This document shows positions 1 through 43,327 of a stretch of 43,327 nt of DNA, one piece after another. Positions within the stretch are counted from its first letter, which is position 1. Each line of letters opens with the position of its first letter. The stretch is from Thermoproteota archaeon (GTDB taxonomy: Archaea; Korarchaeota; Korarchaeia; Korarchaeales; Korarchaeaceae): the NCBI GenBank assembly GCA_027078475.1, contig JALWYH010000108.1, positions 1 through 43,327 on the forward strand, read 5' to 3'. Both the position numbers and the translations under genes were made by a program. Below the pieces are notes generated by a model. The model saw only the letters and a list, made by a program, of their open reading frames with translations, had not been told where the DNA came from and did not search any database.

Positions 1-21
1 GGGGAGGATGGAGGGATGGTT

Positions 22-768
22 CTACGTGGAGTGACGCAGCATCTCCCAGAACTGGACCGCATTCTCGAAGCTGAAGTACGAGTTGTTGAAGAGGACGTAA
101 TTATCCCTGAGGGACCATCTCCTCACCAACTCCATTAATCTCCCGAGTTCCTCAATGCTGTACCTGTAGGAGTAGATCAGCCTGTTACCCTTCCTACTCC
201 CATGCAATCGGTAGTACCTTATCTCTCCATGGACTGGTTCCTCGTAGAAGGGATCGACCACGTGGGATATTTTGAGGTCCTCTAGTAGGCCTCTAAACCT
301 AGGGCTCTCGAGCCATCCTCTTTCCCTCACTTCCCAGGCGATCCTGAATCCATCCGATATGGATGAGAAGAATTCCCTAGCGTTAGCCAGATTCACCTCG
401 TTATACCTGAAAGAGGGGGGGCTCTGAAACACAATAACTTTGGCCCCCAGCTCCCTCATCAGGGGCTTGAATCTCTCCCAGAGCTCAAAATTCTGCCTGC
501 TGGGCCTGAGAAGACCATACGACTCATCCTTGGGAAGCCCGGTCTTGGTCCAGATGCCACTCTTTGGGTCATGGGTGAAAGCCATCCAGGCCTTGACCGT
601 AAACTCGAAATCATCAGGAGCCTCCTCGCGCCACCTCCTCATAGTTTCTATCCTGGGAGGCCTGTAAAACGTCTTCTGAACCTCCACCAACTTTAGCTTC
701 TCAAAATATCTCCTTCTAGACACCTGAAAACCACAGCAGCCGACCTTCACGGTAACAGGTACCCCCAT
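22..768 (-). CDS. DUF72 (YecE-like) family protein
   Basis: A 248-residue protein of the DUF72 family, a TIM-barrel-like family with no settled biochemical role. Visible family marks are the N-terminal VGCCGF (residues 9-14, normally VGTSGW), the strand FQSPPSF (114-120), the AWEVRERGW segment (144-152), RLHG (187-190) and the late YVLFNN (224-229). Length is normal for the family. The start at 768 overlaps the last 22 bases of the upstream RuBisCO-like gene on the same strand, so the two are probably co-transcribed and translationally coupled. The second Cys in VGCCGF replaces the usual Ser. Family assignment is sure; function is unknown. Confidence 0.88.
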   Translation of the reverse strand: MGVPVTVKVGCCGFQVSRRRYFEKLKLVEVQKTFYRPPRIETMRRWREEAPDDFEFTVKAWMAFTHDPKSGIWTKTGLPKDESYGLLRPSRQNFELWERFKPLMRELGAKVIVFQSPPSFRYNEVNLANAREFFSSISDGFRIAWEVRERGWLESPRFRGLLEDLKISHVVDPFYEEPVHGEIRYYRLHGSRKGNRLIYSYRYSIEELGRLMELVRRWSLRDNYVLFNNSYFSFENAVQFWEMLRHST

Positions 769-1832
769 TTCTTCACCATCGCCCCCACACCCTCATCCCT
801 CCTCATGATTGATAGGGGGTTCTCTCCCCTCATAAAGGAATCTAGAACCTCCTTCATGGACTTAACTCCTTCCATTATCCCTCCAGGATGATCATAGATC
901 CCAAGATCTCCATTTAAAATCACGATCAGATCTTCTGGCACGTTGGCAATCGCAACCCCCTGGTGAGCATGGGGCGAGGTGAGCGGCATCGCCGGCGCCT
1001 CCCCCCTCCCTATAATGATATCCAGCTCCCTCACGAGCTCCAGCTCCTCTCTTCTCAGGGCCACGGGTCTCTCTATCATGTCAAAACCGCTGAATCTCAA
1101 TAACTCGTAGAGGATCTTAGTGCCTATTACCGACGAACCTGACAGGCAGTTTATCCCCCTGATCGCAAGGAAGACATCCTCCATGAGGTCTCCCACCACA
1201 TTCAATCTGTCCAAATCCCAGCAAGCGTGGGCGTAGAATGACCTGATACCCGTCGATACCGCGCGCTCCAAGTCCTCCCGAGAGGGTGGGAGTCTCATGA
1301 AGTAAAGCACCCTTCTTCCATCCTCCTCCTTCACGATCTCCATCATTTCAGCGAGTTGATGAGCCCTATCCAGATACGGAGAAGCCTCGTTATCATTCAA
1401 GTGAATCGGATCGAACCCCAAGTTGAGGCCGACATCGCACATGTCCTTGAACAGTCTCGCGTGGGCCGAGGGGTGTAGCACAACGCCCTTTCCGATGGTC
1501 GCCGCTATTCCCGGTCCCCTCAATCCCAAGTACCTGCTGAGTCCGGACTTACCTGGATTCGGCTTTCTGGCCTGCGAGATAGGGAATTCGACTCCTTCTA
1601 CCCAGCACACTCCTAGGGGGAGGTGTCCTATAAGGGATTCCACCGCATGGAGGACGACGGAAAAGAGGGGGCCCTCGCTCAGCATCTCCTCGGGTAAGGA
1701 CGCCACATATCTTCCTCTCGATATTTCCTCTACTCTCGTCCCGGATTCCAGCTCATCCTCAAATCCCTCTAGCGTGGTAATCGCTTCCAAGGATTTTCTG
1801 CACCTGAGGTCGATTATCAAGGCATTTACCAC
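747..1832 (-). CDS. Divergent RuBisCO-like protein (RLP, form IV-type) lacking the catalytic lysines
   Basis: A 361-residue protein that aligns by eye with the RuBisCO large-subunit fold along its whole length. The N-domain has YVASLPEEMLSEGPLF (42-57) followed by a helix and VEGVEFP (78-84), matching YVAYPLDLFEEGS...LEDLRIP of RuBisCO. ATIGKG (111-116) sits where TIKPK is. GLNLGFDPI (135-143) matches GLDFTKDDE, with Phe140 at the carbamylated Lys position and Pro/Ile at the next two metal-ligand positions. SPHAHQG (286-292) matches SGGIHVW, and ILNGDLGIYDHPGG (305-318) matches FGGGTLGHPWG. About 80 residues shorter than RuBisCO. It cannot be a carboxylase by known chemistry; another activity or a non-enzymatic role is inference. 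GTG start lies about 27 bases from a shared TATA box. Confidence 0.72.
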   Translation of the reverse strand: MVNALIIDLRCRKSLEAITTLEGFEDELESGTRVEEISRGRYVASLPEEMLSEGPLFSVVLHAVESLIGHLPLGVCWVEGVEFPISQARKPNPGKSGLSRYLGLRGPGIAATIGKGVVLHPSAHARLFKDMCDVGLNLGFDPIHLNDNEASPYLDRAHQLAEMMEIVKEEDGRRVLYFMRLPPSREDLERAVSTGIRSFYAHACWDLDRLNVVGDLMEDVFLAIRGINCLSGSSVIGTKILYELLRFSGFDMIERPVALRREELELVRELDIIIGRGEAPAMPLTSPHAHQGVAIANVPEDLIVILNGDLGIYDHPGGIMEGVKSMKEVLDSFMRGENPLSIMRRDEGVGAMVKKWGYLLP

Positions 1833-1850
1833 TTGGACCGGCCTACCAAG

Positions 1851-1866
1851 TTCCCTTAAATGATTC
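1851..1866. promoter_or_regulatory. Shared symmetric TATA element between divergent genes
   Basis: The AT-rich core TTAAAT (1856-1861) lies halfway between the GTG at 1832 (minus) and the ATG at 1884 (plus). It is about 25-27 bases from each, the usual TATA-to-start-site distance in archaea. Neither gene has a Shine-Dalgarno, so both transcripts are probably leaderless and use one near-palindromic box read in both directions. Confidence 0.6.
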
Positions 1867-1883
1867 CCCTTTCATGATGCCCG

Positions 1884-3116
1884 ATGCCCGAGGAGGTAGA
1901 TATCCCAGAGGGTGAAGGATTACTCATTAGGTCCCCCGCCTCCTTCACTCTCATAGCGGGGAGAGTGGAGGTGTGGGGCGCCGAGGTTGATGGGGCCACC
2001 ATTCCCTTAGAGGGAATCGAACTCCTAATTACGGCCTCATCTGATTCCCGGGTTCGTGTGAATGGTAGCTACTTGAGGTTGAGGGTACCAATACCCAAGT
2101 GGTGGAAGGACCTGCCAGATCTCCTGTCCGGTAAGAGAGTCCTCTTCCTAGGCAGGGTCGACTCGGGTAAAAGCTCGACCATGCTGTACACCCTGAATAA
2201 GCTCCTAAGGTCAGGCAAGGTATCCCTAATTGACTCTGACGTTGGGCAGTCAGATCTGGGCCCCCCAGGAGTGATCTCCAGCAAGGACATAGCGGAACCA
2301 GTGGTCCACACGAAGCTGCTTGAACCCGATTTCATGCACTTCGTGGGCGATAAGACCCCTAGCGGGCATTTCCTGCCCATGATCAGAGGTGTGGTCAGGG
2401 CCCTAGATGAATCCCGGGGAGACACGGTTCTGATCAATACTACTGGCTTCGTAGATGGTGGCGCGGCCAGGGCCCTCAAGAGGTCCAAGATGGAGTTCGC
2501 CGACCCGGATGTGGTGATCCTCCTAGAGAAGGAGGAGGGAGATCTGAGTCACATGGCCAAGATAGTCCCTAAGGGAGTGAAGGTTCTCAGGTACAGGTCC
2601 CCGGCCGGGAACAGGACTAAAAGCAGGGACTACAGGATGATCGCCAGGAGGGCCCTCATCAGGCGTTACCTTTCAGGAGCCTCGACAAGGAGGATCCACA
2701 CGGGGGATGTGGAGCTGGTCAACACATTCCTGATGACCGGGGTCAGAAAGGACGAATACGTTCCCTTCCTTGAGCATGTGCTGGAAACGCGGATACACTG
2801 GCTGGAAGAATCTCCTGACATGCTTGTCGCCTTAGCAGCATGGGATGTGGACAGGAGGAAGGTGGCCGCTCTATCTAATCTCCTCAATAAGGAGGTGAGG
2901 GTGGGTCCCGTCAGCGCCTACAGGGGACTTTACGTGGGACTCACAAGGGATGGGAGATGCGTCGGGGTGGGTCTTATGGAAGCCATGAATCTGAGGGAGG
3001 GCTGGGTTGATGTTCTTTCTGGGTATGAGGGGATGGTGGATGGCCTAGCGCTTGGTTACATCAGGTTTAATGCTGAGGGAGATGAGATCGGCTCCCGGGG
3101 GATGAACATCCCATGA
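1884..3116 (+). CDS. Clp1/Grc3-family polynucleotide 5'-hydroxyl kinase
   Basis: A 410-residue P-loop protein of the Clp1/Grc3 family, which phosphorylates 5'-OH ends of RNA or DNA and in eukaryotes acts in tRNA splicing and pre-rRNA processing. An N-terminal beta domain (about 1-75) precedes Walker A GRVDSGKSS (90-98). The family's LIDSDVGQSD (115-124) follows, with Asp117/Asp119 for metal and base activation, then GPPGVIS. A C-terminal beta domain fills about 290-400. Length is typical. It overlaps the next gene by ATGA. An intron-bearing tRNA 4 kb away gives a possible substrate class for such a kinase, though archaeal tRNA ligation does not strictly need it. Confidence 0.85.
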   Translation: MPEEVDIPEGEGLLIRSPASFTLIAGRVEVWGAEVDGATIPLEGIELLITASSDSRVRVNGSYLRLRVPIPKWWKDLPDLLSGKRVLFLGRVDSGKSSTMLYTLNKLLRSGKVSLIDSDVGQSDLGPPGVISSKDIAEPVVHTKLLEPDFMHFVGDKTPSGHFLPMIRGVVRALDESRGDTVLINTTGFVDGGAARALKRSKMEFADPDVVILLEKEEGDLSHMAKIVPKGVKVLRYRSPAGNRTKSRDYRMIARRALIRRYLSGASTRRIHTGDVELVNTFLMTGVRKDEYVPFLEHVLETRIHWLEESPDMLVALAAWDVDRRKVAALSNLLNKEVRVGPVSAYRGLYVGLTRDGRCVGVGLMEAMNLREGWVDVLSGYEGMVDGLALGYIRFNAEGDEIGSRGMNIP

Positions 3117-4498
3117 GCTCCTCCTACATAAAGAACTTGGACGAGTTGGTCGAGAATGGGAGAACCACTAGGGATAAGGACGCAAGGAGAGCTCTCCTGC
3201 TCGCCTTCGATAAGGCCATCACGGCGGTAGACGCCTATAAGGCCGTGTCATCCAAGTTCTCAGACGGAGAGCTGATATTCGGCACGTCTTCAGTAGATAC
3301 CGAAAACTTCAGGAACCTCTTCGTGGTTGGAGCCGGCAAGGCTGGTAGTAAGATGGCCAAGGCGGTAGAGGACAGGCTGGGTGGGAAGATATCCGGAGGA
3401 TGGGTTAACGTGCCTGCTAGGACGGAGAGATCTGTCTCGGTTTCTAGGATCAAGCTGAACCCTGCGGGCCATCCGATACCAGATGAGGGAAGCCTGAAAG
3501 GTGCCATGGAGATTCTGAAGATGGCGAAGAGGGCGGGGGAGGGAGATCTGTTGATCTCCCTGTTATCAGGTGGAGGGTCCGCTCTCATGGAGTATCCCAT
3601 TGAGGGAGTATCTCTTGAGGACCTCCAAGAGATGAATAGGCTGCTCGTGCTCTCAGGGGCTGATATCAGGGAGATAAATGCGGTCAGGAAGCACGTCTCA
3701 ATGATAAAAGGTGGGAGGTTAGCCAAGGCGGCCTTCCCCGCCACCACAATATCCCTAATAATATCTGATGTCATCGGGGATCCACTAGACGTCATCGCCT
3801 CGGGCCCCACGGCTCCCGACGAGACAACCTACGAGGATGCCTGGCAGGTACTGGAGAACTACTCCCTCTTGGACAGGATGCCCGAGTCGATAGTGACAGT
3901 GCTGGAGCGTGGCAAGAGGGGCGAGATTCCCGAGACCCCCAAGCCCGGAGATGAGGTATTCGACAGAGTGATCAACGTGATAGTGGCAAATAACCTCAGG
4001 GCGGTGCAGGCCGCCGAGAGGGCACTCATCGAGATGGGTTATAACGTGCTGATCCTCGGATCGAGGGCCGAGGGAGAGGCCAGACACGTGGGCAAGTTCT
4101 TGGCCGGTTTGACCACCTCCATAGCGGAGGAGGGGCTGCCCCTATCCCCTCCTGCTGCCATCATCGTTGGCGGGGAGACCACCGTCAGGGTAATGGGTCA
4201 GGGAGTGGGCGGAAGAAATCAGGAACTGGTCCTCGGTGGGGTACGGACGATCTCGGGACTCGAGGGTGTCGTCCTAGGATCAATAGGGACGGATGGAGTG
4301 GATGGAGTCTCGGATGCCGCTGGGGCGATAGCCGATGGCAGGACTTTGGAGAGAGCCCTCTCAGAAGGTTTGAGGCCGGAGGAGTTCCTGAAGAACAACG
4401 ACTCTCACACATTCTTCTCTTGGCTAGGAGACGCTATATTCACCGGACCCACCCTGACCAACGTGATGGATGTCATGGGATCGGTGATCCAGGAATGA
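3113..4498 (+). CDS. gckA: Glycerate 2-kinase (GckA/TtuD, MOFRL family)
   Basis: A 461-residue glycerate kinase of the GckA type that phosphorylates D-glycerate to 2-phosphoglycerate, feeding lower glycolysis or serving the non-phosphorylating Entner-Doudoroff branch common in archaea. Motifs: VVGAGKAG (71-78), NPAGHPIPDE (116-125), LSGGGSAL (151-158), then SDVIGDPLDVIASGPT in the middle and a C-terminal MOFRL domain with GGETTV and GTDGVDG. The ATG overlaps the stop of the kinase gene upstream (ATGA), so the two genes form a coupled pair, although no shared pathway is obvious. Length is normal. A promoter for the following TRAM gene begins just after the stop. Confidence 0.92.
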   Translation: MSSSYIKNLDELVENGRTTRDKDARRALLLAFDKAITAVDAYKAVSSKFSDGELIFGTSSVDTENFRNLFVVGAGKAGSKMAKAVEDRLGGKISGGWVNVPARTERSVSVSRIKLNPAGHPIPDEGSLKGAMEILKMAKRAGEGDLLISLLSGGGSALMEYPIEGVSLEDLQEMNRLLVLSGADIREINAVRKHVSMIKGGRLAKAAFPATTISLIISDVIGDPLDVIASGPTAPDETTYEDAWQVLENYSLLDRMPESIVTVLERGKRGEIPETPKPGDEVFDRVINVIVANNLRAVQAAERALIEMGYNVLILGSRAEGEARHVGKFLAGLTTSIAEEGLPLSPPAAIIVGGETTVRVMGQGVGGRNQELVLGGVRTISGLEGVVLGSIGTDGVDGVSDAAGAIADGRTLERALSEGLRPEEFLKNNDSHTFFSWLGDAIFTGPTLTNVMDVMGSVIQE

Positions 4499-4561
4499 AC
4501 TCCCCTACAATGATTTTTAAGTGGGGAAGCCCTCTTCAACTAGCGAATCCGTGGGGATAGC

Positions 4562-4870
4562 ATGCCGAGAAGGAATCCAAAGGGAAGCGACTCCTCCCGA
4601 GGTTGGAAGGGGAGGCTTGGCAGAAAGGCCAAGGGAAGCCTTTACGTGACCAGATTCGATAAACCAGAGGGAAAATCGCCCTCTCTAAAACCAGGGGATC
4701 TCATTGAGGTCTTGGTCCAGTCGGTCAACAGGAGAGGAGAAGGGGAAGGTGTGTACAGGGGAAGGCCCGTGGTAATAGTGGGTGCAGCAGATCCGGGAAT
4801 AACGGTGACCGCCAAGATCAGGAAGATTGTCGGTGGTAAGATAATAGCCGAGATCGTCGGGACTCATTAA
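4562..4870 (+). CDS. TRAM-domain RNA-binding protein
   Basis: A 102-residue protein with a basic, probably disordered N-terminus (about 1-40, rich in Arg, Lys, Ser and Gly) followed by a single TRAM domain (about 44-100). The domain carries the typical GDLIEVLVQSVNRRGEGEG pattern and ends in a beta strand with GGKIIAEIVG. Free-standing TRAM proteins are common in archaea and are thought to act as RNA chaperones or translation-linked RNA binders. A TATA-like TGATTTTTAA lies at 4511-4520. The stop at 4870 directly abuts the ATG of the TrmB gene (no gap), so both are likely on one transcript. Exact target RNA is unknown. Confidence 0.88.
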   Translation: MPRRNPKGSDSSRGWKGRLGRKAKGSLYVTRFDKPEGKSPSLKPGDLIEVLVQSVNRRGEGEGVYRGRPVVIVGAADPGITVTAKIRKIVGGKIIAEIVGTH

Positions 4871-5605
4871 ATGCCTGAAAGGAGGAGAACACTATCCGGA
4901 CTGGAGAGGTTACTCAGGGAGCTGGGCTTCACATACTATGAATCTAGGGCGCTCGCCTTCCTCTCATTGGTGAGGGGTGGTGTCAGAGTCCGGGATGTCA
5001 GTGAGGCCACCGGCATACCGAGGACCAAGCTCTATGAAGTGATCAGATCGCTGGAGGAATCGGGCCTCGTGGAGGTGTCCCCCGGAAGACCCATGATCGT
5101 ATCCGCACCCCCTCCTGACATGCTTCCGACGATCCTGTTTGAGAGGGTGATTAGTGACACGGCCAGGAAGGTATCGTTGCTCACCAAGGCATTCCACCTC
5201 CAGATGGATGAGGGGGTCTGGCTCATGAGCCGGGTCACCCTTCCACTGAGGGGTGAGGATTCTCTAGAGAAGGTTTCGCATCTGGTTCTCGAGGACTCTA
5301 GGGACTTCCTCATAATGGCCGTTACAAAGGGTAGTGTTCACTTAGTTCCCACCGGGCTGGCCTACAGGAACGCCAGCCTAATAGTGGACGTGCCCAAAAC
5401 TTACGAGGAGCTCGAGAGGAGGGGCCTCACGACTAAGAACGTGAGAACGGGTAATAGGGATGTGTTCGGCTTCGTCACCGAGAGAGCGGGCCTCTTGGCG
5501 AGTGACGATCTGAGGACCGGGATATACTCCACCGAGCCTGGGCTGATGAGGGCCATAGCCATACTCCTGAGGGCCCTATACTCCTCCTCGCCCCGAGCCA
5601 GATAA
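4871..5605 (+). CDS. TrmB-family transcriptional regulator
   Basis: A 244-residue regulator with an N-terminal winged helix (about 5-75) of the TrmB type. The stretch LRELGFTYYESRALAFLSL is followed by RVRDVSEATGIPRTKLYEVI, in which the recognition helix is GIPRTKLYEV. A linker helix region and a small alpha/beta effector part (about 125-240) follow. It is shorter than sugar-binding TrmB/TrmBL1 (about 340 residues), so the classic maltose-binding domain is absent and the ligand is unknown. It starts one base after the TRAM gene stop. TrmB relatives control sugar uptake and central metabolism; the glycerate kinase upstream is a possible target, as inference. Confidence 0.85.
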   Translation: MPERRRTLSGLERLLRELGFTYYESRALAFLSLVRGGVRVRDVSEATGIPRTKLYEVIRSLEESGLVEVSPGRPMIVSAPPPDMLPTILFERVISDTARKVSLLTKAFHLQMDEGVWLMSRVTLPLRGEDSLEKVSHLVLEDSRDFLIMAVTKGSVHLVPTGLAYRNASLIVDVPKTYEELERRGLTTKNVRTGNRDVFGFVTERAGLLASDDLRTGIYSTEPGLMRAIAILLRALYSSSPRAR

Positions 5606-5615
5606 GGTTATATCC
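5605..5615 (+). promoter_or_regulatory. TATA-like promoter element
   Basis: AGGTTATATCC directly after the TrmB gene stop resembles an archaeal BRE/TATA. The next ATG (5646) is about 35 bases downstream, leaving a leader of roughly 5-10 bases. Called by eye only. Confidence 0.4.
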
Positions 5616-5645
5616 CGACTATCCAACCTGTGAATTGGGATCTGA

Positions 5646-6017
5646 ATGGACCCCGAGGAGAAGGATGCATGCAGCTGGGAGCTGGAAATGCTCCAACTGA
5701 ATTCTCTCTTGGACTTGCTGAGACTAGCGGCAGCGTCTAATTCAATAACTGTTCTACTGGAGTTCGAGAGCCCGTCCTTGAGGAGGAGGGTGATAGGAAC
5801 CTTCGCCAATAACTACGGAGCGACGAAGCCAGATATATTCTCATACGTACTCTGGAATGGAGATGAGGAAGGTAGCTTCATTGTGTACAAAGCCGATGAG
5901 ACGGGAGAGCAGTACAGCTTCTCCAACTCCATCTCGACCACGGGTGGGATGACCTTTCCCATAGTCAGATTGCCCGAGGAGCCTCGATGGTTTGCGGAGA
6001 GATCCTCCCATGACTAG
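5646..6017 (+). CDS. Hypothetical protein, 123 aa, unknown family
   Basis: I do not recognise this protein. It is acidic and soluble-looking: a helical N-terminus (about 8-35, LQLNSLLDLLRLAA), a beta strand SITVLLEFES, a basic patch LRRRVIG, and a beta-rich C-terminal half with FIVYKADETG. There is no signal peptide or membrane segment. Codon use (AGG, GAG, GGA) matches the neighbours and it has its own TATA-like element, so it is probably a real gene. Its stop overlaps the start of the next small membrane-anchored gene, suggesting the two products work together. Confidence 0.6.
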   Translation: MDPEEKDACSWELEMLQLNSLLDLLRLAAASNSITVLLEFESPSLRRRVIGTFANNYGATKPDIFSYVLWNGDEEGSFIVYKADETGEQYSFSNSISTTGGMTFPIVRLPEEPRWFAERSSHD

Positions 6018-6387
6018 GATGGGTTCCGAGGGAAGGAGGAGATACCTCCTACTGGTGTGCCTCGGGATAGTATCGATAGCAGCGGTTTTAATCTCCTATC
6101 TACCTATCTCCCACTTCAGAACGGGAGTGATTGGCTACCTAGCCTGTGGGGATGGAGGAGCCTCCCTCAAGCTGGTCAGTAGAGAGGGGAGCGTCACCGT
6201 CTACTATGTTAGCGTGGTGGAGGGGGACAACGTAGCAGAGCTGAGGAAAATAGGCTACCGCCTAGATGGGGAAAGGGCCCTAACCATCCGACTGCGTCCA
6301 CCCCCCGGCTCTAGGGTCTCAGTCCTCATGGACAAGGGCGTTATCCCTGGATTAGCGTGCAATGAAAGCGGGATCTCCCAACCCTGA
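6010..6387 (+). CDS. Hypothetical membrane-anchored protein, 125 aa
   Basis: Unknown family. After a basic N-terminus (MTRMGSEGRRR) there is one strong hydrophobic segment, about residues 13-32 (YLLLVCLGIVSIAAVLISYL), then an outside beta-rich domain of about 90 residues. That domain holds two Cys, one early (LACGD) and one near the end (LACNES), which could form a disulfide. I chose the ATG at 6010, which overlaps the upstream stop (TAG at 6015-6017). A TTG at 5992 is an in-frame alternative that adds six residues. It is probably co-expressed with the upstream gene. The sequence ends 31 bases before tRNA-Pro. Confidence 0.6.
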   Translation: MTRMGSEGRRRYLLLVCLGIVSIAAVLISYLPISHFRTGVIGYLACGDGGASLKLVSREGSVTVYYVSVVEGDNVAELRKIGYRLDGERALTIRLRPPPGSRVSVLMDKGVIPGLACNESGISQP

Positions 6388-6389
6388 AC

Positions 6390-6400
6390 GGTTTTATTTC
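6390..6400 (+). promoter_or_regulatory. TATA box of tRNA-Pro
   Basis: GGTTTTATTTC lies about 24 bases upstream of the first base of tRNA-Pro, the usual archaeal distance for a short-leader tRNA transcript. Confidence 0.55.
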
Positions 6401-6418
6401 ATGGTCACTCCCTTCCAA

Positions 6419-6492
6419 GGGGCCGTGGTCTAGCTTGGTAGGATGCCGGCCTTGGGAGCCGGAGGTCCCGGGTTCAAATCCCGGCGGCCCCA
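6419..6492 (+). tRNA. tRNA-Pro (anticodon UGG)
   Basis: A 74-base cloverleaf folds fully. The acceptor is GGGGCCG with CGGCCCC. The D stem GUCU pairs with GGAU. The anticodon stem CCGGC/GCCGG closes the loop CUUGGGA (anticodon UGG). The T arm is CCGGG-UUCAAAU-CCCGG and the discriminator is A. There is no intron, and the 3' CCA is not encoded (TTG follows), unlike the other two tRNAs in this window. Confidence 0.97.
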
Positions 6493-6506
6493 TTGGGGAG
6501 ATATCG

Positions 6507-6698
6507 ATGAGGCGCAGACTCTTGACTAAGAAAGGGCTGCTGAGATTACTCTCCGATCTGGAAGGAGTGTATTGGGTGGAGTTCGAAAAAGACGAACTCG
6601 TGATCAGGAAGATATGGCTGACCGGTAAAGGGATCTTGGGAAAGGAGCTAGACGACGAGCTGGTGAACTACTTAATAGCTAGGGGGGCAACCTTATGA
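6507..6698 (+). CDS. Putative VapB-like antitoxin, 63 aa
   Basis: A small basic protein (63 residues) starting at ATG 6507, 14 bases after tRNA-Pro. The longer open frame begins inside the tRNA and is not used. It has an N-terminal helix rich in Arg/Lys/Leu, a beta hairpin around VYWVEFEKDELVIRKIW, and a final acidic helix KELDDELVNYLIARG. I do not recognise an AbrB, RHH or MetJ motif. The antitoxin call rests on position: its stop overlaps the start of a PIN-domain gene by ATGA, the standard layout of vapBC pairs. It could instead be an unrelated small DNA- or RNA-binding protein. Confidence 0.6.
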   Translation: MRRRLLTKKGLLRLLSDLEGVYWVEFEKDELVIRKIWLTGKGILGKELDDELVNYLIARGATL

Positions 6699-7084
6699 GG
6701 GGATTGCTGGACACGAACGTGCTGATATACGCATATTTCATTGATACCAAGAAGCACGGCATCGCTAGGAGGATCCTAAATTCTCTAGATGAATGGCTAG
6801 TACCCTACATAGTCCTAGTGGAACTGGTTTGGTTCGGTAGAGGTGCGGGCTTGGATGACAAACGGATCAGGGACATGACTCTGACCTTCCTGAGTGACAA
6901 CAGGTTCAGGCTCATCCACAACGAGCTGGAGGAGATAGTTGACTCGCTGGCAGTTGAGAACCCACTAGACTGGGAGGACGAGCTAATAATACTGATAGCC
7001 GAAAGGATGGGAGTTCCTCTAGTCACATTCGATGAGAATATGCGGGAGAAAGCCAAAAGAAGAAGCATCCAACTAATTCCCTGA
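6695..7084 (+). CDS. vapC: PIN-domain ribonuclease, VapC-like toxin
   Basis: A 129-residue PIN domain with the four acidic metal ligands in order: Asp6 in LLDTNVLIYA, Glu43 in VLVELVW, Asp95 in DWEDELI, and Asp113 in TFDENM. This is the full set expected of an active Mg-dependent RNase. VapC toxins cleave tRNA or rRNA and are held inactive by a small partner, here probably the 63-residue protein whose gene overlaps by 4 bases. The pair sits exactly between tRNA-Pro and tRNA-Met, with the stop only 6 bases from the 3' end of tRNA-Met on the other strand. Length is typical. Confidence 0.85.
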   Translation: MRGLLDTNVLIYAYFIDTKKHGIARRILNSLDEWLVPYIVLVELVWFGRGAGLDDKRIRDMTLTFLSDNRFRLIHNELEEIVDSLAVENPLDWEDELIILIAERMGVPLVTFDENMREKAKRRSIQLIP

Positions 7085-7090
7085 AGATTA

Positions 7091-7202
7091 TGGTGCCGGG
7101 GCCGGGATTTGAACCCGGGACCCCCGGATTTCCCAGCAGGAGCACCGTGGGCCCAACCCAACTTATGAGTCCGGTGCTCTAACCAGGCTGAGCTACCCCG
7201 GC
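7091..7202 (-). tRNA. tRNA-Met (anticodon CAU, elongator type) with intron
   Basis: Read leftwards from 7202: acceptor GCCGGGG with CCCCGGC, D arm GCUC/GAGC, anticodon stem CCGGA/UCCGG with loop CUCAUAA, T arm CCCGGG-UUCAAAU type, discriminator A and encoded CCA (7091-7093). A 34-base intron interrupts position 37/38. The stem lacks the three G:C pairs of an initiator, so elongator Met is likely; a CAU tRNA-Ile cannot be excluded by sequence alone. Confidence 0.93.
7130..7163 (-). other. tRNA-Met intron (34 nt) with bulge-helix-bulge
   Basis: On the minus strand, CUCA of the anticodon loop pairs with UGGG near the intron's 3' end. That leaves two 3-base bulges, UA^A and AA^A, with the cuts after the second base of each. 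This is the canonical motif cut by archaeal tRNA splicing endonuclease and gives mature loop CUCAUAA. Confidence 0.85.
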
Positions 7203-7227
7203 TCCAATGAAGTGGAGGGACAACCGC

Positions 7228-7241
7228 ACTATTAAAAATTG
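7228..7241. promoter_or_regulatory. TATA box of tRNA-Met, possibly bidirectional
   Basis: ACTATTAAAAATTG reads as TTTTTAATA on the minus strand, about 30 bases before tRNA-Met. On the plus strand the same AT core could start a transcript near 7260, where the structured non-coding stretch begins. Confidence 0.55.
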
Positions 7242-7257
7242 ACCTCATCACCCAAGT

Positions 7258-7400
7258 CCGATCAATCGGCCTCGGACAGCTAGGCAAGGCCCACGCTCGG
7301 TGTGAGCTGGGAACTCCATCTCCAGACTAGGATTCGTTGATGTTCGCTCTCCTCATCGCGTGGGCCATCTAATGTTGATCTTAAGTCATTTTTTAAGATT
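7258..7400 (+). ncRNA. Candidate structured RNA in a gene-free gap (strand uncertain)
   Basis: The 236 bases between tRNA-Met and the Yip1-like gene contain no convincing ORF but are unusually rich in inverted repeats. There is CCGAT-CA-ATCGG (7258-7269). A perfect 9-bp pair GGCCCACGC (7288-7296) / GCGTGGGCC (7358-7366) encloses 61 bases with smaller helices such as GATG...CATC. An AT-rich hairpin ATCTTAA/TTAAGAT (7378-7384, 7393-7399) follows, with Ts in its loop. This layout would fit a small structured RNA followed by a terminator. No C/D or H/ACA boxes were found. Speculative. Confidence 0.3.
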
Positions 7401-7407
7401 ATTGAGG

Positions 7408-7421
7408 CATTTTTAACTTAC
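7408..7421 (+). promoter_or_regulatory. TATA-like promoter of the Yip1-like gene
   Basis: GCATTTTTAACTTA lies about 25 bases upstream of the GTG at 7439. This suggests a leaderless or very short-leader transcript. Confidence 0.5.
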
Positions 7422-7438
7422 ACGCGAACGATGGGACG

Positions 7439-8164
7439 GTGATCCATTTGGGCTTCGAAATATCCGATGAATTCGGGGAGGAGATTCCCTACTCCCTGTC
7501 CGATTATCTGCTGCAGCCGGTGAGGCTTACTGCATCCACCTTCAGAGCAATGGTCGTGAAGCCGAAGCTCAAGTACTGGCTGGTAGCCCTCCTGATAGGG
7601 TCGGCATTCACCGGACTTGGCCTCTGGATGCTATTCCAGAAGCTCGAGATAGATATAGTCGCGGGAGGGAGTAACATCCCAGAGGAGGCTTTGGAGGCAG
7701 CCAAGGGCATGATGAACATGTTCCTCAAGAACCCGGCCATAATCTACGTGGAGGCCCTTATCTCGGAGCTCTTCATCCAAGTGGTTGCGGCCGTCATTCT
7801 CTTCGTTCTCGTGAAGCTGATGTCCGGTGAAGGGGGGTTCTCCGCGGCTTTAATGGTCATGGGTCTGAAAAACATCCCATCGATCCTTTCCGGGATCTTA
7901 TTGGCTTATGTCGGGTTCGTCATGCCCCCTATCAGGTGGGAGATCGACATCTCATCCGGCAGTGCAGCGGGGCTGGGAGGATCGATGCCGCGCAGCCTTG
8001 AAATTCAGCAGGGAGCTTTGAACATGCTCGTCTCACTGTGGACCGTCACAATAATTTACATGGCTTGTAGGCACGGATTCAGGATGGGGAAGGGGAGTTC
8101 CTTCATAGCGGCAGCTGTGATGTGGATCGTTCTCAACTTCACGATGCTACTCAGCCTGATCTAG
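7439..8164 (+). CDS. Yip1-like integral membrane protein
   Basis: A 241-residue membrane protein. After a cytoplasmic N-terminus (about 1-45) five hydrophobic segments are visible, roughly at 47-67, 98-122, 130-160, 195-210 and 220-240. The order (short soluble head, a wide loop after the first helix, then closely spaced helices) and the phrase LLQPVRLTASTFRAM resemble the Yip1 domain family seen in many archaea, whose role is unknown. The GTG start is chosen for its TATA spacing; an out-of-frame ATG at 7431 stops at once. It is convergent with the prenyl synthase, leaving 13 bases between stops. Confidence 0.6.
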   Translation: MIHLGFEISDEFGEEIPYSLSDYLLQPVRLTASTFRAMVVKPKLKYWLVALLIGSAFTGLGLWMLFQKLEIDIVAGGSNIPEEALEAAKGMMNMFLKNPAIIYVEALISELFIQVVAAVILFVLVKLMSGEGGFSAALMVMGLKNIPSILSGILLAYVGFVMPPIRWEIDISSGSAAGLGGSMPRSLEIQQGALNMLVSLWTVTIIYMACRHGFRMGKGSSFIAAAVMWIVLNFTMLLSLI

Positions 8165-8177
8165 TTCTGCCCAGAAA

Positions 8178-9002
8178 CTACTCCTCTCTATTTATTGAGT
8201 AGAGGGCCAGATCCCTGAGTAGGGCCTTCTGGGGGGAGTCCTCCAGAACTTCCAATTTCTCCATGGCCTCCTCGGCCAAGTTGATGGCCATGCCTTCTAG
8301 GAGGTCCCTTAGCCCACCCTCACCCAGCAGGGACGTGAGCTCTCCAGGGGAGCCCCAGTCCATCAGATCATCCCTTATCTGGTAGGCCATCCCCAAGTAC
8401 AACCCGTAGAGCCCTAGGTCCTCCGACAGATCGGGCCTTCCAGCTATCACAGCCCCCAACGATGTGGCAGCCTCGAAGAGCACAGCGGTTTTGAATTTCA
8501 GGATCTCCAAGTACTGGTCTAGCGATATCCTCTCCCCTCTCTCTATTACTTGGACCTCCCTCATCTCACCTATGGACATGAGCTTCGAAGCCCTAGACAG
8601 TATCCTGCCCACTCTGCTGTCTTTATACCCGCTGGCTATGCCCAGCACAAGAGATAGTATGAAATCAGCCACCAACAGGGACATCTCGAACCCATATTTC
8701 CTGTGGAACGAGAACTCGCCCCTCCGCTTATCACTCCTATCTATCATGTCGTCGTGTATGAGCGACGCCGCGTGGATCAACTCTATAGCCGCAGCTGCTG
8801 GTCCCGGATTGCCGCCACCACCACATGCATCGTGAGTTATGAGCAGCAGCGCGGGCCTCACCTTCTTTCCCCCATCAAGGAATTTCTTTAAGGGGAGGTA
8901 GAAAGGGGAGTCTGACTCGGCCTCTAAAACCTCACCTACGGCAATCCTGGCCGCGCTGACGTAGTGCTCCAGCGATGATTTTATGCGGTCCTTGAGTGCT
9001 AT
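8178..9002 (-). CDS. Short polyprenyl (geranylgeranyl-type) diphosphate synthase with apparent AUA start
   Basis: A trans-isoprenyl diphosphate synthase adding IPP to allylic diphosphates for archaeal lipids. The motif GGKKVRP (44-50), the first Asp-rich motif DDMID (84-88) and the second DDLMD (211-215) are present. The frame is open back to a stop at 9011-9009 but holds no ATG, GTG or TTG before residue 48. A GTG there (8861) would cut off GGKKVRP. A strong GAGGTGA lies 6 bases before an AUA codon at 9002, which I take as the start (274 aa). After the second DDxxD only 59 residues remain, and the usual Lys-containing GK...KTLP segment is missing. Confidence 0.75.
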   Translation of the reverse strand: MALKDRIKSSLEHYVSAARIAVGEVLEAESDSPFYLPLKKFLDGGKKVRPALLLITHDACGGGGNPGPAAAAIELIHAASLIHDDMIDRSDKRRGEFSFHRKYGFEMSLLVADFILSLVLGIASGYKDSRVGRILSRASKLMSIGEMREVQVIERGERISLDQYLEILKFKTAVLFEAATSLGAVIAGRPDLSEDLGLYGLYLGMAYQIRDDLMDWGSPGELTSLLGEGGLRDLLEGMAINLAEEAMEKLEVLEDSPQKALLRDLALYSINREE

Positions 9003-9031
9003 GAGCGCTCACCTCAGTAGTGGCTGCCTCC

Positions 9032-9775
9032 TCACTCCTCTAAAATAATGCTCCTCCTCTTAACCACCCTGTCGGGGTGCACCACTATTCCATTATCCGT
9101 AATCTCGAAGGGATGCCTCCTCATTGAGTGGGCCGTTCCCCTCATCTTCCAGATTATGAGGCTCCTGACAAGCTCACCATCCCACTCGTCCAGATCGAGC
9201 CTAATTATCCCATCCGCCGCGTGTTCCACCCCGGGACCCCCGAATCCCCTCTCTGTGACTCCAACCTGACTTATCAGGATCGAGGTGGTCCCAGTCCCAG
9301 AAAGAACCTTCTTCAGGAGGAGGACCGTCTTCCTAGCCACTACGGGCTTGGTCAGGTAGAGTGCCGTCACTGAGTCCACAACTACCCTAACGGCTCCCAC
9401 ATCACTTATTGCCGCCTTCATTTGATCTATCAGACTGTGGACGTCCTCGGGATCGGTGACCACGTACTTCTCCCTCTTAGCAGCGCCGCCTATGCCCCCC
9501 GTGTAAGCGTCAACTATAGCGAACCTACCCTCCTCCTCAAAGGGTCTGGGATCCCACCCGAAGGCGGACATGTTGACCCTGACCTGCACCGGGTGCTCCT
9601 CCAAGGCAACGTAGACCCCAGGCTCTCCGCTCTTAAGGCCGTTGTATAGATACTGCATACCGAAGATCGTCTTTCCGGTCCCGGGACCTCCTGAGAGCAG
9701 CACAACATTCCTCTCGGGTATACCGCCGTTCAGGAGCTCGTCCATGCCGGGTATCCCAGTCTTTACCCTCCTCAT
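9032..9775 (-). CDS. KaiC/RadA-like RecA-superfamily ATPase
   Basis: A 247-residue single KaiC-type ATPase domain. Walker A is GGPGTGKT (29-36), the catalytic-type Glu pair is in VALEEHP (56-62), and the Walker B-like strand is VVVDSVTAL (about 130-138). The C-terminal part has [10 protein letters not shown] and a basic tail RVVKRRS. Such single-domain KaiC homologues are abundant in archaea and are thought to act in signalling or as ATP-driven scaffolds; the partner is unknown. The ATG at 9775 lies about 27 bases from the central TATA (9801-9806). The stop is 29 bases before the prenyl synthase start, so the two are probably one transcript. Confidence 0.88.
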
Positions 9776-9796
9776 ATTGTCTCACCCTAAACAATC

Positions 9797-9809
9797 TATC
9801 TTTAAAGTA
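9797..9809. promoter_or_regulatory. Shared symmetric TATA element between divergent genes
   Basis: The self-complementary TTTAAA core (9801-9806), within TCTTTAAAGT, lies 28 bases from the ATG at 9775 (minus) and 27 from the GTG at 9831 (plus; ATG 9837 is in the same frame). Both transcripts would be leaderless or nearly so. Confidence 0.6.
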
Positions 9810-9836
9810 AGTAATAATGTCACCTCCGATGTGAAA

Positions 9837-11261
9837 ATGAAGTTGTTATCGATGGACGAGGCAAGCCTGAGGAGGGCTCTCAAGAGGGGTGAAGTGACCG
9901 TTTCTGTGTATGGTCTGGGCCACGTTGGTTCACCCATACTAGCCGCGTGGCTGCAGGCAGGGGCTAGGGGAATAGGGGTCGATATAGATGAGGAGAAGAT
10001 ATCTAAACTAAACAGGGGAGAATCACCTGTGGATGAGCCCTGCCTCTCTGACGTTTTCAGGAGAGCTCTCGAGGAGGGCAGGCTCAGCGCTACCACCGAC
10101 GGTAAATCAGCATCTAGCGAATCCCAAGTTAAGATAATAGCCGTTCCTACACTGGTCGACCAGGGAGGCAGGCCCAGCCTGGGAGCCATAGAGAGCGCGG
10201 CGGCATCCATCGCTGGAGGATTGAAGGTAGGTGACTTGGTAATACTGGAGAGCAGCGTCCCTCCGGGGACCACCAGAACCGTTGTGAAGCCCATACTTGA
10301 GAGGATAAGCGGTCTCAGGGCGGGATCTGATTTCGGACTAGTCTACAGCCCGGAAAGGATATCAGAAGGGAGGGCCCTCAGGGACATAGTAGAGTCCTAC
10401 CCCAAAATAGTCGGCGGGCTCGACGAGAGGAGCTCTAAGGTGGCGGCAGCCCTTTACTCAGTTGTAGCCAAGAGAGGAGTGATAAAACTGTCCAACGATG
10501 TGGCGGCTGAATTAGAGAAGCTAGCTGAGGGCGTCTACCGGGACGTCAACATCGCCTTGGCCAACGAGCTGGCTGGCCTGTGCAGGGACTTGGGGGTAGA
10601 CTATGAGGAGGTAAGGCTAGCCGCCAACAGCCAGCCCTACTCCCACCTCCACAGGCCTGGAACCGGGGTTGGGGGGTTATGCATCCCCATATATCCCAAA
10701 TTCCTCATATGGAGGGCTCGCGCGGTTGGCAGGAATCTCCCACTGACCACAACTGCGAGGAGAGTTAATGAGGATATGCCAGCCGAGGTGGCTGATCTGG
10801 TCAGGGAAGGGGTGGAGAGACTCAATCTTTCTGATCCTAGGATCACCATACTTGGACTCGCCTTCAGGGGGGACGTGCCCGACACCCGGCTCTCCCCAAC
10901 GTACGACTTGGTGAGGGAGATCGTATCCATGGGATTCAGAGACCTAGTGGTGCACGATCCCCTCATTAAAGAAGACGACATGCTGTCAGGGATGGGCATC
11001 TCTTTAGTGAATGACTTGAGTGAGGCGCTGAGCGGTGCGGAGGTGGCAGTAATCTCCACGGATCACTCGGCCTACAGGATGAGATCCAGCGAGTTGTTCA
11101 GCCTTTCAAAGGATCTCAGACTGGTGATAGATGGCAGGCACGTCATAGATGTGGATTCCCTCCCGCCCGGCTCCTTATACGTTGGTGTGGGTAGGCCTTG
11201 GATGGGAGGGAAGGGATCTCCCCAGCCTCCTAGCAAGGGCGATGGTGAAGACCTCCACTAG
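9837..11261 (+). CDS. UDP-sugar (UDP-N-acetylmannosamine/UDP-glucose type) dehydrogenase
   Basis: A 474-residue NAD-dependent four-electron dehydrogenase that oxidises the C6 alcohol of a UDP-sugar to a uronate, for glycan or S-layer sugars. It has a Rossmann motif VYGLGHVG (24-31) and YSPERISEG (170-178). The catalytic Cys282 is in GGLCIPIYPK. A second Rossmann region begins ITILGLAFRGDVPDTR. The GG-C-IP form and YSPER are closer to WecC (ManNAc dehydrogenase) than to UDP-glucose dehydrogenase. The frame extends far upstream, but the TATA position argues for GTG 9831 or ATG 9837. The last 87 bases overlap the convergent aldolase gene, giving a Gly/Pro-rich tail. Confidence 0.85.
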   Translation: MKLLSMDEASLRRALKRGEVTVSVYGLGHVGSPILAAWLQAGARGIGVDIDEEKISKLNRGESPVDEPCLSDVFRRALEEGRLSATTDGKSASSESQVKIIAVPTLVDQGGRPSLGAIESAAASIAGGLKVGDLVILESSVPPGTTRTVVKPILERISGLRAGSDFGLVYSPERISEGRALRDIVESYPKIVGGLDERSSKVAAALYSVVAKRGVIKLSNDVAAELEKLAEGVYRDVNIALANELAGLCRDLGVDYEEVRLAANSQPYSHLHRPGTGVGGLCIPIYPKFLIWRARAVGRNLPLTTTARRVNEDMPAEVADLVREGVERLNLSDPRITILGLAFRGDVPDTRLSPTYDLVREIVSMGFRDLVVHDPLIKEDDMLSGMGISLVNDLSEALSGAEVAVISTDHSAYRMRSSELFSLSKDLRLVIDGRHVIDVDSLPPGSLYVGVGRPWMGGKGSPQPPSKGDGEDLH

Positions 11262-11816
11262 GGAATCCATGGAAGCCAGTGCCATCCAAGGATTGATCGA
11301 AGCGACGAAGGGACCATGCCTGAGCACAATAACGGCATTAGCCTCCATCATGGCCTCTGAAACAGCCATAGCTAGATCCTCCGTTCCGTAGGGCCTCCAG
11401 GGAACCACCCTCACATCCCTTAGGAGAACCCTAGCCTCCTCGGTCCAGTCTTCCTCATCCAAGGGAAGGAGGGTGGCTCGATCTAGGGAGTCGCCCACTA
11501 GTGAGGCCGTCATTCCTGTGATGAGAGGATGATGGCAGTGGAGGATCGCATTCAGATCCGGCCTAGTCTCGTATATCCTGAGATGGAGCCTCCACTCTGA
11601 GCTAGGTCTTCCTCTCCCACTTAAAACCCTGCCCTCGGAGTCGATGAGCAGGATATCCCTCTCTCCGAGCCTGCCTTTGAACTTCCCCGACGGGGTTATA
11701 AGGAATCCCTCTTCCACCCTCAGGCTGGCGTTCCCTCCCGCCCCCGTCGTGTAACCTCTCTCGTAGGCCAGCCTCATTATCTCCGCTAGATCGGAGGCCC
11801 TACCAGTAGGGTCCAT
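11175..11816 (-). CDS. Class II aldolase/adducin-family protein (fuculose-phosphate aldolase-like)
   Basis: A 213-residue zinc-dependent class II aldolase. GNAS (28-31) and TPSG (41-44) bind the phosphate. SSEWRLH (72-78) carries the catalytic-type Glu74. The HxH metal ligands are in LHCHHP (92-97; His93, His95), with the third His167 in LRHGPF. Family members cleave fuculose- or ribulose-1-phosphate to a phosphorylated ketone and an aldehyde. In archaea this has been linked to sugar salvage and sometimes to cofactor synthesis; the substrate cannot be read from sequence. The start lies inside the 3' end of the rhomboid gene (17-base overlap), so the two are co-translated. Confidence 0.87.
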   Translation of the reverse strand: MDPTGRASDLAEIMRLAYERGYTTGAGGNASLRVEEGFLITPSGKFKGRLGERDILLIDSEGRVLSGRGRPSSEWRLHLRIYETRPDLNAILHCHHPLITGMTASLVGDSLDRATLLPLDEEDWTEEARVLLRDVRVVPWRPYGTEDLAMAVSEAMMEANAVIVLRHGPFVASINPWMALASMDSLVEVFTIALARRLGRSLPSHPRPTHTNV

Positions 11817-12495
11817 GACGATACCTCTCCATCATCCAGAGGCGCCTCATGTACCTGACCCTATGGCGGTATGGATAGGCTATCAGCAGGCCAGCCAGAA
11901 AACCTCCCACGTGGGCCCAATAGGCCACTCCTGTTTGTTCGCCAGCCACCAGACCTGGGATCAGCTGCCAGATGAACCAGAAAGTTATGTAATATTTGGC
12001 CGGAATGGGCTCCACGGTAACGAAATACCAGATGAAGATGGCCGTCATTATCCTAGCTCTTGGATAAAACACGAGATAGGCCCCTAAGACTCCGCTTATG
12101 GCCCCGCTGGCTCCAACAGCTGGTATGGGGGATAGCGGGTAAACGGTCATGTGGAGGAAGCTCGCCGCCAAACCGGAGATCAGGTAGAATATCAAGTACT
12201 TAAGGTGACCGAATGCCGCCTCCACATTATCCCCGAATATGTAGAGGAATAACATGTTACCCAGCAGATGAAGCCAGCCACCGTGGAGAAACATGGAGGT
12301 GAAGAGCCGGTAAGCATTTGCCGTAGGGTCCCCCAAGAAGAGCCGGGGAATGAACCCGTATTCGTAAATTATTAGATCGAACCTTTCGGGCCCCCCAGCT
12401 ATTTCCCACAGGAAGACCAAGGTGTTGATCAGAATGAGTCCGTAGGTCACCCAAGGAGTTATAGGACTGGGATTCTCGTCCTTCAGTGGAAACAA
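11800..12495 (-). CDS. Rhomboid-family intramembrane serine protease
   Basis: A 231-residue rhomboid with six hydrophobic segments. The catalytic Ser130 is in GASGAISG and the His195 partner is in AYWAHVGGF. The oxyanion-side loop HGGWLHLLGN (71-80) carries the conserved His76 and Asn80. All residues needed for membrane-embedded proteolysis are present. The TTG at 12495 is favoured by the Shine-Dalgarno GGAGG 8 bases before it. The C-terminus ends in a short basic, Tyr/Arg-rich tail. It is followed by the overlapping aldolase gene. A 7-bp inverted repeat lies upstream. Confidence 0.93.
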   Translation of the reverse strand: MFPLKDENPSPITPWVTYGLILINTLVFLWEIAGGPERFDLIIYEYGFIPRLFLGDPTANAYRLFTSMFLHGGWLHLLGNMLFLYIFGDNVEAAFGHLKYLIFYLISGLAASFLHMTVYPLSPIPAVGASGAISGVLGAYLVFYPRARIMTAIFIWYFVTVEPIPAKYYITFWFIWQLIPGLVAGEQTGVAYWAHVGGFLAGLLIAYPYRHRVRYMRRLWMMERYRHGPYW

Positions 12496-12521
12496 GGGAT
12501 CATCCTCCCGAAGGGCTCAGC

Positions 12522-12539
12522 TGACCCTCTTCAGGGTCA
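12522..12539. promoter_or_regulatory. Inverted repeat upstream of rhomboid gene
   Basis: TGACCCT-CTTC-AGGGTCA is a perfect 7-bp inverted repeat, 27-44 bases before the rhomboid start and after the korC stop. It could be an operator or a terminator hairpin of the kor operon. There is no T-run on either side. Confidence 0.35.
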
Positions 12540-12601
12540 TGTAAACCCTCTTGCCGAATACTCATCATGGCCCCATGGAAAATTGGGAGGGAGGGGGAAT
12601 C

Positions 12602-13162
12602 TTAAACCTTTACCCCCTCTAGGAGGGACCTACCTATCTCCCTCCCTCTATCAACGGCCCTCAAATTGAGTTCAATGAACTGCGGCTTGACCATCCTCCT
12701 TATTGCCTCTTTCAGGTTCTCCAGAGGAATGATGCCCGACACGGTCACGAATACCCCCAGCATCAGCATATTGGCCACCAGCCTGTTGCCCAGCTTCTCA
12801 GCCTCATCCGTAGCTGGTATCTTATATATGGCCCTCACCTTCCCCTCCACCGGGCCGAAGTACTTTATCATGGAAGAATCGGCCAGTAGCACGGTCTTGT
12901 CTAGGGGATATCTCTTGGAGAAGGTATTGAGGGACATCTGATTCATGGCTATCCAGTAATCCGGACTTATTATCTTGGGATAGTCTATTTCCTCGTCTGA
13001 GATAACCACCTCCGACCTCGTGGATCCGAGTCTAGCCTCGGGACCGTAGGTGTATGTGGCAGCCGCGTAGTAATTGCTCAACACGGACGCCTGGGAGAGT
13101 ACGGCGCCGGAGAGCACCACACCCTGTCCTCCAAAACCGGATATCATCACCTCAATCCTCAA
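12602..13162 (-). CDS. korC: 2-oxoacid:ferredoxin oxidoreductase, gamma subunit
   Basis: The 186-residue gamma subunit of a 2-oxoglutarate (or related 2-oxoacid) ferredoxin oxidoreductase, which decarboxylates the acid to acyl-CoA and reduces ferredoxin in the cytoplasm. It starts with the family signature IEVMISGFGGQG (3-14) and contains YGPEARLGST and a late helix with IPLENLKEAI. The TTG start overlaps the end of korD by 11 bases. ATG 13147 would remove the first beta strand, so TTG is preferred. It is the last gene of the korA-korB-korD-korC cluster. Confidence 0.92.
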   Translation of the reverse strand: MRIEVMISGFGGQGVVLSGAVLSQASVLSNYYAAATYTYGPEARLGSTRSEVVISDEEIDYPKIISPDYWIAMNQMSLNTFSKRYPLDKTVLLADSSMIKYFGPVEGKVRAIYKIPATDEAEKLGNRLVANMLMLGVFVTVSGIIPLENLKEAIRRMVKPQFIELNLRAVDRGREIGRSLLEGVKV

Positions 13163-13490
13163 GCCACCACACCCCCTTGCTGACTATCTCATCTCTCTTC
13201 TTCACCCTCTCTAGCCAGGGCTTCTCGTACCTCTCCTCAACCTCCAGGAGTTCCTTCTCCTCCTTCTCGTCCACTATTACTTGGAGGGCGAAGTCCGGGC
13301 AATACCACTCGCAGAGCCTGCATGCCCTGCATTGATCTATTTTGGCCGCGTAAGGCTTCTTCACACCCCTCCAGTTCCTCTCCTGGCTTATATCCAGGAC
13401 ATCCCAGGGACAGGCCCATATGCAAAGGTAGCAGCCCTTGCACAGCTTATCACTGACCGCTATCTGCTGAACCTTGACCGGAGATGCCAT
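13152..13490 (-). CDS. korD: 2-oxoacid:ferredoxin oxidoreductase, ferredoxin-like delta subunit
   Basis: A 112-residue 2[4Fe-4S] ferredoxin subunit with two CxxCxxCxxxCP motifs, CKGCYLCIWACP and CRACRLCEWYCP. It passes electrons from the TPP-bearing subunit to free ferredoxin. I chose ATG 13490 because GGAGGTGA ends 5 bases before it; an in-frame GTG at 13499 lies inside that Shine-Dalgarno. It has a long charged C-terminal helix (KEEKELLEVEERYEK). It lies between korB (5 bases upstream) and korC (overlap). Confidence 0.93.
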   Translation of the reverse strand: MASPVKVQQIAVSDKLCKGCYLCIWACPWDVLDISQERNWRGVKKPYAAKIDQCRACRLCEWYCPDFALQVIVDEKEEKELLEVEERYEKPWLERVKKRDEIVSKGVWWLED

Positions 13491-13495
13491 GACCT

Positions 13496-14347
13496 TCACC
13501 TCCCACCTCCTCTTGCCCTCTCCTCCAGCTCCTTCAGCCTCTCCGTATACTCCTTCCTATCAGTCCTGTGCAGGTACTCGCCCACCACTATCTTTCCCCT
13601 GAGCTCCTCGGGGTTTTTGCTCTTGGCGACTCCTAGGGGTATCGAGTTCTCCTTGAACCACTGGAGCATGTCTCTAGGGTCTGGCCTATTGAGTATGTAT
13701 CTTCCAGCGTAGGTGGGGCACTGGAATACTATCTCCACAGCCGCGAATCCCTTGTGCTTCACCGCCTTCTTTATGCTATTCTTAGCCTGTATGAAATGAT
13801 AGGTCGTCCATCTGGCCAGATATGTGGCGCCTGCAGCCTTCAGCAGTTCCATAAGATCGAAGTTGGGCTCTATGTTCCCGTAGGGGGTTGTGTTGGTCCG
13901 GGCTCCCTCGGGCGTGGTCGGCGCCATCTGGCCGCCCGTTAGGGAGTAGAGCATGTTGGTGGCTATTATTGCCGTGATGCCTATGTTCCTTCTGGCGGCG
14001 TGTATCAAGTGGTTGCCCCCTATTCCCATGCTGTCCCCATCTCCCATCACCACCACCACATTGAGGTCAGGTCTGGAGACCTTCAGGGCGGTGGCGAAAG
14101 CCAAGGCCCTCCCGTGAAGGGTGTGAGCCGCATCCCTCCTAAAATAGAGGGGAGTCCAGCCCGAGCACCCTATACCAGACACGAAAACGGTTCTATCCCA
14201 CTCCTCCTGCCCCAGCTCCTCGAAGGCCATCAGGAGCATCCTCTCTATTATACCCAAGCCACAGCCCGGACAGAAGGCGTGGGGCATTATCTCGGTCCTC
14301 ATATACTTCTTGGCCAGGATATGCTCGAACTCTGCCTCTTGAATCAT
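13496..14347 (-). CDS. korB: 2-oxoacid:ferredoxin oxidoreductase, TPP-binding beta subunit
   Basis: The beta subunit carries thiamine diphosphate. Numbered from the upstream in-frame ATG at 14365, it shows HAFCPGCGLG (29-38) with the FeS/TPP-proximal Cys pair and the TPP motif GDGDSMGIGG (108-117). The Asn137 partner is in IIATNMLYSLTGGQ. A strong GAGGTGAT lies just before ATG 14347, five bases after the korA stop, so I use that start (283 aa). The 14365 ATG would overlap korA. With korA, korD and korC it forms a complete four-gene complex of the 2-oxoglutarate type rather than pyruvate-type PorABDG. Confidence 0.93.
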   Translation of the reverse strand: MIQEAEFEHILAKKYMRTEIMPHAFCPGCGLGIIERMLLMAFEELGQEEWDRTVFVSGIGCSGWTPLYFRRDAAHTLHGRALAFATALKVSRPDLNVVVVMGDGDSMGIGGNHLIHAARRNIGITAIIATNMLYSLTGGQMAPTTPEGARTNTTPYGNIEPNFDLMELLKAAGATYLARWTTYHFIQAKNSIKKAVKHKGFAAVEIVFQCPTYAGRYILNRPDPRDMLQWFKENSIPLGVAKSKNPEELRGKIVVGEYLHRTDRKEYTERLKELEERARGGGR

Positions 14348-14351
14348 AAGA

Positions 14352-15509
14352 TCACCTCGCGGCATTCTTTATTGCTGCCAAAATCTCATCTGGATGATGC
14401 AGCACCCCTCCCACCTTCGGGACGGAGAGTATCCTCGCGCGTCCCTTGGAGGCCCTGTCCACTTCCCTGACGATCTTCCCCATGTTCATCTCCGGGACGA
14501 CTATTGATCTCACTTGATTGGCCGTTCTCTCGATCAACCTGTCGTTGAAAGGCCATAGCGTTATCAACCTTATCAGACCAGCTCTTATCCCCTGCTTCCT
14601 AGCCTCCCTCACTGCCCTGAGGGCGGTCCTGGCGGTGGACCCGTAGGCAACCACTGCCACCTCGGCGTCATCCATGTACCTCTCCTCGTACATAGATATT
14701 CTCTCGACATTCTTCTCTATCTTGTAATACAGTCTCTTAATCATCCTCTCCGCCGCCGCGTGATCGGTGCCTATCCTGTGGCCGAACTCATCGTGCATAA
14801 CACTCTCCACCAGCACGTTGTAGCCCTCACCAAAGGCTGGCATGGGCGTCACCCACTCCCCGGGTTCGGGTAGGTACGGTATGTATCTCTCAGGAGGAAC
14901 GTCGGGCTTCCTTCTCTCAACGATCTCTATCTCATCGTACGGTGGAACCTTGACCGGTTCCCTCACGTGGGCTATGACTTCATCGGCAAGTATTATGACC
15001 GGATTCCTGTAGGTCTCCGCTAAGTTGAACGCCTTGATCGCTAGGTCAAACATGTCCTGAGCGCTAGAGGGAGCCAAGGCTATCGTGGCGTAATCACCGT
15101 GGCTCCCCCACCTAGCCTGCATCACATCTCCTTGGGATGGCAGGGTGACCAGCCCCGTGGAAGGGCCTCCTCTCTGAACATCCACTATCACTATGGGGGT
15201 TTCCGTGATTATCGCGTAACCAAGGCCCTCTTGCATCAGGGAGTACCCCGGCCCGCTGGTCGCGGTCATGGATTTCCTCCCAGCCCAAGATGCTCCAATG
15301 ATGGACATTATCGATGCAAGTTCGTCCTCCATCTGCATGAAAATACCGCCAACCTGGGGCATGCGCCTCGACATCCTCTCGGCGATCTCCGTCGCTGGTG
15401 TTATCGGGTAACCGGCAAAAAACCGGCAGCCCGCTATCAGTGCGCCCTCAACTATCGCCTCATCACCCTGCATCAGGTGGGTTCCAGGCTCGACATACAA
15501 GCCTAACAC
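14352..15509 (-). CDS. korA: 2-oxoacid:ferredoxin oxidoreductase, alpha subunit
   Basis: The 385-residue alpha subunit. It has GYPITPATEIAE (39-50) and MEDELASI for the TPP pyrimidine side. TSGPGYSLMQEGLG and the RGGPSTG loop are typical of KorA (2-oxoglutarate:ferredoxin oxidoreductase), and a transketolase-C-like domain lies at the end. Substrate preference between 2-oxoglutarate and branched acids is inferred, not shown. The GTG start is about 30 bases after a TATA-like box, so the kor genes seem to have their own promoter, separate from the PPAT gene 41 bases upstream. Confidence 0.92.
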   Translation of the reverse strand: MLGLYVEPGTHLMQGDEAIVEGALIAGCRFFAGYPITPATEIAERMSRRMPQVGGIFMQMEDELASIMSIIGASWAGRKSMTATSGPGYSLMQEGLGYAIITETPIVIVDVQRGGPSTGLVTLPSQGDVMQARWGSHGDYATIALAPSSAQDMFDLAIKAFNLAETYRNPVIILADEVIAHVREPVKVPPYDEIEIVERRKPDVPPERYIPYLPEPGEWVTPMPAFGEGYNVLVESVMHDEFGHRIGTDHAAAERMIKRLYYKIEKNVERISMYEERYMDDAEVAVVAYGSTARTALRAVREARKQGIRAGLIRLITLWPFNDRLIERTANQVRSIVVPEMNMGKIVREVDRASKGRARILSVPKVGGVLHHPDEILAAIKNAAR

Positions 15510-15534
15510 CGGCCGTAGCCCCTATCGAGTAGAA

Positions 15535-15547
15535 GAAAAATATAGCG
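15535..15547 (-). promoter_or_regulatory. TATA-like promoter of the kor operon
   Basis: Read on the minus strand, GCTATATTTTT lies about 30 bases before the korA GTG (15509). There is no other AT-rich stretch between the PPAT stop and korA. Confidence 0.55.
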
Positions 15548-15550
15548 CAT

Positions 15551-16039
15551 TTACCTGTTGACGAGCCTTCCCTCAGGATCTATCTCTCCGGCTCTAATTC
15601 TGTGAGATTTCAGTGGTCCGCCATCATCTGCCAGAACAGTCGGCACTACCACTATGAACAGCTCCTGCAACCCATTCCTTCTCCTCTCCTCGTTAATCAT
15701 GAGAGCTCTTTCATATGTCTCCGGCGATACCACTATGACATCGGCCTCCCCGTCGGTCCCCGCCGGGCCAATTGGTTCAACGATTTTAACTATACTGTAT
15801 GAGATTTTTTTTCCATCGAGGTAGCTGGCTAGGAGCCTCCTTCTCTCCTCATAGGGCAGTATCTTTTCCCTGAATGCCTTCCCGGCCAGCAAAGGGCCAT
15901 CAGCCAGACCTATGAGCAGGCTACTCGCCAACCTAGCGGCCGTGTCGAGAAGGACCCTGTGTCCCCTGTGAAGCCTATCAAAGGCTCCACCCACTATAGC
16001 CTTTCTAAAAGGCTTCTTACCGCATTCCCCACCTTCCAT
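15551..16039 (-). CDS. coaD: Archaeal phosphopantetheine adenylyltransferase
   Basis: A 162-residue nucleotidyltransferase of the archaeal PPAT type, adenylylating 4'-phosphopantetheine to dephospho-CoA. GGAFDRLHRGH (17-27) is the HxGH-class ATP site, and the C-terminal LKSHRIR (about 143-149) is the ISSTRIR-type motif. Length is typical. The ATG at 16039 lies 46 bases inside the upstream HAD gene, an unusually long overlap for this window. Later starts would remove the first strand, so the overlap seems real. Making CoA next to a CoA-using oxidoreductase cluster makes sense functionally. Confidence 0.88.
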   Translation of the reverse strand: MEGGECGKKPFRKAIVGGAFDRLHRGHRVLLDTAARLASSLLIGLADGPLLAGKAFREKILPYEERRRLLASYLDGKKISYSIVKIVEPIGPAGTDGEADVIVVSPETYERALMINEERRRNGLQELFIVVVPTVLADDGGPLKSHRIRAGEIDPEGRLVNR

Positions 16040-16647
16040 TTCTCCAATACCTCCTTAGTTCTTCCCATCTCCAATATCTCAGCCCCACTCTCGGTGGTCC
16101 TGACAATTAGAGCTACGCCCACATCCATTGCCTCTCGGAGGGCATCTTCGGAGTTGAGAACGAGCAGGGTGGTGGATGGATCGTAATCACCTGAGAAGAT
16201 ATCTCTCAAGGAGTACACGGGTCCTATCCAAGCCTCGTGGATCAGATGGTGGACGCCGAGCCTCAGCACTTTCTCCCACTCCTTGACAGGATCGCCCCTA
16301 GAGAATACCCCGACCGCGAATCCCCTCTCCCTAGCAGCCAGGACGGCATCTATAATCCCAGGAGCGGGTTTCAGGAAGGCTCTCTTGACGTCATGATACG
16401 CGACCACTCCAGCGGTGATGACCCTGTAGTCCTCCCTCAATCCCAGCCTGGCCATGAGCTCGTTGAAGTGGTAAGGATAATCCTCCCCCTTCTCCCTGAT
16501 GATTTCCATCAGGGCCTCCATGGCCGTATCGAAGTCCACCGGGAGGCCTGCCTCCTTCATAGCAGTTATGGCCCACTCTCTGGCTATGCCCTTCAACAAG
16601 TTCGAGTCGTAGAGGACGTTGTCGATCTCTAACAGAAGTAGCTTCAT
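15994..16647 (-). CDS. HAD-superfamily-like protein with altered nucleophile site
   Basis: A 217-residue protein with a HAD-type Rossmannoid layout: motif I LLEIDNVLYD (5-14), motif II GVFSRGD (113-119), and motif III Lys93 in AFLKPAPG. Motif IV is degraded to LVLNSEDALREA. The usual nucleophilic Asp of DxD is Glu7 (E-I-D), and the motif IV acidic pair is reduced. Canonical phosphatases of this family need Asp there, so it may be inactive, regulatory, or use altered chemistry. It overlaps the SIS-domain gene by ATGA and the PPAT gene by 46 bases. The family call is good; activity is doubtful. Confidence 0.72.
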   Translation of the reverse strand: MKLLLLEIDNVLYDSNLLKGIAREWAITAMKEAGLPVDFDTAMEALMEIIREKGEDYPYHFNELMARLGLREDYRVITAGVVAYHDVKRAFLKPAPGIIDAVLAARERGFAVGVFSRGDPVKEWEKVLRLGVHHLIHEAWIGPVYSLRDIFSGDYDPSTTLLVLNSEDALREAMDVGVALIVRTTESGAEILEMGRTKEVLEKWKVGNAVRSLLERL

Positions 16648-17666
16648 TCCCTCACCACCTTAGAGAGCTTCTCAGGTTTATCCGGATCGAGCCCCCTTAA
16701 AATGGATACCTCATAAGAGAGCAGCTGCATCGGCACGACCATCAGAATGGGGGTGAACTCATAATTGGTGGAGGGAAGTATTATGTCCCCCTCCTCGCCT
16801 ACGAGTACCGGGTCTCCCCCGAGGGAAGATACCCTTCTGACCACCTCTTCATTCTCCCTCCAGCCGAGGAATATGACCGGGGTTCCCCTGTCCACAAGCT
16901 GGATGGGACCATGCAGAAATTCCCTGGCGGCGTAACCGACGTAGTGGAGGTTAGAGGTCTCCCTTAACTTTAACGCCGCCTCCAAGGCCGTCGGATAGTT
17001 GGGACCCCTGCCCAGCACGAAGCCCACAGGCCTCTTGTACAGGCGCCTCGCGAGATCCCGGGCCGGTGACCTGGACATCTCTATGGAACCCCTCACCTTT
17101 CCCGGTATTGTCCACAGCTCCTTCACAAGGGGTTCAACTTTCCTACCATTCAGCAGGGCTAGCTCAAGCGAGAGGACAAAGGACACGGCCAGCTGCGCGG
17201 TGTACGTCTTGGTCGCGGCTACTGCCCTCTCCACACCAGCCCTCGTGAGGATTATGTGATCGGAAACCATCGTCAGGGTGCTTTCGGGTGTGTTGGTCAC
17301 GGCTACCACGGGAGAACCCGGACCCAGTTTCCTGAAGCTGTCTACAGCGGTCAGCACATCCTTGCTCTCTCCACTCTGGGAGAAGGCCACCAAGGCGGAG
17401 TCTGACAGGTCACTGGGCAACCAATCCGGGAGCTCCGAGGCTGGTATGGAGATCACTCTGGAGCCGGATATCCTCATGAGGGTTCTGCCCAGCACTAGGG
17501 ATGCGTGGTAGCTGGACCCGCTCCCAGTGGTATAGACGAACCTGTTCATTATGGCCAGCGCGACCTCGCGGGCCTCCTCCTGCGCCTCGCTCAGTGTCCT
17601 CCTAATGGCGTCTGGCTGCTCCATGATCTCCGATATCATGTACTGACCTGGTTTCTTCTCCCCCAT
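16644..17666 (-). CDS. Double-SIS sugar isomerase/deaminase (GlmS isomerase-domain type)
   Basis: Two SIS domains (about 35-170 and 195-335) without the N-terminal glutaminase of GlmS. Visible are YTTGSGSSYHASL, AFSQSGESKDVL (the phosphosugar loop), RAVAATKTYTAQL, GRGPNYPTALEAALKLRET and REFLHGP. This form matches archaeal glucosamine-6-phosphate deaminase (GlmD-like) or an aminosugar isomerase. It may feed the UDP-aminosugar path suggested by the WecC-like gene. I chose ATG 17666, which is spaced correctly from the shared TATA. GTG 17681 (five more residues) is possible. The stop overlaps the HAD gene start (ATGA). Confidence 0.83.
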   Translation of the reverse strand: MGEKKPGQYMISEIMEQPDAIRRTLSEAQEEAREVALAIMNRFVYTTGSGSSYHASLVLGRTLMRISGSRVISIPASELPDWLPSDLSDSALVAFSQSGESKDVLTAVDSFRKLGPGSPVVAVTNTPESTLTMVSDHIILTRAGVERAVAATKTYTAQLAVSFVLSLELALLNGRKVEPLVKELWTIPGKVRGSIEMSRSPARDLARRLYKRPVGFVLGRGPNYPTALEAALKLRETSNLHYVGYAAREFLHGPIQLVDRGTPVIFLGWRENEEVVRRVSSLGGDPVLVGEEGDIILPSTNYEFTPILMVVPMQLLSYEVSILRGLDPDKPEKLSKVVRE

Positions 17667-17689
17667 CCCGTTGAAGGACACGAACCATG

Positions 17690-17704
17690 GATAAAGTTAT
17701 TTAC
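17690..17704. promoter_or_regulatory. Shared TATA element between SIS and M42 genes
   Basis: GATAAAGTTATTTAC (17690-17704) sits about 29 bases before ATG 17726 (plus) and about 31 before ATG 17666 (minus). Because this box lies inside the longest plus-strand frame (ATG 17687), the shorter 17726 start is more likely. Confidence 0.55.
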
Positions 17705-17725
17705 CCGCGCACGCCGTTTAGCCGT

Positions 17726-18808
17726 ATGGACGAGGAGACGATATCCTTCTTTTCCCGTTTCTCTGAGGCTTTCGGCCCATCCGGGTTCGAGACGGAACCC
17801 TTGAGGATGCTGAAGGACAGGTACGCTTCCTTTGCTGATGAGGTGCTCTCCGACAGGCTGGGATCTCTCATACTGAAGAAGGCCGGTACCAGTGACAGGC
17901 CGAGAGTTATGGCCGCGGGCCACAGTGACGAAGTAGGGTTCATCATAGTTTCGGTTGAGGATAATGGGTTTCTGAAGTTTGAGCCGCTGGGGGGCTGGGT
18001 TCCCACGACGCTGCCGGCCCACAGGGTCATCATTAGGACAAAAAAGGGGGATTACGTGGGAGTGATAACCAGCAAGCCACCCCACCTCATGACCCCCGAG
18101 GAGAGAAAGAAACCCCTGGAGATAAAGGATCTCTACATAGACGTAGGGGCGAAGAACAAGGACCAGGTAAAGGAGATGGGCATAAGGATAGGAGACCCCG
18201 TGGCCCCGCTAGCCCCCTTCGAGCTGCTCAGGGGAGGAAAGGCCTGGCTCGGTAAGGCCTTCGATGACAGGATAGGAGCCTTCGTGGTCATGGAGGTCCT
18301 TAAAAGGCTCAAGGAAAGTTCGATTCAGCATCCCAATACCTACTACGCCGTTTCCACCGTGCAAGAGGAGGTCGGGCTCAGGGGAGCGGAGACTGCGGCC
18401 GATGTGGTTGATCCGGACGTGTTCTTCGCCGTTGATGTGGACATAGCTGGGGATTCTCCCGGAGTTTCCCCGGGTGAGGCCCCCGCTAAGATGGGTGAAG
18501 GGGTGTCCATCCTCACGTGGGACAGGAGCATGATCCCCAACTCCCGCCTGAAGGAATTCGTGGTGGAGGTGGCCGAGGAGGAGAACATCCCCTACCAGCT
18601 CTCGGCGGTGAGGGGGGGTACCGACGCTGGAAGGGTCCACCTCCACAAGTACGGGGTTCCGTCGATAGTCTTGGGCATACCCACCAGGCACATACACTCC
18701 CACAGCTCGATAATGTCGCCGGATGATGTGGAGTCCGCCATAAAGCTCCTCATGGCCCTGATAAGGAAGCTCGACCGGGAGACCGTTAGGAGGTTCACGG
18801 AAATTTGA
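17726..18808 (+). CDS. M42-family metallo-aminopeptidase (TET/deblocking type)
   Basis: A 360-residue di-metal aminopeptidase of family M42, which trims peptides in the cytoplasm as large TET assemblies. Metal and catalytic motifs are in order: AGHSDEVGF (64-72, His66/Asp68), KAFDDRIG (bridging Asp), VQEEVGLRG (catalytic Glu pair), DVDIAGD and RHIHS (last His). GGTDAGR is also present. The start at 17726 follows a TATA at the right distance; the 13 extra residues from ATG 17687 would be coded by the TATA itself. Its stop overlaps the aconitase X start by TTGA. Peptide breakdown here matches the 2-oxoacid oxidoreductase genes. Confidence 0.92.
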   Translation: MDEETISFFSRFSEAFGPSGFETEPLRMLKDRYASFADEVLSDRLGSLILKKAGTSDRPRVMAAGHSDEVGFIIVSVEDNGFLKFEPLGGWVPTTLPAHRVIIRTKKGDYVGVITSKPPHLMTPEERKKPLEIKDLYIDVGAKNKDQVKEMGIRIGDPVAPLAPFELLRGGKAWLGKAFDDRIGAFVVMEVLKRLKESSIQHPNTYYAVSTVQEEVGLRGAETAADVVDPDVFFAVDVDIAGDSPGVSPGEAPAKMGEGVSILTWDRSMIPNSRLKEFVVEVAEEENIPYQLSAVRGGTDAGRVHLHKYGVPSIVLGIPTRHIHSHSSIMSPDDVESAIKLLMALIRKLDRETVRRFTEI

Positions 18809-20232
18809 GGGAGATAAGACTCACCTCCCCAATCTCCTGGCTGGATGGCATAGACCTTAGGACCGGCAGGATAATCCAGCCGGATCACCCCCAGAGAGGG
18901 GAGAGCATAGCGGGAAAGGTGGTCCACCTACCCCACTCAGTCGGGTCCACTGTGGGAGCCTACGTTTTCTTCAGCCTGAAGAAGTACGGCGCCGCTCCAC
19001 TAAAGATAGTGCTGGAGGAGCCCGATAGCATAACTATCAGTGCCGAGCTAGCTGGAATACCGGTGGAGCTGAAGGGGGCCAGGGAGGTGAAGCTGGAGGA
19101 CCGGGACATACCCGAGGAGTTCAGGAGGTACTTGGAGAGGGAGGCCTCCATATCTGGCGCTGAGGGATTCGTCAGGGTGAGTTCCGTGCACATATCCGGG
19201 GTCTCCTACGCGACCATAGGCGAGGCCGGGAGGGAGTGGCTCGAGGAACTCAGGGGCAGGGTGAGGTTCAGGGTCTTAGCTACCACCAATCCACTGGGAA
19301 TGGACCTTGCCAGATGGAGGGAGATGGGGGTCCCCGACTCCTTTGCCGAGGGTCAGCTCAGCATCGTCGAATCGCTGCTGACCATGGGGGCCATCCCATC
19401 CTTCACCTGCACTCCCTATCTGACGGGAAACGCTCCTCACTATGGGGAGCACGTGTCTTGGGGGGAGTCGAGTGCTGTCGCCTACGCTAACAGCGTCTTG
19501 GGTGCCAGGACCAATAGGGAGGGAGGGACCAAGACCATCGTCTCAGCTGCAACTGGCTACACGCCCCTCTACGGGAGGCACTTAGAGGCAAACAGGAGAC
19601 CGGATCTGGAGGTCCGTCCCCCAGAGATGAGAGGACTATCCGACTACTACGCTCTGGCCTACCTGATAGGCAGTGAGTATCCGAGAGCCGTTCCGATCTA
19701 CCACCTGAAGGGCTCCATACCGGAGATGAAGGCCCTATCGGCCGCCGGTGCTGCTTCCGGCTCCATAGAGGTATTCCACGTACCCGGAATAACCCCCAAT
19801 CCAACGGATGTTGCGGGCAGGGAAGTCAGAGTCACCCGCGAGGATCTGGACCGGGTATACGATGATCTCAGTACCTTTGAGGATGGAACGGACATAGTGG
19901 TCCTAGGGTGCCCCCATCTGTCCCTCCAAGAGTTCCGCCTCATAGCCGGCATGACGTCCGGCAGGAGGGCCCTCACCAAATTCTGGCTGTACACCTCCAG
20001 GGCAATCCTGTCCATGATCGAGAGATCTCCAATCATGAAGGTCCTGAAGAGGTTCGGAGCAGAGGTGTGGGCGGATACATGCATGGTGGTCTCCCCACTG
20101 GAGGAGATGGGAGTCAGGAGGGTCACCACGAACTCCGCCAAGGCTGCCAAGTACCTGAGAACCCTCAGGGGAATGGAGGTGGAGTTCCTCGACCTGAAAG
20201 AGATAATGAAGAGATACAGCAGGCCGGAATGA
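18805..20232 (+). CDS. Aconitase X, small and large subunits fused (candidate phosphomevalonate dehydratase)
   Basis: A 475-residue protein joining two modules normally separate in archaea. DUF126/AcnX small subunit (about 8-90) has SWLDGIDLRTGRII, HPQRGESIAGKVV and LPHSVGST. DUF521/AcnX large subunit (about 115-470) follows. Three Cys suited to an Fe-S cluster are present: Cys202 (FTCTPYLTG), Cys369 (LGCPHLS) and Cys426 (ADTCMVV). Archaeal two-subunit AcnX is phosphomevalonate dehydratase of the modified mevalonate pathway. Fused AcnX in bacteria includes cis-3-hydroxyproline dehydratase. Which applies here is open; archaeal context and a nearby prenyl synthase favour the first. TTG start overlaps the M42 stop. 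Confidence 0.85.
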   Translation: MREIRLTSPISWLDGIDLRTGRIIQPDHPQRGESIAGKVVHLPHSVGSTVGAYVFFSLKKYGAAPLKIVLEEPDSITISAELAGIPVELKGAREVKLEDRDIPEEFRRYLEREASISGAEGFVRVSSVHISGVSYATIGEAGREWLEELRGRVRFRVLATTNPLGMDLARWREMGVPDSFAEGQLSIVESLLTMGAIPSFTCTPYLTGNAPHYGEHVSWGESSAVAYANSVLGARTNREGGTKTIVSAATGYTPLYGRHLEANRRPDLEVRPPEMRGLSDYYALAYLIGSEYPRAVPIYHLKGSIPEMKALSAAGAASGSIEVFHVPGITPNPTDVAGREVRVTREDLDRVYDDLSTFEDGTDIVVLGCPHLSLQEFRLIAGMTSGRRALTKFWLYTSRAILSMIERSPIMKVLKRFGAEVWADTCMVVSPLEEMGVRRVTTNSAKAAKYLRTLRGMEVEFLDLKEIMKRYSRPE

Positions 20233-20253
20233 GCTCATATCCAGCTCATATCC
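20232..20253 (+). repeat. 11-bp tandem duplication
   Basis: AGCTCATATCC is repeated twice with no gap, directly at the aconitase X stop codon. Probably a slippage duplication. Confidence 0.8.
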
Positions 20254-20610
20254 CTCCATGTACCTCTTCTAACATGTTAGTTACCTTGGCAGACTTCCTT
20301 TTCCCCATCACAGCGGTGCTGTCATCGATCACATGGGCTCTACAGGGAGCCCCAGACATGTAGCGTTCTGAGCCCTGCTATCATCGTGGGTGGTTTCCCG
20401 CTCCCTATCAACATAGATGATTGGTGCAGGAAGGTGCAGGAATTTACATTCACAGGGGGGCCGTTCATGAAAAAGATGCTCTAAATGGAGGACCGGCTAC
20501 CCGTAGTAGCGTTAACCATACATCATTTTGGCAGAGGTTATCGGGCACATGTCGACGAATTACACACCTGATTCGCGCCTCATCAATGAATAAGAGGGAT
20601 TATCTCCCGT
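20254..20610. other. Gene-free stretch upstream of the carbamoyltransferase
   Basis: No gene here is convincing. A plus-strand 63-codon frame (20421-20612) has no recognisable family and poor codon use. A minus-strand 37-codon frame (20361-20248) ends in KRKSAKVTNMLEEVHGG, which looks more protein-like and could be the tail of a decayed gene. A 10-bp tandem duplication lies in the middle. Base composition is more AT-rich than the neighbours. Probably a decayed gene or insertion scar, plus the argF promoter at its right end. Confidence 0.4.
20423..20442 (+). repeat. 10-bp tandem duplication
   Basis: GGTGCAGGAA occurs twice in a row. This is the second short tandem duplication in the same gene-free stretch. 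Confidence 0.8.
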
Positions 20611-20635
20611 AGAAAAGTTCTTAGTTAAGCCCACT

Positions 20636-20650
20636 GGTATGAAGCATACC
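20636..20650. promoter_or_regulatory. Dyad operator-like site before the carbamoyltransferase gene
   Basis: GGTATG-AAG-CATACC is a perfect 6-bp inverted repeat, 20-34 bases before the ATG at 20670. It lies just after an AT-rich stretch (GAAAAGTTCTTAGTTAAG, 20613-20630) that could be the TATA region, so it would overlap the start of transcription. This is a plausible repressor site. Confidence 0.5.
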
Positions 20651-20669
20651 GATCAGGGGTGATTTTGGT

Positions 20670-21611
20670 ATGGCATTGTTCGACCTGAGGGGTAAGGACT
20701 TCATCACGACGAGGGACTTCACTAGGGAGGAGCTGGAGTATCTGATACAGATGTCCATGGATCTGAAGAAGATGTGGTACTCCGGGATAAGGGTCAGGCC
20801 CTTGGAGGGGAGGGCTGTAGCCCTGCTCTTCAAGAAGCCCTCCACTAGGACGAGGAACTCGTTCCAGGTTGCTGTCCACCGTCTCGGTGGATTCTCCGTT
20901 TACATGCGGCCTGACGAGCTCCAACTGAAGAGGGGGGAGCCGATAAAGGATACCGCGAGGGTGCTGGACAGGTACTACGATGCCCTCGTAATCAGGACCT
21001 TCGGCCAGGATGAGATCATGGAGTACGCCAAGTGGATGAGGAATCCCGTCGTAAATGCTCTCTCGGATGAGGAGCACCCATGCCAGGCAATGGCGGATCT
21101 CATGACAATAAAGGAGAAGCTCGGCCGGTGGGAGGGGCTTAAGCTCGTCTATACGGGTGACGTCTGGAACGTGGCCCACTCCCTGATAGCCACGGCGCCG
21201 GTTTTCGGGATTGACCTCACCCTAGCGGTGCCCCCCGGATACGAGCCCCTCGAGGAGATATGGAAATTCGCGGAGCAGGAGGCTGCCAGAAGAGGGACCA
21301 AGCTGGAGATAGTTCATGACCTGAGAGAGGCCGTGAAGGGAGCGGATGTGGTCTACGCGAACACGTGGTGGAGCATGGGCAAGCCAGAGGAGACCAAGGA
21401 GAAGAGGAAGAGGGACTTCGCGCCGTTCACGGTCACCCCGGAGATAATGAGCCTGGCCAAGGAGCACGCCATATTCATGCACTGCCTGCCGGCCTACAGG
21501 GGGAACGAGATGACAGAGGAGGTGATAGAGGGCAAGTGGTCCGTGGTATTCGATCAGGCCGAGAACAGGCTCTGGACCGAGGCCGCGATCCTCGCGGCCA
21601 TCATGAGGTGA
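20670..21611 (+). CDS. argF: Ornithine carbamoyltransferase-like enzyme with altered amino-substrate site
   Basis: A 313-residue transcarbamylase. The carbamoyl-phosphate residues are intact: STRTR (58-62), HPCQ (136-139) and HCLP (271-274). The amine-binding side differs from classic ornithine transcarbamylase. GDGNN is GDVWN (163-167), and the TDVW-SMG motif reads ANTWWSMG (230-237), with Asn231 in place of the ornithine-contacting Asp. Ornithine is still the first guess since SMG is kept, but another amine is possible. A good Shine-Dalgarno GGGGTGA (20656-20662) precedes the ATG. It is followed after 24 bases by carbamate kinase, which makes or uses carbamoyl phosphate. Confidence 0.85.
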   Translation: MALFDLRGKDFITTRDFTREELEYLIQMSMDLKKMWYSGIRVRPLEGRAVALLFKKPSTRTRNSFQVAVHRLGGFSVYMRPDELQLKRGEPIKDTARVLDRYYDALVIRTFGQDEIMEYAKWMRNPVVNALSDEEHPCQAMADLMTIKEKLGRWEGLKLVYTGDVWNVAHSLIATAPVFGIDLTLAVPPGYEPLEEIWKFAEQEAARRGTKLEIVHDLREAVKGADVVYANTWWSMGKPEETKEKRKRDFAPFTVTPEIMSLAKEHAIFMHCLPAYRGNEMTEEVIEGKWSVVFDQAENRLWTEAAILAAIMR

Positions 21612-21635
21612 CATCCCCTTCCTCATTTTTCGGGC

Positions 21636-22580
21636 GTGATGCGTATGGCCGGGCTCATCACCGTTGCCCTAGGGGGAAATGCCCTCCTCCAATACGGTCA
21701 GAAGGGGACTTTCGAGGAGCAGCTGTCCAACGCAAGGAAGACCAGCAAGCAGCTCGTCGAGCTCCTCCGGAGGGGCTATAGGCTGGTCATAACCCACGGC
21801 AACGGTCCGCAGGTCGGAGCCATACTGCTACAACAGGAGGCCGCAGCTGATCAGGTGCCCCCCATGCCGCTCCATGCCTGCGGGGCCATGAGTCAGGGGC
21901 TGATAGGCTACATGATCCAGCAGTCCATGATAAACGAGCTCAGGAGAGCCGGCTTGGATTTCCCCGTGGCCACGGTCGTGACCCAAGTCTTGGTGGACAG
22001 GAACGATCCGGCCTTCCAGAACCCGACCAAGTTCATAGGACCATGGTATCCGGAGGAGGAGGCGAGGAAGAAGGAAGAGCAGGGATGGATCATGAAGTAC
22101 GATGTGGGGAAGGGCTGGAGGAGGGTAGTGCCGTCCCCCGACCCCATCGCCCAGGTGGAGATAGAGGCCATAAGGAGGATGGTGGACGCCGGAATAGTGG
22201 TGATAGCATCGGGAGGGGGAGGCATACCTGTCGTGGACGAGGAGGAGTACTCCGGGGTTGATGCCGTCATAGACAAGGACTTGGCTGGCGAGAGGCTGGC
22301 CACCTCCCTGAATTCCGACCTCTACATGATCCTGACCGACGTTGAGAAGGTGGCCATAAACTTCAAAAAGCCGAACCAGAGGTTCTTGGACACCATCACC
22401 TTGGAGGAAGCCAGGAGATACTATGAGGAGGGGCACTTCCCCCCGGGCAACATGGGCCCGAAGGTAATGGCAGCCATGAGGTTCGTGGAGAGGACTGGCA
22501 GGGAGGCCGTAATAACGAGCTTGGATAGGGTAATAGACGCTCTGGAGGGGAGGACCGGCACCAGGATAGTGCCAAAATAG
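21636..22580 (+). CDS. arcC: Carbamate kinase
   Basis: A 314-residue amino-acid-kinase-family enzyme interconverting ATP + carbamate with ADP + carbamoyl phosphate. It shows ALGGNALLQ (11-19), THGNGPQVG and GAMSQGLIGYMIQQ. It has the carbamate-kinase-specific subdomain around KFIGPWY, then IASGGGGIPVV, VDAVIDKDLAGERLA and NMGPKVMAA near the end. In Thermococcales this enzyme supplies carbamoyl phosphate in the forward direction; in arginine deiminase organisms it makes ATP. No arginine deiminase gene is visible here. Possible starts are GTG 21636, ATG 21639 and ATG 21645, with no clear Shine-Dalgarno. It is likely co-transcribed with the carbamoyltransferase. Confidence 0.93.
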   Translation: MMRMAGLITVALGGNALLQYGQKGTFEEQLSNARKTSKQLVELLRRGYRLVITHGNGPQVGAILLQQEAAADQVPPMPLHACGAMSQGLIGYMIQQSMINELRRAGLDFPVATVVTQVLVDRNDPAFQNPTKFIGPWYPEEEARKKEEQGWIMKYDVGKGWRRVVPSPDPIAQVEIEAIRRMVDAGIVVIASGGGGIPVVDEEEYSGVDAVIDKDLAGERLATSLNSDLYMILTDVEKVAINFKKPNQRFLDTITLEEARRYYEEGHFPPGNMGPKVMAAMRFVERTGREAVITSLDRVIDALEGRTGTRIVPK

Positions 22581-22585
22581 GTTGA

Positions 22586-22600
22586 GGGGCTCAAAGCCCC
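22586..22600. terminator. Hairpin at convergent gene ends
   Basis: GGGGCT-CAA-AGCCCC forms a 6-bp stem between the carbamate kinase and trpB2 stops, overlapping the latter. It could end transcription from both sides, but there is no T-run. Confidence 0.35.
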
Positions 22601-23874
22601 AGGACATCCTCATATCCCTTCAGATCGAGAAGACCGTGTCCCGAGAAGTTGAACAGGATCACCTTCTCCCTGCCCTCCTCTTTGGCCTTCAAGGCCTCGT
22701 CAATCGCCGCCTTGACCGCGTGGGTCGTCTCCGGTGCGGGAATTATTCCCTCAGTCATGGCGAATATCCTGCCAGCCTCGAACACCTCCTCTTGGGGGTA
22801 GGTGACAGACCTGATCACTCCCTTGGACTTCAGTAGACTCACCGTGGGGGCGGCTCCATGGTATCTAAGGCCGCCAGCGTGTATGGGCGGTGGGACGAAG
22901 TCGTGCCCAAGCGTGAACATCTTGATCAGCGGGGTGACTCCCGCGCTGTCGCCGAAGTCGTACCTGTACTCTCCCTCCGTCAGCGAAGGGGACGCCTTTG
23001 GCTCTACTGCTATGACATCGTAGCTCGCCTTCCCCCCAAGCATCTCCTCTATGAAGGGGAAGGTCAGTCCGGCGAAGTTGCTCCCGCCCCCCACGCTCCC
23101 TATCAGTACGTCGGGTGTCTCGCCTGCGATCTCCATCTGTTTCTTCGCCTCCTGCCCTATGACGGTCTGGTGTAGTAGCACGTGATTGAGGACGCTTCCA
23201 AGTGAGTACTTGGCCCTCTCGTCCTTCATAGCGGTCTCTATGGCCTCACTTATCGCTATTCCCAGGGAGCCGGGATGGTTGGGATCCTCCTCCAGGTATC
23301 TCTTGCCCACCTCAGTCCTGTCACTGGGTGAGGGGATTATGTCCGCCCCGTAAAGCTTCATCACCAGCTTCCTGTAGGGCTTCTGCAGGTAGGATATCCT
23401 GACCATGAACACCAAGGCCCTGAGACCCACCATGGCCGTGGCGTAGGAGAGGGCGCTCCCCCACTGGCCAGCTCCGGTTTCTGTGGTGAGGTACTCGAGC
23501 CCCTCCTTCGAAGCGCACAGGGCTTGGGCCAGCGCCGTGTTTAGCTTGTGGCTTCCGGTGGGTGTCACATCCTCCCTCTTGTAGTATATCCTTGCTGGAG
23601 TTCTCAGATATTCTTCGAGCCTCCTGGCCCTGTAGAGGGGAGTGGGTCTGCCGATCCTCACGTAAAACTCCCTGAGCTCATCGGGGATCTTCACATATCT
23701 CTCCTTAGAGAACTCCTGATCCACGCACATCTTGGGGAACAGTGGGTAGAAGTCCTTCGGACCCAGTGGCTCCTTGGTGGCCGGGTGAATCGGAGGCGGA
23801 AGGTCGGGGAGATCCGACACTATGTTGTACCAGTACTGGGGAATATCATCCTGCCCTAAGTCCACCCTTATCAT
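22591..23874 (-). CDS. trpB: Tryptophan synthase beta chain, TrpB2 type
   Basis: A 427-residue PLP enzyme condensing indole and serine. The Schiff-base Lys110 is in TGSHKLNTA, and the substrate loop TETGAGQWG and phosphate-binding [11 protein letters not shown] are present. The long N-terminus (about 50 extra residues) and [18 protein letters not shown] mark it as TrpB2, the form usually found without TrpA in archaea; no trpA is nearby. The ATG has a strong GGAGGTG upstream. The transcript probably starts near 24012, giving a leader of roughly 140 bases that contains the hairpin/17-mer element also found near 28905, which is unusual in this leaderless-rich genome. Confidence 0.93.
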
Positions 23875-23982
23875 GCCGCAGCACCTCCTCTGGAAAAGCA
23901 GATCTCACCGAGCCCATATCCTGCCGGGCCGAAATTCAAGAATCGGATTCCAGACCAGGAGATCATACTTCTCTCAGAGCCA

Positions 23983-24024
23983 AACTAGATCCCCCATAGT
24001 CGCACCCCCATGACGGGTTGGGGG
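23983..24024 (-). repeat. Leader element, copy A: hairpin plus conserved 17-mer (upstream of trpB2)
   Basis: On the minus strand a hairpin (CCCCCA/TGGGGG, plus coordinates 24005-24010 and 24019-24024) is followed after 5 bases by CTATGGGGGATCTAGTT (23999-23983). Copy B at 28905-28940 has the same order with 16 of 17 bases identical. The GGGGG in the 17-mer could compete with the hairpin's own G-run for the C-run, a switch-like layout. A minimal ORF, ATG to TGA, coding MGDLVWL, starts in it (23997-23974). Confidence 0.55.
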
Positions 24025-24033
24025 CCCGGACCT

Positions 24034-24045
24034 TCAATAGTTAAA
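24034..24045. promoter_or_regulatory. TATA-like region between trpB2 and MFS genes
   Basis: AATAGTTAAAAG reads CTTTTAACTATT on the minus strand. It lies correctly for a minus transcript starting near 24010 (trpB2 leader), and its plus-strand face could start the MFS transcript near 24070. Confidence 0.45.
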
Positions 24046-24109
24046 AGCATTGCTGTGCAGGGAGATCCGCACGGATATCATCGCCCTTCAGCCTGGAGGA
24101 TGCCACCAG

Positions 24110-25405
24110 ATGATAAGACGGAACGTAATCGTACTCTCACTGGTCGGATTCGTCATCTCACTGGGGTTCGGGGCCATCTCACCCATACTTCCCTATTACG
24201 TGGTCTTCTTGGAGGGAGGCATAAAGGAGCTTCCCGAGGAGCTCGGATTGATAGAGAACGCCTCCCGCTATGCCGTCGAGTACGGTCTGATGATGTCAGC
24301 CTTCATGCTGACTAGAGCCCTCTTCGCGAGGTACTTCGGGTCGCTCAGCGACAGGACCGGGAGGAAGAGGCTCATAGTGATGGGATCGGCAATATACTCC
24401 ATCCTGGCTTATGCCTACATACTCTCCTCGAGCGTCTACCATCTATACCTGATCAGGGGTCTTCAGGGGGTGGCATCAGCCATGGTATGGCCCGTTGCAG
24501 AGGCCCTGCTGATGGACAGCGTTCCCAGCGAGATGAGGGGGAGGTCCATGGCCATCTACATGACCCTGACCAATCTGGCCATGATAGGGGGACCGGCCAT
24601 AGGGGTCGGCATATACAAGTTCGGCATCCGCTTCCTCGGCCTCACCAATGTGGAGGAGGCGCTTAAGTTCCCGTTCGTGGGATTGGCCGTTATATCAGCA
24701 TTCTCCATAGTGCTCTCGCTCCTCCTGCGTGAGGACAGGATCGGCATGACAAGGGAGATCTCAGATGGATCTAAATCCAATGTTGAGCTGTCTAGGGAAG
24801 CCAGAAGGAGCATAAACACAATATACGTCATGGCACTGGCCAACGGCTTCGCCATGGGATTCATAGCCCCGATAATGAGCCTCTACATAATGCAGTTCAT
24901 CTCCTCGGATCCGACCGCCATCGCCATAGTGACAACCGTGTCCGGGCTCTTTGGTCTGGCGGCCGCCTACCCAGGGGGGAGACTGAGCGACAGACTGGGG
25001 CGAAAGCCGATAATACTGACCGCGGGCGTCCTCTCCCGGATCATGACCATGCTCATCCCCGCCGCCAGGGATCTGGAGGGGCTGACCCTGATATCCACCT
25101 TGAGGTCAGTTGCCTTCAACATGTACATACCCTCCTTCAGGGCCTTGCAGGCGGACATAGCGCCACGAGCGATAAGGGGGAGGGTGTTCGGTACCGTTCA
25201 GGCCATGTTCAACGTCGGTGCCGTGCTGGGCCCCATAGTCGGGGGTCAGCTATACAAGGACTTCGCGCCCAAGACCCTGAGCCTGGGAGGCGTGGTCCTG
25301 CCCGGCGCCTCCCTCTCCTTCATAGCCAGCGCATCCATAGGACTGATGAGCCTCTTGCTGTTCGCCCTGTTCGTCGAGGAACCCTCTAGTCCCCAAGAAC
25401 AGTGA
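24110..25405 (+). CDS. Major facilitator superfamily transporter
   Basis: A 431-residue MFS permease with about 12 membrane helices. The signature between helices 2 and 3 is YFGSLSDRTGRKR, repeated in the second half as GRLSDRLGRKP; MRGRSMAIYM and IRGRVFGTVQAM mark the equivalent later loops. The closest general type is the drug/proton antiporter or organic-solute group; substrate unknown. A Shine-Dalgarno GGAGGAT (24096-24102) lies 7 bases before ATG 24110, so the 20 residues coded further upstream are not used. It is divergent from trpB2 and overlaps the convergent YjbQ gene by 20 bases. Confidence 0.9.
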   Translation: MIRRNVIVLSLVGFVISLGFGAISPILPYYVVFLEGGIKELPEELGLIENASRYAVEYGLMMSAFMLTRALFARYFGSLSDRTGRKRLIVMGSAIYSILAYAYILSSSVYHLYLIRGLQGVASAMVWPVAEALLMDSVPSEMRGRSMAIYMTLTNLAMIGGPAIGVGIYKFGIRFLGLTNVEEALKFPFVGLAVISAFSIVLSLLLREDRIGMTREISDGSKSNVELSREARRSINTIYVMALANGFAMGFIAPIMSLYIMQFISSDPTAIAIVTTVSGLFGLAAAYPGGRLSDRLGRKPIILTAGVLSRIMTMLIPAARDLEGLTLISTLRSVAFNMYIPSFRALQADIAPRAIRGRVFGTVQAMFNVGAVLGPIVGGQLYKDFAPKTLSLGGVVLPGASLSFIASASIGLMSLLLFALFVEEPSSPQEQ

Positions 25406-25790
25406 CCACGACCCTCCTAGTCCTCGGGCGCGTGTCCACCTCCACCCACATTATGCTTTGCCACGTACCCAGCAAAAGGGTACCGCCGCTGACGGGCACG
25501 ACCTTGCTCGGCTCCATGAGGATGGATCTGAGGTGGGAGTGAGCGTTCACAGGATGCCTGTAACCCGCATCCCTGGGTATCAGTCTCTCCAACATCCCCC
25601 TGAGATCCTCAAGCAGGGAGGGATCGTTCTCGTTGATCACTATGGCCCCTGTGGCGTGGGGGGCGAAGATGACCGCCACTCCCTCGCTCACCCCGCTTTC
25701 CCCGACTATCCTCTCCACGCTTCCGGTTATGTCTATGAATTCCAGCTCTCCCCCGGTCCTAAACGTGAAGGATGATGAGAACACCCTCAA
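25386..25790 (-). CDS. YjbQ/UPF0047 family protein
   Basis: A 134-residue protein of the YjbQ family, small trimeric metal-binding proteins. Some members show thiamine-phosphate synthase side activity, but the true role is unsettled. Motifs: APHATGAIVINEND (43-56, usually HTTAAI), YRHPVNAHSHLRS with the metal-ligand His residues, and GGTLLLGTWQSIMWVE. Length and order are typical; the Thr-Ala to Ala-Thr-Gly change after the first His is minor. It shares a divergent promoter region with the nuclease-like gene. Confidence 0.88.
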   Translation of the reverse strand: MRVFSSSFTFRTGGELEFIDITGSVERIVGESGVSEGVAVIFAPHATGAIVINENDPSLLEDLRGMLERLIPRDAGYRHPVNAHSHLRSILMEPSKVVPVSGGTLLLGTWQSIMWVEVDTRPRTRRVVVTVLGD

Positions 25791-25813
25791 GGAATCACCC
25801 CTCAGGCTTGACG

Positions 25814-25828
25814 GGAAAAACGTAAATG
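25814..25828. promoter_or_regulatory. Shared TATA-like element between YjbQ and nuclease genes
   Basis: GGAAAAACGTAAATG lies about 27 bases from the start at 25849 (plus) and about 27-30 from 25790 (minus). This is the same geometry as the other divergent pairs in this window. Confidence 0.45.
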
Positions 25829-25848
25829 GTCATCGCATCGGTTGACCC

Positions 25849-26529
25849 GTGGGCCTGAAGGAGGAGGCGCTGAGGTGCCTTCATCTCATGGTGGCTGGCA
25901 GGTGGGAGGCCATTCCCAGGAGGCTCCTGTTGTACTTGGAAGAGGAGCTGGGATTCCATCCGAGTGAGGACCCCGTTGGAACCGCATTCCTGCTGATAGG
26001 ACTCGGGGTGAGCCCGGAGAGGGCCATCGCCCTACTGAATTGGAGGGACTTCGAAGTACTGTGCGAGAGAGGACTGCAAATATCCGGCTTTTCTACGAGG
26101 AGGGGAGTGAGGTTCTCCTTCGGCGGGAGGAGGTATGAAGTAGATGTTCTAGCCGTGGACTCGGACCTCGCGCTGGTCATAGACTGCAAGATGTGGTCCA
26201 AGGGAGGAACTCCTAGGGCCTCCAAGATCCTTGAAGCTGCTGAGCATCAGCTGGAGAGAGCAATCGCCCTGAAAGGCGCGATCGAGCGTGGTCTCGTTCC
26301 CGAATTAGGAACCGAGCCGGGAAGGGGAAGCATGGTACCCTGTGTTGTCACATGGCTCGACTTCGGGACCCGACTGTCCAAGTCAGGAGTTCCCGTGATC
26401 CCAGTCTCGAAGCTGCCCTCCTTCCTCAACGATCTCAGGGAGATGCTGGATGAAATCCGCGTGATAGATACTGACTTCAGGATCCAGATTGGGAGAGGAG
26501 CCTCCTCACAGCCTCGACTGCCCCTTTGA
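25849..26529 (+). CDS. PD-(D/E)XK nuclease-like protein
   Basis: A 226-residue protein with a restriction-endonuclease-like core: WRDFEVLCERGL (65-76, helix with the first Glu), YEVDVLAV (Asp99), and IDCKMW (Asp112-x-Lys114) at the correct spacing of 12 bases in protein terms. Then a helix EAAEHQLERAIALKGAIERG typical of RecB/Mrr-like folds follows. An N-terminal helical part (1-60) may bind DNA or a partner. Such archaeal proteins are probably DNA-repair or defence nucleases. The GTG start is set by TATA spacing. The last 53 bases overlap the convergent hisS. Confidence 0.72.
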   Translation: MGLKEEALRCLHLMVAGRWEAIPRRLLLYLEEELGFHPSEDPVGTAFLLIGLGVSPERAIALLNWRDFEVLCERGLQISGFSTRRGVRFSFGGRRYEVDVLAVDSDLALVIDCKMWSKGGTPRASKILEAAEHQLERAIALKGAIERGLVPELGTEPGRGSMVPCVVTWLDFGTRLSKSGVPVIPVSKLPSFLNDLREMLDEIRVIDTDFRIQIGRGASSQPRLPL

Positions 26530-27769
26530 GATTCACGGTCTCCCTGCGCCCGTCCGAGTAGAGGGTGACCGTCCCTGACCCCTCCTCTTGGGGACCGACG
26601 AATGCGATGACCTTTGCCCCGAGCTTCCTAGCGTATTCCCTCTGGTTTGACTGGCTCCTCCTCATCAGATCCACCGAGACGTTAAATCCCCCCTCTCTCA
26701 GCTCACCGGCCACTTTCCAGGCGTACCTCCAGCTGTCCCTCCTGACGCTGACCACGAACACCTGCACGTAGCTCTTCTCGTCCAGCTTGAAGATACCCAG
26801 CTCGAGGCCGGCATCTATCAGCCTCTCGACCCCTATGCTCACCCCCGTGGCAGGAACGTCCCTTCCGGAGTACAGGCCTATCAACCTGTCGTACCTGCCC
26901 CCTCCGGCGAGCGATCCTATCCTCGGCTTGCTGACGACGGTCTCGAATACCGGACCCGTGTAGTATTCAAGCCCCCTCACTAGGGATAGATCGAAGAGAA
27001 GCCTCTCATCATTCACAATGGAGAAGATCTCCTCCAGATGAGCCAGGGCCTGAGAGATTCTCTCATTTCCGGAGAGGCTGAGTTCACTGCCTAGCTCATG
27101 GAATCGACCCCTCTTCAATATCACTTCCATTATCCGATCGACCAGCCCCTCATGCATCCCCTTGGACAGCAGGTCTGCCCTGACCCCCTCCTCTCCCACC
27201 TTGTCCAGCTTGTCTATCGACCTGTACACGGGTATTGGATCCGAGATCCCCAGTTCCTCCTCGAATATGCCAGTCAGGAGCCTTCTATCGTTGATCTTCA
27301 CTGTGAACCCCTCGAACCCGAACTCCCTCATCACATCAATGTTGAGGCTTATCACCTCGGCATCCGCCTCGGGATGGGGACTGCCGACCGTGTCGGCATC
27401 GCACTGCCAGAACTCCCTGTATCTCCCCTTCTGCGGCTCCTCGTGCCTCCACACCCTCCCTATGTGATACCTCTTGAACGGAAGCGGTGTTTCGGGATGC
27501 ATGGCCACGTACCTGGCCAAGGGGAAGGTCAGCTCGTACCTCAGGGCGTACCACTCCTTACTGAGGAAGTCGGGGAATATGAACATGAGCCGGCTTTCCG
27601 CCTCCTCCCCGAGCTTACCCCTAACGGTCTCCCAGTACTCCAGGGCAGGGGTCTCGAAGGGATCGAAACCGTATCGCTTGAATACCCCCTCTATCTTGGA
27701 GAGGATTCTCTTCCTCAGGATCATGAGGGGAGGGGGGAAGTCCCTGAACCCCCTCGGTATCGATACCAA
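26477..27769 (-). CDS. hisS: Histidyl-tRNA synthetase
   Basis: A 430-residue class II synthetase charging tRNA-His. Motifs: IPRGFRDF (4-11), motif 2 region LRYELTFPLARY and VWRHEEPQKGRYREFWQCD. The histidine loop is LVRGLEYYTGPVFE, then GGGRYDRLIG and motif 3 GVSIGVERLI. A C-terminal anticodon-binding domain follows with RRSQSNQREYARKLGAK. Length is normal. It begins 9 bases after the stop of the polyamine-type binding-protein gene and is likely on the same transcript, with hisD further upstream. Histidine synthesis (hisD) and histidine charging (hisS) therefore flank the binding-protein gene. Confidence 0.96.
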   Translation of the reverse strand: MVSIPRGFRDFPPPLMILRKRILSKIEGVFKRYGFDPFETPALEYWETVRGKLGEEAESRLMFIFPDFLSKEWYALRYELTFPLARYVAMHPETPLPFKRYHIGRVWRHEEPQKGRYREFWQCDADTVGSPHPEADAEVISLNIDVMREFGFEGFTVKINDRRLLTGIFEEELGISDPIPVYRSIDKLDKVGEEGVRADLLSKGMHEGLVDRIMEVILKRGRFHELGSELSLSGNERISQALAHLEEIFSIVNDERLLFDLSLVRGLEYYTGPVFETVVSKPRIGSLAGGGRYDRLIGLYSGRDVPATGVSIGVERLIDAGLELGIFKLDEKSYVQVFVVSVRRDSWRYAWKVAGELREGGFNVSVDLMRRSQSNQREYARKLGAKVIAFVGPQEEGSGTVTLYSDGRRETVNLKGAVEAVRRLLSQSGS

Positions 27770-27778
27770 GATAACACC

Positions 27779-28870
27779 CTAGGACGCGAGTACCTGCTCC
27801 CATATATCATTGATCTTGGCTCTCTTCTCATCCGTCATGACTGGAGAGAGGTACAGCTTGTTCATCAGTTCCGGAGGCGGTATGAGGGCCGGCTCCTCCG
27901 CCAGCTCCGAGGGCAGGAGCTTCTTCGTCGCAGGTATGGGCATCGCTATGTATACGGATATCGTCTTGTAGGCGGCCACTAGGGGGTCTATGAGGAAGTT
28001 TATCAGGGCCTGGGCTGCCTCCGGATTCGGAGCATCCTTAGGAACCAGCATGTTATCTATCCACGCTATGGCGCCCTCCTCCGGTATGAGGTATGCGATG
28101 TTCTTGTAGCCGTCACCGTACTTCATGGTCAGCACGTCACCGTTGTAGGCGTGAGCGGCGAGGAGGGATCCGTTCTCCAGACCGGGAAGGTACTTGTCCG
28201 TGCTGAAGTATCCCGCTATGTAGGGCTTCTGCTTTATCAGGGCCTCCTTCACCTCCTCCATCGTGGAGTCGCTCCAGTCATCCAGATCCTTTCCGAGGTA
28301 CAGCTTGGTGGCGAAGATCACCTCCGGTGGGTCCTCCAGCATGGAGAACTTCTTCCTGTATCTCTGAAGGTAGTTCGGATCGAAGAACTGCTTCCAGCTT
28401 CTGAGATCCTTTATCTCATTGGAATTGTACCCGATCGCCGTGCTGCCGAACCCGTAGGGCACCGAGTAGTTATTCCCCGGATCGTACTTCAGCTCCCTGA
28501 ACTTCGGATCCAAGTACTTCAGATTGGGTATCAGGTCCTTGTCCAGCTTCCTGACGTACCCCCTCTCGATGGCGTTCCTGACGTACTTGTCAGTCAGGAC
28601 CACCACGTCGTAGCCGCTGCCCCCTGCTTCCAGCTTGGCGAAGGCCTCATCATCGCTGTCAAAGACGTCGTATACCACATCCACACCTGTTCTGTCCCTG
28701 AACAGCTCGAAGACGAAGGGATTGTTGTTGTTGCTCCAGTCATACATCGCCACCTTGCCCGAGAGCTTCCTGGCGGCCTCTCCAACCTCCTGCTCGACCT
28801 TGCCTTGGGATACCGAGGATCCGTAAAAGTAGCCGGCAGAACCACCGACGATCAGACCGGCAGCCCCCAC
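27779..28870 (-). CDS. PotD-like extracellular polyamine/solute-binding protein, start frame disrupted
   Basis: The mature part is a periplasmic-type binding protein of the spermidine/putrescine class: YDWSNNNNPFVFELF, YDVVVLTDKYV, YSVPYGFGSTAIGYN, ending with AYKTISVYIAMP. No transporter genes are adjacent. The listed start (GTG 28870) gives a truncated signal. Reading on in frame gives TSRRDFLKLAVV (codons from 28903), a clear Tat twin-arginine signal, but a TAG (28909-28907) blocks it and no start codon lies between. An ATG at 28919 is one base out of frame (MGDLVHL then stop). A single-base shift would give a full Tat signal. Either an error, a pseudogene, or frameshifting. Confidence 0.82.
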   Translation of the reverse strand: MGAAGLIVGGSAGYFYGSSVSQGKVEQEVGEAARKLSGKVAMYDWSNNNNPFVFELFRDRTGVDVVYDVFDSDDEAFAKLEAGGSGYDVVVLTDKYVRNAIERGYVRKLDKDLIPNLKYLDPKFRELKYDPGNNYSVPYGFGSTAIGYNSNEIKDLRSWKQFFDPNYLQRYRKKFSMLEDPPEVIFATKLYLGKDLDDWSDSTMEEVKEALIKQKPYIAGYFSTDKYLPGLENGSLLAAHAYNGDVLTMKYGDGYKNIAYLIPEEGAIAWIDNMLVPKDAPNPEAAQALINFLIDPLVAAYKTISVYIAMPIPATKKLLPSELAEEPALIPPPELMNKLYLSPVMTDEKRAKINDIWEQVLAS

Positions 28871-28904
28871 GACTGCCAGCTTGAGGAAATCCCTCCTAGA
28901 GGTG

Positions 28905-28940
28905 AACTAAATCCCCCATAGATGTCACCCCGCTGCGGGG
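28905..28940 (-). repeat. Leader element, copy B: hairpin plus conserved 17-mer (upstream of binding-protein gene)
   Basis: On the minus strand the hairpin CCCCG-CAG-CGGGG (28940-28928) is followed after 6 bases by CTATGGGGGATTTAGTT (28921-28905). This matches copy A near 23990 at 16 of 17 bases, with CACCCC also shared (plus strand). Loose similarity continues about 25 bases further. It starts 11 bases after the hisD stop and holds the minimal ORF MGDLVHL (28919-28896). Confidence 0.55.
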
Positions 28941-28951
28941 CCATGCCCAGG

Positions 28952-30211
28952 CTATTTATAAATATTCCGCCTGATCTCCGCGGACCTCGCGTGGTACTCT
29001 AGTCCCTCCAGCCTGGCGAATCTGGCAGCGCTCCCGGACACCGAGGCCTGGGCCTCCAAGGTTCCAGCCTGCCTGTACACGTACACTCCTGAGAACTCCC
29101 TGAAGAAGGAGAACGGGCTGAGCCCCGGCCTATCCATCAGGGTCCCCCCAGTGGGGAGGGTGTGGTTCGCACCCGTGTAGCCGTAATCCCCGTAGACAAC
29201 GCCCACTCCCTCGAAGATCGCCCCTGCGAGCCTGACATCGAACTCCCCGAAGACCTCTAGGTGCTCTGGGATGAAAGCGTCGCTGAACCTCTCGAGCGCC
29301 TCCCTCTCCCCATAAAGTATCCCACCCCTCTCCCTCAGGGATCTAAGTCTCTCATCGTCAAGATACCCTGCAAGCCTGTCCCTCAACTCGGTGGCAAGAT
29401 CCCTCGACGTCACCAGAGCCACTGAAATGGAATCAGGGCCGTGCTCCGCCTGGGCCAGCATGTCCATGACTACGAAATCCACCGGCGCGCTGCCGTCGTA
29501 GAGGACGAGCACCTCCGATGGACCCGCGAGGAGATCTATCCTCACATCTTCCGATACCACTGCCTTGGCCGCCGTCACGTAGGAGTTGCCAGGGCCTACT
29601 ATCATGTCGACCGGCTCCAAGCCCACCTCCGGTAGTCCGTAGGCCAGGGAGGCTATGGCCTGTATGCCCCCCACCCTCAGGACCTCGTCTATCCCTAGCC
29701 TGTATGCCAGTCCCTCTATGAGCTCCGAGTTCTTGGGAGGGGTGGCCACTACGAAATCATCGACTCCAGCTGCCCTGGCAGGAGCGACCGCCATCAGCAG
29801 GGATGAGAGAAGGGGGTGCCTTCCCCCAGGGACGTATATCCCAACCCTCTCGACTGGTTCCGCTATCTCTCCCTCCCTTAGCCAGTCCAGACGGGTCTCG
29901 AACCCCCCCTGCTGGCACATCCTGCCATCTAGCAGCGATTCGGCGCACGTGATGAGCCTCTCATAGGGCTCTAGGACGAAGTCCTCGATTCCGTAATCCC
30001 CAGGAGCCCCGTATACCTCGTCCCGGGACAGCCTGACCCCGTCGAACTTCTCGGTGAGATTCAGTACTTCCTCTAGTCCCATCTCCCTGATCCTGGCTAT
30101 GAGTTTCCTGGCCAGACCAGTTGGCAGGCTGGTTTCCCCCCTGAGCTTGGAGAACGCCTCATCCCAGAGGCTCTCCACGTCACCGAAGAGAGCGAGCCCC
30201 ATATGACCCAT
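28952..30211 (-). CDS. hisD: Histidinol dehydrogenase
   Basis: A 419-residue enzyme catalysing the last two NAD-dependent oxidations of histidine synthesis, histidinol to histidine. Motifs: ERVGIYVPGGRHPL, VATPPKN, MIVGPGNSYVTAAK, DLLAGPSEVLVL, AQAEHGPDS (zinc/catalytic His region), PEHLEV and the late NHTLPTGG. Length is normal. No other his-synthesis genes are in the window, so the pathway genes are scattered. Starts at ATG 30211 or ATG 30202 (third codon on) are both possible. The 3' end runs straight into the copy B leader element. Confidence 0.95.
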   Translation of the reverse strand: MGHMGLALFGDVESLWDEAFSKLRGETSLPTGLARKLIARIREMGLEEVLNLTEKFDGVRLSRDEVYGAPGDYGIEDFVLEPYERLITCAESLLDGRMCQQGGFETRLDWLREGEIAEPVERVGIYVPGGRHPLLSSLLMAVAPARAAGVDDFVVATPPKNSELIEGLAYRLGIDEVLRVGGIQAIASLAYGLPEVGLEPVDMIVGPGNSYVTAAKAVVSEDVRIDLLAGPSEVLVLYDGSAPVDFVVMDMLAQAEHGPDSISVALVTSRDLATELRDRLAGYLDDERLRSLRERGGILYGEREALERFSDAFIPEHLEVFGEFDVRLAGAIFEGVGVVYGDYGYTGANHTLPTGGTLMDRPGLSPFSFFREFSGVYVYRQAGTLEAQASVSGSAARFARLEGLEYHARSAEIRRNIYK

Positions 30212-30261
30212 ACTGCAGGCTCCTCACCTCACGTAATAAGCGTGAGCTAGGTCGCGGGGGA

Positions 30262-30272
30262 AGCTTATAACG
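30262..30272 (+). promoter_or_regulatory. TATA box, leaderless transcript
   Basis: AGCTTATAACG is centred 27 bases before ATG 30294, and no Shine-Dalgarno follows. This is typical of leaderless genes in this window. Confidence 0.55.
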
Positions 30273-30293
30273 TCCTGGCCCCACCACCCAGCG

Positions 30294-30674
30294 ATGAGCA
30301 CTGTCGTGCAGGCCCTCTTCGAGGCCGTTAGGGCGCTCTCCTTGGCTGGCGAGTATCTCCCCAGGGACAAACTATCCTCCATCATTGATCTGATGGCTGA
30401 AGCTTACATAAGGGAGCTGTCAGATGCGGAGGGACCTCCTTTCATGGAGAGCTTCGAGCTGGTTAAGGAGGCCGTCCTGGCCAGACCTCCCACCGACGAG
30501 GACGAGGACATCGTGAGGCTGGCCGCCCACAATCTGAGGATGATGGAGGAGAGGCTTGATCTGGACAGGGACAGGCTCAGAGACCTGTTTCTGAGTGAGA
30601 TAAAGGAAGGCCTGGGGGAGAGCTTCGCCAATCTGGTGACCCTATTCGAGAGATCCATACGGGCCCTCAGCTAA
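30294..30674 (+). CDS. Hypothetical all-helical protein, 126 aa
   Basis: Not recognised. The sequence is acidic and almost wholly alpha-helical, with heptad-like Leu patterns (for example LAAHNLRMMEERLDLDRDRL) and no signal peptide, Cys or metal motif. It resembles a small helical-bundle scaffold or a partner protein in composition only. It has its own TATA box and normal codon use, so it is likely real. The last 33 bases overlap the end of the convergent carbonic-anhydrase-like gene. Confidence 0.65.
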   Translation: MSTVVQALFEAVRALSLAGEYLPRDKLSSIIDLMAEAYIRELSDAEGPPFMESFELVKEAVLARPPTDEDEDIVRLAAHNLRMMEERLDLDRDRLRDLFLSEIKEGLGESFANLVTLFERSIRALS

Positions 30675-31184
30675 ACTCCTGAATATCTCCCTGTAGACCT
30701 TGGCCTTCTCCAGTACAACTTGCCTCTCACTCCTGAACTTCCTTATCTCCTCTTCGCTCAGCTCCCTGATCACCCTAGCGGGAATCCCAAGGGCAAGCGA
30801 GGCGGGAGGAATCTCCCTCCCAGGGGGGACCAAGGCACCGGCTCCCACCACGGCCGCTTCACCAACGACGGCCCCATCCAGTACCCTGGCGCCTATCCCG
30901 ACCACGGCATCCTCCATGATCTTGGCCCCGTGAACCACGGCAGAGTGAGAGATCAGGGCTCTAGTAGCCTCCACCGGATGACCAGCCGGGGCCTCAACGA
31001 GGCTCAACTCTAGTATGCCGGTCTCGGGCCCCACGGTCACGGAGTCGTCGTCCCCCCTGATCACACTGCCGAAGTACACGGCGCTGTCCTCCAACACGAG
31101 GACATCCCCCGCGATACGGGCTCCCGGATCTACGAAGGCCGTCTCATGGATGGATGGCCTCCTGTCCCTGAAAGGAATGATCAC
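30642..31184 (-). CDS. Gamma-carbonic-anhydrase-like hexapeptide protein
   Basis: A 180-residue left-handed beta-helix protein with hexapeptide repeats (VDPGARIAGDVLV, VVGIGARVLDGAVVG) and a C-terminal helix. Gamma-CA zinc uses three His. Two are visible, His80 (LISH) and His85 (VVHG). The first, normally in TNIQDNxxxH, is replaced by Glu64 in TGILELSLVE. It may be inactive as a carbonic anhydrase, bind metal differently, or be an acyltransferase-like relative (YrdA/PaaY type). The ATG overlaps the CoA-transferase stop (ATGA), so they share a transcript. Confidence 0.85.
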   Translation of the reverse strand: MIIPFRDRRPSIHETAFVDPGARIAGDVLVLEDSAVYFGSVIRGDDDSVTVGPETGILELSLVEAPAGHPVEATRALISHSAVVHGAKIMEDAVVGIGARVLDGAVVGEAAVVGAGALVPPGREIPPASLALGIPARVIRELSEEEIRKFRSERQVVLEKAKVYREIFRSLAEGPYGSLE

Positions 31185-32761
31185 GACATCACCTCCCGGC
31201 GCATGTCACCCCTCTCCCTGTACCTGGCGTGCCAGGAGAGCGCCTCTCGGTGGAGGATGGGCATGTGCCCGCCCACCTCCCTAGCTGCCCTCTCGAAGTA
31301 ATCCATGAGGGCATCCCTGTAATCGGGGTGTGCGCACTTCCCGATGATCTCCAACGCCCTCTCCCTTGGGGACTTGCCCCTAAGATCGCAGACCCCCTGC
31401 TCCGTGACCACCACGTCGACATCGTGGTCTATGTGGTCCACGTGACTCACCATGGGAACGACGCAGCTCACCCTGCCGTTCTTCCTAGTGGATGGGGTAA
31501 TGAATATGCTCATGTATGAGGCCCTGGCGAAGTCTCCCGAGCCCCCGATACCGTTGATCACGTGGGAGCCCATCACGTGCGTGCTGTTCACGAACCCGTA
31601 TATGTCCACCTCAACTGCGGTGTTGAGGGCTATCACCCCCAGCCTCCTTATGACCTCCCAGTCGTTGGTGACCGACTGGGGCCTCAGGATGGTTCCCTCC
31701 CTGAACTCCCCCAGGTTGGAGAAGAAGAACTCCCTTCCCCTAGGGGAGAGCATCAGGGATGTTGCCGATATGAACTCCATCTCCCCAGCGGCCATCATCT
31801 TGTAGAAGGAGTCCTGGGCCACCTCAGTCCAAGCTCTCAGGCCACTGATCCCCGATTCGGCGAGGGCCGACATGACCGCATCTTGAAGGGTGCCCACCCC
31901 GGATTCCACGGGAAGCATCCCTCTTGGAATCCGCCCCGCCTCGATCTCAGCCTCCAGAAACCCAAGCAGGTTCTCGGCGATCTTCCTCTCGACCGGTCCA
32001 GGCTCTCCCACATCTCCACCCCTGTCTCGCCCGTGGGACTCAACTATGGCGATTATCTTGCGCTCGGGTATGACCAGCCTGTCCCTCCCTATCCTGTCGC
32101 TCACATCCCTGATGGGTATGGGCTCCCTCCCCGGCGGAATCCCCGGGGAGTAGATGTCGTGGACCCCGACGAGTTCCTCCGGTACATCGGGGTTTACCTC
32201 TATTATCACCCTCTCCGCCTCGGAAGCGAAGGCATCCACGGCGCCGACGCTCATGGAGGGCACCACTCCCCTCTCATCGACATAGGTGGCCTCTATCACG
32301 GCCAGATCCAGCGGTCCTATCTCGGGATTCAGGAACCCAGATCTCAGGTACTGGGGCCATTCTCCGAGGTGATAATCGTAGAACTCGACCCTTCCAGAGT
32401 TTATGAGCCTCCTCATCACCGGGCTGTACTGATATGGGTATCTTCTCTCCACTAGGGACCGTTCCCCGAGCACCTGATCCACGTGATAGGCCGATGCTCC
32501 AGTGAGGAGCGATATCCTGAGGGATATCTTTCCTGCATCATGAAGCTCCGCCAAGACCTTGGGGATAACCTTGGGATATCCAGAGGAGCCGAAACCACTT
32601 ATTCCCATGCTTATCCTGTCCTTCCCGGACACGGCCTTCAGAACCGCGCTCTCAGGATCCGTGACCAGATGTTCCAACCCTCTAACCCTGCCCTCCAGCG
32701 TTCCGATCCCCCGTAGGACGGCCAGCCGGACTAAGAAAAACACCAATCCCCCCGCTATCAT
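31181..32761 (-). CDS. Acetyl-CoA hydrolase/CoA-transferase family protein with N-terminal hydrophobic segment
   Basis: A 526-residue class I-like CoA-transferase (succinyl-CoA:acetate / acetyl-CoA hydrolase group). Visible are MGISGFGSSGYPK, VESGVGTLQDAV, RAWTEVAQDS (the Glu forming the glutamyl-CoA ester is expected here) and the CoA loop GIGGSGDFARA. The likely role is moving CoA between carboxylic acids in fermentation. Unusually, it opens with a hydrophobic stretch (IAGGLVFFLVRLAVL, 2-16) absent from the family; TATA spacing supports this start. A later start would remove it. Followed by the gamma-CA-like gene (ATGA overlap). Confidence 0.85.
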   Translation of the reverse strand: MIAGGLVFFLVRLAVLRGIGTLEGRVRGLEHLVTDPESAVLKAVSGKDRISMGISGFGSSGYPKVIPKVLAELHDAGKISLRISLLTGASAYHVDQVLGERSLVERRYPYQYSPVMRRLINSGRVEFYDYHLGEWPQYLRSGFLNPEIGPLDLAVIEATYVDERGVVPSMSVGAVDAFASEAERVIIEVNPDVPEELVGVHDIYSPGIPPGREPIPIRDVSDRIGRDRLVIPERKIIAIVESHGRDRGGDVGEPGPVERKIAENLLGFLEAEIEAGRIPRGMLPVESGVGTLQDAVMSALAESGISGLRAWTEVAQDSFYKMMAAGEMEFISATSLMLSPRGREFFFSNLGEFREGTILRPQSVTNDWEVIRRLGVIALNTAVEVDIYGFVNSTHVMGSHVINGIGGSGDFARASYMSIFITPSTRKNGRVSCVVPMVSHVDHIDHDVDVVVTEQGVCDLRGKSPRERALEIIGKCAHPDYRDALMDYFERAAREVGGHMPILHREALSWHARYRERGDMRREVMS

Positions 32762-32777
32762 CCCGAATAACTTAGCA

Positions 32778-32808
32778 ATGTTTATTAACTAAGCTATGTT
32801 AAACTTTG
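32778..32808. promoter_or_regulatory. Divergent TATA boxes between CoA-transferase and ABC operon
   Basis: Read on the minus strand AGTTAATAAA (32790-32781) is about 26 bases before ATG 32761. On the plus strand TATGTTAAACTTTG (32795-32808) is about 25 before ATG 32827. The ABC gene also has a possible AAGGTG site (32814-32819). Confidence 0.55.
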
Positions 32809-32826
32809 TGATCAAGGTGCCGCCCC

Positions 32827-33525
32827 ATGGAGGTCGACGTGGTCTATGAGCTAGTGGACGTACGGAAGAGATACGGAACTAGGAGAAACTACGTTGAGGC
32901 TTTGAGGGGAATAACCCTGACGATCAGGAGGGGAGAGTTCGTCGCGGTGATGGGCCCATCGGGAAGTGGCAAGACCACACTGCTGAGCATACTCGGCCTG
33001 CTGACGAGGCCCACCTCGGGTATTGTAAGGATCTTCGGCAGAGATGTGATGAGGCTCACGGACAAGCAGGCCACCCTGCTGAGGAGGAGGACAATAGGGT
33101 TCATCTTCCAGACATTCAACTTGGTGCCCTGGCTCACTGCCTACGAGAACGTGGAACTCGCCCTGGCCATTGGGGAGTACACGGGAAACAGGAGGGCGAG
33201 AGTGATGGGCCTGCTCTCATCCGTGGGGCTGGAACACAGGGCCAATCACAGACCGATGGAGCTCTCAGGGGGAGAGCAGCAGAGGGTGGCGATAGCTAGG
33301 GCGCTGGCCAATGATCCTACGGTCATACTGGCCGATGAGCCCACAGGGAACCTGGACACGAAATCGGGCCTCCAAGTCATGGGGATACTCAGATCCCTAG
33401 TTGAGGAGGGTAAGACGGTCGTGATGGTGACTCACGACCAGAAGATGGCCGAGATGGCCGATAGGATAGTGAAGATAAGGGATGGTAAGATCTTGGGAGA
33501 GGTGATACCCGATGTCAGGTCGTGA
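32827..33525 (+). CDS. ABC transporter ATP-binding protein, MacB/LolD type
   Basis: A 232-residue ABC ATPase with Walker A GPSGSGKT (43-50), Q-loop FIFQTFNLVPWLTAYENV, signature LSGGEQQR, Walker B VILADEPTGNLD and switch His in MVTHDQ. Sequence style (FQTFNL, EPTGNLD) is MacB/LolD, the class working with FtsX-like permeases in lipoprotein release, peptide export or mechanotransmission. Its stop overlaps the next gene by 14 bases. The three genes 32827-36314 form one tightly coupled unit. Confidence 0.95.
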   Translation: MEVDVVYELVDVRKRYGTRRNYVEALRGITLTIRRGEFVAVMGPSGSGKTTLLSILGLLTRPTSGIVRIFGRDVMRLTDKQATLLRRRTIGFIFQTFNLVPWLTAYENVELALAIGEYTGNRRARVMGLLSSVGLEHRANHRPMELSGGEQQRVAIARALANDPTVILADEPTGNLDTKSGLQVMGILRSLVEEGKTVVMVTHDQKMAEMADRIVKIRDGKILGEVIPDVRS

Positions 33526-35122
33526 TTTGTATCTGCCGCTCCTGCTGATGCTCATTCTCTCCCTGGCGGCGCTTCCCACGTCCGCCATGAGGGGAAGCGT
33601 CTCCTTGGTGGAGTACGGCTGGGGTACCAGGCAGGAAGCGACGATCGTACATTCAGGGGATGGAGTGGTGCCCCTCACCACGATATTCCAGGTGTCGGTC
33701 GAGGAGAACCATACCCTCAGACCCCTAAAGGCAGTCTTGGAGATTCCGCCCCCACTCAAGAACCCGAACGGCGGCCAGGTGGAGAACATCATTCCAGGAA
33801 TCCAGCTCGGGAAGGACAGGTTTGAGGACGGCGAGGGTTTCTCTCTCACCTTCTCGGTGGAGATCCCCACCAGAACACCCTCGGGCTGGTATCACTTCAG
33901 GCTGAACTTGAGCTACGAGATACTAGATGAGGACGGGGATGTAGTGCGGAAGGGAAGTAACTCCTTCTCCTTCAGTCTAGAGGTCAAGGGACGTTCCTCT
34001 CTAGACTTCACCCTAGTTGGCAGCGTCGTGAAGGGAGAGACGTCAACCCTGCACCTCACCCTGAGGAACGTGGGCAGGGAGGATGTCTACATATCCTCAA
34101 TACAGATTAGCGCGTCCCTGATAAGGGTGCTCAATCCCAGCATAGGTGGAGGAGCCCTCCTGCCTCCTGGAGCCTCGATCAGGTACGATATAGGCGCTTA
34201 CGCCGACGAGAACCTGGATCAGGACACGGATAAGGTGGCTGTCCTCGTCCACTACACGAGCGGAGGGAGGGACTACAGCGCGTCGAAGGTCTTCCCAATC
34301 CAACTGCTGGAGAAGGATGAGGAAAGCAAGGAGACATCCCCGAGCCTCGTGGTCATCTCGGACAAGCACATGCTGCATGCCGGCGTGCCGAATGAGGTGA
34401 ACCTCATAGTGAAGAACGTGGGGGACGAGAAGGCCAGAAAGGTGAAGCTCCAGCTCTCATCCAAGACCGTGACTGTGCTCGGTCCCACCCTCTTCGACCT
34501 GGGGGATATGTCCCCGGGAGATTCTAGGAAGCTCAATCTGAGCCTCCTCCCATCCGAGGACAGCAAGTCCTACAGGCTGAGCCTCTCATTCGCCTACAAG
34601 GAGAAGGAGGACAGCAAGGATGTGACCAGGCAACTGAGCACGGAGGTGGGGTTCGGCAGGATCGAGGAGGCCAGGGTCGTCATCTCGTCCTTGGAGGCCA
34701 GCTACAGCAAAGGCAAACTCAGAATCAAGGGGAACTTGGCTAACGTGGGGAACAGGCAGGCGGATAACATAAACGTCACGGTGGAATCAGGGGCATGTAT
34801 CGGCACCTCGACGTACCTCGGAGAGCTTGATGAAGGTGAGAGCACGGGCTTCGCCCTCTCGTGCCAGGTGTCGGAGGAGAAGCTCCCATCCAAGGTTGGG
34901 GTGGTGGTCAAGTACCTCGCCTCCCCGGAGAACTGGAAGGAGGCCAGGAGGGAGGTCTCGGTGGAGAACCCCCAGGCCGCGGTTCAGAAACCCACCAAGG
35001 TCGAAACTGGCATAATGGATCCACGCTATGCTTTGATTTGGGCAGCTGCTGGCCTGATCGTCGGGCTGGTAGTAGGAAAGGTGGTGTTCGGCAGGAGGTC
35101 CGAAGAGGTTGAGGCCCCGTGA
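33512..35122 (+). CDS. Exported CARDB/NEW3-like repeat protein with C-terminal membrane anchor
   Basis: A 536-residue surface protein: signal peptide (about 6-25, YLPLLLMLILSLAALPTSA), several Ig-like CARDB/NEW3-type beta domains with recurrent phrases such as LTLRNVGREDVYI, LIVKNVGDEKARKV and GNLANVGNRQADNI, and a C-terminal helix ALIWAAAGLIVGLVVGKVVF (about 507-526) ending in a short charged tail. It is therefore anchored at its C-terminus with domains outside the cell. Related COG1361-type proteins accompany MacB-like transporters in archaea and may be a periplasmic-type adaptor replacing bacterial MacA. It overlaps both neighbours. Confidence 0.82.
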   Translation: MSGRDLYLPLLLMLILSLAALPTSAMRGSVSLVEYGWGTRQEATIVHSGDGVVPLTTIFQVSVEENHTLRPLKAVLEIPPPLKNPNGGQVENIIPGIQLGKDRFEDGEGFSLTFSVEIPTRTPSGWYHFRLNLSYEILDEDGDVVRKGSNSFSFSLEVKGRSSLDFTLVGSVVKGETSTLHLTLRNVGREDVYISSIQISASLIRVLNPSIGGGALLPPGASIRYDIGAYADENLDQDTDKVAVLVHYTSGGRDYSASKVFPIQLLEKDEESKETSPSLVVISDKHMLHAGVPNEVNLIVKNVGDEKARKVKLQLSSKTVTVLGPTLFDLGDMSPGDSRKLNLSLLPSEDSKSYRLSLSFAYKEKEDSKDVTRQLSTEVGFGRIEEARVVISSLEASYSKGKLRIKGNLANVGNRQADNINVTVESGACIGTSTYLGELDEGESTGFALSCQVSEEKLPSKVGVVVKYLASPENWKEARREVSVENPQAAVQKPTKVETGIMDPRYALIWAAAGLIVGLVVGKVVFGRRSEEVEAP

Positions 35123-36314
35123 CATAGTGAGGTTCTCCTACAAGGCCATGATGAGCAGGAGGAAGAGGGCAACCCTCACCCTGCTCGGCATTTTCCTAGG
35201 GGTACTGACCCTCACAGCCGTGATATCATTCGCCACAGGCTATGGACTGGCCCTGAAGGATATATTCAAGGGAAGCAGCATGAGGCTCATATACCTGACC
35301 TCGAGGGAGAAACTGTTCGACGATCTTGATGTCAGCAAGATAGAGGAGATGGACGGCGTGGAGGCGGTGATGCCCCTGATAAGGATCCCCATGAACGTGA
35401 CGATCTTCGGGAAGAGCGAGACCTACGTGATCATGGGGGCTGACATGAGCTATATAGACGACGTGTTCCCGGGTATCGAGCTCCTCTACGGGGACTGGCC
35501 TCCCAGCCCAAAGGAGGAAGCGGTGGTCCTGGGATACAAGCTGGTGAACAAGCTGCCACCAGATGAGGTGGAGGACTTGGTGGGTCTCAATGTAAAGGTG
35601 TCCTATGATGACATCCTCACCACGCGGCCTAGGATCTACGGGATCGTGGCCCCCTACGGAACATCCATAATAGCGGATGTGGACAGATCGGCGCTCGTCC
35701 CGATAGATTACGCGATGAAACTCTATGTCAAACTCACCGGGAAGAGGAGCTATACGGTACTGGCCATAATTGCTGAGGATGTGGAGAGCGTTGACAGGGT
35801 GGTTGACCAGCTCAGGGAGGAGTACGGGGATACTGCCTTCCCGATCGCTATGAAGGACCTTCAGAAGCAGCTGGACACCGTGATAAACATGTCCCTCCTC
35901 GTCTTGGGAGCCATAGCGGCCATGACCATAGTGGTCGCCTCTATAGGCATAATGAATGCCATGTACACCGCCGTGACCGAGCGCACCAGAATAATAGGAG
36001 TCATGCGCGCCATGGGAGCATCTCAGAGGGACATAGCCGCCTCATTCCTGTTCGAGGGAGTTCTTATGAGCAGCATAGCCATAGTATCTGGAATGATCTT
36101 GGGTTACGGGGCCTCCCTCCTGCTTGCCATGATAATGGGCCCCGGACAGATGGGAGGACCCCGTGCCACGACCTTCACAATAACCCCTATCCTCCTTCCC
36201 GAGCACGCCATGGCCATAGCAGGCGTCACTCTCCTCATCACCATACTTGGAGCCCTACCTCCAGCCCTGCAGGCGGCCCGGCTCGAGCCCGCCAAGGCCC
36301 TCAGGTTCGAGTGA
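35109..36314 (+). CDS. ABC transporter permease, MacB/FtsX type
   Basis: A 401-residue permease with the MacB layout: one N-terminal membrane helix (about 23-42, TLLGIFLGVLTLTAVISFA), a large outside MacB_PCD-like domain (about 50-260), then three C-terminal helices (about 265-295, 315-345 and 370-390). Typical phrases are GIMNAMYTAVTERTRIIGVMRA and MGASQRDI. The TTG start overlaps the CARDB gene by 14 bases. With the ATPase and the surface protein it makes a complete MacB-like export or envelope-signalling module. The cargo is unknown. Confidence 0.93.
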   Translation: MRPRDIVRFSYKAMMSRRKRATLTLLGIFLGVLTLTAVISFATGYGLALKDIFKGSSMRLIYLTSREKLFDDLDVSKIEEMDGVEAVMPLIRIPMNVTIFGKSETYVIMGADMSYIDDVFPGIELLYGDWPPSPKEEAVVLGYKLVNKLPPDEVEDLVGLNVKVSYDDILTTRPRIYGIVAPYGTSIIADVDRSALVPIDYAMKLYVKLTGKRSYTVLAIIAEDVESVDRVVDQLREEYGDTAFPIAMKDLQKQLDTVINMSLLVLGAIAAMTIVVASIGIMNAMYTAVTERTRIIGVMRAMGASQRDIAASFLFEGVLMSSIAIVSGMILGYGASLLLAMIMGPGQMGGPRATTFTITPILLPEHAMAIAGVTLLITILGALPPALQAARLEPAKALRFE

Positions 36315-36316
36315 CC

Positions 36317-36694
36317 CTAATCCAGTCTATCACCCAATTTTTTAGCTATGGACTCGGCCCAGAAATATATCCTCTCGGCCAAGTCCATGGTTGCATCTAG
36401 AAACCTCTCATCCGCGTTCATCGCACCCAGCTTGTCCGATGTGATGAGGCCATACCTGAACTCGAACTCTTCCAGCTCAGGCTCACCCACAGAGGGTCTA
36501 TAAGCGTGGGGAGTCGACAGATACATCTTGAGAATGTTCTCGTTATAGTAGTTCACGCCGAGTATGTTCAGTCCGGCCCTGAAAGACAGGAGCATGGACT
36601 TCTTCACCAGTTCCAAGTACTTCCTTGTCTCACCCCTCGATCTCTCCCTCCTCGCCTCCTCAAGCAGCTCCCAGGCGGCAGTGAGATCTGTCAT
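36317..36694 (-). CDS. Hypothetical helical protein directly downstream of tRNA-Lys
   Basis: A 125-residue protein, almost all helical, not confidently recognised. AAWELLEEARRERSRGETRKYLEL and the later WAESIAKKLGD recall HEPN-like helical bundles, but no RxxxxH RNase motif is present. The longest frame runs into the tRNA. The true start is ATG 36694, preceded by a near-perfect GGAGGTGAT. The Shine-Dalgarno starts only a few bases after the tRNA's CCA, so the gene has no room for its own promoter and is probably transcribed with tRNA-Lys. It is convergent with the FtsX gene (2 bases apart). Confidence 0.7.
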   Translation of the reverse strand: MTDLTAAWELLEEARRERSRGETRKYLELVKKSMLLSFRAGLNILGVNYYNENILKMYLSTPHAYRPSVGEPELEEFEFRYGLITSDKLGAMNADERFLDATMDLAERIYFWAESIAKKLGDRLD

Positions 36695-36708
36695 CACGAT
36701 CACCTCCA

Positions 36709-36785
36709 TGGCGGGCCCGGCGGGATTTGAACCCGCGACCCCCCGGTTAAAAGCCGGGTGCTCTTCCATGCTGAGCTACGGGCCC
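36709..36785 (-). tRNA. tRNA-Lys (anticodon UUU), CCA encoded
   Basis: Read leftwards: acceptor GGGCCCG/CGGGCCC, D arm GCUC/GAGC, anticodon stem CCCGG/CCGGG with loop CUUUUAA (anticodon UUU), T arm GCGGG-UUCAAAU-CCCGC, discriminator G and an encoded CCA (36711-36709). No intron. The last A of CCA is also the A of an ATG in the downstream frame. Confidence 0.97.
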
Positions 36786-36808
36786 AAGAGGTCTCGGTGG
36801 AACCCCCT

Positions 36809-36820
36809 AGATAAATCTTT
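36809..36820 (-). promoter_or_regulatory. TATA box of tRNA-Lys
   Basis: AAAGATTTAT on the minus strand (36819-36810), about 28 bases before the first base of tRNA-Lys. Confidence 0.55.
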
Positions 36821-36829
36821 CACATCACC

Positions 36830-38491
36830 TCACACCCAGAGCAGGGGTGACAGCAGCTGGGGCAGCAGGGCCAGTCCCATAAGGGGTCTAGCCATCCTGC
36901 TGGACCTTATCAGGGAGGAGAGCATGGCCATGAGTTCACTTCCCATGAAAATGACCTCCACGCTTCCCCTGTAGCACAGGGCCTTCGCATTACCAGCGGA
37001 CTCCAGCGACCTGCTCACCAACCCTATCAGGTAGGCGGCCTTCTCCCTCAGGCACTCCTCATCCTCGCACTCGCTCCCCACGGGGTTATACCTCCTCTTA
37101 GTCGACACAGTCTCATGCGTGTCCGTCGTGGCAACCACCACCCTCACCCCTTCTGGGGAGAGTTCATCGATCAGATCTCTCAACTCAGGGACCATGTTAT
37201 TTCCGTCAATCATCATGTATGAGATGGTCGTGTCGCAGCTCCTCACGCTCAGAACCCCGACACCGCCCCGTGATACAGAGGGCCAAAGGGGATCATCCCA
37301 TGCATATCCAACACGAATATCATCACATTCATCCCCCATGGCCCTCTTACCGACCCTCACCAGAATGTCGACGAGTCTTTTGCCCAGATCAGACTCTATA
37401 AAAGCCATCTCATACCTCTCTCTCCTCAAGGAGTCGTGCCTATCAACCACCGACACCTCAATGCCCAGCTCTCGACTCACGAGCTCCTCTACCTCATGGG
37501 GAATATCCTCAAAGCTCTCTAGGGGTCGCCCAGATACCGTGAGCAGCATCACATCCCCGAACCTCTGAGCGCTGACCTCGAACTCATTGCTAGTGATGAA
37601 GTATGGCCTGCCAACTCTGCAGGGAACCACCCTGTCTAGAGAGTACGCTATCCTCCTCACAAGTTCCTCGGAGAGCCTAGATGAAGCGAGATTCCTCTCA
37701 TGGGAGCAGGCTCTCCTCAGGAAGAGAGGCTTCCACCCTCTCCTCCTCAGCTCTCCTACCAGCCTCCTAGGAAAATCATGGCTTCCCATCCTGAAGGGCC
37801 CTGGATGGACGTCAGCGGTGACCAGCACCGAGTCCCCGAAGACAATCAAGTCGAAGCTGGCCCTTCCCCTGATACCCCTCTCCTCCACAACTTCCTCCAA
37901 GGAGGATCCCGAGCCCCCCAGAACTATATCGGCTAGAGATCTGACCCCATCGAATCCCCTCAGCCCTAGCACTGGCTCCGTCACCGAGCCCACCGCGGAT
38001 CCAACTAGGAAGGCCGCCACCATGGGTAGGATCGATATGACCATAAGCTCCGAAGAGGGACCGTTAACGACCATCGCCTCAACAGCTAGTATCACTGGAA
38101 GGAGCTTGCCCCTGGCAGACTTGCTGAGGGACCAGGATATCAGTGAGGCTAGGAGCAGTGAGGTGTAGAGCATGGAGTAGAAGGGAATTGATATGATCTC
38201 TAGCAACGATCCCACGGATAGAGGTAGCAGAATGAAGAAAGAGGACCACAGGGATCTCCTCAGATCGAAGTATTCCGCGCTCCTCCAGATCGTCGCCAGG
38301 GAAGTTGCGAAGAAGGCTGTCGAGGTGAACAAGTATCTGATGGAAGTCTCTAAAGCTCTAAATACATGAAACCCACTCCACGGAACTGTGATGGCAATTA
38401 TATTGAGTAATATCGCCGAGCCGACCCCCGGAAGGGAGAAAAGATCCTTACTCCTCTCAGTGGCAACATCCAGTGCCGTATTATACCGCAC
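36830..38491 (-). CDS. DUF2070 family membrane protein
   Basis: A 553-residue archaeal DUF2070 protein. The first third (about 20-180) has six to eight membrane helices. The rest is soluble and carries metal-site-like motifs: VTADVHPGPFRMGS (about 226-239), GNNMVPELRDLID and VATTDTHE, resembling a metal-dependent hydrolase pattern rich in Asp and His. Family function is unknown. A C-terminal hydrophobic stretch (LMGLALLPQLLSPLLW) ends it. GTG start, 27 bases from a TATA-like CTATATTGC (38510-38518). Length is normal for the family. Confidence 0.85.
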   Translation of the reverse strand: MRYNTALDVATERSKDLFSLPGVGSAILLNIIAITVPWSGFHVFRALETSIRYLFTSTAFFATSLATIWRSAEYFDLRRSLWSSFFILLPLSVGSLLEIISIPFYSMLYTSLLLASLISWSLSKSARGKLLPVILAVEAMVVNGPSSELMVISILPMVAAFLVGSAVGSVTEPVLGLRGFDGVRSLADIVLGGSGSSLEEVVEERGIRGRASFDLIVFGDSVLVTADVHPGPFRMGSHDFPRRLVGELRRRGWKPLFLRRACSHERNLASSRLSEELVRRIAYSLDRVVPCRVGRPYFITSNEFEVSAQRFGDVMLLTVSGRPLESFEDIPHEVEELVSRELGIEVSVVDRHDSLRRERYEMAFIESDLGKRLVDILVRVGKRAMGDECDDIRVGYAWDDPLWPSVSRGGVGVLSVRSCDTTISYMMIDGNNMVPELRDLIDELSPEGVRVVVATTDTHETVSTKRRYNPVGSECEDEECLREKAAYLIGLVSRSLESAGNAKALCYRGSVEVIFMGSELMAMLSSLIRSSRMARPLMGLALLPQLLSPLLWV

Positions 38492-38509
38492 TTCTATAAC
38501 ACCATCCCC

Positions 38510-38537
38510 CTATATTGCAAAAATCTTTTTATTTACG
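38510..38537. promoter_or_regulatory. Divergent promoters of DUF2070 and Lrp genes
   Basis: GCAATATAG on the minus strand (38518-38510) serves DUF2070. TCTTTTTATTTAC on the plus strand (38524-38536) is a good TATA for the Lrp gene, with a predicted start near 38557. Confidence 0.5.
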
Positions 38538-38556
38538 TGGCTGTAGGTGTTAGCAA

Positions 38557-38575
38557 GGAGTCGACGGTCGACTCC
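38557..38575. promoter_or_regulatory. Perfect palindromic operator-like site in the Lrp gene leader
   Basis: GGAGTCGAC-G-GTCGACTCC: a 9-bp perfect inverted repeat around one base, located about 27 bases after the TATA box, over the expected start of transcription. This is a typical place for an autoregulatory repressor site of an Lrp/AsnC protein. Confidence 0.6.
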
Positions 38576-38611
38576 CCATCCCCTGAGACGGCGCTGTGGG
38601 GGTGTTATCCT

Positions 38612-39109
38612 ATGCCCAGGGTTAAGGGAATAACCGCGAAGGAGATAGAGATACTGAGAAAACTGGTGGAGAATGGGAGGATAACATACACACAGATAGC
38701 CAGAGAACTCGGTATGAGCCCTGCCGGCGTCATGAAGAAGGTCAGAAAGCTCGAGGAGCTGGGGATAATAAAGGGTTATACCGCGCTCGTGGACCACGCT
38801 AAACTCGGGAAAGGGAACAAGTATATAATTCTGTTAGAGACGGAGCCCGGCAAGCACACGGAAGTGGCGAAAAAGGTGGTGGAACTTCTCGGCAATTCGG
38901 TGCTGGAGGTGCACGAGATAACTGGCCAGTACGATGTAGTTCTCAAGGTAATAGCCGGTAGTCAGTCCGAGCTCAACGATATACTCAGGAAGATTCAGAG
39001 CATACCCGGCCTGCGGGACACCAACACTTCCCTGGTTCTCGATACTGTCAAGGAGAGACCATCCGTCGTCCCCGACGAGATACCTGGCATAACAACCAAG
39101 AAGAAGTGA
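38612..39109 (+). CDS. Lrp/AsnC-family transcriptional regulator
   Basis: A 165-residue feast/famine regulator: N-terminal helix-turn-helix (about 8-55; ILRKLVENGRITYTQIARELG then MSPAGVMKKVRKLEELGIIKGY) and a C-terminal RAM ligand-binding domain (about 65-145; NSVLEVHEITGQYDVVLKV). A longer, Lys-rich tail follows. I chose ATG 38612, preceded by GGGGGTG, rather than the GTG at 38537, because the latter would lie in the TATA region. Ligand is probably an amino acid. The palindrome at 38557 suggests autoregulation. It is divergent from DUF2070. Confidence 0.9.
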   Translation: MPRVKGITAKEIEILRKLVENGRITYTQIARELGMSPAGVMKKVRKLEELGIIKGYTALVDHAKLGKGNKYIILLETEPGKHTEVAKKVVELLGNSVLEVHEITGQYDVVLKVIAGSQSELNDILRKIQSIPGLRDTNTSLVLDTVKERPSVVPDEIPGITTKKK

Positions 39110-39158
39110 TCAGCAGACAAGAGGTAGCTGGCCGAGCAGAAGCTGAAAGGAAAACGGC

Positions 39159-40088
39159 TCAGATATTCACCCATTCTCCTCCGAGGGGTTCTGCATCGAC
39201 CCCCCATTTTTTCAACCATAAGGCGAACTCATCACTGTAACCATAAACTGTGAACACCCTTTCAGGATTGATGCCCATGACTATGCTGACCAGCCCGTCG
39301 AAATCAGCGTGGGCACTCAGAGGAAAATCCTGCTTCCTCCTAGAGAACAGGGCCCATCCCGTGACCCTGGCTCTCTCTCGCACCCTGGCCTTGTGAGTTA
39401 CCAAGACATGGGGTCCCTCCGGTGACGTCGTGTAATCCAGACCGAATCTCCCCTTGAAGGGCTCGCTGACCTCAGCTACCCTCTGGGATACGGCGACCCG
39501 CACATTGGTGTATCTATTAAGGAGCGCGATCACCTCCTGTGACTTTCCCACAAGATAAGCCTCTATCACCGGTGACTTGCCGGAAGACACCTCCTCAGCA
39601 ACCCATCTGGCGATCTCCATTCTAACCCTGTGAGGGTCGGGGAATCTGTACTTGGGATGGCCGTATGTGGACTCCACCACGAGCACATCCGACTTGGGAA
39701 TTCTAGCCGGGCTCTCCACAGTGAGGCCTCCCAGCGGGTTCACATCTCCCGTATAGAAGACAGCCTTCCTCCCGCAGTTTATCAGGAAACCCGAAGAACC
39801 GTATATGTGACCAGCCGGGTAGGCATGCACCTCGAACCGACCGAACTCCACCCCCTCGTTGTAGTGAAGGATCTCGATGCCATCCGCGCCATATCTCCTC
39901 CTTATTATGGCTGCGGTCCCCTCCGTTGCCAGGACCCTCCCGGCCGGTCTGTCGACGTCTCTGGGAACGTGATCGGAGTGTGCATGCGATATAAGGGAAA
40001 CGGAACCTCTCACCGTCCTCATGGGATCGAGCAGCAGTCTCTCACCACCGCAGCTCAGTTCCACGCCGTTTCTGTACCTTATTCTCAT
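39159..40088 (-). CDS. Metallo-beta-lactamase-fold nuclease (Ysh1/SNM1-like)
   Basis: A 309-residue MBL-fold enzyme with HAHSDH (35-40) metal motif, AYPAGHIYGSSG (His ligand), FYTGDVNP (Asp ligand), a beta-CASP-like insert and PLSAHADFDGL (late His). This is the pattern of the exonuclease/RNA-processing branch (COG1236-like), short form without KH domains. Likely cleaves or trims RNA or DNA 5' ends. The ATG at 40088 is about 26 bases from the shared TATA. Length fits the short archaeal form often near repair genes, but no ligase is adjacent. Confidence 0.83.
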   Translation of the reverse strand: MRIRYRNGVELSCGGERLLLDPMRTVRGSVSLISHAHSDHVPRDVDRPAGRVLATEGTAAIIRRRYGADGIEILHYNEGVEFGRFEVHAYPAGHIYGSSGFLINCGRKAVFYTGDVNPLGGLTVESPARIPKSDVLVVESTYGHPKYRFPDPHRVRMEIARWVAEEVSSGKSPVIEAYLVGKSQEVIALLNRYTNVRVAVSQRVAEVSEPFKGRFGLDYTTSPEGPHVLVTHKARVRERARVTGWALFSRRKQDFPLSAHADFDGLVSIVMGINPERVFTVYGYSDEFALWLKKWGVDAEPLGGEWVNI

Positions 40089-40105
40089 CTCAGCATCACC
40101 TCATC

Positions 40106-40118
40106 ACAAATTTATTAG
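40106..40118. promoter_or_regulatory. TATA element between nuclease and Sec61-beta genes
   Basis: ACAAATTTATTAG: on the minus strand about 26 bases before ATG 40088, on the plus strand about 35 before ATG 40150, giving the Sec gene a short leader. Confidence 0.5.
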
Positions 40119-40124
40119 TGTGGT

Positions 40125-40143
40125 CCCGCGCCCCGAGCGCGGG
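40125..40143 (+). promoter_or_regulatory. GC-rich leader hairpin before Sec61-beta
   Basis: CCCGCGC-CCCGA-GCGCGGG forms a 7-bp stem. Its right arm runs into the GGGGGG that could act as ribosome-binding site 7 bases before ATG 40150, so folding could limit translation. Confidence 0.4.
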
Positions 40144-40149
40144 GGGATC

Positions 40150-40311
40150 ATGCCTAAGGGTAAGAAGGATAGGAACTTCATGCCCATGTCCGTCGCTGGC
40201 ATACTGACTTTTAGCACAGACGAGGCTGGTGGCTTCAAGGTGCCTAAATGGTTCCCCGTCATGCTGTCTGTCGTTACTGGAGTGGTCATCATAGCTCTCC
40301 ACCTGATGTGA
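40150..40311 (+). CDS. Preprotein translocase Sec61-beta/SecG-type subunit
   Basis: A 53-residue protein: basic soluble head (MPKGKKDRNFMPMS), the family phrase SVAGILTFSTDE, then one C-terminal membrane helix (about 34-52, PVMLSVVTGVVIIALHL). This is the archaeal Sec61-beta, the small third subunit of the SecYE channel. It is the usual length, and too short for most gene finders; the longer frame from 40021 is not real. MazG follows 9 bases later. Confidence 0.9.
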   Translation: MPKGKKDRNFMPMSVAGILTFSTDEAGGFKVPKWFPVMLSVVTGVVIIALHLM

Positions 40312-40320
40312 ATCTGGGTA

Positions 40321-40617
40321 ATGCCAATGAAGATATCCGAGGCTCAGGAGCTCATAAGGAGGATTTACGGTGAGAGGGATCGTAGGAGAGGAGTGAAAGG
40401 AACGGCTCTCCACTTGGGAGAGGAGGTCGGCGAGCTCTTCAGGTCACTTAGAACGATGAACAGAGAAAACATGCGAGAGGAGTTCGCTGACGTTCTGGCT
40501 TGGCTCCTCAGTCTGGCTGATCTCCTCTCTGTGGATTTGGAAGCCGCTTTTGAGGAGAGATACGGTAGGGGATGTCCAAAATGTGGTTCCATCCCCTGCA
40601 GGTGCCCGGAGGTGTGA
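40321..40617 (+). CDS. MazG-like nucleotide pyrophosphohydrolase with C-terminal zinc motif
   Basis: A 98-residue MazG-type helical protein with EEVGEL (34-39) and EEFADVLAW (53-61), giving the ExxE...ExxD Mg-binding set, expected to hydrolyse (d)NTPs to NMPs. It ends with CPKCGSIPCRC (85-95), a small zinc-ribbon-like knuckle that ordinary MazG domains lack. ATG 40321 or ATG 40327 are both possible starts. A phosphoribosyltransferase follows after 6 bases, in line with a nucleotide-housekeeping operon. Confidence 0.85.
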   Translation: MPMKISEAQELIRRIYGERDRRRGVKGTALHLGEEVGELFRSLRTMNRENMREEFADVLAWLLSLADLLSVDLEAAFEERYGRGCPKCGSIPCRCPEV

Positions 40618-40623
40618 GGGAGC

Positions 40624-41205
40624 TTGACCACGAGGTTCCTCCATATTGGTCCCGATGATGCCCTCCTCTACGCTAGGAGACTAGCGGACTCCGTGAGAGA
40701 CTCCGGTTTCGAGCCTGATACCATAGTGGCTATATTGAGGGGCGGCGTCGTCATTGCCAGGCTGTTGAGTGATTTCCTCAACGTCAGGGACATCAGGAGC
40801 ATAAGAGTGGTTCATTACGAAGCGTTGGAGAAGAAGGAAGGTGCGGAGGTTGTGGAGCCCCTCCCAACCAGATTGGACGGCAAGAAGGTACTGCTGGTTG
40901 ATGATGTAGCTGACACGGGAGACAGCCTCATCGTGGCCAAGAGACACCTAGAGGAGAAGGGCGCCTCCGAGGTGAGGGTCGCGACTATGCACTACAAGCC
41001 TTGGAGTAAATTCAAACCGGATTACTACTCCGAGGAGACCGATGCTTGGGTCATATATTTCTGGGAGTATGCGGAGACCGTCAGGTACTTCTTTATGAAG
41101 TACCGTGATAGGGGCTGGAATTACATAAGGGGCCTGCTGAGGCAGGCTGAAGTTCCCGATGAGATCGTGAGGTGGGTAGTCGAAAATGAAGGGTACCTAC
41201 GATAA
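40624..41205 (+). CDS. Purine-type phosphoribosyltransferase
   Basis: A 193-residue type I phosphoribosyltransferase with AILRGGVVIARLLSDFL (36-52) and the PRPP motif VLLVDDVADTGDS (89-101). It is similar to archaeal hypoxanthine/guanine or xanthine PRTases that salvage bases to nucleotides. The aromatic C-terminal region (WVIYFWEYAETVRYF) is typical of the archaeal Gpt-like group. TTG start, 6 bases after MazG. The last 20 bases overlap glyS. Exact base preference cannot be told from sequence. Confidence 0.86.
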   Translation: MTTRFLHIGPDDALLYARRLADSVRDSGFEPDTIVAILRGGVVIARLLSDFLNVRDIRSIRVVHYEALEKKEGAEVVEPLPTRLDGKKVLLVDDVADTGDSLIVAKRHLEEKGASEVRVATMHYKPWSKFKPDYYSEETDAWVIYFWEYAETVRYFFMKYRDRGWNYIRGLLRQAEVPDEIVRWVVENEGYLR

Positions 41206-42715
41206 GGTCGTGGAGCTGGCCATCAGGAGGGGGTTCTTCTGGCCGTCCTCCAGAGATGTCTACGCCGGAGCGCCAGCCGGTTTCTACGTCTACGGGCCTC
41301 TGGGCCTCAGGATGAAGGAGAAAATAGTCTCCCTCTGGAGGAAGGAGATAGTCTACCCCGAGGGTGTCCACGAGATAGAGACACCCAACATACTGCCCCT
41401 GAAGGTATTCGAGGCGTCTGGCCATCTGGAACACTTCTTCGATAAACTGATAGAGTGTAAGAAGTGCCACTCTAGGTTCAGGGTCGATAAACTGATAGAG
41501 GAGGCCTTGGGAATAGAGGAGAACCTAGAAGGTCTCTCCGATGAGGAGCTCATGAGGATCGTGATCGAGAACGGCATAAGGTGCCCCAAGTGCGGCTCCA
41601 CCGAGTGGACCGGGATAAAGAAGTTCAACCTGATGTTCACCATAGCAGTGGGCGCCGAGGCCGATGAGCCGAACGCGGCCCTCAGGCCTGAGACCACCCA
41701 AGGAAGCGTGGTGGAGTTCAGGAAGTCCTACATGACCATGAGGGGGAGGCTCCCCTTCATACTGGGTCAGGTTGGCAGGGTTTTCAGGAATGAGATATCA
41801 CCTAGGAGGGCCCTGATCAGGATGAGAGAATTCCAGCAGCTGGAGATTCACGTTTTCTTTGACCCGGAAAATCCTGATTATGCTTACAGGGAGAAGCTCG
41901 AGCCCTACTTGGACTACAGGATAAGGTTCCTCAGGAGGGAGGACAGGGAGACTGGAAATATAACGGAGATGACCGCCAGGGAGGGACTGGAGACTGGCTA
42001 CACCCTGAATCATCTGATAACCTACTGGCTGGTTCTCTACCAGAAATTCTTCAACGAGACGCTAGGTTTCCCCTTGGAGAGGCTTCGCTATAGGGAGCTT
42101 ATCGAGGGAGAGAAGGCCCACTACGCCCTGGCGCATTGGGACTTGGAGGTCTACACCGAGGATCTGGGGTGGGTGGAGCTGGTGAATAACGCCTATCGCA
42201 CCGATTACGACCTGTCTGGTCACATGAGGGTATCCGGAACGGACCTCCGGGTGACGTCTCCCGACGGAAGCAGGAAGTTCCTCCCGCACCTGTACGAGCC
42301 GTCGATAGGGCTGGACAGGGTGCTGTTCCACGAGCTGATGCTGGCCTACAGGGAGGACGGCGGCAGGGTGTGGCTTCAGCTCCCTAGATACTTGGCCCCG
42401 ATAGAGGTGGCCATCTTCCCACTGATGAAGAGGGATGGATTGCCCGAGAAGGCCAGGGAGATCCACAGAATGCTCATGTCTGATGGGTTCTTGGCCTTCT
42501 ACGACGAGTCTGGCACCATAGGAAGGAGGTACAGGAGGATGGATGAGGTGGGCACCCCCGCCTGCGTCACGGTAGATCATCAAACCCTCGAGGACGGCAC
42601 CGTCACTCTGAGGGATAGAGACACGATGGAGCAGATCAGGGTCAAGATCGAGGATCTGCCCAACAAGCTGAGGGACTTCATATATGGTGGGAAGGAGCTC
42701 GGGGATCTCGCCTGA
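41186..42715 (+). CDS. glyS: Glycyl-tRNA synthetase (eukaryote/archaeal alpha2 type)
   Basis: A 509-residue class II GlyRS of the dimeric type. The N-terminus is AIRRGFFWPSSRDVYAG with GFYVYGPLGLRMKEKI. A zinc-like insert has CKKCHSRF and later CPKCGSTEW. Motif 2 is around RPETTQG...GQVGRVFRNEISPRRALIRMREF, motif 3 near EPSIGLDRVL, then an anticodon-binding domain with RRYRRMDEVGTPACVTVD. Length is a little shorter than usual (about 570) but all parts are present. It overlaps the PRTase upstream by 20 bases and the convergent E1-like gene by 38. Confidence 0.95.
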   Translation: MKGTYDKVVELAIRRGFFWPSSRDVYAGAPAGFYVYGPLGLRMKEKIVSLWRKEIVYPEGVHEIETPNILPLKVFEASGHLEHFFDKLIECKKCHSRFRVDKLIEEALGIEENLEGLSDEELMRIVIENGIRCPKCGSTEWTGIKKFNLMFTIAVGAEADEPNAALRPETTQGSVVEFRKSYMTMRGRLPFILGQVGRVFRNEISPRRALIRMREFQQLEIHVFFDPENPDYAYREKLEPYLDYRIRFLRREDRETGNITEMTAREGLETGYTLNHLITYWLVLYQKFFNETLGFPLERLRYRELIEGEKAHYALAHWDLEVYTEDLGWVELVNNAYRTDYDLSGHMRVSGTDLRVTSPDGSRKFLPHLYEPSIGLDRVLFHELMLAYREDGGRVWLQLPRYLAPIEVAIFPLMKRDGLPEKAREIHRMLMSDGFLAFYDESGTIGRRYRRMDEVGTPACVTVDHQTLEDGTVTLRDRDTMEQIRVKIEDLPNKLRDFIYGGKELGDLA

Positions 42716-43327
42716 ACAGCCCGCCGCACACCGGGCAGTTCGGATCCCTCTCCACCCTAACCTCAGTGAATTCCATGGTCCTAAGATCTCCCATGAGGAG
42801 TTTCCCCTTGAGTGACGGCCCCAGGCCGGAGAGGTACTTCACCGCCTCAGCCGCCGCTATGGAAGCCACTTGGGCGGGTGTCATGCCAAGGACCGGCACC
42901 GGCCCCCTGTCCTCGACACTCGGGAAAATGCACCTGAGGCATGGAGTCTCACCTGGCATTATGAAGGTGATTGCAAAGTAGAATCCAGATATCGCAGAGT
43001 AGATGAACGGGATCCCGCTGGAAACAGAGAACTCGTTTATCAGGTATCTGGTGGCGAAGTTATCCGTGGCATCCATTATGAGATCCACCTCGCCCAGCAG
43101 GACATCCACGTTCTCCTTCGTCAGCCTCTCTGGTATTCCCTCGACCTTTATCTCTTCATTCCTCCTCCTAACCTCCCTCTCAGCCACCATGGCCTTCGGT
43201 AAACCCACGTCATCCTCCCCGTAGAGCACCTGACGGTGGAGGTTGTCGAAGCTGACAACATCACCATCTATTAGCCTTAGATTAACGCCCGCCCCTCCCA
43301 GGTAAAGGGCCAGCGGGGAGCCAACCT
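42678..43327 (-). CDS. ThiF/MoeB/HesA-family E1-like enzyme (5' end cut by window edge)
   Basis: The frame is open to the window edge. Before the first listed Val it reads LYLGGAGVNLRLIDGDVV and SFDNLHRQVLYGEDDVG, the canonical E1 phrase (GGAGVNL...IDGDxV..xNLxRQ), so the N-terminus is missing. Later come DLIMDATDNFATRY, the zinc pairs CLRC and CPVC, and GMTPAQVASIAAAEAVKYL. It adenylates the C-terminal Gly-Gly of a ubiquitin-like sulfur carrier (SAMP/MoaD/ThiS) for molybdopterin, thiamine or tRNA thiolation. The product cannot be narrowed without the missing start. Convergent overlap with glyS. Confidence 0.9.
   Translation of the reverse strand, partial: VGSPLALYLGGAGVNLRLIDGDVVSFDNLHRQVLYGEDDVGLPKAMVAEREVRRRNEEIKVEGIPERLTKENVDVLLGEVDLIMDATDNFATRYLINEFSVSSGIPFIYSAISGFYFAITFIMPGETPCLRCIFPSVEDRGPVPVLGMTPAQVASIAAAEAVKYLSGLGPSLKGKLLMGDLRTMEFTEVRVERDPNCPVCGGLFRRDPRAPSHHI

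Follow-up and report, generated by a model that had tools for sequence, protein, structure and literature searches.

A RuBisCO-family paralogue without catalytic residues, retained at one syntenic site in an archaeal family

RuBisCO-like proteins (RLPs) are usually treated as enzymes that retain part of the RuBisCO site, and the locus analysed here raises the question of what such a protein is when nearly nothing of that site is left, and why it is still kept. The window, i.e., the whole stretch of 43,327 nucleotides that was analysed, is one entire contig of an archaeal assembly of 1.71 Mb. It carries a RuBisCO-family gene (the RLP gene), an uninterrupted reading frame of 361 codons that stands at the upper end of the length range of the RLPs of the window's genus (333-361 aa); the plus strand of the same interval was also read and has no open frame. 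The motifs quoted in an earlier, sequence-only reading of this DNA, i.e., YVASLPEEMLSEGP, GLNLGFDPI, SPHAHQG, NGDLGIYDHPGG, and ATIGKG, are all present in the protein. The coordinates of the gene, of its relevant codons, and of its neighbours are collected in Table 1. Elsewhere in the window there are a tRNA-Pro (TGG) at 6419-6492 and a tRNA-Lys (TTT) at 36709-36785. Two ORFs (6805-7287 and 36317-36769) contain peptide stretches that resemble read-through of tRNA or other non-coding sequence, and of these only 36317-36769 overlaps a predicted tRNA.

Table 1. Features of the RLP locus, in window positions
Feature	Position	Strand	Remarks
RuBisCO-family paralogue (RLP gene) without catalytic residues	747..1832	minus	361 aa, GTG start
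R105-G106-P107	1512..1520	minus	precedes strand 1 of the barrel; Gly106 16/16 and Arg105 14/16 in the family, 1/39 for either in the comparison sequences
G114-K115-G116	1485..1493	minus	replaces the K175-P-K177 motif
F140-D141-P142-I143	1404..1415	minus	replaces K201-D-D203-E204; carbamate and Mg ligands lost
E254-R255	1068..1073	minus	end of strand 6, where RuBisCO has H327 and an adjacent residue; Arg in 15/16 family members, 0/39 comparison sequences
D309	906..908	minus	replaces Gly402 in the phosphate-1 loop; Asp in 16/16 family members, 0/39 comparison sequences
H315-P316	885..890	minus	retained RuBisCO scaffold motif
R335-G336-E337	822..830	minus	Arg and Glu in 16/16 family members; Arg in 0/39 and Glu in 2/39 comparison sequences
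DUF72 (PF01904) gene	22..768	minus	downstream of the RLP gene; directly next same-strand gene only in the window's genus
Overlap of RLP gene end and DUF72 start	747..768		22 bp, as in the compared relatives of the genus, including L052
CLP1/GRC3-like polynucleotide kinase (PF16575) gene	1884..3116	plus	upstream, divergent; marks the syntenic site in most relatives

The RLP is a RuBisCO homologue with the RuBisCO fold. It had been claimed that RuBisCO landmarks run along its whole length, and this was borne out by the profile of the family, which covers positions 21-362 of 364 against the RuBisCOs of the PDB; both the single sequence and the family profile matched RuBisCOs far above chance. The window protein alone matched the NCBIfam models rubisco_III (E 2.6e-7) and MtnW (E 4e-7), its top PDB chain was 2oek (E 2.4e-8), and its score with the Pfam model RuBisCO_large (15.3 bits) is below the cut-off of 30.1 bits. 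At E <= 1, the profile of the 16 orthologues found 99 distinct PDB sequences, the best being 6hun (E 4.1e-42), and the 60 PDB matches listed for it were all RuBisCOs or RLPs. An AF2 model of the orthologue L026, which is of moderate confidence (mean pLDDT 64, pTM 0.71), matched the PDB in Foldseek with an E of 1.5e-14 and a TM of about 0.6, and only RuBisCOs and RLPs were found among its 50 best matches; one of these rows is titled as an allophycocyanin entry, and the chain itself is named Rubisco large subunit. For the window protein itself the model reached a pLDDT of 51, and the fold matches of this poor model were given no weight. Viral contigs were also scanned to deepen the alignment for structure prediction, with no matches. 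Sequence and fold together place the N-domain and the C-terminal barrel in the RuBisCO superfamily, and neither of the outcomes that the sequence-only reading had named as contrary to it, a different barrel family or a profile search free of RuBisCO matches, was obtained.

The active site was examined in an alignment anchored on the form I enzyme of Cupriavidus that also contained several archaeal proteins of form III and four proteins of form IV. The sequence-only reading had put Phe140 in the place of the carbamylated Lys, Pro and Ile in the places of the next ligands, and ATIGKG in the place of TIKPK, and the alignment agrees on each position (K201 -> F140, D203 -> P142, E204 -> I143, K175 -> G114, and K177 -> G116). 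It also reveals further replacements in the window protein (H294 -> I, R295 -> N, H298 -> S, H327 -> E, G403 -> L, and G381 -> H). K201, D203, H294, and H327 are absent in all 16 orthologues; the Lys is lost at K177 and K201 in every member and at K175 in 15 of the 16. There are isolated matching letters (K175 in L011, E204 in L011 and L012, and S379 or G404 in some), but no orthologue has the full set of K175, the loop 6 K334, H294, R295, H327, S379, and G403/G404, and loop 6 is shortened. In the comparison, K175, K201, D203, and E204 are retained by the form I and form III proteins and by the four of form IV, and the combination of Lys201, Asp203, and Glu204 that marks a true RuBisCO (forms I, II, and III) is missing in the RLP. 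As aligned, the Mg-carbamate, proton-transfer, and loop-6 residues and those of both phosphate-binding sites are gone in all the orthologues, apart from those isolated letters, and an acid on the phosphate loop would make the binding of a bisphosphate hardly possible. The proposal of a RuBisCO-fold lineage without the carbamylated Lys was thus supported, and the loss reaches nearly the whole active site and extends over five genera.

These replacements weigh heavily on the idea that the protein still works as a RuBisCO or as an MtnW-type enolase, which would need compensating residues and a wrong alignment. The MtnW structure 2oek is among the best PDB matches of the single sequence, and the trees do not firmly exclude a position of the RLP as sister of MtnW. 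However, the kept motifs HP, MP, and GxG anchor the alignment on both sides, and the lost lysines, the short loop 6, and the Asp in the phosphate loop all argue against such an activity, which we regard as highly improbable.

In a second alignment, the 16 family members were set against 39 comparison RuBisCO and RLP sequences. The positions that the family has in common with RuBisCO belong to the scaffold (G94, G135, R156, G195, G249, P283, H315-P316, G318, G322, and W356-G357), and those conserved in the family and rare or absent in RuBisCO are R105, G106, P142, R255, D271, N297 (16/16 family members and 9/39 comparison sequences), D309, R335, and E337. From the general topology of RuBisCO, rather than from coordinates, we take R255, N297, and D309 to lie near the mouth of the old active site, and RGP, D271, and RGE are presumably found at the barrel's other side.

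The former three residues are the core of an alternative explanation, in which the RLP is a new enzyme. R255, N297, and D309 would then do the work in a barrel mouth that has been rebuilt to act, without a metal, on a substrate that lacks phosphate or carries a different charge. Their conservation in the family and the absence of R255 and D309 from the comparison sequences (Table 1) agree with it, as do a low dN/dS and their location, by homology, close to where strands 6, 7, and 8 end, in the substrate-binding region of RuBisCO. Nevertheless, this mouth contains no conserved Lys, His, or acid cluster of the kind typical of RuBisCO-fold chemistry, the invariant positions are mostly scaffold Gly and Pro, and in the window's genus no metabolic gene of the old pathway is linked any longer. 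We consider a new enzyme a tentative second choice, and its more precise version, a RuBisCO-derived metal-free enzyme with a mouth around Arg255, Asn297, and Asp309, no Lys-carbamate/Mg site, and a substrate unrelated to sugar bisphosphates, a slightly weaker one.

With respect to its origin, the RLP family forms one clade (support 100/100) that falls in the archaeal form III grade; its near neighbours appear to be MtnW and L094, and long branches make this placement uncertain. The form III RuBisCO of the same genomes was rejected as its source (AU p 0.015, and 0.0008 when only the slow members of genus g3 were used). The sequence-only reading had brought up form IV RLPs for comparison; a grouping with all four form IV proteins that were sampled was rejected as well (AU p 0.016). 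The grouping with MtnW alone was not rejected (AU p 0.079).

L094 is the product of a second RuBisCO-type gene of the genus (412 aa; L107:4467-5708, G002:C9). It retains K175, K201, D203, E204, H294, R295, H327, and S379, and lacks T65/W66, K334, and the HP motif. A remnant of a gene of this type is found in G001 (L106:3672-3902, G001:C11), encoding 78 aa that are 70% identical and interrupted by an internal stop. There is also a group of archaeal RuBisCOs of 400-410 aa with full catalytic residues, represented by L095-L098 and similar proteins of several archaeal phyla, which score about 200 bits with the family profile versus about 140 bits for standard form III. To judge from these scores, this group may be the source grade of the RLP lineage.

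Compared with known proteins, the RLP shares with form III RuBisCO, the archaeal enzyme of the AMP pathway (TIGR03326; 1geh from Thermococcus kodakarensis and 6hun from Hyperthermus butylicus), a two-domain fold over the whole chain, the scaffold motifs GP..G, MP, HPG, HPxG, and KWG, and, in the other genera, a gene neighbourhood with ribose-1,5-bisphosphate (R15P) isomerase. It differs in its replaced active-site residues and shorter length, and it remains far below the TIGR03326 cut-off of 497 bits (the window protein scores 29.9 bits, and the highest value in the family is about 191). MtnW (2,3-diketo-5-methylthiopentyl-1-phosphate enolase, a form IV protein; 2oek and 4nas) is among the best sequence and fold matches and has a similar length, but it retains K175, K201, D203, E204, H294, S379, and the glycine loop, a set that the RLP family does not have. 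The MtnW-type profiles gave 18-29 bits against cut-offs of 409-514, with the Mg-carbamate site and the enolisation Lys absent. Other form IV RLPs (OiaX and those of Chlorobium and Rhodopseudomonas; 1tel and 2qyg) resemble the RLP in combining the RuBisCO fold with an altered active site, although the form IV proteins that were aligned (MtnW, OiaX, Bradyrhizobium, and Thiodictyon) all retain the K201-D203-E204 metal site, unlike the RLP. This motif is also absent, in the alignment, from the RLP of the Salinibacter ruber plasmid pSR67 (L060), which differs from the window protein in its 469 aa, its adjoining ASCH-domain gene, and its retained K175 and G402-G403 loop. Judging from the L060 sequence, the metal site may have been lost more than once in the RuBisCO superfamily.

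The orthologous family comprises 16 proteins from five genera of one family of heat-loving archaea, probably Korarchaeota. Within the window's genus 9 of 16 genomes have the RLP, and among the other genera 7 of 8 genomes do. Most of the loci have a common gene order, i.e., kinase, RLP, DUF72, crenactin, OGT-like, and RNA cyclase, and the RLPs of the five genera are one vertically inherited gene at one syntenic site. The kinase gene, intact in most relatives, has many stop codons in one genome of the genus (L114, G003:C35:41278-42358). A profile search of three other archaeal phyla, covering about 450 genomes, yielded nothing above 215 bits and no member of the family, and the matches that were read keep catalytic residues; family members score 345-545 bits with the family profile, but the same members trained it. 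The profile used to scan genome contigs was built on a genus-level alignment and not on all 16 proteins.

The RLP gene is under purifying selection. The pairwise dN/dS values (NG86) are 0.05-0.14 for the pairs with usable dS, many of the deeper pairs being synonymously saturated, and they are similar to those of the DUF72 and kinase neighbours and higher than that of glycerate kinase. The frame is free of stops in every genome that carries the gene, and full-length identity is 60-62% where synonymous sites are near saturation. These data have to be set against the possibility of a decaying gene without function, which could be suspected from the fast evolution of the RLP with respect to glycerate kinase and from its deletion in part of the genus. 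The intact frame and the full-length identity speak against decay and a dN/dS near 0.1 largely refutes it, so that we give this possibility very little credit.

The neighbourhood of the gene in the other four genera connects it with the AMP pathway. There, the RLP gene converges tail to tail with a gene for R15P isomerase (TIGR00511, over the cut-off) on the other strand. This isomerase gene is the sole one over the cut-off in those genomes, which also encode a form III RuBisCO over the cut-off and an AMP phosphorylase that exceeds its cut-off except in G023, where there is a contig-edge fragment. In the 16 genomes of the window's genus, including 99% complete assemblies, no form III RuBisCO, AMP phosphorylase, or R15P isomerase was found over the cut-off. 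A survey of Korarchaeia described that all genera encode either the AMP phosphorylase/R15P isomerase/RuBisCO III route or DeoC (PMC10667645); against this survey, the window's genus as sampled is without the former route. Since the RLP has been kept by selection after the loss of the pathway, it probably has another function now.

This distribution also bears on whether the RLP takes part in the AMP (pentose bisphosphate) pathway as a partner, in regulation or assembly, of either form III RuBisCO or R15P isomerase, as its position beside the sole bona fide isomerase gene, in genomes with form III RuBisCO and AMP phosphorylase, could suggest. However, the RLP is under selection in nine genomes of the window's genus that lack all three enzymes, and the RLP and isomerase genes are convergent and form no operon. 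In addition, G019 has the isomerase and form III RuBisCO and shows, in an incomplete genome, no match in the score range of the RLP family. Such a partnership may have been the ancestral role, but it cannot be the present role in the window's genus, and as a general explanation we find it unlikely.

The coupling of the RLP to DUF72 that had been proposed did not hold outside the window's genus, the only one where both genes are consecutive on one strand. In the other genera the isomerase gene lies between them or, in the two stretches of genus g3 that were read, no DUF72 gene was found beside the RLP gene. The removal of the isomerase gene made RLP and DUF72 consecutive on the same strand, and their overlap, which is always 22 bp long among the pairs of the genus that were compared by coordinates, including that of the deepest branch (L052), arose only after this loss and is thus derived. 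DUF72 was therefore rejected as an ancestral functional partner. Moreover, five genomes of the window's genus have a clean deletion of the RLP gene, with a kinase-DUF72 gap of about 138-187 bp (from match coordinates); DUF72 persists in them, and a search for RLP remnants at the empty sites found none that was convincing. The presence and absence of the RLP takes two changes when mapped on the best tree built from its two neighbour proteins, and a single change may also be compatible. The gene has thus been lost once or twice within the genus and is dispensable.

The explanation that we favour, to which we assign a probability of roughly 0.5, is that the RLP may be a pseudoenzyme that derives from an ancient RuBisCO paralogue and serves, without need of RuBP, for binding or as a scaffold. 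According to this proposal, the protein would still fold, probably as the usual RuBisCO-type dimer, and would be unable to bind RuBP or to perform enolisation. Its clade-specific residues (R255/N297/D309 and RGP/D271/RGE) would serve this binding or scaffold role, with no catalysis, and its present role would have been freed from the pentose-bisphosphate pathway. We prefer a binding or scaffold role because the invariant positions are mostly scaffold and no metabolic partner has been retained. The conserved R255, N297, and D309 keep the enzyme reading alive, and the near invariance of several family-specific charged, polar, or Gly positions, as a new active site would show, counts against a pseudoenzyme, just as the lack of a conserved partner to hold counts against a scaffold.

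Literature searches, whose coverage left subscription journals and preprints largely outside and was thus incomplete as to prior descriptions, returned no described family of this kind, and what appears to be new here is a clade of the RuBisCO superfamily without the RuBisCO site. A practical consequence concerns annotation, where profile matches alone could mislabel these RLPs as RuBisCO and so suggest a usable AMP pathway in genomes that lack it. A vertically inherited clade with nearly no RuBisCO site left, still under selection in genomes that have neither RuBisCO nor the pathway of its substrate, also offers a natural experiment on the capabilities of the RuBisCO scaffold without its chemistry.
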